The position numbers were made by a program, and so were the translations under genes. The notes under the pieces were generated by a model. That model saw nothing but the letters and a program-made list of their open reading frames with translations. It was not told the origin of the DNA and made no database searches. 64,000 nt of DNA from Diabrotica undecimpunctata (lineage: Eukaryota > Arthropoda > Insecta > Coleoptera > Chrysomelidae), in assembly GCF_040954645.1 (NCBI RefSeq), contig NC_092808.1:82771889-82835888 (forward strand). Direction: 5' to 3'. Below, in pieces: positions 1-64,000 of the stretch; within the stretch, counting starts at the first letter, position 1; each line of letters opens with the position of its first letter.

Positions 1-1631
1 GATCTCTGCAATTAATACTGTATGTTTCACTGTGGTCTGGCCAATGGATACTGACATATTAGCCTCGCCATATGTATTAATTATCTCACCAGTTGCTGTT
101 CTAAGCTTTACTGTTGCAGGCAATAATTTAAGATGGCCTCGTACTACTTCTGGCCGTGCAATAGTTCCCGTTGCACCTGTATCTACCAAAAACGATCTAC
201 TTTTATTATTGATACGACCCTCTATGTACAAGCTATGAATTCCACCTGAGGACGTAATGTTCACAGTTACTATGGGGGCTGTGTTTCTCGAGGTCCGCAG
301 TTGCCCCTTGTTGTCGACCCGTTCTAGTTTTCTGACTGTTGTATTATTTTCTTGCAATTTACGACGAATGTGACCTACGTCGTTACCATTCCAACATCTG
401 GGTTCACGTCTCTTCGGCATCATGTCACGAACTACTTTCCGTACGATTTCCTCCAGACGTTTCTCGTTTTGTTCGTCGCTCTCTTCAGAGGTTCGTACTC
501 GATAGCTCCGTGAAGCTTGACTAGTTGTTTCATGTTCTAAGGCAATAGCGAGCGCTTCATCTAAAACTTTCGGTCTTGCTAGTCGTAAAGCTTTCTGTAG
601 TTCAATGTCTCTTAACCCATTGACGAAGGCATCTACAGCAATTTCTTCCAAAATGTTGTCTGGTACTTCCGGATAAGCCAACCGCACTATACGAGCAACA
701 TCTGCTTCAAACTCTTGCAAACTCTCACTTGCTCGTTGAATTCTACTTCTTATTTGTACTTTGTACACTGGTTGTAGATGGGCATCTCCGTAACGTTTGT
801 CTAGTCGAGTAAACAAGGTCTGGTAACATTTTTCTTGACCCTTAGGAATTGATCTTAGGATATCCGCAGCATCACCTCGTAAAGCAGCAGTCAAGGAAAC
901 AGCTTTTTCTTGTTCTGTCCAATGATTGGCTGTCGCAATAGCTTCAAATTGTCTAAGGTATATGGACCAAGAAGACTTTCCATCAAATGGTGGCAATTTG
1001 AATCTCATATTATGTGTCGTTTCGTCTCTAGGTGATTCTTCTTTCACTACCGGATCTAAGGCTATTGTGTTAACTGGTGGTGGCACTTTTATATTAGTTA
1101 TCATGCTCTCTAACTGTTTGATCTTCTCTTCTACTTTATCGAATGTTCTTGTGACTTCTTCAAATTTGTCATTGTTTTGATTACATACTTCGTCGAATCT
1201 TCTAGACATATTTTCGAATTTCTCGTCGTTTTGTCTAGCTATTTCTTTAATAGTTTGAGACGTTTCATTGAATCTTTCATCATTCTTTCGAGAAGATTCT
1301 TCAATCATTTGAGACGTTTCATTGAATCTTTCATCATTCTTTCGAGAAGATTCTTCAATCATTTGAGACGTTTCATCGAATCTTTTGGAAACAGTCTCGA
1401 ATTTATCATCATTTTTTTAGAAGATTCTTCAATTTTTTTAGAAGTTTCTTCTATCTTCATTAAAACTGCTTCTTCCGCTGACTGAAACTGGAATGTCTCT
1501 GGGTCATCTCCATTCTTGTTAAGAACATTCTTTAGTCGTTCTTGGAGTATCTTCTTGGACCCGCTGCAGTCTTCATCGCGTTCTTCCAGTTGCTCACGCA
1601 ACTGTTTTACTGAAAGTTGTACTAGCAACAT
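1..1631 (-). pseudogene. Ty3/gypsy-type gag and start of protease, 5' part of an element running off the left edge
   Basis: Read on the minus strand from 1631, the first ~90 codons (to 1359) give a SAP-like N-terminus (VKQLREQLEERD) and a charged coiled coil. A run of seven A/T at about 1412-1418 shifts the frame. The next frame continues through coiled-coil repeats into a gag core (FKLPPFDGKSSW at ~990, EKAVSLTAALRGDAADIL at ~870) and on to a region just after 420 where a CCHC knuckle is expected. Only CW...GH remains there, so two cysteines are missing. At 210-170 comes the retroviral-type aspartic protease motif FLVDTGAT. Reverse transcriptase and integrase would lie left of the window. 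The gene follows its own LTR and primer-binding site (1775-2075). Family assignment rests on the gag-protease layout; the frameshift makes it a dead copy. Confidence 0.85.
1207..1386 (-). repeat. 54-bp tandem repeat inside gag (18-residue coiled-coil units)
   Basis: Near-identical 54-bp units start at 1261 and 1315, with a diverged unit before (from ~1207) and a partial one from 1369. On the minus strand each encodes an 18-residue unit of the type ETSQMIEESSRKNDERFN. The unit length keeps the frame, so the repeats lengthen the gag coiled coil without breaking it. Confidence 0.8.
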
Positions 1632-1774
1632 CTTTGGTCAGGCACACACGTACTTTTTAAATGTTCTTTCGTACAAAGGACACTACCGAACTACGCGGAT
1701 GTTCCCGACGTACAATACTTTTCAAAAGTTCAAAAGTCTTTTTCAAAAGTCACTGCTGAATTTATTTCTTTTTA

Positions 1775-1791
1775 CTCACACCGTAACACCA
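1775..1791 (-). other. tRNA primer-binding site of the left gypsy element
   Basis: Two bases inside the LTR edge, the minus strand reads TGGTGTTACGGTG. Its complement on the plus strand ends in ACACCA, as the 3' end of a mature tRNA would. This supports minus-strand DNA priming from a tRNA and fixes the orientation of the element. I cannot name the tRNA with certainty. Confidence 0.6.
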
Positions 1792-1793
1792 AC

Positions 1794-2071
1794 TGTAGCG
1801 TGATTAAATAAAACGAGCGGTTCGAATTTATATACATATATTTATTTATAACTTTACAGTTCGGTAGTATCTTAACGACTAAACTACTTCTAACATTGTT
1901 ACCTATATATACTACAGTTACTAGGTTCGAGAATATTCTGGCGTTGTCCCACCTCTAATTCGCCTACGTGACCGGTTATTCTCTCTCGCACTCGATACAC
2001 AGAGAAGCTTCTGGAAGGGTATTAGAGATGCAATGCAACCGTTACCTGGGCCATCTCGAAAGCATGTTCGT

Positions 2072-2075
<4 letters not shown>
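1794..2075 (-). mobile_element. 5' LTR (282 bp) of the left Ty3/gypsy element
   Basis: On the minus strand it starts TGTTACGAACATG and ends GCTACA, so it has TG...CA ends. It is followed by a 2-nt gap and a primer-binding site, then gag. A TATA-rich stretch (about 1825-1850) lies upstream of the gag side and could act as promoter. The outer edge abuts an (AT)n run, so no target duplication can be read. The matching 3' LTR lies outside the window. Confidence 0.7.

Positions 2076-2102
<27 letters not shown>
2076..2102. repeat. (AT)n microsatellite
   Basis: Uninterrupted AT dinucleotides directly against the outer edge of the LTR. Confidence 0.95.
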
Positions 2103-2103
<1 letters not shown>

Positions 2104-2109
2104 GGGCTG

Positions 2110-2400
2110 ATAAGAATATGATAATACCTTAAGCATTATATGCCAGTGAAACATGGACGATAAACACATTCAAACAAGTTATGCTCTAAGTGTTTGAAAA
2201 ATTTATTGCGAAAAAATTTGGGGGAAAACAATGGAAGATTGAAATGGAATTCGGATGTGGATAAACAGACCAAATATAGAATTGGAGAAGCTGTATCCAG
2301 AATAAAATATTGTAGGGATCATAAAATCACAAAAACTGAGATGGTTGGGACCTATACCAAGGATGCCAAACGCGAGATTACTCAAAAGAATACTAACCAT
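2110..2400 (+). pseudogene. LINE reverse transcriptase C-terminal remnant
   Basis: Translation in shifting frames gives YASETWTINTF, then FEKFIAKKFGG, and finally LRWLGPIPRMPNAR. This order (SETWT, then FERKI, then RRLQWLGHV.RMP) is characteristic of the C-terminal end of insect endonuclease/reverse-transcriptase LINEs. Many stops and frameshifts show an old copy. No 5' part is present. Confidence 0.6.
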
Positions 2401-2459
2401 TCCATTCTTAAATGTTCAACATCACTCCATTTCGCAAACAAAATGTTGACGAAATGACA

Positions 2460-4140
2460 TTTTGACGGATTGTTAACAACACATGCCATTTTTAAGTCAC
2501 GATACTTAAAATCACAGTCAAGGAAATGCTCGGTGTGAGATTTACAAACATAACTAACATTGCAGTACCTCAGTTGAGTGATCGTAATTTTAATTAAACA
2601 AGTGTATTTATAATAAAATAAAAGAAAAATAGGTTTTTAATAGTTTATTTTGAATATTTTGAAAATTATTATCGAAATCAAAAATAATTTCTCAACATCA
2701 TTCAATAGACCCTGCTAAACAAAAAACCCTAAATATCTGCATATCTGTAAATTTTATATTAATTTAAACCATACTCTAAAATTAATATTAAATAACTCGG
2801 CATTGATTTCTGTCTGTTTTTTTATTCCTTATAATTCTTCTTTTAGATTTTGTAAATTCAAACAATATTTGTTATATATTTTTTTTAGCTTTTTTTAACT
2901 TTAATTTTAGTATTCAGATAATATAAATTTGTTTTATATTTATATAAATAATATAGTTTTTCTTATTACTAGATTATTGTTTTTATTATTATTGTATGGT
3001 TAAGATACATGAGATACATGACCTCATATACCCAATACTTGAAATGTTAATATTTTATTCTAATTTCAATGTTTTTATAATTTTTCGGTTCTACATAATT
3101 TACAGTAAAATTAAGTTCTTTGTTAATAAATGCATTACTAGTTTGCTTTTACAAATAGTTCTCATAAAGGCTATTACCAATATGAGACTAAAATTTCAGG
3201 GTAATCTAAGAAAAAGAAGATATTTAAGGATTTTTGTTTAACATTATTAAAAATGACTATTTTAGGCATATTCGATTGTTTATATAATAAACATGTCAAA
3301 AAAATTAGGTATATATACCTATTCAATTTCGCTAGTTAATTAATAATTATTGGTTCCATTTTTAAAGTTTACATATTTCGACCAATGTGTGTAAATACAA
3401 ATTGTCGGATACTATATATTTATTATTGTACTAGGATATTAAATTTTTTACAAGTTTTTAAAATAATTATATTTATAATACATTTCAAAAAAGTTGGTTA
3501 CTACTTAATCAATAATACTATTCACATTATAGGCAACGGAACTTTCGGTATATATTTGAATTAATAAAACTAGATAATATATAATTTTAAAAATTATTAT
3601 ACCTAGTCCCCGCAGGCTAAGAAGAACCACACCAAATTATCATATTCGTTCCACTCCAACCTGAATGTGTACACACCGATCTCTACACGACATTTTATTA
3701 GGAATATGCCCCCATAACTGCATGAAACATTCAGAAATACTTAAAATGTACGTTGTTGGTTCGTCCTAGCTAGCGATTACTATACAAAGGGATATATTTT
3801 TTGAAATTTGTTGACTGATTGCTGGATGATCATAATGTATTTTTTTAGTTTCAGCCCAATGATACTAAGTACTACAAAAATGAACTACCCTTATATCTCA
3901 AGTACTGAAAGGAACATAATATGTATGTGTATTTGAATTTATATTTTAAGACATTTATTTATATAAATAATAATTGGTACAAAAGAAAAAATTAAACATA
4001 AATTACCAATACAATAAGTCATACTTAATAGTACCGGTGGTAAGTACATATTCTGGATAAAATGTGACTTAATTTTTTACTTGTTTACTTTTAAAACTTT
4101 TTAACCTAAACTAGACTTGTGATTTTGGGAATCGTTGTGT
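2460..4140. other. AT-rich intergenic DNA, no gene seen
   Basis: No open frame shows recognisable residues. At 3600-3780 the composition rises and the minus strand reads LWGHIPNKMSCRDRC in one frame, which may be the worn 3' end of another LINE. I cannot support more than that. Confidence 0.5.

Positions 4141-4145
<5 letters not shown>

Positions 4146-4206
<61 letters not shown>
4146..4206. repeat. (TA)n microsatellite
   Basis: About 30 uninterrupted TA units. Confidence 0.95.
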
Positions 4207-4210
<4 letters not shown>

Positions 4211-4619
4211 ATATACACTACTATATCATACTGATTATTAAATTTGCGTTAGGTAGTTATGAATAGGATCTAAACTATCGTCCACTAGCAGTTTTTCAAC
4301 GATATGTTACTTTGTTTTGATTTAAAATATCTGTTGTATCATAGAGAAGTTAACCTGAACATTATAACTACAACTTAATTTAAAAGCAGAATAGACACAC
4401 AGCTTATGGTACCGACAGGTACAGGCAATTGAAAAAGGTAGGAGACACATTAAGACCTACGCTATGTCGTTTATTCAATAAATATTTAGTCAAGTCATAA
4501 AAATAGTCAACAATATAAGAGAATAAACAAAGAAAGAAAATTAAACAGAACACTACAATAATTGGTATTAATAAAGATCCAACTAGATGTAAATTAAAAA
4601 GCGATGGAGTCAGCATTAA

Positions 4620-5000
4620 GCAGGTAACGAAAAAATAATACCTAAAGATTTTGCTAGTCTACAGCTATGGAGATATGCATCTGAGGATAATACTCTGGGA
4701 CGTTTAATAAAAAATGAGAGAAATTTATTGACTTTCACTTCTAAGAAATAAAATTTATTTAATATTTGAGTCATGTCTCAAAACAACAAGGAAAAAATTA
4801 ACAAACAGTAGAAGTATCAGTAGGAAAGCTAGAAGATAAACGCGGAGCATGAGATGAAGGATTTCCTGGCTGAATAATCTACGTATGTGGTTCAATACAA
4901 AAACCACAAATATTTTCAGAGCAGCAGTATGCAAAATACATATTGCCACGATGGTCGCCAACATCCGAAACGGATAGGCACAACAAGAAGAAGAAGTATT
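4620..5000 (+). pseudogene. LINE C-terminal remnant (ISWLNNLRMWF type)
   Basis: Across two frames the plus strand reads YLSHVSKQQGK, SVGKLEDKRG, then RRISWLNNLRMWF and FRAAVCKIHIATMVANIRNG. This matches the usual end of insect LINE ORF2 proteins (YLGHV.R, then GK..GKR..GRR..SWL.NLR.W, then FRAA..K..IA.MIANLR). The stop is about where such proteins end. It is a decayed 5'-truncated copy. Confidence 0.6.
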
Positions 5001-5009
5001 GGCAAACGG

Positions 5010-5650
5010 TACAAGCGATCGAATAGAAACTTTCCATATATCCATTAGTCAATCTACTAATGAACAAGCATGTCTTAAAGAGAGGAAAAAGAAAGAGAAC
5101 ATTTTTATTTTATCAAATATTTATATGTTGTGTATAATTTACTAAACTTTTGTTTTGCTTTGATACATTATTATTGGTATTTAAGAAGGAAGATAAAAGT
5201 AGATTTAAAACAGCCTGGTAATTGTCTTCGCCAGAAGTTTATATGCGTTTCTGTATAATATATTTTACAATGAAAAAAAATTGGTATTTTCTTAAGTAAA
5301 TTATCGTCCAAGTTTTTTGAGAAAACAGTCTACAATTATACAAAAACTGAAGTTTATTTTAACGCTTCTACTTTTGTTAATTATGTATTGAATTTAAGAG
5401 ACCAATAAATTAAGAATAAATTTGGAAAATGAGTCTGCTATATGGTAGTTTCTTTGTTGCAAGTTTAAGTGTAATATATATAATTACATATTTTTTTGTA
5501 AACTATAGTAATATGACAGTTTAAAGTTACCATGTTTAATTTAGATGCTACACATTTCGAATTTGTAGCATATTATGAACCTAGCATCCCTATATTAAAG
5601 CTTGAGCTTTGAAGATAATTTAGGGATTATAAATAGATGAATGTTTGATT
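5010..5650. other. AT-rich DNA downstream of the transporter, no gene seen
   Basis: Lies 3' of the transporter on the minus strand. It probably includes the end of its 3' UTR; nothing else is recognisable. Confidence 0.4.
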
Positions 5651-5651
5651 T

Positions 5652-5657
5652 TTTATT
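5652..5657 (-). terminator. Polyadenylation signal AATAAA of the transporter gene
   Basis: TTTATT on the plus strand gives AATAAA on the minus strand, 22 bases past the stop codon at 5679. It is the nearest canonical hexamer; further T-rich hexamers lie downstream. Confidence 0.5.
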
Positions 5658-5678
5658 CAAATTTTATAATTTTTTTTT

Positions 5679-7024
5679 TTAGTTTTCGCAATCTCCTTTT
5701 TTATTTTCTACGTGAGTTCCTTTTAAAATCATTTGTATCTCTTCCAAAGTTTTACCCTTTGTTTCAGGTATAAATATGTAAGTAAATCCAGCGGCTATGA
5801 AGCAGCTAAACGAAAAAACGTAGAAGGGATATTGTAATCCAAAGTGTTGAGTTAATCTTTGATATACTTGTAAAGATAGTAATGAAGCTATAACATAAAA
5901 TCCATCTGCAATTGTCATACCGAAAGCCTTCATTTTAGTGGGAAATAGTTCGGCTGTGAGCACTATGGGTACCATACCCAGACCTAATTTAAAAGTTAAA
6001 GCATAGAGCATAACGCACACAATTGGAATCCAACTATAACTGGAAGTATCTGATCCACCATTTTTTAAACTGAAGTAAATTGCTAAAACGAGTAAACACA
6101 ACCCAGCTAACAAACTAGAGGTAATAAGTAAAGTTTTTCGACCATACTTATCTATAGTGAGGCAAGCAACTGACGCTGCCATCACCATTATAGCTGAAAA
6201 TAAAATCGCAGCCATTCGTGGCTGTATATAAATAGATCCAGCAGCGTCAAGAATAACATGAATGTTCATAAGTAAAACGCTAATGCTACTAAAATGTTGA
6301 GCTGCATTTAATAAGCCCATGATAAATATAGCTCGACGGTTGCTAGGAACTATAAAGAGATCAAAGATTCTACCTCGTTCTGATTTCTGCCGATCTACTG
6401 CTACCTTAATACTTTCTAATTCTTTTTCTATATCATGACCTTTTTTTCTTAACCTTTTTAGAGACTGAAGGGCTTCGTTTGGTTTGTCTTTATACAGTAA
6501 ATAATACGGACTTTCTGGCATAAAGGGAAAAATTATAAGTTCTGTTAAAGCTAAAGATCCTCCCAAAACACAATGAGCATAAAAAGGAATAAAAGGCGCT
6601 ACAGAATAAATTATAAGAATACCGACAAGCATCATAAGATAAATTAAACTGCTTAAAAAACCCCTTATTTTCTGTTCAGCTATTTCAGCAATATACATTG
6701 GCGTAGCTACAAAAGCCATATTTCCTGCTGATCCTGCAAATGCTCTAGCAACAAATATGTATTCTACTCTAGGAGCTACAGCCGTTACTATCCAAATAAT
6801 TATGGTCACAAATGAAGCTAAAAGAATGGATTTTTTTCTACCAATTTTGTCAACTAAATATATGGTTATCCAAAGTCCGGAAAAAGATCCAAGCATTAAT
6901 AAGTTTTCTAGCCATTCTGCCTGTGTGTTTGTAACTTTGACTGGAGAATTGGGTCCTTGAAGAATTGGTAATACAGGTGCTGTCCATCCATATTGCATTC
7001 CATCGCTGATGGCAGTTAAAGTTC
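5679..7024 (-). CDS. Tret1-like: Facilitated trehalose transporter Tret1-like, exon 3 (most of the protein)
   Basis: This exon encodes about 447 of an inferred 487 residues of a major-facilitator sugar transporter, which would move trehalose or another sugar across the plasma membrane. Visible family signatures, numbered on the full model: DKIGRKK at ~98 in the loop between membrane segments 2 and 3; EIAEQKIRG at ~152; PESPYYL at ~209; a charged central loop to ~260; DKYGRKT at ~331; AELFPTKMKAFG at ~397; and PETKGKTLEEIQ at ~459 near the end. Hydrophobic segments fit twelve membrane spans. The exon opens after an AG at 7025-7026, and the split glycine codon joins exon 2 to read LAGTLTAISDGMQYGW, a typical Tret1 first-membrane-segment sequence. 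The frame is intact, so the gene is probably functional. Exact substrate is not provable from sequence. Confidence 0.93.
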
Positions 7025-8210
7025 CTAAAATATAATTATTTCATTTAACAACAATATAATATGATATAAATTTAGAAATGTTTAATTTATATTAAATGTT
7101 TCTTTATTCGACCTACAATATTCCGTTTCAAAGCTCTCGCTAATAGATGAATCTTGATATACAGAAATTTAAACCCTTTAAGGCATTATTGTCATGTGAC
7201 AGATCAAAACCTCTTATGACTAGTATTTTTTAAATTTTATTTTTTTACGCCAATGAAATAAAAAATAATATCTTATTCTATTATGAGTAGATTCGTTAGA
7301 TTCCATTATTATAGATTTTTTTATTGTAAATTCTTATCTAGTAAACACGTTTCAAATTTTAATGAGCAAATATAATTTAGGGTATATTGTATAATGACAA
7401 AACACCGATTACGAAAGCTTTAAACCCTTAATATTAATTTTATTCAAAATGAAACCTATCTTTCTTGCTTATGTTAATATTGGTTTTTAATAGTTGATTT
7501 ATTAAAGCAACTGGACCTCAGCTGATAAGAAAATAATAAAAAAACTTTTAAATGTAAACTATTTTATACCAAAATATATGAAATACAGAACAGAAAATGA
7601 GTAAAATCCAAAATCAATAAAGAAAATAGGAGATCCCTGCAGAAATTCACGTCAGTAGATAATCAAAAACTCAAAACGCACTAAAGTTAAAGCTATTCTA
7701 CGAAAACTAAAACATAAAAAATATGCAAGAATAAATGAAATTGTAGCTGAAATGATAGTAGCCGACACATATATGCGACACAACTTGTTTGACATCTTAT
7801 GTCTGTAAATCTAAGGTATTGTTACGATAAATAATGACGTGTCATATGACTCAAAACTGTAAATATATTATGACTAATTCTTTTCTACTTCTAGTAATTT
7901 CGGCGCTCAGTTGAAAGACCTGTTTACCGGAATTATGATGAGTCACCCACGATTCGAAATTTCCAGGCAGGCCGAATAAAACCAGTCTGAGCTCTTCGAT
8001 GGGATCGCCGCAATTCTCGAATAGCGGGATTTTATATTTAAAGAGGAATTTTGTTGTAAACAGTAACAGTTATGGTATAATTTCACTATTTGAGAGAGTG
8101 ATTCATCGTTTAAAGGCGCAGAAATGCGGAAAGACTTATGAAAATCCAGTGATGTACACTCACTTCAATTTTAACGTTAATTATATTTTATTTTTCAAAT
8201 TTCGTTCGAA

Positions 8211-8760
8211 ATAGGCCACAATATATTTATTTACAAGTTTTTACTGACGTTTCGATCTCTATATCCAAAGACCGCTTTCAAAGATATAAATGATAGTTAT
8301 ATTTATTTTATTTGTTTATTATTATATATTTTTATAATCTTATATTGTTTATTTTCTTCTTTTTTTCTATCTTTACAAACGGAATAGAGATCAAAACGTC
8401 AGTGTATTAAACATGTAAATAGATATATTGTGGTTTATTTCCAACCTTCTCCCCAAAAATATAGAATGCCACAAACAAGAAGCTATAGAAAATTAAATAA
8501 TATCTGTCATTTGTATGTTTGAAAACGGTCTCTTTATAGAGATCGAAACGTCCGTAAATTAAACATTTGAATAAATATATTGTGGCTTATTCCCAACATT
8601 ATTTCTAAAAATACAGAACGACAAGCGAAAAGCCATAGAAAATAAATATTACTATCATTTGTATAATTGAAAACGGTCTCTGGATATAGATATCGAAACG
8701 TCAATAAATAAACACATGAATAAATATTTTGTGGGTCATTCCCTACATTCCCCTAAAAAT
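8211..8760. repeat. ~150-bp repeat array with hairpin plus GAAACGTC motif
   Basis: Units each contain a hairpin (for example TCTC/GAGA arms), then CGAAACGTC, an A/T-rich stretch with AAACAT, then ATATTGTGGCTTATTCC and a conserved AAAAGC tail. Motif positions: minus strand at 8246-8282, plus strand at about 8375-8401, 8521-8553 and 8662-8698. The plus-strand spacing is about 150 bp. The first unit is inverted, so the array starts as a foldback and goes on as direct repeats. The same set occurs at 56680-57250. Confidence 0.75.
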
Positions 8761-9229
8761 ACAGAATGCCCCAAACAAAAAGCTATAAAAAACAAGTAAT
8801 TTTGCAGAAAGTTTACTGATACCAACCGGCTGTCGCGGAAGTTACGCTAAAACGTCTTTTGACGTGACCCGTCCTTAAAGAATTACACAATGAAATTTGT
8901 TTAAAACAAATTTTAAGACAGTTTCCACACCACCCCAGAGGTATGTCTTGTGGCGCGTTACATTTTTTAAATGGGTGTTCGCCAAGAGCCATATTATCCT
9001 ATTAAATAAAATGAACAAAACACTTAAACAGTATAAAACAAAACAAAATAAAATCCTATAAAACAAAATAAAATTCTATAAAAACAAAATAAAAATAATG
9101 TTTGATGTAACAAAACATTGTACTATTCTATTTAAACACAAACACTATACACACTTACTATGTTCTTCTCGTTTTTTTTTGTTTTTGGTTTTTTTTATGC
9201 TGATGTTCTTATTTAACTATTAGAAAATA

Positions 9230-10480
9230 TTACTCGCTGTCTAAATCTGAAGATGCAGTGCTGCTATCGCTGTCATTATCTTCACCACCTGGTGTAATTA
9301 TAATTGGCTCTAGTAAAACTTCGATATGAGTGTCAAGTTCCCACATACGATGTTCTTCTTTAATTATGTGGCCTACACATTTAGCCCATTTCTCTGGAGT
9401 TACATGGAGGATTGCTTGAATCAAAAGTTTCTTAATTTCGTTTAATTTGAACGTTTTGTTATTGCGTGCTACTTCTCCTTTCACTTGCGCCCAGATAAGT
9501 TCAATGGGATTAAGTTCGCAATGATAAGGTGGTAGACGCAGAGCTTTGACACCATAATCTTTTGCAGTTTCATCTACAGCATATTTAAGATATTCACTTT
9601 TCCTTAACCGTGATGTCAACTAGCTAAATTTTGAGCATTGATTCTTCGTATGCAATCCCCTTTTCTGTAAGCCATTCTTGAATCCTCCCTTTTAATTTCT
9701 TTCATAATTACCTGTTTTTTCGACTCAAATTGAAAAAAAACCATCATCAAGAAACCCTGTATCACTTCCTATATGGGTGATGATTAAACGCCGTCCCTTT
9801 CCTGATGGAGCTTTTAATCCTGTAGATCAGCCTTCTATAAATGCTTCGCGTCTACTTTTGACATTGAAATCTTGCCAAACTTTTCCAATTGTATGACCTT
9901 CGTTAATCCAGGTTTCATCCAAATAACATATTTTGCGTCCAGTGCTGCGAATTTTGCGTATTTCTTCTAAATATTTTCTTCTCCACACAATAATTTTATT
10001 TTTTTTTCTAATAGCATACTTTTTTTTGTTGAGTTTTACATATCAAAAGTTTATTTCGCGCATGGTCCTGATTAAGACTCTACGAGATATCTTGGGTAAG
10101 GAGTCATTGGTTTCGAGCTCTTGAGAAATATTTTTCAGTGTCGGAATTTCACTCCGAAAATAAAATGAATGAATTTTTCGACCTTTGTATATAATATTCC
10201 TTGTCTCGTCATCCAAAACAATGCTTTTCCTACCTCTAGTTTTACCTTTTTCTTGCTTTTTATTTTCCGATGTATTTTCCGAAGTACACGATAAATACAG
10301 ATAACGGATACTTTTGTTAAACTGCTACAAATGTCGACCGCTTGGCTAACATTTAATGCGATTTTTCTGCCGACAATTCCTTCATAAACGTTTCGTATCA
10401 TTACCTTCTCTTCACACGTTAAATTTTCCGTCTCTTTTGCGGCTTTTAATTTTTTTAATCAACATCAGAATTTTGCTGTC
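9230..10480 (-). pseudogene. IS630/Tc1-superfamily (DDE) transposase remnant, copy 1
   Basis: N-terminal helix-turn-helix part near 10400-10260: MIRNVYEGI, ALNVSQAVDICSSLTKVSV, IYRVLRK. The first catalytic region (~9890-9930) is damaged. The C-terminal part (9619-9230) reads YGVKALRLPPYHCELNPIELIWAQVK, where NPIE should carry the catalytic glutamate, and ends in an acidic serine-rich tail. Between KTGNY (~9715) and IQEWL (~9685) about 60 codons holding the second catalytic aspartate are missing. It is therefore inactive. Motif order is that of the DDE_3 type. Confidence 0.75.
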
Positions 10481-11454
10481 TTCTCTTGGAACAACTCGGT
10501 TTTTCGTCGAACTCCAATAAAACTCAAACCAAATAATCACAGAATATAACTAAAAATTTACTATAAAATGACAAACTATAACACTCGTATTATCAATAAC
10601 ACGTTTTATCAATAACACAAACTTATCGCATAAAATATATTCATAAAATGCAACACATGTCCTACCCTCAGAAACGCCAATGTAAATGAACTGTTGTTGA
10701 TGGGCACTTGCTCGACAATAACTAGTTTTACGGCTTTCTGTGGGTCGGAATTGAAACGGAGTTCCGTCGCTAATTCCAAAGTTGCCAAACGATTGAAAAA
10801 TATTGTTTTAAAATATCGATTTTTATTTTATAAATTTAAATATGTAACGAAACGGAACATATAAATAAAATTTATTTAGTTACAATTTTGTGCTTAAATT
10901 TTTACTATTGAAAAAATCATGTTTTTTGGTATTTGTATGACGGTAATAATCGCTGCGTGGAAGAATACAGGTTTTGTATGACCATAATTACTACTTGTGA
11001 ACCAGAATTGGCTACACTGTACCACAACTCCTGGTCAGTTTTTCTATAGAGAAGCACAAATAAATATGCTGCTTATATATTGTGTAATTGCTTATGAGAA
11101 AACACAAATTGCAATTGAGAAAACGGGTAGTTTTCGAGGGCAGCTGTGTACATTTAAATTTGAGGATATTCAGCGTTTAAATGATGAATCACTCTACCAA
11201 ATAGTGAAATTCTACTATAGTTTTTGAAGATCGCGCTGCGTTTTAAAATGTAACGCACGTATTATAATAAATTATATAATTATTAGTGTAAGATAAATTA
11301 GTAATAAAGACTTTAATAAATTTGTAAGTCTTATAAATAGAACCTTTAAAATAATAAAGAAAAACAATAAATTAGAATTAATAAAAACATAATAGTATGT
11401 AAATGAAAACTTTGGCCGACCGAGAAATCTCTAAAAAAAAAGGCTAAAATAAAG

Positions 11455-11900
11455 TGCTCCAGCTACAAAGCAATAGCTCTTTTCTCTCATGCTAGCATGA
11501 TATTTCGAAATATATTTCACGAGAGACTTAAACACCTTAATAATTATTCAGAAATGTCTTGAGAACAAGCAGAATTTATTCCTAGATAAGGCACCCTAGA
11601 ACATATACTGAACATACCATAAATTATAAAAAAGATGCAGAATCCAACAAGTAAATTAAATATGTTTTATCGACTACTAAAAATCCTCTAATAAAATGTG
11701 GTGGAATAAACTTTGGAACACAATGACAGAGATGGGAGTACCACATCATCTCGTCCACTTTATTGGCGCATCTATAAGTTATTTGTACGCATGTAAGATG
11801 CATTTAAAGGCATCTCTACAAGTCAAAAGGGAGAGTTAAAAATAGCTTGACAAATAGCAGACAAGGCTGCATTTTTTCATCCATCCTATTTAATTTATCG
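11455..11900 (+). pseudogene. LINE reverse transcriptase remnant
   Basis: The plus strand reads AIALFSHASMIFRNIF, ERLKHL, EQAEFIPR.GTLEHILNI, then MGVPHHLVHFIGASI. These match reverse transcriptase blocks (RPISLLSHASKILLKII, QAGFRPGRGTREQI, MGVP.HLV.LI). There are many stops, and neither endonuclease nor C-terminal part remains. Confidence 0.65.
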
Positions 11901-12959
11901 AAAACAAGGAAGTATTATAGGTAGAATACCAGAAAAACGCAACATGAAAATTTCAAAATCTAAATCCCTAAATCTGAAAATCAATTTTCTTAAAGATATA
12001 ACTATAATTATTAAAAATAACTATTTTAATAACAACATCCATAGAAACTAAACCTTTTGTCGGCACGAATTTTTTCAGGGATGATATTCTTGTATTATTT
12101 CGTTCACCTGGAACTTTTAATGGCGAACTGTATCTAGATTTATCGGAAAATGACATTAATCCCACTGTAATACTCATAATTGATCAAGACAACCGTTATC
12201 GTCAAGAAAACTTAATTTTTCAACAAGATGGGGATCGTCGGTACCTGTGAGATAATTTTAAATGGCAAGTTTCAAAAAGGTATCGTAAGAAGGAAACCTA
12301 CTGAATTATCTACATTCTCAGGAGATTTAAAATAAGGGTCATTTATTATTTTATCATTATCATTATCATTTACAAAACTTGCTACAACTCATCGTTAACA
12401 TGTAAAACAATATTATTCCCGAAATGCTCCACAATGTTAAACACCAATGTCTTTGATACTGCATGTAACTTGGTGGAGGCAGTTCAAACGTCTAATAAAT
12501 GAACAATTAGGTTACAGTCAGGACGATAAACAAAATACATAAACACACAAATAAAATAAACTTAAGTTTAAATATTTAATAATCTTAAGGTATTCGGTAA
12601 AATAAACAGTACCGAAATTTAGATGGCTGTGAAAGTCAGCACGCAATATGTATTTATTTGATTCGACTTATTTATCATTAACTGCCATATTAACAATGCT
12701 CTGTTAATAAAACTTAGTGAAAAGGGTTCGTACAACTCAGGAGATAGTGTTTGTAGTAGAGCATTGTTTCCATTCATAGGTAAATGGACGGAAGAATGGT
12801 TCTAGTTTAATAAAAATGTTTAAAAAATATAGACAAGTGTTTAACAAGGATTCTTTAGTAATAGTCAAATTTTAGCAATCGTTAAGACGTTTCGTAACAC
12901 AGTTAGTACGTTGTCTGCGCAAGGGCCCTTTTGGCATCTAAAAATAGTTCTTAACAACA

Positions 12960-13570
12960 ATAATCAAGGATGAGTTCTCAATCAGATCTTACAGTCTCCA
13001 AAACGAAGTCTTCGACATACTGCGTATAAACTAGATATCAGTGAAACATCAACACGTCGACTGTTTAAATCTCTTGGTGTTTATCCTCACCACATTCAAA
13101 TTAGACAAAGATACAAAGAGACAAATAACATTGCAAACAAATGTCGAAGAGAAGTTTACTGTGGAGGACTGTTAAGCTGCCGATTTCTTGAGAAATATAT
13201 TGTTTTAGAACTAAAATCACATTCACCTTTTCTGGTATATCGAATAAATAAACAACTCTAGTTCTTCGATTTATACTGTAAGGTGTTATTGTAGAGAAAA
13301 CCACTCCAAAGTGAACGCATAACCATTTGGTATGCATCATCTGGGCATGGGGTTATTGGTCATTATTTTGTTGAAGATGCGAAGAAGCCTTCAGTTACTG
13401 TTAACTAAGAGCATTACAGAGAGAACATTATTCCACCCTTTGTTAGAGATTTACGAAATTTTTGCCGTGCATGAAATCTACAGAAGCATAAGCAATGGTT
13501 TTAACAGGATGGCACAAGGAGCTATACAGCCGTACACTCTCTAGTCTTATTTCATGAACATTTTGAAAAT
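12960..13570 (+). pseudogene. mariner/IS630-like transposase remnant
   Basis: The first part reads PKRSLRHTAYKLDIS, TSTRRLFKSLGVYPHHIQ, the DNA-binding region of insect mariner-like transposases. Then come INKQL...PLQSERITIWYASSGHGVIGHYF, NIIPPFVRDL and WF.QDGTRSYTA, which match VTVWCA...GIIGPFFFE and WFQQDGATAHTA, where the second catalytic aspartate sits. Stops and frameshifts are frequent. The 3' end is cut by the TIR element starting at 13572, right after LFHEHFEN. Confidence 0.7.
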
Positions 13571-14023
13571 ATAATAATAACAGACTCTAAGTACCCAGCT
13601 TGATATATACAGTGATGAGTGTCTTACCACCCGACTTTTTAACGTAAGAACTAGAAAACATAGTTACCTTGTAAAATAAAAAGAGATGAAACTCGTAGAG
13701 GTGGGAAATAATCGGTAGAAACCTATAATTTACATTACACTACATTAACACTATCGATAGTCGAATTTAGACATTAGCTTCGAGCTAAATCACCTCGGTC
13801 ATAATTATGATGTGTAACGTCGTTTGTGTGACGTATTTCCATTTTTAATTTGGCATAAAGTAAAAACTGATTGACTACAATAAAGCAAAAATGTGAATAA
13901 AATAATTTAATTAATAGTGATTATTTAATCTAAAGTTTTAAATTATTATTAAATTATTAACCAAGAATAATTTCTACTATGATTTGAGGAGTTTTATACA
14001 CTCTTGTTACAGAATAATTATCA

Positions 14024-14100
14024 ATCCTTCGTGGCTTAGTGGTAAGAATTTGACACTGCGACACAGACGTCGCAGACGATTTGAGTTCAAAATCCACATT
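14024..14100 (+). repeat. tRNA-like sequence (SINE head)
   Basis: GTGGCTTAGTGGTAAGA fits an A box and GAGTTCAAAATCC fits a B box at tRNA spacing. The acceptor stem does not pair well and no CCA-ready end is seen. It therefore looks like a tRNA-derived SINE promoter, not a working tRNA. Confidence 0.5.
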
Positions 14101-14584
14101 GTGGTTTTCTTTCTTTTTTTTTAATAATTTGAAATTATGCAGAGATCGTTTTGCTTTGAATCACTAAACATTTGTGTCACTAGTTACTAGTATTAGAAGT
14201 GTTTAAAGTTAAACATAAATGTCGTATTGAAAAAACAGTATCGTTGTACTTTAAAAATAAAGTAAAAATTCTTCAAAATTAAAAGAACGTTTAAAGAATG
14301 TTTAAATAAGTAAAAATTCTAGAAAAATAAACTGTACAGAGGACAGAGAACTGTAAATCTACCTGTACAGATGAATTGATATTAACACTGAGATTCGCCG
14401 GATTATTTTGCATTCACAACTGAAGACTGTAAAACTGGAATTGAATTTGAATTATTTTGTATTTCTATTTTATAACATTGGAATATGAATAAATTTTAAA
14501 TATTGAGTTTTTCGAAAACTTGTTACCTAATATGTATTATATTTTTTATTATTTTTTGATTGAATAAAACAAAAATTTTATCTT

Positions 14585-14652
14585 TGGTGTGAATTGAACC
14601 CCAACCTTCTTGTCAATAGACCACGTCTCTAACTATTACGCCAATTCCACAC
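14585..14652 (-). repeat. tRNA-like sequence (SINE head), inverted relative to 14024
   Basis: On the minus strand TTGGCGTAATAGTTAGAGA (A box-like) is followed by GGTTGGGGTTCAATTC (B box-like). It faces the head at 14024-14100, about 500 bp away. Confidence 0.5.
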
Positions 14653-14976
14653 ACAATAATAATTTTTCGATAGAACATACCTACCTTTAGTTTGGTCAAA
14701 TATTTCAGTTGAGTTATTTTTATTATTAACTAACTTAAAGATTTATAATTTAAAATCGCTACTAATTAATGTTTTTTACTATAATATATCTTAATTAATT
14801 CAATCATTTATTCTAACATCAGAAATTATTTAAAATAAAATATTGTCGAGGTCATCCGTATAATTACGACTGAAGTCAAATAGCCATGTCTAAAACTAGT
14901 TTATCTCGTACTATCTCACAACTTAATCTATCTTCTATCCTTTCCGCTATTTTGCCGGGTGGTAAGACACTCATCA

Positions 14977-14979
<3 letters not shown>

Positions 14980-15046
<67 letters not shown>

Positions 15047-15064
15047 CCCCAATATTTAAGAGTT

Positions 15065-15102
<38 letters not shown>
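14980..15102. repeat. Two (AT)n runs inside the right TIR
   Basis: AT runs at 14980-15045 and 15068-15102 replace the short ATATATAC of the left TIR. They are a later expansion inside one inverted repeat. Confidence 0.9.
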
Positions 15103-15104
<2 letters not shown>

Positions 15105-15127
15105 AGCTGGGTACTTAGAGTCTTTAT

Positions 15128-15160
15128 TATTAACAGACTCTAAGTACCCAGCTTGATATG
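15128..15160. repeat. Second, back-to-back copy of the TIR terminus
   Basis: AACAGACTCTAAGTACCC, AGCTTGATAT repeats the terminus in the opposite direction directly after the right end of the 13572-15127 element, making a palindromic junction centred near 15130. The rest of this second copy is lost into the following (AT)n run. Confidence 0.7.
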
Positions 15161-15161
15161 C

Positions 15162-15241
<80 letters not shown>
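15162..15241. repeat. (AT)n microsatellite
   Basis: About 40 AT units between the orphan TIR end and an LTR. Confidence 0.95.
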
Positions 15242-15244
<3 letters not shown>

Positions 15245-15247
<3 letters not shown>

Positions 15248-16239
15248 GATATTTAAAGTCTTGGTGCGCCAAGCAATAATTAGCTAATTAATTTTTTTGA
15301 TTAATTAAAATTATTTAAATGATATGATTATGACTCTATCACAATTTTTAATTCTTTTATCTCAGGGTTAAATTCGTGCTTTAATATCTATGCTATTACA
15401 TGTGAAAGGTAAGGTCCAGAGAATACCGGAATAATAAAAAACACATATGATCTAACACCATATATTGAAATAAAATAATGAAATAATTCACACTCAAAAG
15501 TTTTCAATAAACAAATCTCATATAAGGATTCTCAAAATTTTGTTCTCCGTACGTGAACAATCAAAATTAATGGTACAAACAATATTAATTGAAATCTCAA
15601 AATCCCAAACTATTCTAACTCTCCTAATCAAAATATTTATCTCCTTTCTAAATTACGTGTAAAAATTGTGTTATCAATAAAAGAAAAAACTGCAGAAAAC
15701 AAAAATATCTCTCTCTGATGATGAGTGGTCCAAATCCTTGTTCCTTGTAGACTGTATTATCTCCTCTCAACCGCTCCCTATGTAATCAGCAATCTTACAA
15801 CAGATTGTTGCAAGTATATCGTCCTTAATGATCTCCTTCAAAAGCAACAATCATTCAAATTATGATAGCCTTTCTCCTCTCGATAAACTGAATCTCTCGT
15901 TGGCCCGAGTGAAAAATGACTCTTGGAATATCTTCTCTTTACGATAAACTGAATTTCTCGTTGGCCTGAACAGTGACTCTTGGAATATAAGTAGGAAAAT
16001 ATGACTTACAATATTTTGCTGCTTCAGCTCTGTCAGATACACTAACTCCACAAAAACTCACTAACATTCAACACTACTGCTTGCTACTTCTTGGGAACCA
16101 CCAGAGAACAATCACTGTTCGTCTTACAGACTTGGAAAACCAACTGATTATCCTTTTTTCTCTCCTAAATCTAGCCAAACTCTCACTCCTACATACCTAT
16201 CCCACCTTTTTCAATCTCCGCCAATCAAAACTCGTCACA
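15245..16239 (-). mobile_element. Large LTR (995 bp) of a second LTR element
   Basis: Minus strand starts TGTGACGAG and ends ATATCACA (TG...CA). It is preceded on the minus strand by a purine tract AAAAAATGGGGGAA at 16240-16253, as expected for a 3' LTR. Inside, 15871-15990 holds a ~65-bp imperfect tandem repeat (GATAAACTGAAT...CTCGTTGGCC). Only ~240 bp of internal sequence (16240-16477) remains before the next element. No gene lies in it. Confidence 0.55.
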
Positions 16240-16480
16240 ATTCCCCCATTTTTTCATTTCGATAACAAACAAATTTTTACCTATAATTATAAATTTCCTA
16301 AAACTTATTTACAAATAATATTTTTCTATAATTCTTAAAAACTAACAAAAACCTCTTTCTAAAATCCCTTCTATTGTCTTTAATCACTGCATTAATGTAT
16401 TTTGGAAAACCCGGTTCAATTGTCTTTGGATTTCACTTAAAATTATGCGGGTCACTCAAGTATAACAAAGAAATAATTTA

Positions 16481-16647
16481 TGTATAGCTTACATTTTGTT
16501 TAGTACAGGTAATCCAAGAATTTAATAACTTTCCTTCTTCGAAATGTTTGTTGGTTAATCCTACTTATCTGAATTATTTTAATGTTTTTTTAACTTTGAA
16601 ATATTTTAAACAAACCAATATTTTTCTCGATTTTACATATCATAACA
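16481..16647 (-). repeat. 3' LTR (167 bp)
   Basis: Direct repeat partner of 23482-23648. Minus strand begins TGTTATGATATG and ends GCTATACA. Confidence 0.7.
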
Positions 16648-16660
16648 AATCCCCGCCATT
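16648..16660 (-). other. Polypurine tract
   Basis: The minus strand reads AAATGGCGGGGAT immediately before the LTR start TGTTATG, the position of the plus-strand primer in LTR elements. Confidence 0.55.
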
Positions 16661-16742
16661 TGATCTGCCGAAAACTCTTTGTTAAATTTTAAAAATGACA
16701 AAAGTTTTCTAGGATCAAATTATTTCACTATGTTATTAAAAT

Positions 16743-17021
16743 CTACTTATGATACTGATAAATGTCGTGAATGTTAAAATACCCCGTATATTGCCTGTCT
16801 TTATACGGGATTGGATATATCTTCGTTTTAAATTTTTCCAAGTATTTTCCCTTCAAAGAAAGTTCATAATTTTTAGCCACTCGGTTTACTTCATTAACAA
16901 GATCTCCATGGTTTCCTAAAATCTTCTCTATTTTCTTTCCCATGTTTTCTCCACAATTTATTTTTCTTTCATCCTCCTTTTGTTCACATGTGTTCACTGT
17001 CCATAATACTTGTTCACACAA
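16743..17021 (-). pseudogene. Pol remnant, stub of the reverse transcriptase N-terminus
   Basis: A 92-residue frame overlaps the end of gag-protease. Its end reads KYLEKFKTKIYPIPYKDRQ, similar to the strand before the first reverse transcriptase motif in Ty3/gypsy elements (TK.YPIP.K.RE). It then stops in unrelated sequence. I read this as pol cut off by a deletion. Confidence 0.4.
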
Positions 17022-18226
17022 AATTCTGGATTCTCGTCGATCAGTGCCATTTTTTCTTCTGTTTTCTTTTTATCCTCTAATTCCCTTTGGTATTCCGAGC
17101 ACCATGTTTCTATTCCTTTCATTTCTCTGATGATACCTTCTTTTTCTTCCTGCTTCCATTCTGTTTTATCGTCGGTTGCCAACAATTCTTCTGTACCTTC
17201 TATTTCCTGTTTTTCTCTGGTCTCCATCTTATTTTCCTGCTTTCTTTTCGAACTCTTCTTCTTTTTTTTTTTCTTCCTTCTCTTTTTCTCTTCTGTTAGA
17301 TCTTGTTCTTGTACTTTCGGTTTATCCTCTACAGTCATATCGATTTCTTTGCGTTTTTCCTGTGCATTGATCCTTCCAGAATTTGTTTTCCTATCTGTTT
17401 GCTTTTCTTCTCCTGTGTTGTCTGGTTCTGCTCTGATTTCCAGTTTATTTTCCGAAAAATTTATGGTGATATCTTTTTTCCTCAATTCATCAATTCCCGC
17501 TATCATATCATGATTTAAATCTTCAATCACCACACATTTCATAATATGGAATTTGTTTCCCACTCTTATCTGTACTCCCACACCTTCGTTTACTGTCGTC
17601 AAATTTTTATTGTTTGCACCCACTAAATCAACCCTAGGAATCTTATACACAAATCTGTCCAAATTTAATTCTTTTACTAGTTTTTTATTGATTAGCGATA
17701 TCTTCGAGCCAGAATCAATCACAATTTTAATCGCTTTATGTTTTATAAATGCATCTAAAAATATTAGATTAGAATTAGAAATTTGTCTTTCGTTTCCTAT
17801 TGCTACATGATTCATCTCCCTTCTATTTTGTTGTTGGAAGCTCTGGTTATTCCTATCGTCCCTTTGTTCGTTAGTATTCCTATTCGGAGGATTTTGTGCA
17901 TCTCTATTCCTGTTGTGATTTTCATTTGTTCTATTTTGTGTATCATTCCGGTTATCGTAATTTTGTTGTCTATTGTAATTATTGTAATTTCTCGGCCTAT
18001 ATTCGTTTGTTGATCTGGGATGTCGGTTTCTCTGGTCATAATTTGATGAATACCTTCTTTCCGGTTCATTGTATTGGTCATGTTGTCTTCTATTTCTCAT
18101 TTCTTTTCTTTTCGCTTCTTTTAATTGAAGGAATTGGCACAAACTATCAATATCTTGATAGTTTCTCAAAATCACGTGATCTTCCAACGTTTCCTCAAAA
18201 TGTCTGCTGATCATTTCTACCAGCTG
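16994..18226 (-). pseudogene. gag C-terminal part and aspartic protease of the gypsy-like element
   Basis: An open frame of about 406 residues. It starts with the end of the capsid-like part (MISRHFEETLEDHVILRNYQ), continues through an Asn/Arg/Gln-rich stretch in place of a zinc knuckle, and reaches the protease motif IVIDSGSKISLI (active-site DSG at ~residue 165) and later HDMIAGIDEL. It ends in a Lys/Glu-rich tail with seven lysines in a row. The N-terminal half of gag lies beyond the jockey insertion (22642-23463). The target duplication shows that the two halves were one frame. Confidence 0.75.
18216..18226. repeat. Target-site duplication, left copy (11 bp)
   Basis: TCTACCAGCTG, repeated exactly at 22631-22641. 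It brackets the jockey-type element. Confidence 0.9.
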
Positions 18227-18310
18227 GGCTTCTTGGCTTAGGTCCGAGCGACTGACGTCAAACAGCTACCCCAACCCAAGCCGGTCGGCGGTAAACCGAA
18301 CGGTTTAACA

Positions 18311-19744
18311 TTGTCCGAATTTGTTCATGTAAGAAATCAGGATATCTCTGATTTAGTCTTTTTCAAGACTAAAAAAGACGATAAAACTGTTTTTACTAAT
18401 AAAATTACAGATTTAATTTCAGCATCCAGTCCAATCAGACGGGAATTCCCACTCCACAGGAAGTTATTCAAGAACAAAAAATTCAGGCCCACCTCAAGGA
18501 GAGGTGGACCCGCCCAGGAACAGCTACAGGATAACGAAACAGAACAAGAAATAACATCAGTAGAAGAATCCACCACGATGGCTTCAAACAACGTAGAGAT
18601 CATGGAAGAAGAACCATTCCAGGCAGTGAAATGCCAGAGAAGAAATTCGAATGAAAACATAGCAGGAGCTAGACAGCGACCATCAACAAGTAGTGGAACG
18701 GTTAGAACTCAGAACCGTTATCAAGTTTTATCTACAATCAACACGGAAGAAACATCTTCTACGACGACAACCAGGAAAGAAAGAGTGCCCCCTCTGGTCA
18801 TTGCAGGACAAATTGGGAGTTATGCAACCTTCATCAAGGAAATAACGAAGTTATTAGGACACAATAACTTCCAAATTTCACCGTCCGGAAAAGCAGGTAC
18901 AAGGGTGTACCTAAAAACCAATGAAGATTACGAAAAACTTAAACAGGATTTCATTTCTACATCAACAGCCTTCCATACATTCACGAAGAAATCGGAAGTT
19001 ACGAAGAAAATCGTCATGAAAGCGGCCCCAGGATTGGACCTCGATGAAGTCGAAGCTGACCTCCGTGAACAAGGAATCATCGGAAAAGTCACAGAACTGA
19101 AAACCAGGAAACCAGGAGCACAAAGCAGCTCCTACCTGCTCCAAGTGGACAAACAACAGGATCTGAAGGAGATAAAAAGGATAAACGGTGTGCAAAACAT
19201 AAGAGTAAGATGGGACGCTTACTCTAAACCTTCCAGGGCAACGCAGTGTTTCAACTGCCAGGAGTTTGGACACTCTGCCAGAAACTGCTTCAAGCAACCT
19301 AGGTGCATGAAATGCGCCAACGGACATCAAACGAGACACTGCCCTCTCCCAAAAGGTCAGGTAAACAAAGTGAAGTGCTGTAACTGCCAGGAGGCACACA
19401 CTTCCAACTATCCAATGTGCAGCAAGCACATTGAGTACCTAGACAGGCAAGCTGCGAGAAGAGCGAGGAACCAACCGCAGAAAACGGCTCCACAAGCGCC
19501 TCATCCTTCAACCTTCAGAAAAACCACCAGCAGTGTATCATATGCACAAGCGAGCAAAGGAGAACAACAAACACCAAGGAATGATGGAGTCAAGAGCACC
19601 TGGGCTGAAATTAACGAAATAGTTAATGTACAGAAAATGATGGAAATTCTTCAAGATATGAAGAGAGAGCTACTACAGGCAAAATCATTTGCAGAAAAAG
19701 CAATGATTTTCATGAAATATGAAGAGATCTACAATGAACCATAA
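18311..19744 (+). CDS. Jockey-type ORF1, gag-like nucleic-acid-binding protein
   Basis: Open frame of 477 codons. The first ATG is at 18578 (MASNNVEIMEEE), giving a 388-residue protein; the open stretch from 18311 upstream lacks an ATG and may be read from another start or be leader. A pre-knuckle domain lies at 18800-19200 (PPLVIAGQIGSYATFIKEIT, then ISPSGKAGTRVYLKT), followed by three CCHC-like knuckles (CFNCQEFGHSARNC, CMKCANGHQTRHC, CCNCQEAHTSNYPMC). The C-terminus is a coiled coil. Such proteins coat the element RNA. The 3' end overlaps ORF2 by 26 bases. Confidence 0.88.
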   Translation: MSEFVHVRNQDISDLVFFKTKKDDKTVFTNKITDLISASSPIRREFPLHRKLFKNKKFRPTSRRGGPAQEQLQDNETEQEITSVEESTTMASNNVEIMEEEPFQAVKCQRRNSNENIAGARQRPSTSSGTVRTQNRYQVLSTINTEETSSTTTTRKERVPPLVIAGQIGSYATFIKEITKLLGHNNFQISPSGKAGTRVYLKTNEDYEKLKQDFISTSTAFHTFTKKSEVTKKIVMKAAPGLDLDEVEADLREQGIIGKVTELKTRKPGAQSSSYLLQVDKQQDLKEIKRINGVQNIRVRWDAYSKPSRATQCFNCQEFGHSARNCFKQPRCMKCANGHQTRHCPLPKGQVNKVKCCNCQEAHTSNYPMCSKHIEYLDRQAARRARNQPQKTAPQAPHPSTFRKTTSSVSYAQASKGEQQTPRNDGVKSTWAEINEIVNVQKMMEILQDMKRELLQAKSFAEKAMIFMKYEEIYNEP

Positions 19745-22412
19745 GCACCTGAAGATACTCCAGTTCAACATAGCATCACTGAGGCTAAGGATCAGCGAAC
19801 TTCGAGAGACAGTCGTAAGGCATAACCCAGATGTCATATGCCTGTCTGAAACAAGATACATGACGGACTCTCAACTTCCAAGGATAACAAACTACGATGG
19901 ATTCGGAAGAAGAGACGAACCAAACGACAGAGGAGTAGCCATCTATGTTAAGAACAACATAGAATGGAACCAGGTTTTGATGGATACACACCATTTCGAA
20001 AGTGTTGGAATCAAAGTAGGTATAGCTAATATCTTTTCAATTTACAGGAAGCACTCGGAAGAACTAGCCATAGAAGAACTGGATGCCTTACTCAACTCTG
20101 CACCAACCGTAGTCGTAGCAGGAGATTTCAACGCCAAACACACAGCATGGGGATGTATGACGGACACAGCACCAGGAACAACTCTACTAAGATACTGCGA
20201 GGACAGAGATAGGATGTTATTCGCTCCAGACGAACCAACAAGGATCAATCCAATAAGAGAACACAACAACTCAACACTGGACCTGTTCATCACCAAGGAT
20301 GTAATAATGGAAGACGTCAGAACATACTTCGAATGCAGTTCGGACCACAAGCCAGTAATAGGAAGGATGACATCGAGAGTCGACTTGCCAAGGATAGAAC
20401 CAGTAGAAAGATGGAGATGGAAAGATGCTAACTGGCCTAACTACAGAAGACAGCTAAACCAAATGGAAATGAAGAGAGAATTCCAATCAACAGAAGAAGT
20501 AGAAGAAAAGATCGAAGAAATCACAAGAAGAATCCAACGAGCAATGGAAGCCAACATCCCAAAATCCATGACGAACAACAGAGGACTGATCATCCCAACA
20601 GAGCTACAGGACATCATCAAGGATAGAAACAAGGCCAGACGAGCATTCCAAAGAACCAGAAGACAGGAATTCAAGGACTACGGAGACATCCTATCCGAAG
20701 AAATAAGAGTAAGACTGAGAAGTCTTACTGAAAACCAGTGGCACAACAACATCAGAAGAGCTGAAGAAAACCATGGAAACGTTTGGAAAATGCTGAAGGC
20801 AAGAAGAAGAGGAAAACAAAAGATGCCACAAATCATGGACAACGAGGGAACACACTACGACACCCAAGGAAAAGTTGATGCAATATCAAGGAAGATGGCA
20901 GCCACACACAGACAAAACCAGGATATGTCGGATGCAAGAACAAAGAGGAAAGTCGAGCAAGAATACAACAGGATCAGAAGAAGGAACGAGTTCCAAATAG
21001 ACGAGGAAGACCATATCAGCCCAAGCGAAGTTGCAAAAATCATCAGGAAACTGAAAGGAAGCAGAGCACCAGGACAAGAAGGAATTCACAACATCACCCT
21101 CAAGGAACTTCCGAAGAAGATCATAGTACAGCTGTACTATATCTTCAAATACTGCCTAGAAAAAGGACATTTTCCAAACAACTGGAAACACGCCAAGATT
21201 ATACCTCTTCTAAAACCAAGGAAAGATGGAAGAAGACCGGAAAGCTACAGGCCCATATCACTCCTGGAAACGATGGGAAAGATCTTAGAAAAAATCATCT
21301 ACAAGAGACTGGTGAAGCATACAGAAAGAAGAGGAGTCATCCAAGAAGACCAGTTTGGTTTCAGAAAAGGAAGAAACTGCGAACTCCAATTAGCAAGGAT
21401 CATCAGCGACACGAAGATAAAATTCAACAGGAAACAGAAGACAGGATTAGCCATACTGGACATAGAGAAAGCCTACGACACGGTTTGGAAGAAGGCACTA
21501 ATCTACAAGATGGACAAGGCTAGACTTCCACACTACCTCATCAACATCTGCGACATGTATCTATCTAATAGAACATTCCAAGTTTCAGCTGACCAAAAGA
21601 TGTCGACGATTCAAGAAATCCAGGAAGGAATGCCTCAGGGCAGCATTTTATCACCCATTTTATATAACATTTTTGTTTCAGACCTCCCTACAGATCCAAG
21701 GACTTCTACAGCCCTGTATGCAGACGACACAGCAGTGTATGCATCCGGAAAAGACGAAAGAAGAATCATAGATAACATGGAGAGCCACCTGGAAAGAATC
21801 ACGGACTACACCGAAAAATGGAAAATCAAGATCAACGCCGAAAAAACGCAGTTCATCATTTTCGGCCAGGATAGACGACAACTACGGAACCAGATCACAG
21901 TAGGAGACAACAGAATTCAGGAAACAGAGACGGTCAAATACCTAGGAGTCCACCTCGACAGAAAACTCAACTTCCGGATGCATACACAAAAAACTAAGGT
22001 AAAAGCTAATGCAGCTAAAAAACTAATACTTCCTTTCATTTTTAGGTCCAGTCCACTCTCGAAGGCGAAGAAAATTCAACTCTACCAAGCATATGTTAGG
22101 TCGGTGATTCTGTATGCTATACCAGTGTGGAGCTCCATTGCGGAATCACACTGGAAAAAGTTGGAAGCAACTGAGAACTCATGCTACCGAATCATCGACG
22201 GAACGGCATGGGAGGATAGAGTTACGAACGCGACAATCAAGAACAGGCTAGGATACACGCCACTAAGGGAAGTGGCCGAGAACAGAACCAGGTGGTTCTT
22301 CAACCAGGCCACTCGAAGACTGCGAAAGACCAGGGATATCCTCGAGAAGAACAGGATCCAGAGGATACACAGATCCACCCATAGACTGATCGACCACCTG
22401 ATCAGGGTCTAA
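19719..22412 (+). CDS. Jockey-type ORF2, endonuclease-reverse transcriptase
   Basis: 897 residues from the ATG at 19719, inside the end of ORF1; a second ATG is at 19734. An apurinic-type endonuclease occupies about residues 5-225: LKILQFNIASLR, VICLSETRY, VVAGDFNAKH, CSSDHKPVIG. Reverse transcriptase runs from about 440 to 730: KGSRAPGQEGI, SYRPISLLETMGKILE, DQFGFRKGRNCE, ILDIEKAYDTVW, EGMPQGSILSPILYNIF, and the catalytic YADDTAVYA. All catalytic residues I can check are present. It ends in a basic region with no RNase H domain, and its length is normal for the jockey group. It would nick the target and copy element RNA in place. The overlap with ORF1 suggests reinitiation. Confidence 0.93.
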   Translation: MKRSTMNHKHLKILQFNIASLRLRISELRETVVRHNPDVICLSETRYMTDSQLPRITNYDGFGRRDEPNDRGVAIYVKNNIEWNQVLMDTHHFESVGIKVGIANIFSIYRKHSEELAIEELDALLNSAPTVVVAGDFNAKHTAWGCMTDTAPGTTLLRYCEDRDRMLFAPDEPTRINPIREHNNSTLDLFITKDVIMEDVRTYFECSSDHKPVIGRMTSRVDLPRIEPVERWRWKDANWPNYRRQLNQMEMKREFQSTEEVEEKIEEITRRIQRAMEANIPKSMTNNRGLIIPTELQDIIKDRNKARRAFQRTRRQEFKDYGDILSEEIRVRLRSLTENQWHNNIRRAEENHGNVWKMLKARRRGKQKMPQIMDNEGTHYDTQGKVDAISRKMAATHRQNQDMSDARTKRKVEQEYNRIRRRNEFQIDEEDHISPSEVAKIIRKLKGSRAPGQEGIHNITLKELPKKIIVQLYYIFKYCLEKGHFPNNWKHAKIIPLLKPRKDGRRPESYRPISLLETMGKILEKIIYKRLVKHTERRGVIQEDQFGFRKGRNCELQLARIISDTKIKFNRKQKTGLAILDIEKAYDTVWKKALIYKMDKARLPHYLINICDMYLSNRTFQVSADQKMSTIQEIQEGMPQGSILSPILYNIFVSDLPTDPRTSTALYADDTAVYASGKDERRIIDNMESHLERITDYTEKWKIKINAEKTQFIIFGQDRRQLRNQITVGDNRIQETETVKYLGVHLDRKLNFRMHTQKTKVKANAAKKLILPFIFRSSPLSKAKKIQLYQAYVRSVILYAIPVWSSIAESHWKKLEATENSCYRIIDGTAWEDRVTNATIKNRLGYTPLREVAENRTRWFFNQATRRLRKTRDILEKNRIQRIHRSTHRLIDHLIRV

Positions 22413-22601
22413 CCAGGCGTGCAGGGAAGTAGGTACGTTTGCCGATTTTAGTACCTACAGAAGCAGACGAGGACACCACCCAGGAAAATCCAGGAACCGA
22501 AAGGAGAAATCTTCAAGAGCTGGCGGTGCACGAGCGGGACGTCGAGGAAGAAAGAAGGCTAAAATATCTTAAGTTTTGACATGTAAATATCTTAGAATGG
22601 C

Positions 22602-22607
22602 AATAAA
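22602..22607 (+). terminator. Polyadenylation signal of the jockey-type element
   Basis: AATAAA 23 bp before the 3' end of the element. The tail is T/A-rich (TTTTTATTTTTTATTTATT), not poly(A). Confidence 0.55.
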
Positions 22608-22630
22608 CGTTTTTATTTTTTATTTATTTA

Positions 22631-22641
22631 TCTACCAGCTG
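22631..22641. repeat. Target-site duplication, right copy (11 bp)
   Basis: TCTACCAGCTG, identical to 18216-18226. Confidence 0.9.
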
Positions 22642-23463
22642 TTCGGTAGAATATTTGTATTCTAGATATTTTGAATTGTTATATATCTGCAAAGCATATC
22701 TTTCTTCAGATATTCCCATTTTTTCGTGATATTTTCCATTCTGTAGCTCTTGGTTGATTTCTCTCTTATTTTTCCCCCAGAAATAGTTGAGAAATTTATT
22801 TTCAAAATCTGTCCAATTTTCAAACTCATCTTCCTTGCTTTCATACCATAACGCTGCTCCTTCTTTCAAATGGTTTCTAATTGTTTCTTTGCACTCGTCA
22901 AAATATCTAATATGTTGTAATTTGGTTTTCAAATTTTTAACAAACGGTACTGGGTGTGTTTTCCGAATATCCCCGCCAAATTGTATTTTCGACTCGCTTG
23001 TTCCATGGATGATAACTTCTTTTCTCTCTACCCCTCTTAGTTCAATTTCTGCCATTTGTTTTTTATTTTGCTTTAATCTTCTTTCTACTTCCTTCCTGTC
23101 TTCTTGTAGCGCCATTTCAAATTTTTCTTCTAACTGTTCTAATTATTTTTTCTGTACAGTCTTAATATCTTTCATTTTAGTTTCTATTTCTTCTTTCTGC
23201 ATCTCTAGTTTCCTCTCTGTTTCTTCTCTGACTTTTTCTAAACAGACTTTTACCTCATTTTCATATTTGTCAAAACGCTTTTCCATTTTTCTGTCATTTT
23301 CTTCTAATTTTTGTACTATTGCTAGCCTTGTTTCCCGTTGGTTTTCTTCCATTGTCTGTTTTGTTTCTTGTTGATTTCTATCAATTTTCTTTGATGTTTC
23401 AATTTGGTTTTTCTCTATTGTTTGTGTCTGTATTTGCATCATTGCTAATAATTTTTCCAGCAT
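22642..23463 (-). pseudogene. gag N-terminal part of the gypsy-like element
   Basis: Starts MLEKLLAMMQIQ at 23463 and runs through ~100 residues of Lys/Glu/Gln-rich coiled coil. It meets one in-frame TAA (23143-23145), then continues in the same frame into a capsid-like part (FGGDIRKTHPVPFVKNL, IRNHLKEGAALWYES, WTDFENKFLNYFWG). The frame reaches the jockey insertion at 22641. Apart from the single stop it is open. This is a gag without a recognisable knuckle. Confidence 0.7.
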
Positions 23464-23481
23464 CCCTGTTTCTTGTATTTA

Positions 23482-23759
<278 letters not shown>

Positions 23760-24280
23760 GCATTTTTAATGTATTTTTAGTCGTACTTTACAATGGAACT
23801 AGTTGTAAATTGAAAACTTCAAATTTGAAAAAAATTTTATAAAAATTTATATTTACTCGTATAATACTCGTATTCAGCGAAAAATTTCACTTAAAAGATA
23901 AAATAATTTGCAATGCATACAGAAAGATACTCGGCTGCCAGACTAAATGAAAAAATAATGAAATATAACTTTCGAAAAATAAAAATTTATTTTTAGCGTT
24001 ATTTATTAAGTTTTAGCGTTTTATTTTTAGTATTTGTTACATCAATAGCAAGGAGTTCTAGAAACTAATAGTATTCTTCAATAATAAAAATTAAAAATTT
24101 ATAGCAAAAAGTCACAAACTATTTTTTACCATTAAAATGAAAAAAAAAACAGTTGGCAAAAGCATTTTATCATAAAAAAGCCTATGTTTAATTTATTCTT
24201 AATCTACTACATCGGTATTTTTATAAATAAAAAAAAATAATCCTTTTTAATAAATATAAATAAAGATTAGTTGGTAATAC

Positions 24281-24373
24281 CTGCTAAAACGGCTACAAGT
24301 TGGGGAAACGTTCCCTTAAATATATTCTCTTTTGGTGTCACAGTCATCGCTTTAGGATCTTTTATTTCATTTG
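24281..24373 (-). CDS. Tret1-like: Tret1-like transporter, exon 2
   Basis: The minus strand encodes DPKAMTVTPKENIFKGTFPQ followed by LVAVLAG, the N-terminal tail and start of membrane segment 1. The donor is GCAG|GTATTACC (24280 downwards). The phase (one base left over) fits exon 3 exactly and restores the conserved AGTLTAISDGMQYGW. Two acceptors are possible. An AG before 24373 joins in frame to the ATG-bearing exon 1. The one before 24390 gives an open frame but no start in exon 1. I chose the first. Exon 2 lies 17.3 kb from exon 3. Confidence 0.85.
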
Positions 24374-24687
24374 CTGTATCGTGTGTTGACCTTAAATTTA
24401 AAGTTTTATTAGAAAAACTAAATTTGTATAGTATATTTTTTTATTACATTACAAACATGCAAATATAAATTTTTAAAGTAATAAAAAGGGTAACATTTTA
24501 CAATACATCTAAGTCTGTAAGTATATAGTAAGAACTGTTAACATGATTGATATTTAAGTTATCCATTATATAAAACGCTAAGATTATAAGCAAACTGCTA
24601 ATTTTAAAGCACTATTAGCATAACTTACTAGATTCAAAGGGGAATTAATAATAGATCAAAACGGAAAATTAAAAGAAAATAAATTAC

Positions 24688-24712
24688 CGGCTTCGTTTAT
24701 ATATGTTGACAT
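24688..24712 (-). CDS. Tret1-like: Tret1-like transporter, putative first coding exon (25 nt)
   Basis: The minus strand reads ATG then MSTYINEA and one extra base before a donor (CCG|GTAATTT). Joined to the acceptor at 24373 it stays in frame (alanine, then NEIKDPKAMTV). This gives a full protein of ~487 residues, normal for Tret1-like proteins. The evidence is a start codon, a plausible donor and matching phase. The acceptor lacks a strong pyrimidine tract. Translation could instead begin at the methionine inside exon 2. Confidence 0.5.
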
Positions 24713-24939
24713 ATTCTGAGTGTTGGCGTATTTTATAAAAATAAAGAACTAATTCGAGGGAACCGAGTCATTGAAATAAAATTTAAACATATATTTATGA
24801 TGCCCAATAAAATATGAATCCTTAAATAGACAATATCATTATTTAAATATAAATTACTGATTAATAATTTCTTAACTTTAAATAGGAACACCATTTTTTC
24901 TGCCCAATGAGAATTTAGTGAATTTTTATTTTTATCACT

Positions 24940-25150
24940 GATTTATTGCTTTCTCATTTAGTGATTAATCTGGGAGGAGGTACCAATAGGAAGAAGGTCC
25001 TTAGAACGCCCACAAATGCCATGGAAGGATAGATTTAAATAGAGCTACCCACCACCCAACTATAATGGACGTCCGTGAAAGATGGAAGCAAGTTATGCAG
25101 TCAGCCAAGACCCTTCACACATGGTACTGCTACGAAAACAAGAAGAATTA
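24940..25150 (+). pseudogene. LINE C-terminal remnant
   Basis: In two frames the sequence reads GRRSLERPQ-like residues, then TIMDVRERWKQVMQSAKTLH. This is the usual last segment of insect LINE ORF2 (RPRKRW.D, then DR..WKQVVQAAKTH). It lies just upstream of the first transporter exon. Confidence 0.5.
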
Positions 25151-25159
25151 ATATAAACT

Positions 25160-26320
25160 TTACAAAATGTTATATACGACAATTTAATTGTTATATAATG
25201 CAGTGAAGTACTTATAATACCAACAGAAACTAACCAATACAACTTATGACCTCTACAAACATCAAATATGTCGCCACACAGTATTAGTAAATTATGGTAA
25301 CATAATAAAATAGAAATAATATAAAAAGAATCTAGGTGACACAGGAGAAAAGCTGATCGTTGGATTATAAAAATATCGGCTACTCACAATTATTAAAGAA
25401 TCGATATTGTACTTAAAGTCGGCGACAGGTAGTCACAAGTAATAACGTTCTTTCATAGAACGGTCGTCGATAAAGGCACTTGACAGGTTGCACTCGCAAC
25501 AGGTGTATTGGAACTTCTCATGCAGCCTAGATAATTTAAGTAATGTACCGAATTACGGTGGATTCAATTAGCACATCAATCATCAAATCAATGTACAGGT
25601 AATACATCAGGTCAATCCTCACACTAGACAAAACTGGAATAGAATATACTGAACTGAATGGATGGAGAAAACGGCAAACAGAATTGACGCAGTGTCATCG
25701 AATTGGAGGACGTATGTACGACAAACGAGAAAATTTACTGTATGAAGCACTGTATGAAGGTAAATGGATAATAGTGAATTGAAATTACACTTACCGCCGT
25801 TTGATGGAGACAACCGCAACAGTAACCATAACAAAAAACATCTCGATTTTCGATATTTAGACCAGCTAGGGATAAAAAAATAGTGGGAGTATTTGCCGAA
25901 GCGAAAGCGAAGAGTGGCAAGCGAAAATGGTACTTAATTGACAAGTCCGGTATGGTCTTATTTTCTATAAATTTGCTAGTTTCTTCCGAGAGAAAGGATT
26001 ATTTCATCAAACAACCATATCTCAGTTTTTCTTAGAAAGTAAGCTGTATTGTTCGACAATAGGAACTATCTTCTTTGTTAAGAGGAAGGGTTTCTATTTA
26101 ACTAACGAAAGATAAAAAGGGCAAGGAATATACTGTGAGCTGATAAAATACGTTAGGCTTTTACGGCCATCGTCTAACTTGTTAAACTGTTTGTTCGGGC
26201 TGTTAGGCCGTTGCCTTGTGAGATTAGTTCTTGACATTTCGCCAACACTAGAGGTTGGCATCTTCTGGAGATGTTACTGCTTCGCTTGTAAGCTGAAACT
26301 GACGCCGCGTTGTACTGCGG
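25160..26320. other. Unique-looking DNA upstream of the transporter, no gene seen
   Basis: Less AT-rich than the surroundings and without clear repeats. On the minus strand it is the upstream side of the Tret1-like gene. It could hold its promoter or a 5' UTR exon, but I see no decisive signal. Confidence 0.3.
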
Positions 26321-26324
26321 AAGA

Positions 26325-26367
26325 CATATTTATATTTTCTAAAGAAGAAGAAGAAAATATAAATATG
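26325..26367. repeat. Perfect 16-bp-arm hairpin
   Basis: CATATTTATATTTTCT, an 11-base AAGAAG-rich loop, then AGAAAATATAAATATG. Confidence 0.8.
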
Positions 26368-26653
26368 ATAGAAAACAATCAAAAAGATTAGTGTGGTTTG
26401 ACCTTTGAAACCTGAAAGAGCTTAAACCAACATTCAAATGAAGCCATCGGTCAAAATTAAATGTACAATAGTGCTCTTTTACAGTTTTTCTTGTGTTTTT
26501 TTGTTTCTTTTTTCTCGTTTAGTTAGTAAGTTTTAATGTTAAGTTATCGTAAAGTTTTTATAACATCTAGAAAAAACCTACAAATTGTTTTTGTAAATAT
26601 GAACCCTGTCCGTTGTTTACTTATATTCTAAGTTCTTTTCTATTTCCAGTGAA

Positions 26654-26689
26654 CTGACGATGCTTTTAAAAATAAAAGCGAAAGTATTC
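26654..26689 (+). ncRNA. Hammerhead-like hairpin motif
   Basis: CTGACGA, T, a 7-bp stem GCTTTTA/TAAAAGC with loop AAAA, then GAAAGTATTC. CTGANGA and GAAA match the two conserved strands of a hammerhead core. The extra T and the minimal stem III make activity doubtful. The same layout appears at 30227 and 33070. Confidence 0.35.
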
Positions 26690-26811
26690 AAATAAATCTA
26701 TGAAGTAGTTGACGACTTCCATTATTTGCCAATTATTGACCGATCAAACCTCTGCTATTCAACTATTGAATATATTTTAAATTTAATCAACGGTGGTATC
26801 TTTTGCAATAC

Positions 26812-26813
<2 letters not shown>

Positions 26814-26860
<47 letters not shown>
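26814..26860. repeat. (AT)n microsatellite
   Basis: Uninterrupted AT units. Confidence 0.95.
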
Positions 26861-26862
<2 letters not shown>

Positions 26863-27436
26863 TCGTCGGTCCACACGTACACATATGTGTACAAATTAAT
26901 CAAAATTCATATTTTTCATTGTACGTTTCTTAATTTGAATTTGGAGCCACATATCGTTCCTTGAAGCACATGTCTACTTGGTTATGTAAGAAATACTTTA
27001 AATTGATACCAGTTCCTGGCAACTAGTTGAACTGCAAAGTTTGTGTTTTGAGGACGTTTAGAAAATGGATACTTCACGAGGTAAATCTTATTAAATTTCT
27101 TGTAAAGTTAGTAATCGAAAAACATAAATCTGGTAGTATCGTTTTGTAAGGATTAATTTACAAGATATATTGTACAGTAGGTATTATTTAAATTTTACTT
27201 TCTGCAAAGTTATCAGTCATCAAAAAAATTTGTTCACAGTTGTGTACATTAGGTTTTAATGCCATATTTGAAAATGTTTTCTGAAATTTCATTCGAAATA
27301 AATCTACCTTTTTTTTAATATTTAGACGCTGTAGAATCTTTTTTGTATTTCTTTTTCTAGAATAAACACTCCTCCTCCTCTATCCTTTATCCCTTTATCC
27401 TTGGTAAGGATGTGGTGACGTTATGGTATTTGACGA

Positions 27437-27877
27437 ATGGTTGGTATCCATTCTTCTCTCTCTTGGGCGCGGTGTGCTGCCTTAGACAGAAATATAAATC
27501 AGGATGACGTACTCAATTATGTTACCGAGTTTTTGAATTTATTGGAAGTTTCTAGACTCCCACTTAATAATTTACAACTAAAAGTAGGATTAGTATGCTG
27601 CGTAACATTAATCAACCTCGACTGTGCAATGAAACTAGGCGGACTGTAAAAAAGCTAATGAATAATGTCATTGAGACATCGATCATCAACAAAAAATACA
27701 AAGGAGATGATGTTGATCCCGCATATAACTATGATTCCAATAAACGTAACATTTGGTGAACATGATGAACTTCATGTGCGTTTCGCTTTTGCAATGACAA
27801 TATACAAATCAAAAAGCCAACTGTTGGAAGCGTCGCAAAACCGTCATTGTTGTATATTATTTATGCAAAATAAATAA
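27437..27877 (+). pseudogene. Helitron helicase (Pif1-like) C-terminal remnant
   Basis: Across frames: VTEFLNLLEVSRLPLNNLQL, then INQPRLCNETRRTVKKLMNN, VIETSIINKKYKGDDV, ITMIPINVTFGEHDELHVRF and AFAMTIYKSKSQLLE. This is the order of the end of the Helitron/Pif1 helicase (TEFLNSL...GLPPH.L.LK, RNIN...LCNGTRL, NNVIEA.I..G...G, RIPMIP, FPVRLAFAMTINKSQGQSL). Motif VI is decayed (KSQGQ to KSKSQ). No Rep part or Helitron end is visible. Confidence 0.7.
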
Positions 27878-27899
27878 CATAAAAATATTGTTTATCAGA

Positions 27900-28550
27900 A
27901 AGCAATAAATTAATTCACCTTTTTTATACATAATAATATTTTTTTCATATAAAAAAAACATGGGAATAAAGAAACAAATGTTTATATTTATGGCATTGAT
28001 TTATCTGAAGAAAGCATAGAATAGTCGCTTGAAGGCATTTTACGGTAGGTAATAAATAAGTAAGGATTTACCGGTATAACATGTCTAGGAGTTCAATAAT
28101 CTTCTGATGATATGGTTGGTTTTAGTAAAATATCCTAAAAGGAAAGAAAGGAAATTTGGACCGAGATTGAAAGGTCAATTTTTAAAACTTAATAAGAGAA
28201 TTGCTAGAATATTTATTTAATATAAAATAAGATGGTAACTTAGCATGGAAAAATTGTTTGAAAAAAGTAATGGTCTTAGGTAATTAGACTGGTATTACAG
28301 AGAAATGGGACGAAATAGAGATCCGTGCAGCGGGGTTAGAACGGTATGGATAAAATGGAAGAAGGACGGTGTTGGGTGTTGTGTGAAAGAACAATTACAA
28401 TAAAACTAAATGATTAATTTTACGTCTTAGGACCTGATGCGATATATGGGACTAAATGTTTTGCAGCTAAAAAAATTAATACCCGATGAGTTTTGTAGAA
28501 CTCCTCAAGATTGTAAGGAACTAAATCGACTACAATACAATTAAGAAAAG
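27900..28550. other. AT-rich DNA, no gene seen
   Basis: Nothing recognisable between the Helitron remnant and the LINE. Confidence 0.4.
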
Positions 28551-28559
28551 GTTCCGTAA

Positions 28560-30150
28560 TGGTATTCTAAATGTAAAAAACGTACCCAAGCTGTGACATA
28601 AATTCAGATCACAATCCTGTAGTAGCAACTATCCGATTAAAACCTAAAAGAGTAGACAAGTCTAAACCCAGTTAGAGAATAGCATGGATTAGTGCAGACC
28701 AAGTACAGCAACAAAAGTATGAAGACATGGTAGACAAGCGGTAAGAGTCTAAGACAATAGCTCCCACTAAGGAGAAGACAATAAAAGAAAACATTAAAGA
28801 CATGATTTCCGAAGTGGAAATTGAAACGTCAATAAACGTATTTTAACCTTTAATTGTGGCTTATTCCCATTTAAATAGTAATTAATGTGAGGGAAAATTA
28901 AAAATACTGTCTTGGAGGCAGCAGACCAAAGTATACAGAAAGAAACCCGTAAACATAAAAAACCATGGATGACAAACGAAATATTACAAATTATGGAGAG
29001 GAGAAGGATGATAAAAAACAAAAACCTAACAAGATACAAGGAACTCAACAGGGAAATTGAGAAAAAAATAAATGTAGCTAAGGAAAAGTGGATGAAAGAA
29101 AAATGTAAAGAGGTAGAAGATTTGCAAATAAAGCATAATGATAGAGAACTACACAGAAAGGATAAAGAAGTAGCTGGAATATGTAAATCCAAACACTTGG
29201 AATTAGACACAGGTGAAAAATTACACACATAGATACAGGTGAAAAATTAAACATTCTCACCGAAGAAGTTTTGAAGGCAATAAAAGACGCAAAGAGCAAC
29301 AAGGCACCCGGCGAAGACCTAATAACAGCCGAACATTTTAAACACCTAAGTGATAATGCTGTCAGGAAATTAAAATTCATCTACAACGTTATATATGAAC
29401 ATGGCATAATGCCGCATGACTGGCTAGCATCCACAATATATAGCTCTTCCTAAAAAGTAAAAGCAAGGAAATGTGAAGACCATCGAACTGTATCCCTAAT
29501 GAGTCATGCCGCTAAGATTTTTATGCGAATAATTTATAACCGAATTCACAATAAGTGTGAAGAATACCTGAGTCGTTCTCAATATGGTTTTAGAAAGGGT
29601 ACAGGCAATAGAGAAGCAATTATGGGATTGACACTGATGGCAGAAAGGTATCTTGAGGTTCAAGAACGGCTGTATGTGTGCTTTGTCGATTATAGAAAGG
29701 CCTTCGACCGCATCAAACACGGAAAATTGATTGAGGTGCTAAAAGAAGTAGGGTTGGACGGACACGACATAGCTATCATAAGTATTACATACTGGAACCA
29801 CACAGGATGCGTTCGAACAGAAAACGGAAACACCAAGTACATAAATATAGAACGAGGAGTGCGTCAAGGGTGCATTTTATCCCCCCTATTATTTAATGTA
29901 TATGCCGAACATATAATCAGAGCTTCTCTTGAAGATCGCCCTGAAGGTGTCAGAGCCAATGGAATCATCATTAACAATATGAGATACGCCGATGCCACCG
30001 TAGTATTAGCGGAGATAAAAGACTAACTAAAAATATTAATGAACATATTATCAGAAGAAAGTCACAGGCTGGGTTTGGACATTTTCCATAACCAAAATTC
30101 TGGTATTCCACAAAAACCCCCATGAACAAGTTACACCTATCATACAAATA
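28560..30150 (+). pseudogene. LINE ORF2, 5' and central part (endonuclease end to reverse transcriptase)
   Basis: Starts in the end of an endonuclease domain (INSDHNPVVATIRLKPK). It is interrupted at ~28801-28885 by an arm of a foldback repeat and resumes as KPWMTNEILQIMERRRMIKN with a coiled coil. A 5-bp-scale disruption near 29232 follows. Reverse transcriptase motifs: SNKAPGEDLITAEHFK, VSLMSHAAKIFMRII, SQYGFRKGTGNREAI, CFVDYRKAFDRIKH, GVRQGCILSPLLFNVY, MRYADATVVLAE. The catalytic YADD is YADA, so the second aspartate is lost. The element is split by the 3-kb palindrome and ends at 33180-33830. Confidence 0.8.
28801..28885 (+). repeat. Single arm of the foldback repeat family
   Basis: Contains ATTTCCGAAGTGGAAAT, TGAAACGTCAATAAACG, CTTTAATTGTGGCTTATTCC and CATTTAAATAGTAATTA, the same sequence as the right arm of 59219-59725 and, inverted, 41290-41400. 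It lies inside the LINE between the endonuclease and the linker. Confidence 0.75.
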
Positions 30151-30226
30151 AATAAAAGAGGTTAGTCTTTGTATGTGGGTATATTTTATTTTATGAAAAT
30201 CCTTAAAAGGGCAACATTAAAAGCAC

Positions 30227-30258
30227 GAACGTTTTCGGAACAACTGTTCCATCATCAG
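30227..30258 (-). ncRNA. Hammerhead-like motif, left arm
   Basis: Minus strand: CTGATGA, T, stem GGAAC/GTTCC with loop AGTT, GAA, AACGTT, C. It has the conserved strands CTGATGA and GAA and a possible 2-bp stem III with cleavage after the last C. The extra T before stem II and a weak stem I argue against strong activity. Confidence 0.4.
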
Positions 30259-33069
30259 GTTAAAATACCTAAAATAAGTATAAACCATTTAATTACAGCA
30301 AACGTGGTTTAAAATTTTGACTAAGGTTAAAGAAACAATAAAATGGTTTTACTTACAGGTTACCATGCCTGAGCCACCAAAATATTTGGGTAAAAACCCT
30401 TTAAAATGAAATGTGTTACCAAAGATTGTACATGATGTTAATAATATTATATGATGTTTAATATTTTAATTAGATTTTACTTCAGGTAACATACACCCAT
30501 GCTTAAGTGAGTTCCAGTGTCCGGAGAGTAAACCTCTTCAAACGGACTTCAGCTGGCAACTGATTGATAAGACACCTATGAACGGTGTCAAAAACAAAAT
30601 GTCAATGAACCATGAAACAGTGTTAGTTAAACATTATATTACTACAGCCAAAAGATTAAAAAACTTTGATGATGTTAAAATGATAACAGCAATCCAGGTG
30701 TTGGGTTTTAAAAATTTTTTCTATAATTATTTAATATTGAATATAAAAGATGTAAATTACTGGTGTTGTTGAAGGTCATGTTTAAGAGGATGACGTATGC
30801 ATTAGGCAGCTTATGTTACTCTTTATCGTATGGAGTGTGGTCTAAAAGGTGTAATTTGTGACGAATTAGCTGAAATATATGGAAATGTCCTTTTATGTTG
30901 CTTACATCTAAGACAAGGAAAAATAAATAGAATATATTTGTAGCTAATGTAAGACTTCGTATGTAGATGAAATTGTTTAATACTGCTTGTATCGTAAAAA
31001 TTTTTAATATAAGTGAGTCCAATCGATTGAGAAAAGGAATTGAAAATCTTCCGGCTGAAGGAATTAAAGTTATAATATATGTGATTAAATTTAAAAATTT
31101 GAAAAGGCTGAGATCCTCAGAGACCTGGCAGGAATAAAAGTAAAAAGACTAAAGAATAAAGGAGAGTGGGTTAAAGGGAAATGAATGAGTTAATCAACAA
31201 AATTAGAGATGATAGAGGTCCTTCATGCTTAAAGCATCTAGCACCCTGAATAAAATATATTTTCTGAATGTGAATTCTGATGAATTGCTGGATTGTGTTT
31301 AAATATTTACTGAGTTTAGAACTAATGAGTGGATGGTAGATATATGAAAAGACAGAGAACTAGTAAAAGAAAAAGAATGGACAGGAATATGATGTAAACG
31401 TAAAGATTGTAAGATAATGAAATAGTGAGGTATAATAGATATGATGTTAACAATAGGGGGCTGAAAAATTCTTTTGGAGGGAGTGTTGTGACAGTAGTGT
31501 AGACAGAATGGTTGTTTTAAAAAGCAACAATTGTTGAGAAGGATTAAGGTGTTGACGTGTATAGAGGAAGGTCAATTTTAGAAAATTTCTAAAATTAGAT
31601 CTATATGAAGACTTGGAAATAGTCAAGGAAAAGCAAAGAAGCCCCAACTGCGTTAATCGCCATGTATCTTTCAACCGTGACTTTCAACCCTTACACCGAC
31701 AACTCTTCTCATAACCCACACTTCTCAAATTTATCCCATCTTCTTTATCTGACCTTCCTCTATACACGTCAACACCTTAATCCTTCTCAACAATTGTTGC
31801 TTTTTAAAACAACCATTCTCTCTACACTACTGTCACAACACTCCCTTCAAAAGAATTTTTCAGCCCCCTATTGTTAACATCATATCTATTATACCTCACT
31901 ATTTCATTATCTTACAATCTTCACGTTTACATCATATTCCTGTCCATTCTTTTTCTTTTACTAGTTCTCTGTCTTTTCATATATCTACCATCCACTCATT
32001 AGTTCTAAACTCAGTAAACATTTAAACACAATCCAGCAATTCATCAGAATTCACATTCAGAAAATATATTTTATTCAGGGTGCTAGATGCTTTAAGCATG
32101 AAGGACCTCTATCATCTCTAATTTTGTTGATTAACTCATTCATTTCCCTTTAACCCACTCTCCTTTATTCTTTAGTCTTTTCATTTACTTTTATTCCTGC
32201 CAGGTCTCTGAGGATCTCAGCCTTTCCAAATTTTTAAATTTAATCACATATATTATAACTTTAATTCCTTCAGCCGAAAGATTTTCAATTCCTTTTCTCA
32301 ATCGATTGGACTCACTTATATTAAAAATTTTTACGATACAAGCAGTATTAAACAATTTCATCTACATACGAAGTCTTACATTAGCTACAAATATATTCTA
32401 TTTATTTTTCCTTGTCCTAGATGTAAGCAACATAAAAGGACATTTCCATATATTTCAGCTAATTCGTCACAAATTACACCTTTTAGACCACACTCCATAC
32501 GATAAAGAGTAACATAAGCTGCCTAATGCATACGTCATCCTCTTAAACATGACCTTCAACAACACCAGTAATTTACATCTTTTATATTCAATATTAAATA
32601 ATTATAGAAAAAAAATTTAAAACCCAACACCTGGATTGCTGTTATCATTTTAACATCATCAAAGTTTTTTAATCTTTTGGCTGTAGTAATATAATGTTTA
32701 ACTAACACTGTTTCATGGTTCATTGACATTTTGTTTTTGACACCGTTCATAGGTGTCTTATCAATCAGTTGCCAGCTGAAGTCCGTTTGAAGAGGTTTAC
32801 TCTCCGGACACTGGAACTCACTTAAGCATGGGTGTATGTTACCTGAAGTAAAATCTAATTAAAATATTAAACATCATATAATATTATTAACATCATGTAC
32901 AATCTTTGGTAACACATTTCATTTTAAAGGGTTTTTACCCAAATATTTTGGTGGCTCAGGCATGGTAACCTGTAAGTATAACCATTTTATTGTTTCTTTA
33001 ACCTTAGTCAAAATTTTAAACCACGTTTGCTGTAATTAAATGGTTTAAACTTATTTTAGGTATTTTAAC

Positions 33070-33101
33070 CTGATGATGGAACAGTTGTTCCGAAAACGTT
33101 C
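33070..33101 (+). ncRNA. Hammerhead-like motif, right arm
   Basis: Exact inverted copy of 30227-30258, pointing outwards on the plus strand. Confidence 0.4.
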
Positions 33102-33171
33102 GTGCTTTTAATGTTGCCCTTTTAAGGGTTTTTATAAAATAAAATATACCCACATACAAAGACTAACCTCT

Positions 33172-33835
33172 TTTGTTATACGTGGTATACAGCTAGCTAC
33201 AGGATTTATTTTCCTTGTGGATACAAATAAATGGTATCACCATTCACATATACAGAGAACTAAATAGTCAAGTAGACCATGGAAAAGAAATTAGAAAACG
33301 CTTTGAAATAGCAAGATTTGGTTTCATGAATATGCGTAAAATGCACTGTAACCCCAAGATATCAGTCTCAATAAGATTGAAAACACTAAAGTGTTATGTG
33401 TGATCTCTATTACTATATGACTGCGAGACCTGAACATTAAAACAATATGACATCAAGAAATTAAATTCGTGTGAAATGTACCGCCGAATGCTAAGAATAA
33501 GCTAGACCAGCAGAACTACGAATGAAGAAGTACTGAGAGCAATGAACACACGCCCTCATCTGGTCAATACTATTAAAATTAGAAAGACGTCATATGTATG
33601 ACACATAATGCGCCATAGGGAATTTGAGCAGCTCTGGGTAATATTAGAAAGCAAGACTAAAGGTAAAAGGGGCATAGGACAAAAAAAAACCTTGGCTACG
33701 AAACATCAGAGATTGGACCCACACAAGAGGAAATGAATTAATTCATCAAGCCCAGAAGACAGAGAAATTTGCCATATTGATCGCCAACCTCAACAGAGAA
33801 GGCACTTAGGAGGACGAGGAGTGTTGTCGAAATAA
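33172..33835 (+). pseudogene. LINE ORF2, C-terminal part (continuation of 28560-30150)
   Basis: Reads VDHGKEIRKRFEIARFGFMN, MRKMHCNPKISVSIRLKTLK, CYV, then DIKKLNSCEMYRRMLRI, SRTTNEEVLRAMNTRPHLVN, TIKIRKTSYV.HIMRH and KGKRGIG. A last stretch matches RDWT..TGNELIHQAQ, FA.LIANLNREG. The order follows directly from the reverse transcriptase before the palindrome, so this is the second half of the same copy. Stops are frequent. Confidence 0.75.
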
Positions 33836-34207
33836 AATTATTTAAACGACGGCAATGACAAAAAAGGAAAAAAACAAGAATTAATTTATTACAGAAATTA
33901 TTGGTCTGGCTCATATATAATATATAGTTAAGATTGTTAAAGCATGTTCAATGACGAAGTAATTGTTAAAAGCGAGAAAAAAGTATTGAACTTAGACGTC
34001 AGCTGTGTAGTTTAACGCTTTTTGTGTAATATAAAGAAAATTTTTAAAACCAAAAATTTACATCACGTAGTATATACCTGCCCCTAACGTTTTAAAAATT
34101 TTTTTAAGGAAATCAGATTATTTTTCTGGTTTTCTGGAAGGAAGTTTCTGGAAATTTGGCATGAAGATATCAACAAAAAAATGAATGAATAGATAATAGA
34201 TTATTTA

Positions 34208-34676
34208 TTACGCAAAAGTAAAAAAGCGTTGCCGCATTTTTCCTTGTGTCAATATACTGGCGCTAACTTTAAATTTTTTATCCCAAATTTTCAGTTTCCT
34301 CTTATTCTTCTCTTTCTTTACTGTTTCCCTTAAATAAATTTCCAAAACGTTATTTTTAGACTTTTTTTCTAAAATTGTGATGTAAAATGCTATTTCCAAC
34401 AACTTTTATTCCACTTATTTTTGTCAGGAGAAAAGAATAAAAATATGGGTCTTTACTAGTTACAAGCAACTTTTCCGAGAGATTTCTATATAATTCAAGT
34501 AAGGACTCCCTATATTTCACTTTTTCACAGCTATTTTTAAATAAATTCCAACTGGGACAAAATTTTGTTAATTCTTTTTCTTTGAATACAATATTTAGCA
34601 TATTTTTTAAATTACTATATCTACGGTAAGCCTTTGTCGCGATAGCATTTAATTTGGTATTACTCGTTGTGATCAT
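34208..34676 (-). pseudogene. Unrecognised protein-like frame with one frameshift
   Basis: A 106-residue frame from 34676 (MITTSNTKLNAIATKAYRRY, SNLKNMLNIVFKEKELTKFC) runs into the frame 34402-34208 (LEIYLRETVKKEKNKRKLKI) after a shift in an A/T run near 34365. Together ~165 residues, Lys/Asn-rich. I do not recognise a family. It may be the remains of a mobile-element protein or chance in AT-rich DNA. Confidence 0.25.
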
Positions 34677-34689
34677 ATAACTTTAATTT

Positions 34690-35530
34690 GATATTAGACG
34701 GTTGGGACTATGGTTCTAAGGATTGTTAATTTTTGTTTGTTGTCTATAAAATCAATTTTAAGTAGTTTTTAGTTTTACTCTAAATATCATTTTAAACAGA
34801 ATTTTAGATAATATTATTTGTTTTAAGCAAAATTTTTAAATAAAAAAATCTAAGATCTAAAATATTTGTTGTATCCTTTTTAGTAAGGCAGAGTTCCTTT
34901 ACATAGAAAAAAAAAACTGTATAAACTTCAGCATAATATTTACGACCAATATTATCACAAGTCCCAAAAAAAGTAGAAATTTTTTTTCACAGAAAGAAAA
35001 TGAAAACATTTATAACATTAATATTTATAAGTTAATAATTATTATTACCATTATAACTTTATTAGACTTACTTGCCTCTTGTTACATTTACCTGTCACTA
35101 CCTGTCAATGATACTTTCATCATTACGAACGAAGTATTATGTGACTTATGTACAATCTCACAACACTACATCATACCAGTTTAATTTGTATTTCTAATTC
35201 TTAACAAATAGTCTCAACAAATAGTTTTGGTTTGATTCGACGTTTGTTAACAATTGTATTGAGACAATTAAGTATTTAAACGTTAATAAAAACCGTTGAA
35301 TATAATTGGTTCGACTAGAATTACACTAAAAATATTTTATGACTTACAGCTATAATTCCTCCTGTTTGTATAAGTATTTTGGTTTATAACAGCTGAGATA
35401 GGGTTAATGCCCAATTTAAAAATAATATATTTTTGTGTAACTATGGATAAAAATGGTATTAATAAATGTATTCTTAATAAATATTTATTTACAAGAGCCA
35501 TAAATACTTTAATTTGTCTCATATTAAAGA
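34690..35530. other. AT-rich DNA, no gene seen
   Basis: No recognisable frame or repeat. Confidence 0.4.
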
Positions 35531-35537
35531 AAATCTA

Positions 35538-35806
35538 CAGTGGCTCACAGCTTAAATGATGCAGTCGCTAATCAATAAAACTAGCTTGTGGCAGTGGCAA
35601 TATTATGTACTGTAATACATGAAAGAAATAAATATTTATTGTTATTTAACTTTGGTATATTTGAAACCCAAAAATAGCTTATGCTAATGTAGAAGACATA
35701 TAGCAATTTAATTTCAGTATGTAATTTTTTTCTAATAAATATTGAGCCACTGACACAAGCTAGTTTTATTAATTAGCGAGTGCATAATTTAAGCTGTGAG
35801 CCACTG
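35538..35806. mobile_element. Tc1/mariner-type MITE (269 bp) with TA duplication
   Basis: Ends CAGTGGCTCACAGCTTAAAT, then ATGCA.TCGCTAAT.AATAAA and ACTAGCTTGTG, in near-perfect inverted orientation (~65 bp arms, about five mismatches). TA flanks both sides (35536-35537, 35807-35808). The centre is AT-rich and noncoding. Confidence 0.85.
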
Positions 35807-35888
35807 TACATGATTACAAATATTGCAGACTAAGATATATGCATTAATCACAACATATATTACAATAATTATAGATTACGACTCAAAA

Positions 35889-36070
35889 ATTGTTGTAAAT
35901 CGTTAAAAACCATCGATGATGTTGAAAAATCAGTAATAGTTTTAGTTGTTGTAAGATGTAGTTTAAAATATGTAAGGGTATTTTCTGTTAATCTAAATCC
36001 AGTAAGATAAATTTGACAATAAGAGAGGAGCTGGTTTTATTAAATATTCAAATGGATAAAAGAAAATAAA
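35889..36070 (+). repeat. Dispersed repeat, copy A
   Basis: Shares TTGTTGTAAATC.TTAAAAA, GTTGTTGTAAGATG.AGT and GACAATAAGAGAGGAGCTGG with 49057-49275 in the same order and orientation. Unclassified. Confidence 0.6.
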
Positions 36071-36539
36071 AAAAAAATTATGTATATTTTCTTTGTTTAA
36101 TCAATTTTATTCGCTTTATAACAGTCTTATTTAATATTATTGACTTTCTTACTCCTTATCAGATACTGATAACTCAATGGTTATTCATTTTTTTTATGTA
36201 TTTTTAGTATGTTTTTTAATTATTATATTCGGTCTCTAAAGTTAGGCAGATGTTTGATTTTTTCCAGTTATAATTACTTATACTGGAGAACTGGTATTTG
36301 CTAAAGTACACAGATTATTACCTAGGAATCACTTGTAGAATTATAACTAACAAAGTTAGTATTCTTTAGACAATCTTTAGATTTGTATATTTTTTATATT
36401 TATCATTAATTTATATTTACAAAATCCAAACAATAATTTAATAATAATGAAAAATTATAAAAAGACAATTCTGACAAACCTTTACAAAATATAACAAAAC
36501 CTTTAGACTAAAGAGTTAAGCCGCTCTCTATTGCTCAAT

Positions 36540-37000
36540 ACTGACCTGAGCCTTTAGTTTTATCCAAAATTGGTAGTAAATTGCAGCTCACTACTTCTTT
36601 ATGCAAAAATAGACTCCTCCCTGTTATTAAAAAAAGAATTTGCTTAATCCGTTTCTGAAGCATATTCTGTACCTATATATTCAAGTAGGTTGAGGTCTGG
36701 AGATTGTGTTAGCTAACAATTAACATCTATTCTCTTAAACATTTCACAGTATTTTAGCTAAATACTATAGAGCGTTGTCATGCATTAAAAAAATCTTTGG
36801 TTGGTCTACAGCTGCTGTGTATATGTGCTGCGCGCATATATTTCAACTTCATACGAACTTCCATTAAAAAACCATGAAGTAGAAGAAAATCACTTCTTTC
36901 TCCAACACTTATACCTCATCATGACATAAATGTACCACCAAGATAACTATGGACTTCATGAACTATGCAATTAGATCTAGACACACTATAAGCATTTTTG
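36540..37000 (-). pseudogene. Tc1-like transposase remnant (DDE part)
   Basis: The minus strand reads FLMHDNAL...AKIL, ENRC, LLANTISRPQPT, then YRYRICFRNG, matching MQDNAPCHTA..., ENR...L.WP.QSPDLNPIE. The aspartate of DNAP is kept; SPDLNPIE is decayed. Confidence 0.5.
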
Positions 37001-37179
37001 AGTTTGGATAGCGGCCAACTAGCTTATTTATTAGTCTAATTTAAATGCTTCTGATGTCAAATTCCTAGTTTTTCAATTTTCTGCTTACATTCAAAGAATT
37101 GTAATTCCCGTCAAGCATAAAGAATAAATTATATATAGGCCATATATTGATATGGCCATATATCAATATAGGCCAAGGG

Positions 37180-37560
37180 CCATATTGATATATGGCCCTT
37201 GCAGAGACAGCGTGACAAACGAATGGAGGGGCAGATACAATAACGAGCTAGAGTCTCTATTCGGAAAAGAAAATCTAGTCAGATATATAAAGACCAATAG
37301 ACTGAGATAAGCAGGGCATGTGATACGCAGTAACGACAATCGCCTTATAAACAATGTGTTCTGGGAAAGACCAGAGGGAAGAAGGTCTGTAAGGCGGCCT
37401 AGAAAAAGGTTGAAAGATGCAGTCAAAGAAGATCTAGAGAAAATGGGAGTGCGACAATGGGAATTACTGGCACAGGACCGACAAACATGGAAGGCAATAG
37501 TAAACGCAGCAAAAACTCACAATGAGTTGTATTGCCATTGATGATGATGATGATGATAAA
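37180..37560 (+). pseudogene. LINE 3' end with GAT repeat tail
   Basis: Open piece 37320-37541 reads VIRSNDNRLINNVFWERPEG, RRSVRRPRKRLKDAVKEDLE, KMGVRQWELLAQDRQTWKAI, VNAAKTHNELYCH and stops. It is followed by (GAT)n (37543-37558), the kind of short tandem tail that ends many insect LINEs. Upstream residues RDSVTNEWRGRYNNELESLF are also visible. It is 5'-truncated but relatively fresh. Confidence 0.75.
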
Positions 37561-37749
37561 GAATAAATTAATCTGATTATTTACGGCTTATTGGTATAAA
37601 CAGGTCTTTGTAACTGCCTGGTAACCAAGAATGTCTCAGCAACTAAGTAAAGTCAGCTTTTTTGTCTTAACAAATAATCGCTTATTACATCCGAACGACT
37701 ACGGTTCCTCAGGCGAGTACCAATCAGACAAAGATGGGTTGTTTTTATT

Positions 37750-37850
37750 TGAAATTATTGTATCAGCCGGATTTTAACTTACGACCCCTGAGCTTGCACG
37801 CTTAATAAGTTAATGCTCTCCCTACTGAATCACCGAAGTAGATACCACTC
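37750..37850 (-). repeat. tRNA-like SINE head
   Basis: On the minus strand GGTGATTCAGTAGGGAGAGC (A box-like) is followed by GGGGTCGTAAGTTAAAATCC (B box-like) at tRNA spacing. Stem pairing is poor, so it is not a working tRNA. Confidence 0.5.
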
Positions 37851-37859
37851 GCAGTTATA

Positions 37860-39395
37860 TGCTAACTGCAACTTACGAACTAACTTATATTAAGTGAGTT
37901 GTCTGTTTCTTTTGGTTTAAAAAGCGATCACAATCTCTTTTATTTGGATTGTAAATCTTTTTTAGCGTACCTTTTTGTCCAGTATATAGTTAGCTTAATG
38001 ATGTCATTGTCAAAGTCTGTTTATAAGATTTGTGAAGTTTTTGAACAGCTACTACATGGTACTTTTTTTTGGTGGCACCTCCTCAGCGTATTTTAATCGG
38101 TCTCAACATTATTTTTGGGTTACACGTATTCCTGACATGATGTTTCAAATAACACTGAATATTGTTAATGATATTAAACTTATTTTTATGTCTTGTTTTA
38201 GAATATTTTTTTAAATGTTTAAATGTCAATAGTAGATTATATTAAAATTTTAATTATTTTCCAAAAGAATATCAAAGTTATTCAAACTTTTGTATATCAT
38301 CAAGAAACTTTGTTGATGCATGTATACTGTCTATTAGTATATCACTAATCAGTTATATAAACATATTTTTATATTGTAATCGAAATAACTTAGTATTTAC
38401 GGTAAGGTAAAACTATCTATTAACGGCCTATAAAAATTCGTTATGTAAATCCGGCATATGCAAAAAATTGAAATTATTTCTAAATATATCTAAGTTGGTT
38501 AAACTGAATACTACGGCGCGTGTGTATCCAAACGAGACATTTTGTATATTTTCTGTATAAAGTAATACGTATTCAAGTAATGCGCAAACTATTTTCCTTT
38601 ATTTTAAATCTGCTCCACCCATTATCTATTTTAGTTTTGTGTCGCAGGCGCGCTTTTCATCTGATCGTCGCACCTTTCTTAATCAAAAATTCAGTCACTT
38701 AATTTTAAATGTTAAATAAATGTTTAAAGCTCTATGTTTTGCATTGCAGAATAATAACAAAAGACAATAAAATTGAAAACTACGTAAAAGTAATTAGTTT
38801 AAGTATAGATAAACACGAGTTAGATATACGAAAAGCGCAAAAGTCTACTGAAATTTTAAAAGAACACTTTTATTCGTTTTCGTATTCTACAAATTCTATT
38901 TAGATTTTAATCATAATTAAATAATATAATTCTACATACCTAAATGAGTAGAAATACACGACCTATTTTACAAACAAATATAAAAAATGTACTTTTGGCT
39001 ACTATTAGGTATGTTCATAAGTAGATACTATTTTTAGTAGACTTTTATTTATAGGAACTGTGAAATGTGAAATACAAGCCAAAATTAAAGAGTATGAACT
39101 TAAACTTGAACTAAAACACACGTTTATGATATGCTGAGAATTGACTGAATTGACAAAAAAAAAACAATAATTACTTTGTCCATTTCATTTTAATTTGGTT
39201 GATGTATTGATAAAAGTTGCTGTTTAATTTGTTTGTTTTTTTTTTGTAAAAACGGTTAGTTCGTTAAATCGATACTTAGCTATTCGCTAATAAACAAAAA
39301 TAGAACAAGTCGTTTTAGCAATTTAGAAAATGTAACAAGTTCAACTTTTCTAAAAGACAGAAAACGTGTGCGTTATATAAGAAATGTACTATACT
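37860..39395. other. AT-rich DNA, no gene seen
   Basis: Short frames only; no family features and no clear repeats. Confidence 0.4.
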
Positions 39396-39398
39396 AAG

Positions 39399-41266
39399 TG
39401 ACATAGAAATCCGAACACCCAGTTTAAATGATTTTATTTTACTAAAATTTTGTATTGTACATAAGTACTTAATGAAGCATAATAAGTAAATGATTAAAAT
39501 TTTAAAATGATTACATTGCTTTAAAGCTCTTTTACCTTTAATAATGTGTGGATGCACCCCGATGTGTTACGCATTCTTCAACGCGCCTAGGCATGCTTCT
39601 GATCAGGTGGTCAATGTCCTTTTGTTTTATCTCATTCCAGTCAACCACCAACTCCTCTCGAAGTGCTTGTAGAGTCTGAGGAGGACGTTGCAAATTGAGA
39701 AATCTCCAACCCATCATACCCCACACGTGCTCAATTGGGGATAAGTCGGGAGATCTTGGTGGCCATGCTAACAATGTGACATCATTATGTTGAAAGAAGT
39801 CTATTGTGACTCTTGCAACATGTGGTCGGGCATTATCTTGTTGGAAAGTTGGATTTGCCGGGGTGTCAAGATAGGGTAAAAGGTGGGGTTCTAGAACTTC
39901 TTGGATATAACGCTGCGCGTTCGTGTTACCTCTGATAAAGATTAAAGGTAACCTGGAACCATAAGCTATAGCACTCCAAACCGTAACTCCAACAGTGTGA
40001 TAAACATGTCTTTCAACAAAAAACTGTGGATTCCTCCTTTCACCACGTCGCCTTCTGTTTGGGAAAGTATGTACTTACTATTTATTTCTTATTTTTACAT
40101 TTAATATTTTTCTGTTACGGTACTGTAATGTGATCTAATATAATGCTATGTATTCTAACGACTTTCGTAGAATATACTGTTTCCTGTTATTTCGTAAAAT
40201 TGCTAAACTGGTTGTCTCATGTATTATGTTATAAGTGCGGAGAATTTGACTTCTCTTTTGTATTCTGTGTCACAAATATGCACACGTGTGTACGGTTTCG
40301 TATTACGGTCTCAATTAACTTAAATTATCGCATTCAAAAGCACAATACAATAGGGTGATTTATTGATGTACCCTCTTTCACCCAACGGCCAAAAGATTCT
40401 TTTCTGACCTGCAATCTCAACATTTCATCTCAAGACAGCGAATCAAACGGACCTAGTGCGTGATAGGTTCTAGCCATCGAGCGTCGGCGGGCGCCCCGAC
40501 GCGGTACCAACGAGATTTCCTTGGCTACGACTCCAATAGTTCAAAGGGTAAGTCTATATTCTTTGTACAAACATCAATAATGAGTAAGACCAGTTATTTT
40601 CCTAATTTATTTACAGTTGTGTTTGCTATTTGTCGCTAATTTATTCACAAACAAAATATCGCATTTTTACTTTATAATTATTTATCTATTATCATTTAAC
40701 CAGCGACCTCTTAAGTTTTATACAAAACACCTTCTAACCCTCGCTTAACCATCGTGCATGCCTTAACAAAATCGAGACTAGTCACTAAAGACAATACTGT
40801 TCCATTCCTGATTTCAGAGTGACCGTTCTCTGCGCCACTGAAGGCGATTACGGCGGTGTTCTGGAGTTAAAGGGAGGACCCAGTGTGGTCGGTATGAAAA
40901 CAGGTCAAAACTTCTCATTCGTCGGTAAACACTTCGAATGCCAATAGGTCTTCCGTGTTCTGCAAACCATTCATTTGCAATGGAGCTTGTAGTGGAGAAA
41001 CGGTCTCTTAAGGCGAATGATCTTAGGGGGCGATCTTTACGGTCTGTTGTTCTACGGCGGCGTCCAGTGCCCCTTGCTCTTTGCGTACGGCCTTCTTGAA
41101 GCCATGCCTGACAAAACCTAACCACGGTGTCTATACGTCTTTGCACTCTAACTGCAACTTCCCGAAAAGAAAGTCCAGCTTCCCGAAGTCCCATTATACG
41201 GCCCATATCAAACTCACTAAGTTGACGAAATCGTACAGGTCTCCGTACTCTAGGCATCGTAACCAA
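39399..41266 (-). pseudogene. Tc1-like transposase (DD34E), split by a solo LTR
   Basis: The N-terminal half (41266-40814) has two helix-turn-helix regions (MGRIMGLREAGLSFREVAVR, ANEWFAEHGRPIGIRSVYRR) and a TPEHRRNRLQWRRE link. A shift follows, then EWNSIVFSD with a stop, carrying the first catalytic aspartate. After the inserted LTR the frame resumes at ~40050 as RRGERRNPQFFVERHVYHTV, FQQDNARPHVAR (second aspartate) and SPDLSPIEHVW (glutamate), ending at 39538. Downstream, 39399-39424 (AGTGACATAGAAATCCGAAC) looks like the Tc1 terminal repeat. The other end is missing, replaced by a foldback arm at 41290. Confidence 0.85.
40056..40729. mobile_element. Solo LTR (674 bp) inserted in the Tc1 transposase
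   Basis: Starts TGTTTGGGAAAG and ends TACAAAACA (TG...CA). It is flanked by the 5-bp duplication CCTTC (40051-40055, 40730-40734). The transposase reading frame resumes exactly across the duplicated site. There is no internal coding. A 5-bp duplication suits a Ty3/gypsy or BEL element. The middle (40470-40520) is GC-rich (GTCGGCGGGCGCCCCGACGC), unlike its surroundings. Confidence 0.8.
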
Positions 41267-41284
41267 TCGTAAAGATTAATTAAT

Positions 41285-41500
41285 ATTTAAATGGGAATAA
41301 GCCACAATTAAAGGTTAAAATACATTTATTGACGTTTCAATTTCCACTTCGGAAATCGTTCTCAAAATACAAACATTAGTAAATTAAACAAATTTTGTTT
41401 TTGTTACTTAGTGAAAAATTCTTCTAATAATTTAATTTAACTATTAAATAACTAAATAATAAAAAAATCCTACGGACGTCGGTAGGTCATCTCACACCCC
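41285..41500 (-). repeat. Foldback-family arm, inverted
   Basis: ATTTAAATGGGAATAAGCC, ACAATTAAAGGTTAAAAT, TTATTGACGTTTCAATTTCC, ACTTCGGAAATCG match the left arm of 59219-59725. It continues through the same AT-rich stretch with TTGTTACTTAGTGAAAAATT. No second arm follows. Confidence 0.75.
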
Positions 41501-41509
41501 AGGAAGGGA

Positions 41510-42080
41510 ACTCGTATATTTTTATCTTAATAATACACACCGATTAATATATTTTATCTTAATTAGTTTCGTTTAGTTTAGGATAGATTGAGTTCCTTTT
41601 TGGGGAATTTCAGTTCTTTAAAATATAAGAAACTAATTTTTTTCTTTAAAAATTTTGTTTAATAATTTTAGTAATTTCTAAAATTTGTTAAATATAATAC
41701 AGAATTTATTGATCATTTTTATTTTTCATTATTATCTAGTATTTATGTTCAATTGCTGCATTTAGATTATCATTATATTCTAAAATAGTATTTATATAAG
41801 TCGATGAGCAGAGTAATAAGTGTTTATGCACGTATATTACGTAAAAAGAAGTATTCCCTTCAAAAAATATATCATAAAATTTAAATTATAGAGAATATTT
41901 GTGATACTATACATTTTTATAGATTTGGAAACGTCGCAGTCAACTCTCAATATGGCCGCCCAAAAAGTGTGAAATTTTCAATTTTCAAAGTAATTTTTTA
42001 TTTAAACAAATGGAAATTCCGCAAATTTTTTTTTAAATAGCTTAAAATAATGTATATTTTCAAGATTTACAAAAATTTTT
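41510..42080. other. AT-rich DNA, no gene seen
   Basis: Nothing recognisable. Confidence 0.4.
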
Positions 42081-42084
42081 CACG

Positions 42085-42185
42085 GAATTGGGTGGCTGAT
42101 AAATGTGCCGGAACCGTAATATATAAGTTTGTTTTATAAAAATATGTCTCAAATTAGGGTGGCTAATAGATGTGCTGGCACCATT
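42085..42185 (+). repeat. Imperfect direct repeat upstream of the Merlin transposase
   Basis: GGGTGGCTGATAAATGTGCC and GGGTGGCTAATAGATGTGCT lie ~70 bp apart, each followed by GG.ACC. They may derive from the element terminus. I find no inverted partner on the right side. Confidence 0.4.
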
Positions 42186-42431
42186 ATAATGAAATATTTT
42201 TTGATATCAACAAAATAATAAATTTTGCTCATATAACCTGTTTGATTTATTATGGCTTTTTGCATTGAAGTTTGACAGCGACTGTGCGAGGTTGCCAATT
42301 TTTGTGATAGGTTTGTTTCAGTTTTTAAATATTTTAAATGATATTTATTTAAACAAATCAAAATATCTCTGGATGAAATTTATAAATTGTCAAAACAAGT
42401 TTAATTTATGTTTTGGTTTTATTCCTGAAAA

Positions 42432-43390
42432 ATGGAAGTGAATTCTATTGTTGACATAAATAATATAACACAAAAAAGCGATACTGAATTAATTCAATAT
42501 TTACAAAATATTGGATTACTTAAAGAACAATTTAAATGTAAAGTTAGACAATGTCGACGTCCATGTGTAGTGAGACAGAAAAATGGGTATAAATTAAACC
42601 ATGGTTTTTGGTGCGGCAAATGCAAAAAAATGTATTCCGTATGTACAGGTACATTTTTTTGAAGGATTGAGAGTACCAGTCAGGACTCTATTTTATGTAA
42701 TGTGGCTTTGGGCAAGTCAGACGCCAGTTAAAAGTGCCGCAGAAATAATTAATTTGGAAAAACGATCTGTTATACAGATATATCGGTATTTGAGAGATGT
42801 GGTTTCTTGGAAACTTTTACAAGAGGAAGAACCATTTTTATTGGGTAAAATAACAATACAAAATATTAACATTTAGTTACTTTTCACATTCTTATTATTG
42901 CAGGTGGAGAAGGACACACAGTTCAAATTGATGAAAGTGTTGTAACAAAACGAAAATATAACCGTGGTAGAATAATTAAAGAACAATGGGTTTTGGGAAT
43001 GTACGATATAGTTTTAAAAAGGGGGTACATAACATATGTAGAAAGTAGGAAAGGAGAGGTATTGGTGGAGATTATTAAAAAACACGTCCATGAAGGTAGT
43101 GAAATTTGGACAGACCAGTGGAAGGGATATTCCAACTTAAAAAATTTAGGGTATATTCACAAAACTGTGAATCACTCTAAATTTTTTAAAGATCCACTAA
43201 CAGGGGTCTGTACAAATCAGGTAGAAGGGTATTGGTCTCGTCTTAAACAATACCTAAGACGACTTGGAGTGATGAGCTCTCCATTTCTACCGGAATACAT
43301 CGACCAATTTATGTGGGATGCATTATATGGACGCAATGCTCATGATAGGTTTAAGAACATAGTAAATTGCATTAGACAGAGATATAACTA

Positions 43391-43391
<1 letters not shown>
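42432..43391 (+). pseudogene. Merlin (IS1595/ISXO2-like) transposase with one intron and a 1-bp frameshift
   Basis: Starts at ATG 42432 (MEVNSIVDINN). A four-cysteine region follows (CKVRQCRRPC, WCGKCKKMYSVCTGTFF), the zinc-binding N-terminus of this family. One extra T in a run of seven (42653-42660) shifts the frame; beyond it comes VMWLWASQTPVKSAAEIINL with a helix-turn-helix. A 59-nt intron (42845-42903, GTAAAA...TTGCAG) joins LLG to GEGHTVQIDES. Catalytic positions: IDES (D), WTDQWKGY (D), NQVEGYWSRLK (acidic third). It ends QRYN at 43391, followed by (AT)n. Apart from the T it is complete, so a recent loss or a sequencing error. The intron is inferred from frame and splice sites. Confidence 0.88.
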
Positions 43392-43392
<1 letters not shown>

Positions 43393-43470
<78 letters not shown>

Positions 43471-43471
43471 T
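43393..43471. repeat. (AT)n microsatellite
   Basis: Begins two bases after the Merlin stop codon, broken once by ATGTAT. Confidence 0.95.
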
Positions 43472-43479
43472 AAAGTATA

Positions 43480-44100
43480 GTATGGTATGTTTTTTTAGAT
43501 TAGGTTGAATTAGATTAGCTTAGGTTAGATTGATTTAGTTAGTTCTTTAGTTTTGTAAATTTTCCTTCATGAGCCGCTATATATCCTAGTGACTCCCATA
43601 GATCCTCGATTAGCCATGCTCCGTAGGAGCAGTATACCCACTAATATATTTTATGTTAATTAGTTTTTTTTATTTAAGAAGACCTGCCAATGCATCACTA
43701 CCTATCCTAGATCACTTTCATGTAGATAAATATTCACCAGTACTAGTATTCATACACATTCAGCTATCAATAACTGGAAGATAATTTACAGATGAAACCA
43801 TAGTAAGACTTAAATCTCAAGATGGTTGTAGTTGTGATAAAGTATACGAATATCGAAAATTTTTATTATGAAAATTTATTTGGAATTAAAAGCTATGTTC
43901 TAGTATGCAATTACACCCTTCTAACTGAAAAACATTTTTTTTCAAATTACCGATACCCAACATCATTTTTATTTATTATAAATATGATAACTCTTTTCTT
44001 ATTAATTATATGAGAAAAAGTATTCTAGATTTAAAAACTATGTTTTAATATGTAAAAAAAAAATTTTCTCAAATAATCGATACCTAAGACCACTGGTTCA
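43480..44100. other. No gene seen
   Basis: Contains TTAGGTTAGATT-like short repeats (43500-43540) and otherwise unremarkable AT-rich DNA. Confidence 0.4.
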
Positions 44101-44105
44101 ATATA

Positions 44106-44910
44106 TAATAAATCAGTGCAAATTATGGCCTCTGTTAATGATATCAATATTGTTGGGAGAACGGAAAACGCTGTACGAGAGGAATTACAGAGCATTAAAA
44201 GAATCAGCTACTAAAATGGGTTTAATAATAAATACCAACAAAACGAAGTATATGCAAATAAGCATGCAACCACAAATCCTACGACCACTTCTTATAGAAA
44301 ACGACGTCATCGAAGCAGTGAACGAATACCTGGGAGTGCTCCTTAACACTGAAAATAATACTACCGCAGAGATAAACCGCAGAATTTGCACGGCCAACAG
44401 ATGCTATTTTGGGTTTAATCTCCTCCCTAAATCCATAATTATTATATCGAGAAATAAAGATAAAACTCTACAAAACAATAATACGCCCAGTCCTAACATA
44501 TGGTTCAGAGACCTGGACAAAAAACAATGAGAACATGTGAGGATCTATGGCGAATCTATGGAGCAGTGAATGACAATGGAGTGTGGAGAAGACGATACAA
44601 GTTCGAACTTTATAAACCCTTTTAATAAACCAGGAACATGAGGTGGACCTGAGGACATCTGAGGTGGATAGGGCATGTAATGCGGATGGAACAAAATGAC
44701 TAAGCTAGAAAAACGCTCCTTGATAGACTCATTGGTAAGAGAAGAAGAGGTAGACCCAGAACAAGGTTCCTTGATAACATCGATAAAGACATGAGAAATA
44801 TGAGAATACGTGCTTGGCGAAGAAAGGCGATGGATAGGGACGACTGGAGAGAAATTCTTAAGGAAGCTAGGGCCTATGCAGGATTGTAAAGCCAGAATGA
44901 TGATGATGAA
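44106..44910 (+). pseudogene. LINE ORF2 3' part with ATG repeat tail
   Basis: Reads VNDINIVGRTENAVREELQS, IKESATKMGLIINTNKTKYM, then VIEAVNEYLGVLLN, INRRICTANRCYFGFN. A shift leads to RPVLTYGSETWTKN. After further shifts the last segment reads RWIGHVMRMEQND and DWREILKEARAYAGL, followed by (ATG)n at 44896-44910. This is the region after the reverse transcriptase catalytic motif. It is 5'-truncated and broken. Confidence 0.7.
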
Positions 44911-45039
44911 TCGATATCTAACATAATTTTTATTTATTACAAACATGATAACTATTCCGTCCCGATAAAAAATGATTTTTATATGAAATTATTTTCACAT
45001 AACAAAATTCATTGAAAATATAATGATTATTAAAGAGTT

Positions 45040-45629
45040 AATAGTCTTTTAAATAAAAGAAATTAAAGACCACCAAAACAAAACAAACGAAGCTCTACTT
45101 AAACTGACAGTAGAAAACGAAAAATTAAAAAAAAATCAGGATATAAGAAAAGAGAATTCAGAAATAAGGAGAGAGTTACAAGAAATAAAAAAAGTAGTCG
45201 AAATAATCTAAAAAAATAGAAGAAAAAACAACATTGTAATGAATGGTCTAAAAATGGATACAAATGAACCAAGCAGTCTAAAAGAAAGAATAAAAGGGTT
45301 TTTAATAAACATCTTCAAATTGATATTACACCTACAACAGTAAAAAAATAGGCGAGAATACATGCGTAATAGAACTAAGAAATAAAGAGGAGAAACACGA
45401 GATCATGGCAAAAAAATATAAACTAAAAAACGTAGGAGAGAAAGTATTTATCAATGATGACTTGACTAGAGAAGAGAAAGAAAAGCAGAAACACCTAAGA
45501 AATTTTGCAAAAAACGAAAAAGAGAAAGGCAAAGGCGTCAAAATTGGTTACAACAAGGTGTTAGTAAACCAAGAAGAATGGAGATTGAACAAAATAAAAA
45601 AGGAACTGGAAAAACATCCAAAAAACTAG
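45040..45629 (+). pseudogene. ORF1 of a two-ORF LINE, coiled-coil and RRM-like protein
   Basis: Begins in a long Lys/Glu coiled coil (NEALLKLTVENEKLKK), then KNNIVMNGLKMDTNEPSSLK, and after a stop ENTCVIELRNKEEKHEIMAK, KYKLKNVGEKVFINDDLTRE and VKIGYNKVLVNQEEW. It ends KHPKN at 45629. The layout (coiled coil, RNA-recognition-like fold, basic end) is that of ORF1 in many LINEs; the protein binds element RNA. At least two stops are present. ORF2 starts about 170 bp downstream. Confidence 0.6.
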
Positions 45630-45799
45630 AAAACTATACCCACGAGAGGAATATTGATAACGACCAAAGCAACGGAAAGGATCTGATAATGACGACCAGG
45701 GCGACGAATAGGAATAACGATGGGAAAAAGCATGATGCAAAAGGTAAACAAGGATGAAAATAGGAAGAAGATGAAAGATATACCGCAGAAAAAAGGAGA

Positions 45800-48680
45800 G
45801 ATAAAAATGGGAACATGGAACGTAAGAAGCATCAATGGAAAAGAGGTAGAACTTGTAGAAGAAATGATCAGACAAAAAATAGAAATATTAGGAATAACGG
45901 AAACGAAAAAGAAAGGAAGAGGTTTTAAGAAGATACACAAAGGATATTAGTTGTTTTGGGTAGGAGCTGGTGCAAAGGAGAGAGCAAAAGAAGGCGTAGA
46001 GATAATAATTGCACCGAATAGACTACAATACGTTATAGAAGAAACATATGTTAACCAGAGAATATTATCGCTAAAAATGAAACTGATAGACGAGGAAATA
46101 TGGACAATAATAACAGCCTACGGAGTAAATGAAGATTCAAAAAAGGAAGAGAAGATTGACAATGGGGAAGAAAATATAATTGTAATGGGAGATCTAAACG
46201 GCAGAGTCGGAAATAATAACAATGGAATTGAGGAATGCATGGGAAAAGAAGGGGAAGAAATACTAAACAAAAATGGTGAAAGAATAATAGAAATATGTAT
46301 GGAGAATAAACTTGTTATAACAAATACAAAATTTAAACATAAAAAAGTACACAAATACACGAGAGTGCAAGAAAGCAGAAATAAAAAATCAATCATAGAT
46401 TACTTTTTGGTAAGTAGCAACAAATGAAAAAGAGTACAAGACAAGAAAGTAAAAAGAGGCTCAGAGATTGGCAGTAATAATCATCTAGTAATAATGAGAA
46501 TGACAACAGCAAAAGAAAAGAAAGAAAAGAGGAGAAAGGTAGTAAATGAAAAAGTAAAAAGCTACAAATTAAAAGAAGAAAGATATAAGAAGATATTCCA
46601 AGAAAAATTAGTCAATATTTTGAAAGGTAGGGCAAAAACTGCATAGAAGAAAAGTGGGAAAATCTCAAGACCAACTTAATCATAGCTGCTGAGGAAACTT
46701 GCGGGAAGACAAAAATAGCAAATAATAGCATGAGGAGAACTGAATGGTGGACGGACGAAATACGAAGGAAAGTAAAGAACAAAAAAGAAAATGGAAGAGG
46801 TATCTAAGTACAAAGCGCCCTGAAGATTATGAGGCATATAAAGAAAAAAGAAAAGAGGTTAAAATAGCTGTGAAAGCAGAAAAAGAAAGGTCATGGGAAA
46901 AGTTTGGACTAAAAATGACAAATAATTATAGAGAAAATCAACAACTCTTCTATGGCGCATTAAAACAGCTCAGACAAAAGAAAGAACACATGATGCCGAA
47001 TATAAAAGACAAGAATGGAAGGGTAATAACAGAAGAAAACCAAATAATGGAAAGATGGAGAGAACATCTCAAAGAGCTAACTCATACAGACGTAGACAAC
47101 ATAGTGGAGATACAAGAAATAAATGAAGAACAAAAAGTAGAGCCCATAATAACAGAGGAACTAGAAAAGGCAATTGAAAGAGTTAAATTAGGCAAAGCAC
47201 CAGGCAAGGATCATATCACCCCGGAAATGATAAAATTCATGGGAATAGAGGGAGTAGACAGCATGAAAGAACTAATAAATGATATCATAAAGAGAGCAGA
47301 AATACCACAGGACTGGAAGAAAGACATTATACTACCAATACACAAAAAGGGCGAAAGAGAAACTGTAATAATTACCGAGGTATTACTATATCAAGTATTC
47401 CTGGGAAGGTATTCGCAAGAATAATAGAAACAAGAATAAAAACCCAAATAGAACCTACTATGGGAGATACACAATGTGGATTCAGGAAGGACAGAAGCAC
47501 GCAAGACCACATATTCACAATAAAAAAAGTAAGTGAGAAAGTAATCAATAAAAATAGAGAAATACATATATGCTTTATTGATCTGGAAAAAGCGTTTGAC
47601 AGAATACAAAGAAAGGACGTATGGAGGACATTAAAGCAAAGAGGAGGAGGACATTAAAGGAAAGAGGAGTTGACAGGATAACAATTGATGTAATAAAGGA
47701 TATGTACAATAATAATACAAATACGGTGAGAACCAACAACGAGGAATTCGAAGAATTTACTACAAGTCAAGGCGTCAAACAGGGATGAGTGTTGAGCCCA
47801 CTGCTGTTCTCAGTGGTACTGGATGAAGCAATAAAGAAAGCCAAGAGAAGAATGAGAAAACTATTATTAGGATACTGGCAAATGAAACAGACTCAACTAT
47901 CAGAGCTTCTATTTGCAGACGACATGGTTTTGATAGCAGAAAACAAAGAAGACCTACAGAACAACCTTGAAATCCTAGAAGAAGAACTGTTAAACATAAA
48001 TATGAAAATAAATACAGAGAAAACAAAAACAATGATAATTTCAAATAAGAGAAAGACACACGCAATACAATTAAATGGAAAACAATTAAAACAAGTGGAA
48101 CATTTTAAATGCGTAGGAGTAATAATTGAATCAAACAGTAAACAAGACATGGAAATAAATGAGAGAATTGGACGAACAGGAAGCTTATTTAACACTATGA
48201 AAACAACATTTTTGGGGAAAAAAGAAATACCGGAGAAGGTAAAAACGGCAGTCGTTAAATCAGTAGTTAGACCTAAAATCATGTATAATAGCGAGTCATG
48301 GACATTGACTGGGAGACAAAAATCTCGAGTCAATGCTATGGAAATGAGGTTCCTGAGAAAAATAGCAAACAGAAAGAGGACAGACAAAATACGTAACGAA
48401 ACAATCAGACAAAACCTAAAACTAGAACCAATAAACGAAAAAATAGTAAAGGAGCAACTAAGATGGTTCGGGCACGTGTGTAGAATGTCGAATGAAAGAT
48501 TAACAAAACGAGTGTTTGAAACGAGAGTGCAAGGGAAAAACAAACGAGGAAGACTAAGAGTTAGGGTAGACGAAATCAGAAAAGAAGTTGAGAAGAAAGG
48601 ATTGACATGAGAAAGTGCACGAAATATAACACAAGACCGGAAAGCATGTAGACAACAGTGCAAAACTTAACTCCACCAGC
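45800..48680 (+). pseudogene. ORF2 of the same LINE, endonuclease-reverse transcriptase
   Basis: Endonuclease: MGTWNVRSINGKEVELV, ILGITETKKKGRG, IITAYGVNED, IVMGDLNGRVG, SIIDYFLVSSNK, SNNHLVIMRM. Linker: TEWWTDEIRRKVKNKK. Reverse transcriptase: LGKAPGKDHITPEMIKF, PQDWKKDIILPIHKKGER, TQCGFRKDRSTQDHIF, CFIDLEKAFDRI, VLSPLLFSVVLDEAI, LLFADDMVLIAEN. C-terminus: MYNSESWTLTGRQKSRVNAM, EQLRWFGHVCRMSNERL, KRGRLRVRVDEIRKE. The catalytic FADD is intact. Frameshifts or stops occur near 45950, 46425, 46640, 47380, 47655 and 47787, so it is inactive. A last segment (DRKACRQQC) ends near 48665. Confidence 0.8.
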
Positions 48681-48724
48681 CTTACACCTAACGGTAGAAA
48701 GGCTTAGGACTAAGTAAGTAATAG

Positions 48725-49050
48725 CCTATTTTCTATCAGAACGGAACAACTATCATATTTGTAATAAATAAAAATTATTTATAAGACAATTACTAATTAA
48801 TTTAAATATTTAAGTAAAGCAAATAATTATTTTTAAAGACAACCAAGGGTGTTTATCACTTAATTAATAACTTTAATAATCAGGGAAATACCAAGAGAGT
48901 GAAGCATATGGATTTAAAGTATCGATTTGTTACCTACTGAATATATAGAGGGAATTTTAGATTTAAGGTAGGTATATCAATTCTAAAGAACCATGTGATG
49001 ATGGGTTTTGCTATATTTAAGAATTATCTATGCTTGAAAGGTTTTTAACG
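48725..49050. other. AT-rich DNA, no gene seen
   Basis: Nothing recognisable after the LINE end. Confidence 0.4.
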
Positions 49051-49056
49051 AGGAAG

Positions 49057-49275
49057 GTTGTTGTAAATCATTAAAAATCTCCTTTTTGCTTCCTGTCATT
49101 TTTCCTTGACAAGAAAAGGAAGAAGAAACTGACGTGATAGTTGTGGTTGTTGTAAGATGCAGTATATGTAAAAATATAAAAATGTATTTTATGTAATCCT
49201 AAATATTCCACTAAAATAAATTGTCAATAAGAGAGGAGCTGGTTTTATTCAAATTTATAATAAAAGAAAATAAAA
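49057..49275 (+). repeat. Dispersed repeat, copy B
   Basis: Shares the three blocks described for 35889-36070. This copy has a 50-bp extra segment with the small hairpin TTTTTCCTTGAC/AAGAAAAGGAAGA. Confidence 0.6.
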
Positions 49276-49711
49276 GTATAGGTTAATTTTTTTATGAGTA
49301 ACCATAACTAGTAAACAAAACATTTGGTAAATTAAAGACAATTTTGTTTGGTTAATAGAACAAATTTTACCCTGATTCCAACCCTGCGCTTAGTTGATAA
49401 AGTGCCGATTAAAATCTGCTCTTACTAAAACTAACTTTTCAGTGGTTTATAATCAAGAAACGTAAAATATTGTTAGCTAAATAGATTATTTAAACAACAA
49501 AGTTTCTTCATACAAAAAATAAACTGTGAGTACATTACCAATTTAATACAAATTCAATATTATTAAATATTATACATAACCCATAATTCAATGCAACACA
49601 TCAATTAATCCTGCTTCTGGTTTTTTGGCAACTTTGACAAGTCGAACTAATTAGCCGATACAGGACCGGCTCTAGAAAAATTTCATCAAATGAAGAAAAC
49701 AAAAATTAAAA

Positions 49712-50879
49712 ATGGATGATTCTGAAATTATTAGCATACCTACTACATCATCAACATCGACATATTTCAATGCAGTAAGCAACTTCAATTTTCCTTCAAA
49801 AGAACAAGCCATTATTCTGTCAGCAATCCAAGGTATTAAAATACATGAATACATAGTACCCATAGGGTCTATACTCACACCAAAAAATGTTATCTTTGCA
49901 TCACGACTAGCTAACAACCGAGTTTGTATTTACTTGAACAATACTAGCATAGTATATACCTTACTAAACAACCATAAAACAGTAGTCATCCAAGGCAATG
50001 AGATAGAAATTCGAAGACTTATTACGCCAGCAAGGAGACTAGTAATATAAAACATCTGCCCTAGCATCCCGAACAGTATTTTTTAAAAGTTGGCATGCCC
50101 GAGTCTAAGTATAGTCATGTCTTAAGCTTTAGGCGGCAAATATTTGTCTCTCCGATAATCACCAAACCAATTCCAAATACAATCTTAATAACCTATGACA
50201 ACACTCCTTACAGAATCTTCCTATTCCTAGATGGTTTAAATTGCTCTAGATGTAATACTACTGGCCACTTAAAGTGGTTTAAAGATCCATATACCTCAGA
50301 ACTCGAACCCATGGAAGTAAATCAGAATAATTCAGCAACAAATATTTCAGATGATACAACCAACTGTTCCAACCCTATTTCTGCAGATATCCCAACGACA
50401 AATGATTGGCTTATAGTACACAATATACCTTCAACTACAGCTAACAGCAATAATATTTAAACAACCAATCAAGCAAAAAGGCAAATTTCAACCTCTCCTG
50501 AAATCTCAGAAACTAAAAACCTAAACGAAACTTTTATAACTCCAAAAAAATCCGCACCCAAAAAAAAAAGAAAAAGGCTTTAGATGTCGAAGCCACATTA
50601 AAACCAATTGAAAACATTTTAATGACAGCATCTCCTTCATATATGCTAAATTTCTCTGAATTATGCGACTTCGTTATAAACGCAATGGGATCAAAATTTC
50701 CTGAAGTCACAGCTAAAAACTATACAGAAGATTTTGACGGCTTATACACCTTATTAAAAATGGTTCACTCAAAGTTAAATGATATACGCATGAAAAATAA
50801 TATCACAAGAATTATAAAGAAAATAAATCCAACCTACGAATCTTCCCTCACTGAAGAAAGCGACTACGATTTATCTTAA
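49712..50879 (+). pseudogene. ORF1 of an I-type LINE, gag-like
   Basis: Pieces: MDDSEIISIPTTSSTSTYFN to ARRLVI (49712-50050), then after a stop YSHVLSFRRQIFVSPIITKP, ITYDNTPYRIFLFLDGLNCS with a single knuckle start NCSRCNTTGHLKWFK that lacks its last cysteine, and a C-terminal piece ending EESDYDLS (50622-50879). The order (pre-knuckle domain, knuckle, C-terminal helix) is that of I/jockey ORF1 proteins. One or two stops and shifts separate the pieces. Confidence 0.65.
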
Positions 50880-50889
50880 TAGTTCAATT

Positions 50890-53800
50890 ATATTGATTCT
50901 TCGATGGAACTTGAATGGCTATTATAGCCACATTGAAAACATTAAAATGCTAATCAATGAACTGTCACCACTAATACTATGTCTTCAAGAAACTCGTCTT
51001 TTCAACAATCAAGCAAAACTAAAAAATTATATGCCCTATACAAAAAATCGAGCAGTACAGCAAATATCCAGTGGTGGAGTCGGAATTTTTGTACGTTCAA
51101 CCATCCAATCCAAAGAAATTCCGCTAAAGACAAATCTGGAAGCAGTAGCATTTTCGGTAATACATCATTTTAAAATCAATACATGCAACGTATATTTACC
51201 ACATCTTGACGAAACTACTTTATTAGAACTTCAAAATGTAATTAAACAAATTCCATCTCCAAAATTAATTTTGGGTGATACAAACTGTCACAACATCGCA
51301 TGGGGATCACAAAAAACAGATAAAAATAGACGAATATTATTAGAAGCAATTAATAACATAAAACTAGTTTTGTTAAACACAGGAACACCTACTATATTCA
51401 ATGCACATAATGCCACTTTTTCCTCCATAGACTTATCTATCAGTAATTCAACTTTAGCTCCGTTTTTACAATGGAATACATTGGACCACCTATACGACAG
51501 TGATCATTTTCCAATAATAATAACTCATGACAAAATGAAAAACCTGTACAGCACCATATGAAACGTGGAAATTAAAGTCAACTGATTGGGAAAATACTCG
51601 AACTTAGTAAGCATAAGTATACCAAATATCGTTATATCAGATAATATAGACACTACTCTATCATCTTTCAATGGTATAATTTTAGATGCAGCCAGAGATT
51701 CTATAGGAAAAACCAAAAATATCACAAAAGCTCCTCTTCCTTGGTGGAACACTGAAATCGCATCCTCTTTAAAGCAAACAAAACATGCTTTTAATATATA
51801 CAAGAAGTATAACACAACTAATAACTTGAACAATTTTAGATCTTTAAGGGCCAGATCTAGATTTTTAATAAAGCAAGCAAAAAAAGTGAGCTGGATCAAT
51901 TACGTGTCGTCAATTGACTCGTCTACGCCCATAAAGGATATATGGCAAAAAATAAGGAAAATAAAAGGTTCAAAAACATTTAACCATATTGACACGATAA
52001 CTACAAATGATCTAACAACTTCAGACAAACACGAAATCTCAGAAATTTTAGTAGAACACTATCAGTTGTATTCAAGCAATAAGTAGTACCACCCAAACTT
52101 CTTAGAACATAAAGAAAGAACAGAAGCATCAAAAATTAATATAGAAGATACTGCTGATCCACTAAACACTTTCATAACACTTGATGAATTAAATGAATGT
52201 CTTAATAACCCCAAAAATACCTCACCTGGACCTGATGACATACCACCAATTTTCATCGAAAAACTACCTATAAGCGCGAAGGTTACTTTAGTAGAGATCT
52301 TCAACAAAATTTATTTGACCCATAAATTTCCATCTTTCTGGCGCGAAGCAATTATAATACCATTTTTAAAAGACAATAAACCAAAAAACTTATCTTCTTC
52401 GTATCGACCATTATCTCTTAAATGTAGCATCTGCAAAATAATGGAAAAGATTATAAGCAAAAGATTAAAATGGTACTTAGAAAAGAAAAATCTCCTTACA
52501 TCCATCCAAAGTGGGTACCGATCAGAACGGTCTACAATAGATAATATTATAGCATCCGAATCTGAAATACACGAAGCTTTTATACATAAACAAAAATTAA
52601 TAGCAATTTTCTTTGACATCACAAAAGCATTTGACACCACGTGGACATATCACATCTTAAAAACAATGAAAAGTTGGAAAATAGATGGCAAATTCTTAGC
52701 CTTCACCAAAAACTTCCTGGAGAACAGAAGTATAAAAGTTAAAACAAACGGTGTCATGTCAACTAAGAAATCACTGGAAAATGGTATCCCTCAAGGATCT
52801 GTATTAAGCCCCTGCTATTTTTAATAGCAATTAACAACGTATCTATCCATTTTATGCTTCCAGTAAAAGCAAACCTTTACGCCGATGATCTTGTAATATA
52901 TATGAGAAGTAAAAACCTAAAATCAGCAGCATCAATATTACAAAATACACTAAATAAATTAGAAGGATGGTCTTTAGATATAGGCTTGAGATTTTCAACC
53001 GAAAAAACTAAAGTAATAATATTTGACAAAAGGAAAACACAACACCACTTAAATTTAAAACTAAACGGAAATACTCTTATAACAATCACCGAAATCAAAA
53101 TTTTGGGAATGACATTCGACTCTCAACTAAAATGGACATCGCACATAAATGAACTAATTAAATCATGCCAACAGAGAATAAATCTTCTAAAAGTTCTTTC
53201 CAATCACAAATGGGGCGCAGACACAACTATTCTTCTACGATTATATCAAGCTCTAATTAGAAGCAAACTAGATTAAGGATGTATATGCTACGAAACTGCT
53301 ACTAAAAGTCAAATGAACAAACTGGACATCATCCAATCCACAGCATTACGCAGAGTTTTCGGAGCTTTCAGAAACACGCCAATTAGCAGCCTTCAAGTCC
53401 TAGCAGGAGAACCGCCGTTAACTCTCAGAAGACAATATTTTTCAATGTGTTGTGCTACTTAATATCTCAGTGCAAAGGAAAACCCGTTTATAACAAGCCT
53501 AATAAGGAGCAACCCTCCAAATCTGTACTCAAATTATTGCCCTAGAAACTTACCTTTCAATGAACGAATAAATCGATTTGAATTCGATATACATCAATTG
53601 AGAGCCACTTCTACAAACAGATGCTAGTCTCCTCCCTGGCAAGTTCAAATACCAAAAGTAGATTTTACCTTACATTCCAAACATTCACACAATCCTTCTG
53701 AAATAAAACAACAATTCCGGTCTACCATCTCCAGATACCCTGATTTCAAACTAATTTTTACTGATGCCTCTAAAAGCAGTAATGGTGTAGCTACTGCAGC

Positions 53801-54510
53801 TATTTTTGAAGACAACACCTCTGTCGCCCGTCTAGCCAAGGAGTGTAGCATATATACTGGAGAACTGCAGGCAATCTTCAACGCACTGAACCAATGTACC
53901 AGCAATAATATAAATTTTCTTATTATATCAGATTCTCTAAGTGCCTTAAATGGTGCATAAATTTAGCATTAATAAAAGACATGCTATACAATGCCCAAGC
54001 AAGTGGTAAAAACATAAAATTTTTATGGGTACCATCCCATGTTGGGATAAAGGGTAATGAAGCAGCTGATAAAGCAGCAACAGAAACGATCAATAACATG
54101 ACAATTTCTATTATGCAAAACACAGACCAAAAAACATTAAAACTTACATTAACAAAACCTGGCAAGTAAAATGGAATCAAACAGAAGCAAAATTAAAAAT
54201 TATCAAACCAGATGTTACTTCTGCTTTACTACCGCTCCCAGCTCAAAGACGCTCCCACCAAGTAGTTATTAACAGACTGCGGCTAGGTCATACAAAATTT
54301 ACACATGAGTACATCATCTCCAAGGACCCTTAGCCGATTTGCCACACCTGTCAAATACCATTTTCAGTGCAACATATAATGATAGACTGTCCAGTGTACT
54401 CAACAGCAAGATCGACAGCAAAAATAAAACACAATTTGAAAGAAACTCTAAAAGAAGACATCAGTAATACAATAAATTTTATCAAAAATTGTAAACTGTA
54501 TAACAAACTG
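50890..54510 (+). pseudogene. ORF2 of an I-type LINE: endonuclease, reverse transcriptase, RNase H
   Basis: Endonuclease (50893-51561): LRWNLNGYYSHIENIKMLIN, LCLQETRLF, LILGDTNCHNIAWGS, SDHFPIII. Reverse transcriptase: NTSPGPDDIPPIFIE, SYRPLSLKCSICKIMEKII, SGYRSERSTIDNII, IFFDITKAFDTTW, NGIPQGSVLSPCYF, NLYADDLVIYMRSKNLKSA. A separate RNase H domain follows: LIFTDASKSSNGVATAAIFE, YTGELQAIFNAL, IISDSLSAL, IKFLWVPSHVGIKGNEAAD. An RNase H after the reverse transcriptase sets this apart from the jockey-type element at 18227. Breaks near 51565, 52087, 52824, 53275, 53460 and 53957 make it inactive, but most domains are still clear. Confidence 0.85.
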
Positions 54511-54585
54511 TAACATAACATAAAATGTTTGTATTTTCCAAAACTGTCATGTAAATTTTAATAATATACTAAGTGTAACTTTTCT

Positions 54586-54591
54586 AAAATA
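54586..54591 (+). terminator. Polyadenylation signal of the I-type LINE
   Basis: AATAAAG about 75 bp after the last coding residues. A run of nine or ten A at 54634-54644 may be the element tail. Confidence 0.4.
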
Positions 54592-54720
54592 AAGATATAC
54601 CACCCCGCTAATAACCCTAGGAGTTGATGCGGTAAAAAAAAAATTTACCCTGTATACGGTTTTTGAAAACTATAGTAAGGCAAAATCCGGCATGACCATC
54701 GGGGTACAAGATCCTTTTAC

Positions 54721-54981
54721 CACAGAATAATAAACAATCAGAATGCGCACTCTGCTTGTCAAGATAAGTACGTGCATCAAATTTTAGTTGAAGAATATAT
54801 TAACTTATTTCAGATTTACTAAATTATTAATCTCTAAAAATTTAAATTACAGTTCTGTCGTAGCTTGTCCCAAATTTCTTAATTCGAGTGTATGTTTCCG
54901 TTTAAAACATGGCGATCGCGTGCTGACACACTTCAAAGGCGGCATCTGAGAGTGGGCATTCTGATTGTTATTTATTCTGTG
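54721..54981. mobile_element. MITE (261 bp) with 7-bp target duplication
   Basis: Inverted ends CACAGAATAA.TAACAATC, AGAATGC.CACTCT (about 33 bp, few differences). Flanking CTTTTAC on both sides (54714-54720, 54982-54988). No coding. The duplication length is near the 8 bp of hAT elements but I cannot assign a family. Confidence 0.75.
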
Positions 54982-54989
54982 CTTTTACT

Positions 54990-56520
54990 GTTCCCAACGA
55001 TGACTAGGTAGCTCATTGTGTCATCCAAGAAAATATGACCACAAAAATCTCTTCAATATTTAACCAAATGTTACGTTGATTAGACAACCTGAAAAAGTCA
55101 GCCTCCCGGAATTGGTACATTGCTGGGTTTAGAAGATAGGCATCGTTGTTTTAACTGGTGATCAAGAGATTCTCTATCAATAGAGCAAGTTGCGATAGCG
55201 TAAGGCGTAAATGCATAAAATTCACAATGGCTCGGAAAACCTAAATTGGAAGATTGTAAGAAGCATGGTTAAAGTTAAAGCAAATTATCGTGTGTTTATT
55301 TAATCTAAAGGTGTTCTGCTTTTTAATACCAGTAAATTCTAACTTGTTCAAAAGTTTTTCTCCAATTAGCTTTGGCCACAAAAAATACATATGCCAGAAA
55401 TTTCTGATCGGAATGGTTATCCCTACAAAGGGGACAACGAAGTCAGACCTATACAGACAAGGTCCAAATGAATGAACACGAACATACCTACGTATCCTGT
55501 TCACCTAAAAATTCGAGAACGTCTCGTATTCCGGTTGTTAACCGAATTAGAAGGAATTACCTACTTCTGGATTCTTGAACTATTTACCAGAATTCTCCGA
55601 TTATAACCGTCATAGCTTGTAGAATATCCTAACAGTTGTAAAGTATCAATTAATAAGTGTAAATGAAATCGAACCGCGAGTTTAATTCTTATTACAATAT
55701 ATTTAAATGATAAATTTCAACTTTTATGTCGGTTCAAATTGAATATTTTAATTGTAAGTAGCACAATTGTTTAAAACCAATGGTAATAAATAACTATGAT
55801 AAAGGTAACAAAATAACGTTAAAGAGTTATATGAAGTGTTTATTGTATTTTAAGGTTAACAACATTTGGCCAACTTTGAAATCATTAAATAGTATTTTTC
55901 TTAATAAATAGGAAATTAAAATAATAATTTATACATGGTAACATATAAACAATGATAATATCTTATTTAAAACAAATAGACGTTTTAAATAAAGACGATA
56001 TGTGCGAGTTGTGATCAAGTCAAGGTCGTCAAATATGCATTTAATAATGGTAACTTGATACTATTTAAAGATTTTTATTACTCATGCATTGTTTGAATAA
56101 AGTGACAATCGTACATGGTTTATTGCTCATAATAAAAGGTTTATACTTTCCATGTAATACTGTATTTATGAAAACAAACAATACTGAATTTAAATAATAT
56201 AATATTTGGTTATTAGAAGTAATCTGTATAGGTACCTAATGCATACTATTTTCCAATTGTAAACCATATTAAGAAAAAATTTCCTGGATTACGATGTCCC
56301 TTAGTATAGTTAAATGTTTACAGTAGGCCTTAAAAATAAATTATTATTTCTTGAAATTCCTTTATATCTCTGGAAAGACATTTTCAGAAGGCACTATTTA
56401 AGTTTTCATAATACCATAAATTTGCTATCACATGTCATTCAATTATTAGATAAATGAGAGAAATACTTCGAAAATATTTACGAAGCAATTTTATCCACGA
56501 TATACAGAAATTTGTATCGT
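54990..56520. other. No gene seen
   Basis: 55080-55640 is less AT-rich and might be LTR-like or unique DNA; 55650-56500 is AT-rich. No recognisable protein in any frame. Confidence 0.35.
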
Positions 56521-56529
56521 GGTTCTAAA

Positions 56530-58620
56530 CTCTAATTTCACTATTTGGGAGAGTGATGCATCGTTTGTAGGCGTAGAAGTGGGGAAAGACGTATGAAAAT
56601 CCAGTGGCGTACACTCACTTTTATTTGAACGTTAATTATATTATATTGTTTAAATATTATTGTTCAAAATAGGCCACAATATATCTATCTGCAGGTTTTT
56701 ACTAAAGTTTCCATCTCTATATCCAAAGACCGTTTTCAAAGATATAAATTATAGTTATATTTATTTTATTTGTTTATTATTATATATTTATATAATCTTA
56801 TATTTTCTTTTTTTTTTTTTTCTTAACTTTAAAAACGGTCTCTGGAATAGAGATCTAAAGGTCAGTAAAATAAACATGTAAATATATGTATTGTGGCTTA
56901 TTTCCAACATCCTCCCTAAAAATACGGGATGCCACAAGCAAAAAGCAACAAAAAAATATATATTGCTATCATTTGTATATTTGAAAACGATCTCTTTATA
57001 TAGAGATTGAAACGTCAGTAAATTAAACATTTCAGTTAAATATATTGTTACTTATTCCCAACATTATTTCTAAATATACAGAACGGCAAGCAAAAAGCCA
57101 TAGAAAAATAAATATTACTATCACTTGTATATTTGAAAACGATCTCTTTATATAGAGATCGAAACATCAGTAAATTAAACCTATTAATAAATATTTTGTC
57201 GCTTATTCCATACAGTCTCCTAAAATTACAGAATGCCACAAACAAAAAGCTATAAAAAACAAGTAATATAAATGCTTCTATAAATGCTTCGCGTTTACGT
57301 TTGACATATAAATCTTGCCAAACTTTTCCAACTGTATGACCTTCGTTAATCCAGGTTTCATCCAAATAATATATTTTGCTTCCAGTGCTGCGAATTTTTC
57401 GTATTTCTTCTATATTTTCTTCTTTACAGAATAATTTCATTTTTTTCTAATAGCATACTTTTTCTGTTGCGTTTTACATATCAAAAGTTCATTTTGCGCA
57501 TGGTCCTGATTAAGACTCTATGAAAGAGTCATCGTTTTCGAGCTCTTGAGAATTTTTTTTCAGTGTTGGAATTTCACTCTGGAATGCTTTTCCTACCTCT
57601 AGTTTTACCTTTTTCTTGCTTTTTATTTTCCAATGTATTTTTAAGTACACGATAAATACAGCTAACGGATACTTTTGTTAAACTGCTACAAATGTCGACC
57701 GCTTGGCTAACATTTAATGCCATTTTTCTGCTGACAATTCCTTCATAAACGTTTCGTATCATTACCTTCTCTTCGGACGTTAACATTTTCCGTCTCTTTT
57801 GGAATCAACATCAGAATTTTGCTGTCTTCTCTTGGAACAACTCGGTTTTTCGTCCACTGTATTTCAATAATCACAGAATATAACTAAAAATTTACTATAA
57901 AACGACAAACTATAACACTCTTATTATCAATAACACGTTTTATCAATACTACAATACAGTATTGATAAAATAGTATTGACAACAATAAGTTTGCAAACTT
58001 ATCACATAAAATATACTCACAAAATGCAGCACATGCACTACCCATAGAAACGTCAATGTAAATCAACCATCGTTGATGTCTTGATCGACATTTCTTTGGC
58101 GAAAAAATAATAAAAACTAGTTTTACGGCTGTCTGGGTCCGAATTTTTGTAAAACGGAATTTCCTCGTTAATTCCAACGTTGCCAAACAATTGAAAAATA
58201 TTGTTTTAAAATATCGATTTTTATTTTATAAATTTAAATATGTAACGAAACGGAACATATAAATAAAATTTATTTCATTACAATTTTGTGCTTGATTTTT
58301 TCTATTGAAAAAATCATGTTTTTTGTATTTTTATGACGGTAATAATCGCTGCGAGGAAGAATACAGGTTTTGGATGACCATAATTACTACTTGTGAACAA
58401 GAATTGGCTACACTGTACGACAACTTCTGGTCAAGTCTACTATAGAGAAGCACAAATAAATATACTACTTTATATATTCTGTAATTTCTTATAAGGAAAC
58501 GCAAATTGCAATTGAGAAAACAGGCAGTTTTCGAGGGCCGCTGTGTACATTTAAATTTGAGGATATTCGGCGTTTAAACTATGAAATCACTCTTCTAAAT
58601 TGAGGATTTCTACTATAGCT
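56530..58620. mobile_element. TIR DNA transposon, copy 2 (internally deleted)
   Basis: Same left end (AATTTCACTATTTGGGAGAG at 56534), same inverted-then-direct 150-bp repeats (56680-57250), same transposase and the same right end (diverged, to about 58617) as 8068-11222. The region matching 8802-9830 of copy 1, about 1 kb with the C-terminal half of the transposase, is missing; the join is near 57265. The two copies differ at many sites, so neither is recent. Confidence 0.75.
57048..57786 (-). pseudogene. IS630/Tc1-superfamily transposase remnant, copy 2
   Basis: N-terminus 57786-57574: MLTSEEKVMIRNVYEGIVSR, KMALNVSQAVDICSSLTKVS, IYRVLKNTLEN, a helix-turn-helix region. Then EEIRKIRSTGSKIYYLDETW, INEGHTVGKVWQD (~57400-57310), where LDETW holds the first catalytic aspartate; this site is cleaner than in copy 1. 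The second aspartate and the glutamate are lost in the 1-kb deletion. Confidence 0.75.
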
Positions 58621-58629
58621 ATCTATATT

Positions 58630-59210
58630 ATGTAACTTTAATTTGCATCATTCCCAATTTACAGTTTGTTTTATACTGGCCCTGTTTGAAGCTAATCTTT
58701 TAATTAAAGATCATCTAATTTTTTTCTTCGGATGAAATAAATAATTGATGAAATTTTAAACACAACAGAATGTCTGGGGGAGACTGAATATCAAAGAAGA
58801 TAAACTATGGAAACTTTAATTTGACGAATGTCGATCGTTAAAATAGTCATATTTTCGGAGAAGCCGTCATCAACATATATCATTATTTGTAAAATACTAT
58901 GTTGTTTATTAGCGTATGCAACAAAATACAATTTACTCATTAAATTAAAAATATCAACAGAAAAAATTATAACGCCGAATAACTACAAACTGGTTTACAA
59001 AAGACGTTTGGTCTGGAAGATAATTTTAACACAGCAACGCACTCATACCACACAAAAGAAGTATTGTATTTAGTTTAGCAGACAGAACAATTAAATTATC
59101 TAGTTTACAATATTATTCTGAAAATCTAAAAAAAGTCAAAAATATTTATGAAAAATACAATTTCCTGTTATGTTGTTCTGAAGCTATTTTCTTGTGGCAT
59201 GTTAAAGTAA
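58630..59210. other. No gene seen
   Basis: One short frame (58828-59073, MSIVKIVIFSEKPSSTYIII) has no recognisable features; otherwise AT-rich DNA. Confidence 0.35.
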
Positions 59211-59218
59211 TTACTATT

Positions 59219-59725
59219 TAAATGGGAATAAGCCACAATTAAAGGTTAAAGCACGTTTATTGACGTTTCAATTTCCACTTTGGAAATCGTTCTCAAAAAA
59301 ACAAACATTAGTTAATTACAAATTTTGTTTTTTTGTTACTTGGTGAAAATTCTTTTTAGAGGCGAATTACATGCTATGATTTTTTTCTAACGGATATTTT
59401 CAAGTTAAAGTTGATTTCATGTAATCAAATGAACTTATCTTACAAGTAAAGTCGTCCCAGAAAAGCAACTCAACAATATTGACAATATCATTTTAAAGTC
59501 GTCTACTTTAAAATGTATAATTTATGTCTGAATTATCAATATAAATTAGTCAGATAAAATTAAATTATTAGAAGAATTTTTCACCAAGTAACAAAAAAAA
59601 ACAAATTTTGTTTAATTAACTAATGTTTGTATTTTGAGAACGATTTCCGAAGTGGAAATTGAAACGTCAATAAATGTACTTTAACTTTTAATTGTGGCTT
59701 ATTCCCATTTAAATAGTAATTACTT
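59219..59725. mobile_element. Foldback element (~507 bp) with ~155-bp inverted arms
   Basis: The left arm starts TAATTACTATTTAAATGGG and runs through GACGTTTCAATTTCC and a T-rich end near 59370; the right arm from ~59570 is its inverted copy. Each arm carries the hairpin ATTTCC/GGAAAT followed by TGAAACGTC. The centre is AT-rich and noncoding. Single arms occur at 28801 and 41285. Target duplication cannot be separated from the arms. Confidence 0.8.
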
Positions 59726-59737
59726 CCTGTTATGCTG

Positions 59738-59945
59738 TGTTAAGTTGTAAATCTACCTTAATATTTTTAAACCTATCGAACATTAGTGACATGTTAAATA
59801 GAAGAAGAAGCCCGGGAGTAAAAGAGAAGGCCAGACATTGACAGTAGACAGACTGGTCTTATGGCTCTTTAGAGATAATTATGTATTAGTATTAGTTTGT
59901 CTTGTAATAAATAAAATATACAGAAATTAGTCGTCTATTATAACA
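59738..59945 (+). mobile_element. 5' LTR (208 bp) of a plus-strand Ty3/gypsy element
   Basis: Begins TGTTAAGTTG and ends TATAACA, with an AATAAATAAA signal at ~59907. It is followed 25 bp on by a primer-binding site and then gag. There is no second LTR in the window to confirm the edges. Confidence 0.45.
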
Positions 59946-59970
59946 AAAAGCCCACAGAGTAGAACAAATA

Positions 59971-59983
59971 TGGTGTCAGAAGT
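59971..59983 (+). other. tRNA primer-binding site
   Basis: TGGTGTCAGAAGT is complementary to a tRNA end ...ACACCA. It resembles the primer site used with tRNA-Leu in some LTR elements; the tRNA name is from memory of that pattern. Confidence 0.5.
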
Positions 59984-60199
59984 AAAAAAAAGTAAGTCAA
60001 ATATCGAAGAGTCATTATAATAGTTACAAAAGCCGAAACATAACCTATGGACACGTGTTGGGGTGTTAAACTCAAAAAGAAATTTATTATTAAAAACAGT
60101 CAAGATATAAAATGGACATGGAGGAATAAAATGCTGTCGAGCAGAACCAACCAGTCGTTGTAAAAATAAAAAGTAACGTAGTCGGCAATGAAATTCAAC

Positions 60200-61285
60200 C
60201 TTTGTCAATGGAGTGAAATTTGGCTTACAACTGGGAAGAATGGTGCATGAATTTCAAAATATTTTTGAGGGTGACAGGTTTCGAGGAGTAAAATGATGCG
60301 AGAAAGATACTCTAGATCTAGATCTAGATCTCTACTATTACACTATATTGGTCTAGAATCTAGACTCTAGATGCAAAAAAATATTTACAAGTCATTTTTA
60401 GATAACATGGATACTGTAAAATTTAAAGAGGTAATAGAGACATTTAAAAAATATTGTAACCCGAAGAAAAACTTAACATTAGAAAGATATTATTTTCTTA
60501 CTAGAGTACACCAAGATGGTGAAACCATTAAGGATTTCATGACTAGTTTAAAGAATTTGAGTTTAACATGTGAATTAGGATTTTTAAAAGATAGTGGAGA
60601 AGAATAAAGATGGTCCAGGTTCGAAGTTTTACCAAAATAGTAGTTAAAAAAGTCTCAATTCAAATCATTCAAGGTATAGAAGTGGAGTTCCAGGTCCAAG
60701 TTGGAGAAATGATAATCAACATCGCAACATAGATGGTACGATGGTAAGTCAAAGTCAGGTAATAAGTCAGAACTTTAATTTTAAATCAAGAAATAATGGA
60801 TACACAAACCAGAGTAGGAATAATAAAAGTAATTAAGTGCTAAAAAAGGTTTGTCAAAGATGTGGTGAAAACCATAGAAATAAATGTTCAGCATTAGTAG
60901 CTATTTGTCATTTTTGTAAAAAACTAGGTCCTTATGCAAAATGTTGTCAAACTAAAAGAGTAAATGAAATAAATGTAAGAGAAAGTACGGTACAACCATC
61001 TAATAATGTAAATGATCCATATTTTGTTATTAAAACAATTAGTCAGAATAGTATCAATTAGAATTGATCAATTGTAGCCAGAATTAATAAAACAAATGTA
61101 GTATGTTATTTATATACGGGTGCAAAAGATAATGTGATGTCAATAAACATTTTTAATGAGGTTAATGTAGAAAAGTTATAACCAGTCCCTAGATGTATAA
61201 ATTTAAAATCTTTTTTAAACGATGTGATACCTATTGTATATAAAAATAAAGAAGTGTTTACTGGTTTAGGTTGTTTACCTTTTTT
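60200..61285 (+). pseudogene. Ty3/gypsy gag and protease fragment
   Basis: gag pieces: LGRMVHEFQNIF...GDRF, then MDTVKFKEVIETFKKYCNPK, LTLERYYFLTRVHQDGETIK and LTCELGFLKD (to 60607). After a gap come two zinc knuckles (CQRCGENHRNKC, CHFCKKLGPYAKCC at 60850-60950). The protease active site is decayed (LYTGAKDNVMSI in place of DTGA) at ~61115. Several stops. The frame ends at ~61285 where the R1-type LINE begins. An AGATCT hexamer repeat lies at 60310-60332. Confidence 0.75.
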
Positions 61286-61288
61286 TTC

Positions 61289-64000
61289 GTCTTTATACAG
61301 GGGGTGGGTCTGTAATCTTCAAAAGACATTTCAGACCAGGACGCTGCCTGACTAACCTTAGTGCAGGATTCGTTCTTTGTACTCCCGGCAATAGTTCCCA
61401 AGGTACTTTAAAATGCCCTCTCGTCGCCGAGTCTACGCCGAATGCCTGCCTGCTAAACCCGACCCTCCTCTGACATCCAGCGATCTGGAAGCGGAATGGC
61501 CGCTGTAAGGCCGGCATCACTTTCGAAGCACTACTTTCATTCATCCACAGACTGTCAGCAAGGAGGCTCCCTGTCTCGTTTCAGGTAGTGCGTGGAAGAC
61601 CCTCATCGCTCCTAGTACGGTATCACTCCCATACGGGCATTTCCTCCTTCTCCACAGTTCACACAGTCTAACTCATACAGTCTGACCTACTTTTCTACCT
61701 TCAACTTTCAGCATCTTTCCTTCTTACCTTTGCCGTTGGTCCAGCTGTCTTTCCTCCTCTTCTTTTTTCTTGATAACTGCACGGATATAGTTGTGTCTAC
61801 TAGTCCAACCTGCTTTATTTTCAATCATTCTCTCAATCATTCCTCTCACTGTAACAAAAGTCACACCTGTCTCTCTTTCCATTCTGTTCCTTTCTATTCT
61901 CCATCTGTTGCTCTCTAACATAGTATGTCTCACAATGTCCGAGTTTACGCAGTATAGGCAATCATCTGTGTCAGTCTTTCCGAACCTAGAGAGGTGAGTC
62001 CTAAAACACCCGTGTCCTGTGAGCACCTGCGTCAGGAAATAATCCAGTCGCCTGTGGCCACAGTCCACCCAATCTCTTATGTTCGGTATCAGTATTTTCG
62101 TCCATTGTGTCACATCCTCCGTGTTATGCTGTTCGTCTTGCCATCTTTCAATTGATCTTTCCCTTACCTGTCTTCTCTCGGCCATAGTAAGATTCGGGCC
62201 TCTTCTTTCATAGAGCTCTTTTATTTCCACCGCCAGAACATGCAACGGACCACATCTAGTGATGGTCCACAAGGCTGTCGCAGACACAGTCCTGTAGGCG
62301 CATGCCACTCACAACAGACTTGTTCTGTCCACTCGTGTCATGAGCCTCCTATAGACCGTTATCTCTACCGACCCGCTCCAGACTGGTGCCGCGTAGAGGA
62401 CGATCGACTGTACAACACCGTGTAAGACCCTCCTCTTTTCGGATTTGGGTCCCCCAATGTTGGGCATCACCCTCCCCAACGCAGCCGCACTATTTACAGC
62501 CTTCCGGGCCACCCCTCGCACGTGCTCCCCCCATTTTCCATTCTGGTGCAGTGTCACTCCTAGGTACTTTACGTGTTTCTTGGGTGATAGACATGCTCCC
62601 GCACATTGTAATTCAACACTTTGCCTGTTCCTTTTCCCCTTCAGAATAATGGCTTCCGTTTTCTCTGTCGCAAGTTTCAGTCTGTGCTGGGTCATCCATT
62701 TCTTTACGACGCCGCCTGCGTTCCCAACCCGGTATTTGAGATCTGGCTCATCCTAGGCCACTACCAGTATAGCGAGGTCCTCCGCGAATGCGAAGGGGAT
62801 TGTACCCTCTCCATATTCACAGTTCATAACCCCGTTATATGCCAGGTACCATAGCGTCGGGCCCAAGACAGATCCCTGAGGGACTCCATCCGTCAGGTCC
62901 ACGATCGTGCTCTTTTCCACCATAATCCTTCTCTCGGACAGATACTCCGCCACCACATTCATCAGGTAACCAGGACATTCTATTTTCTCCATTGCCGTCA
63001 TTACCTCGTTCCACTGCAGCGTATTGAATGCATTTCTAAGATCGAACAACACTAGGGCCGCCGAGCGATGTTCATCCCCTCTGTTGCGCAATGCTTCGAT
63101 CACTCTCACGATTGTATTAATCGTGCTTTTCCCTTTACAAAAACCAAATTGCCTCCGAGATAACCCACCTGACCTCTCAACCATGTCGTCTATGCGTACT
63201 CGCAGCATCCTTTCATACAGCTCACCGATGCAAGGAAGAAGACAGATGGGGCGATACTTTTCCCCAGTCTTGGGGAGCAGTACCAGCCTCGATGTCTTCC
63301 AAGGCTCAGGAAAGGTCTGTGCTTCCAGCAGTGCATTCATGTGTTCCAGAAGCCACGCAGGCTCCGCCCGTCCTAGACCCTTCACCGCCTCAGGTGGTAT
63401 CCGATCCAATCCGGGGGACCTGCTCGTCTTAAGTGAACCCAATGCCTCGACAAGTTCATCCATGGTAAAGGGTACGGCGCGCTCAGCTCCCTCGTCCCTC
63501 CATACTCCATGCCATCTGCTTTCCGGAAAGAGCACTCATGTTACCTTAAGCTTCTGGTCCATAGGCATTTCGTAAGGAGGATACGCATGGAACTTCCTTA
63601 TGACCATTTTGTATCCCTGACCCCAGGTGTCCTCATCCAGCTTTTCACACAGCTCTTTCCAGTGCCTTCTTTTTTCTGTATGGATTTTCCTGTAAAGTTC
63701 CCTCTTCCTTGCGCAGTAATCTTCCTCGATCTCCTCGATGACCTCCGGGTTGATCCCAGCTCTGCCCCTTGCTCTCGTTAACCTTCTTCTCAATGCTATA
63801 CATTCATTTCTTAGTGCCTCGATGTCCGCATTCCACCAGTATAACATCCTGTTGACATCTCGGCGGCCTATCTGTCTTCCTTCCATCGCTTCTTTAATGA
63901 CTCTCTCCAGGTTTTCCACCGTCGGTAATTGACCCTGCATCGTGCTCACTCTCCATTTAATCAGCTCCTCGTATACTTTCCAGTCATTCCCATCACCGCA
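61289..64000 (-). mobile_element. R1-type LINE, 3' part, running off the right edge
   Basis: Minus-strand element, much more GC-rich than its surroundings. It ends in ACCCCCTGTATAAAGACG plus eight A (T run at 61281-61288), inserted in the gypsy protease region. 61297-61723 is the 3' UTR. Coding part listed separately. The 5' end and endonuclease lie beyond 64000. Confidence 0.8.
61724..63949 (-). pseudogene. R1-type ORF2: reverse transcriptase and C-terminal domain, three in-frame stops
   Basis: A single reading frame from before 63949 to 61724, broken only by TGA (63536-63538), TAG (62753-62755) and TGA (62309-62311). Linker: VNRMLYWWNADIEALRNECI. Reverse transcriptase: LKTSRSPGLDRIPPEAVKGL, YRPICLLPCIGELYERM, RRQFGFCKGKSTINTI, LFDLRNAFNTLQW, DGVPQGSVLGPTLWYLAYNG, and FAFAEDLAILVVA, where the usual (Y/F)ADD is FAED. 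After it KTEAIILKGKR, VKYLGVTLHQNGKWGEHV, VLYAAPVWSGS. The C-terminus has a CLYC...H zinc-binding-like site (DTDDCLYCVNSDIVRHTM) and a Lys/Glu tail. Not functional as read. Confidence 0.85.

What the first reader, a model, noticed from the sequence alone, without database searches (positions are those of the whole stretch)
30157..33171. 3-kb near-perfect palindrome with outward-facing hammerhead-like motifs at both ends, inserted in a LINE
Arms of ~1.43 kb are nearly identical around an axis at ~31664, so the structure is young or kept identical. It carries no recognised transposase or reverse transcriptase. Each end has CTGATGA, a 5-bp stem with loop AGTT, and GAA-AACGTT-C, the conserved strands of a minimal hammerhead core. 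Penelope-like elements are known to carry minimal hammerheads. This could be a new foldback family, or a head-to-head dimer of a noncoding, ribozyme-bearing retroelement. The extra T before stem II and weak stem I leave self-cleavage uncertain.
Basis: partly seen in the sequence, partly recalled or inferred. Interest (0 to 1): 0.8.

Follow-up and report, generated by a model that had tools for sequence, protein, structure and literature searches.

The report
Head-to-head Penelope retroelement insertion
The 3-kb mirror-image sequence in this beetle genome is one insertion of a known kind of jumping gene (a Penelope-like element), made of two shortened copies joined back to back, and relatives elsewhere in the genome follow a strict pattern which suggests that both cut DNA strands are used to copy the element.

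Summary
The palindrome is real: 30154-33220 (3067 bp), arms 98.7% identical, between two copies of a 12-bp target duplication that is single in three empty copies of the host LINE. It is not a noncoding foldback family. It is one insertion of a GIY-YIG Penelope-like element (PLE) of Diabrotica undecimpunctata: two 5'-truncated copies joined 5' end to 5' end, 3' ends outward. The centre still encodes the last 44 residues of the PLE protein. The hammerhead-like motif lies near the 3' end of each copy; stem II covaries and the 'extra T' recurs in a second PLE family, but Rfam finds no hammerhead and cleavage is untested. Head-to-head PLEs, one-sided tails and PLE hammerheads are known. New here are counts: exactly one end carries the tail in 40 of 40 two-ended insertions of two PLE families (two loci set aside, one of them an exception); the two 5' ends are coupled (17 of 31 within 60 nt, 3.6 expected); paired arms are mutual nearest relatives in 11 of 15 loci. 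This favours twin target-primed reverse transcription of one RNA from both nicks over the published self-priming idea. Identity is near certain; mechanism is inference.

The parts
30154..33220 (.). Whole insertion: two 5'-truncated PLE copies joined head-to-head (3067 bp)
30142..30153 (.). Left copy of the 12-bp target site duplication ATACAAATAAAT
   Evidence: single in three empty LINE copies L138, L139, L140
33221..33232 (.). Right copy of the target site duplication
30154..31574 (-). Left copy: inverted 3' part of the PLE (pseudo-LTR), tail-less 3' end ('B'), 5' end at about 31574
31574..31596 (.). Junction of the two 5' ends, a 23-bp imperfect palindrome (snap-back)
   Evidence: 95.7% over 23 nt
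31580..31711 (+). Last 44 codons of the PLE ORF (residues 800-843), within the right copy
   Evidence: tblastn of P0001, 95% identity
31580..33220 (+). Right copy: ORF end + pseudo-LTR + tail (5' edge approximate)
33175..33220 (+). Tail: extension to start site 'A', present on this end only
33070..33101 (+). Hammerhead-like motif, right copy; predicted cut 33101/33102, 26 nt from the ATG at 33076 (counted by eye)
   Evidence: geometry compared with PMC11167929
30227..30258 (-). Hammerhead-like motif, left copy
32765..32770 (+). TCAGTT, inferred transcription start (A at 32767); 5' ends of other copies pile up at this point of the unit
   Evidence: position read by eye
30558..30563 (-). Same inferred start site in the left copy
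   Evidence: by eye
29454..30023 (+). Reverse-transcriptase ORF of the host LINE, left of the insertion
   Evidence: empty copies

Best explanation
It is one insertion of a GIY-YIG Penelope-like element. Shown: two 5'-truncated copies of the element's 3' part, joined 5' end to 5' end, inside one 12-bp target duplication. Inferred: the element's protein nicks both target strands about 12 bp apart. Each nick primes reverse transcription of the same element RNA, one from start site A (giving the tail) and one from adjacent start site B (no tail). Both cDNAs run to the RNA's 5' end or stop earlier. Their free 3' ends are then joined, often with a short snap-back or templated filler, which gives a palindrome. 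The hammerhead-like RNA lies about 70-75 nt upstream of B; its role here is unknown.
For: Identity: RT + GIY-YIG ORF between the arms of longer relatives; 99% match to an annotated protein; ORF end inside the window copy. Single event: 12-bp target duplication and three empty sites; flanks share >=9 bp in 23 of 28 two-ended loci against 10 of 754 mismatched pairs. Geometry: of 29 neighbour pairs among the first 100 listed motif sites 20 are -+ and 0 are +-; family 2: 9 -+, 2 --, 0 +-. One tail: 33 of 33 loci of this family after setting aside L054 and L046 (34 of 35 with them), and 7 of 7 of family 2. Same source: mean difference 0.8% within pairs, 3.2% between; sister arms are mutual nearest in 11 of 15. 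Coupled 5' ends: 17 of 31 within 60 nt against 3.6 expected; 11 of 21 against 2.1 with loci having a start-site end left out; 0 of 20,000 permutations. B is a start site on its own: tail-less copies with no visible partner arm and matching flanks (L114, L118). Axis loops of 1 nt (L057) and, by eye, 2 nt (L039) suit joining of two molecules. A lizard PLE protein cleaves and extends both strands in vitro and starts at two adjacent sites (PMC11167929).
Against: Symmetric arms, snap-back fillers and similar sister arms are also what self-priming predicts. L054 has tails at both ends and inverted flanks, as self-priming would give (or an assembly fault). PMC11167929 saw no difference in start site between strands, so its assay does not explain a strict A/B split. 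Five of 28 loci lack a clear target duplication. In 4 of 15 loci an arm is as near or nearer to another locus than to its sister (L035 and L046, which are duplicates, L045, L047). In L063, L041 and L058 the tail-less end is not exactly at B (-63, -17, -11). No RNA, reads or protein were tested.
Confidence: 0.65

Rival explanations
1. Self-priming: one cDNA is made from one nick; its 3' end folds back and copies itself, giving the inverted arm (self-priming was proposed for PLEs in PMC3846280, there on an antisense template).
For: 16 loci chosen as symmetric have axis loops of 1-55 nt; snap-back palindromes at junctions; sister arms mutual nearest in 11 of 15; L054 foldback with inverted flanks.
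Against: The copy should repeat the tail and run into the flank; instead exactly one end has the tail in 40 of 40 loci counted, and L054 is the only locus read whose flanks are inverted copies. A 1-nt loop (L057) is too tight for a fold in one strand. Tail-less copies without a visible partner exist (L114, L118).
Confidence: 0.2
2. Two independent reverse transcription events on two different RNAs at one target, joined by repair.
For: 5' ends more than 60 nt apart in 14 of 31 loci; hints of different templates in L044, L045 and L047.
Against: The 5' ends are coupled far above chance and sister arms are mutual nearest in 11 of 15 loci.
Confidence: 0.1
3. A noncoding foldback or long-terminal-inverted-repeat transposon family.
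For: Long, nearly perfect inverted arms; little coding sequence in the window copy.
Against: Longer relatives carry a PLE ORF; arm length varies from locus to locus with the 5' end; single-ended and tandem copies exist.
Confidence: 0.02
4. Assembly artefact (false inverted duplication).
For: L054 could be one.
Against: Arms differ at single bases, flanks differ, target duplication and empty sites fit one insertion, and the other loci read share the same rule-bound structure.
Confidence: 0.02

Closest known systems
Canonical (GIY-YIG) Penelope-like elements, e.g. A. vaga Pen2a_Av (PMC3846280: parts 1-2 of 5, Discussion and passages read)
   Same: RT + GIY-YIG ORF, direct and inverted pLTRs, tail optionally on one of the inverted pLTRs, target duplication, head-to-head order, palindromes at the junction
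   Different: pLTR here is about 1.5 kb (218 bp in Pen2a_Av); 1,849 exact motif copies against very few copies in A. vaga; many copies here lack most of the ORF
Poseidon PAc of Anolis carolinensis (PMC11167929: parts 1-2 of 4 and passages read)
   Same: [quoted passage not shown] two adjacent 3' start sites in an AC-rich stretch with the tail between them; tandem units; AT-rich targets
   Different: Here the ATG at the hammerhead opens only an 11-12-codon frame (by eye) and the annotated ORF starts further on; nothing here was tested in vitro
Minimal type I hammerheads of PLEs (Cervera and de la Pena 2014; Lunse et al. 2017: neither held; known through passages of PMC7761336)
   Same: CTGATGA / stem II / GAAA core in a PLE pLTR, almost no stem III
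   Different: No Rfam hit; stem I only 2 bp by eye; a T before stem II, also in family 2; cleavage, alone or as a dimer, not tested

Membership tests
Penelope-like element (canonical, GIY-YIG) | ORF with reverse transcriptase of the PLE kind | tested here: met
   RVT_1 3.9e-13 in L032; 928 homologues at E <= 1e-10 of 7986 scored, 120 listed. The window copy keeps only residues 800-843. No tree was built.
Penelope-like element (canonical, GIY-YIG) | C-terminal GIY-YIG endonuclease | tested here: met
   PF01541 at E 0.005, 17.5 bits, below the curated 22.6, so weak on its own; some listed relatives carry PF01541.
Penelope-like element (canonical, GIY-YIG) | Direct pseudo-LTRs from tandem units | tested here: met
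   L031/L032 and L049, array at C1:10.48 Mb
Penelope-like element (canonical, GIY-YIG) | Inverted pLTR with a tail on one end | tested here: met
Penelope-like element (canonical, GIY-YIG) | Short target duplication | tested here: met
   12 bp in the window; 23 of 28 loci share >=9 bp, 10 of 754 mismatched pairs
Hammerhead ribozyme | Match to an Rfam hammerhead model | tested here: not met
   No hammerhead
Hammerhead ribozyme | Conserved core and a base-paired stem II | tested here: met
   96 of 100 listed variants used, 62 distinct: 148 of 186 cells paired, 0 of 5000 shuffles reach it; 60 of 96 stems fully paired. The shuffle ignores relatedness, the core is fixed by the pattern, and the surroundings of these sites were not examined. 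Family 2 has another paired stem.
Hammerhead ribozyme | Stable stem I | tested here: inconclusive
   2 bp by eye; RNAfold minimum shows stem II but not the hammerhead
Hammerhead ribozyme | Self-cleavage | not testable with these tools
   No assay; the PAc ribozyme cleaved only with its protein (PMC11167929)
Foldback / TIR transposon | Fixed terminal inverted repeats around a transposase or its remnant | tested here: not met
   Arm lengths vary with the 5' end; the coding part is RT + GIY-YIG

The most novel reading that the evidence does not exclude
Canonical PLEs insert by twin target-primed reverse transcription. A pair of protein subunits on one RNA opens both target strands; one nick primes at site A and the other at site B, and the two cDNA ends are then joined head-to-head. 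This A/B division of labour makes palindromic insertion a normal outcome, and with multi-unit templates it can lay down a roughly 34-kb inverted array with nine pseudo-LTR ends in a single event.
Probability: 0.45. Interest if true: 0.7.

Novelty: new member of a known kind. Interest (0 to 1): 0.5.

Why it matters
How Penelope-like elements build their inverted structures is open in the papers I could read: self-priming was proposed in 2013 (PMC3846280), and in 2024 the steps after first-strand synthesis were said to be not yet validated (PMC11167929). The one-tail rule (40 of 40 loci counted) and the coupled 5' ends give a sharp, testable signature that favours priming from both nicks on one RNA. 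This beetle genome holds about 1,850 exact motif copies with which to test it.

Tried and rejected
Rfam at gathering threshold and at permissive E-values found no hammerhead. A phage-record search found nothing. One 81-aa peptide read from an arm had no relative at E <= 10 among 7 candidates. RNAfold of the motif region is not notably more stable than shuffles (z -0.61 and -1.16) and does not fold as a hammerhead. A pattern for a hammerhead without the extra T (and with one A fewer after GAA) found 1 site. PDB search gave 5 distant reverse transcriptases.

Considered and rejected: foldback DNA transposon, assembly inversion, two successive insertions (one target duplication encloses both arms), and LINE-style 5' inversion (both arms are the same 3' part, not adjacent parts).

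Rows dropped before counts: L046 (flanks are those of L035, a duplicated locus) and L054 (flanks are inverted copies of each other) from the one-tail count; with them it is 34 of 35 in family 1. The 33 are 13 loci from the best matches (window included; one of them, L041, is also among the motif sites) and 20 from the first 100 motif sites. Of the 20 divergent pairs, C1:43662628 was not fetched. L040, L043, L048, L049 and L050 had one end read and are not counted. Family 2: 43 hits at >=94% identity were kept (two split hits merged; the 53-67% hits, which look like family 1, left out), and 7 of its 9 divergent pairs were read (C241 and the C4 array not). Four of 100 listed stem variants were left out for length. 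One search leaves out C2, the array, L046, L048, L054 and L069/L070. Of 50 single-hit clusters 38 ends were read and 20 read inwards. One search has no mismatched-pair control of its own; one search is the control for family 1.

Full report
WHAT IS THERE. The window is part of a 1.74-Gb genome. The best protein match of the element names the host as Diabrotica undecimpunctata, a leaf beetle: 99% identity over a 645-aa query, on a contig of 175,900,966 bases, the length of C3 here (lineage). At 30154-33220 lies a 3067-bp insertion. Its arms (30151-31574 and 31750-33177 as aligned) are 98.7% identical with one 4-nt indel. The insertion sits between two copies of ATACAAATAAAT (30142-30153, 33221-33232). 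In three LINE copies elsewhere this 12-mer is single and the LINE runs on. The LINE has an RVT_1 domain just to the left.

WHAT IT BELONGS TO. The arm query gave 109 matches from 40 scored candidates of 2030, many as inverted pairs with varying DNA between them. In the longest, C2:60.419-60.430 Mb, two 867-aa open frames (stop to stop) face outward; the one scanned has RVT_1 (3.9e-13) and GIY-YIG (0.005, below the curated cut-off). This is a canonical Penelope-like element; 928 of 7986 scored proteins reach E <= 1e-10. The window copy retains the last 44 codons of that ORF, 31580-31711. So the palindrome is two 3' parts of the element pointing outward: the left copy ends at 31574, the right copy reaches about 170 nt further into the ORF.

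ENDS. The family has two sharp 3' ends. End B is '...AACCTCTTTT|'. End A lies about 50 nt further and is the 'tail'. Among 38 ends of single-hit clusters, 17 are A, 17 are B and 4 were unclear because of divergence. Among two-ended insertions exactly one end has the tail in 34 of 35 read. The exception, L054, has inverted flanks, and L046 shares its flanks with L035; without these two it is 33 of 33. In L063, L041 and L058 the tail-less end is not exactly at B (-63, -17, -11). The window follows the rule, with the tail on the right. I then tested a second PLE family (P0006; 60% identity to the query). Seven of its nine divergent pairs were read at both ends. All seven have one long end (8-16 nt before the ORF ATG) and one short end (77-86 nt before it), and the flanks share 12-16 bp in all seven. 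If one-tail loci had a chance of one half, 40 of 40 would have probability about 1e-12 (my arithmetic; one search gives 1.2e-10 for 33).

ORIENTATION AND COUPLING. Among the first 100 listed motif sites 29 neighbour pairs lie within 12 kb: 20 are -+, 5 --, 4 ++, 0 +-; eight of these pairs belong to one array. In family 2, 9 are -+ and 2 --. Inner (5') ends of the two arms lie within 60 nt of each other in 17 of 31 loci against 3.6 expected when partners are shuffled. With every locus that has an end at the start-site hotspot left out it is 11 of 21 against 2.1; no permutation of 20,000 reached it. In family 2, 4 of 5 truncated pairs agree within 20 residues (p 0.0013). Sister arms differ by 0.8% on average and arms of different loci by 3.2%. 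Sister arms are mutual nearest relatives in 11 of 15 loci; the others are L035 and L046 (duplicates of one locus), L045 and L047. Differences within a pair are mostly private, with a few shared ones, notably in L044 and L045.

5' ENDS. Eight of 20 clusters read inwards end at unit position 3779-3781, the CAG of AATCAGTTGCC. This looks like an arthropod initiator (TCAGTT; recalled, not from a call) and so like the RNA's 5' end. Junctions often carry snap-back or repeated filler: 23 bp in the window, a tripled 7-mer in L056, and short inverted pieces at the start site in L117, L121 and L128. The loop at the axis is 1 nt in L057 and, read by eye, 2 nt in L039 (the program gave 55 because of mismatches further out).

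MECHANISM. A published PLE protein cleaves and extends both strands of a target and starts inside the RNA at two adjacent sites, the tail lying between them (PMC11167929; parts 1-2 of 4 read, passages). In what I read I found no model for the inverted structure. For A. vaga PLEs self-priming was proposed (PMC3846280; parts 1-2 of 5, passages and Discussion read). My reading is that both nicks prime on the same RNA, one at A and one at B, and the cDNA ends are joined. Shown: target duplication, one tail, coupled 5' ends, shared source. Inferred: simultaneity, a single RNA molecule, and the protein's role. Self-priming explains symmetry, but not why the second end lacks the tail, why flanks are not copied, or why tail-less copies without a visible partner exist (L114, L118).

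ARRAY. At C1:10.484-10.518 Mb four minus motif copies are followed by five plus copies, about 4.19 kb apart. One outer end has the tail, the other does not, and GGTATTTTT(C) flanks both, by eye. In nine 1-kb segments, one per unit, no substitution was seen; four indel columns, three of them in a T run, differ. Either a multi-unit template was copied in one event or the array grew afterwards; this is not resolved.

HAMMERHEAD. The motif is exact at 1,849 sites. At 210 further sites with the same core but another stem, the listed variants keep pairing (148 of 186 cells, 0 of 5000 shuffles, which ignore relatedness). The T before stem II is fixed by that pattern, so its presence there is by construction; it is also found in family 2, which was found by protein. 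By my reading the lizard PLE has the same layout (ATG at the start of stem II, cut 26 nt on); there the ribozyme cleaved only with its protein. Stem I is weak and Rfam gives no hit, so I call it hammerhead-like. Hammerhead position numbers are recalled.

LITERATURE SEARCHED. (listings). Searches looked for inverted, both-strand or twin priming in PLEs; among the rows listed the two papers above were the directly relevant ones. Passages of PMC12910113 and PMC7761336 were also seen. Many papers, including the early structural papers on Penelope, are not held, so I do not claim that the twin model is absent from print.

Noticed in passing
L071, L072, L068, L131-L137 (G000 C1:10484380-10518460): Inverted PLE array with nine motif copies (4 minus, 5 plus) 4.19 kb apart, apparently inside one target duplication, with a single tail; unit segments show no substitutions.
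   Followed up: partly
L054 (G000 C1:9858070-9859280): The only two-ended copy read with tails at both ends; its two flanks are inverted copies of each other, so it is either a self-primed foldback or an assembly fault.
   Followed up: no
L035 and L046 (G000 C11:23.49 Mb and 12.26 Mb): The same insertion with the same flanks in opposite orientation 11 Mb apart: a duplication; the left arm of L046 has a deletion relative to L035.
   Followed up: no
L047 (G000 C266:12600-15900): The two arms differ by 2.7% though a 13-bp flank match encloses them, so two templates may have been used.
   Followed up: partly
window 19716-22406: Long ORF with endonuclease and reverse transcriptase domains (a LINE), preceded by a zinc-knuckle ORF at 18242-19738.
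   Followed up: no
window 16997-18265: Minus-strand ORF with an aspartyl-protease domain, perhaps an LTR-retrotransposon remnant, abutting the zinc-knuckle ORF.
   Followed up: no
window 5682-7040: Minus-strand ORF with a sugar-transporter (MFS) domain.
   Followed up: no
window 1-1416: Minus-strand open frame of 472 codons reaching the window edge, with tandem repeats of 21-54 nt (1243-1451).
   Followed up: no
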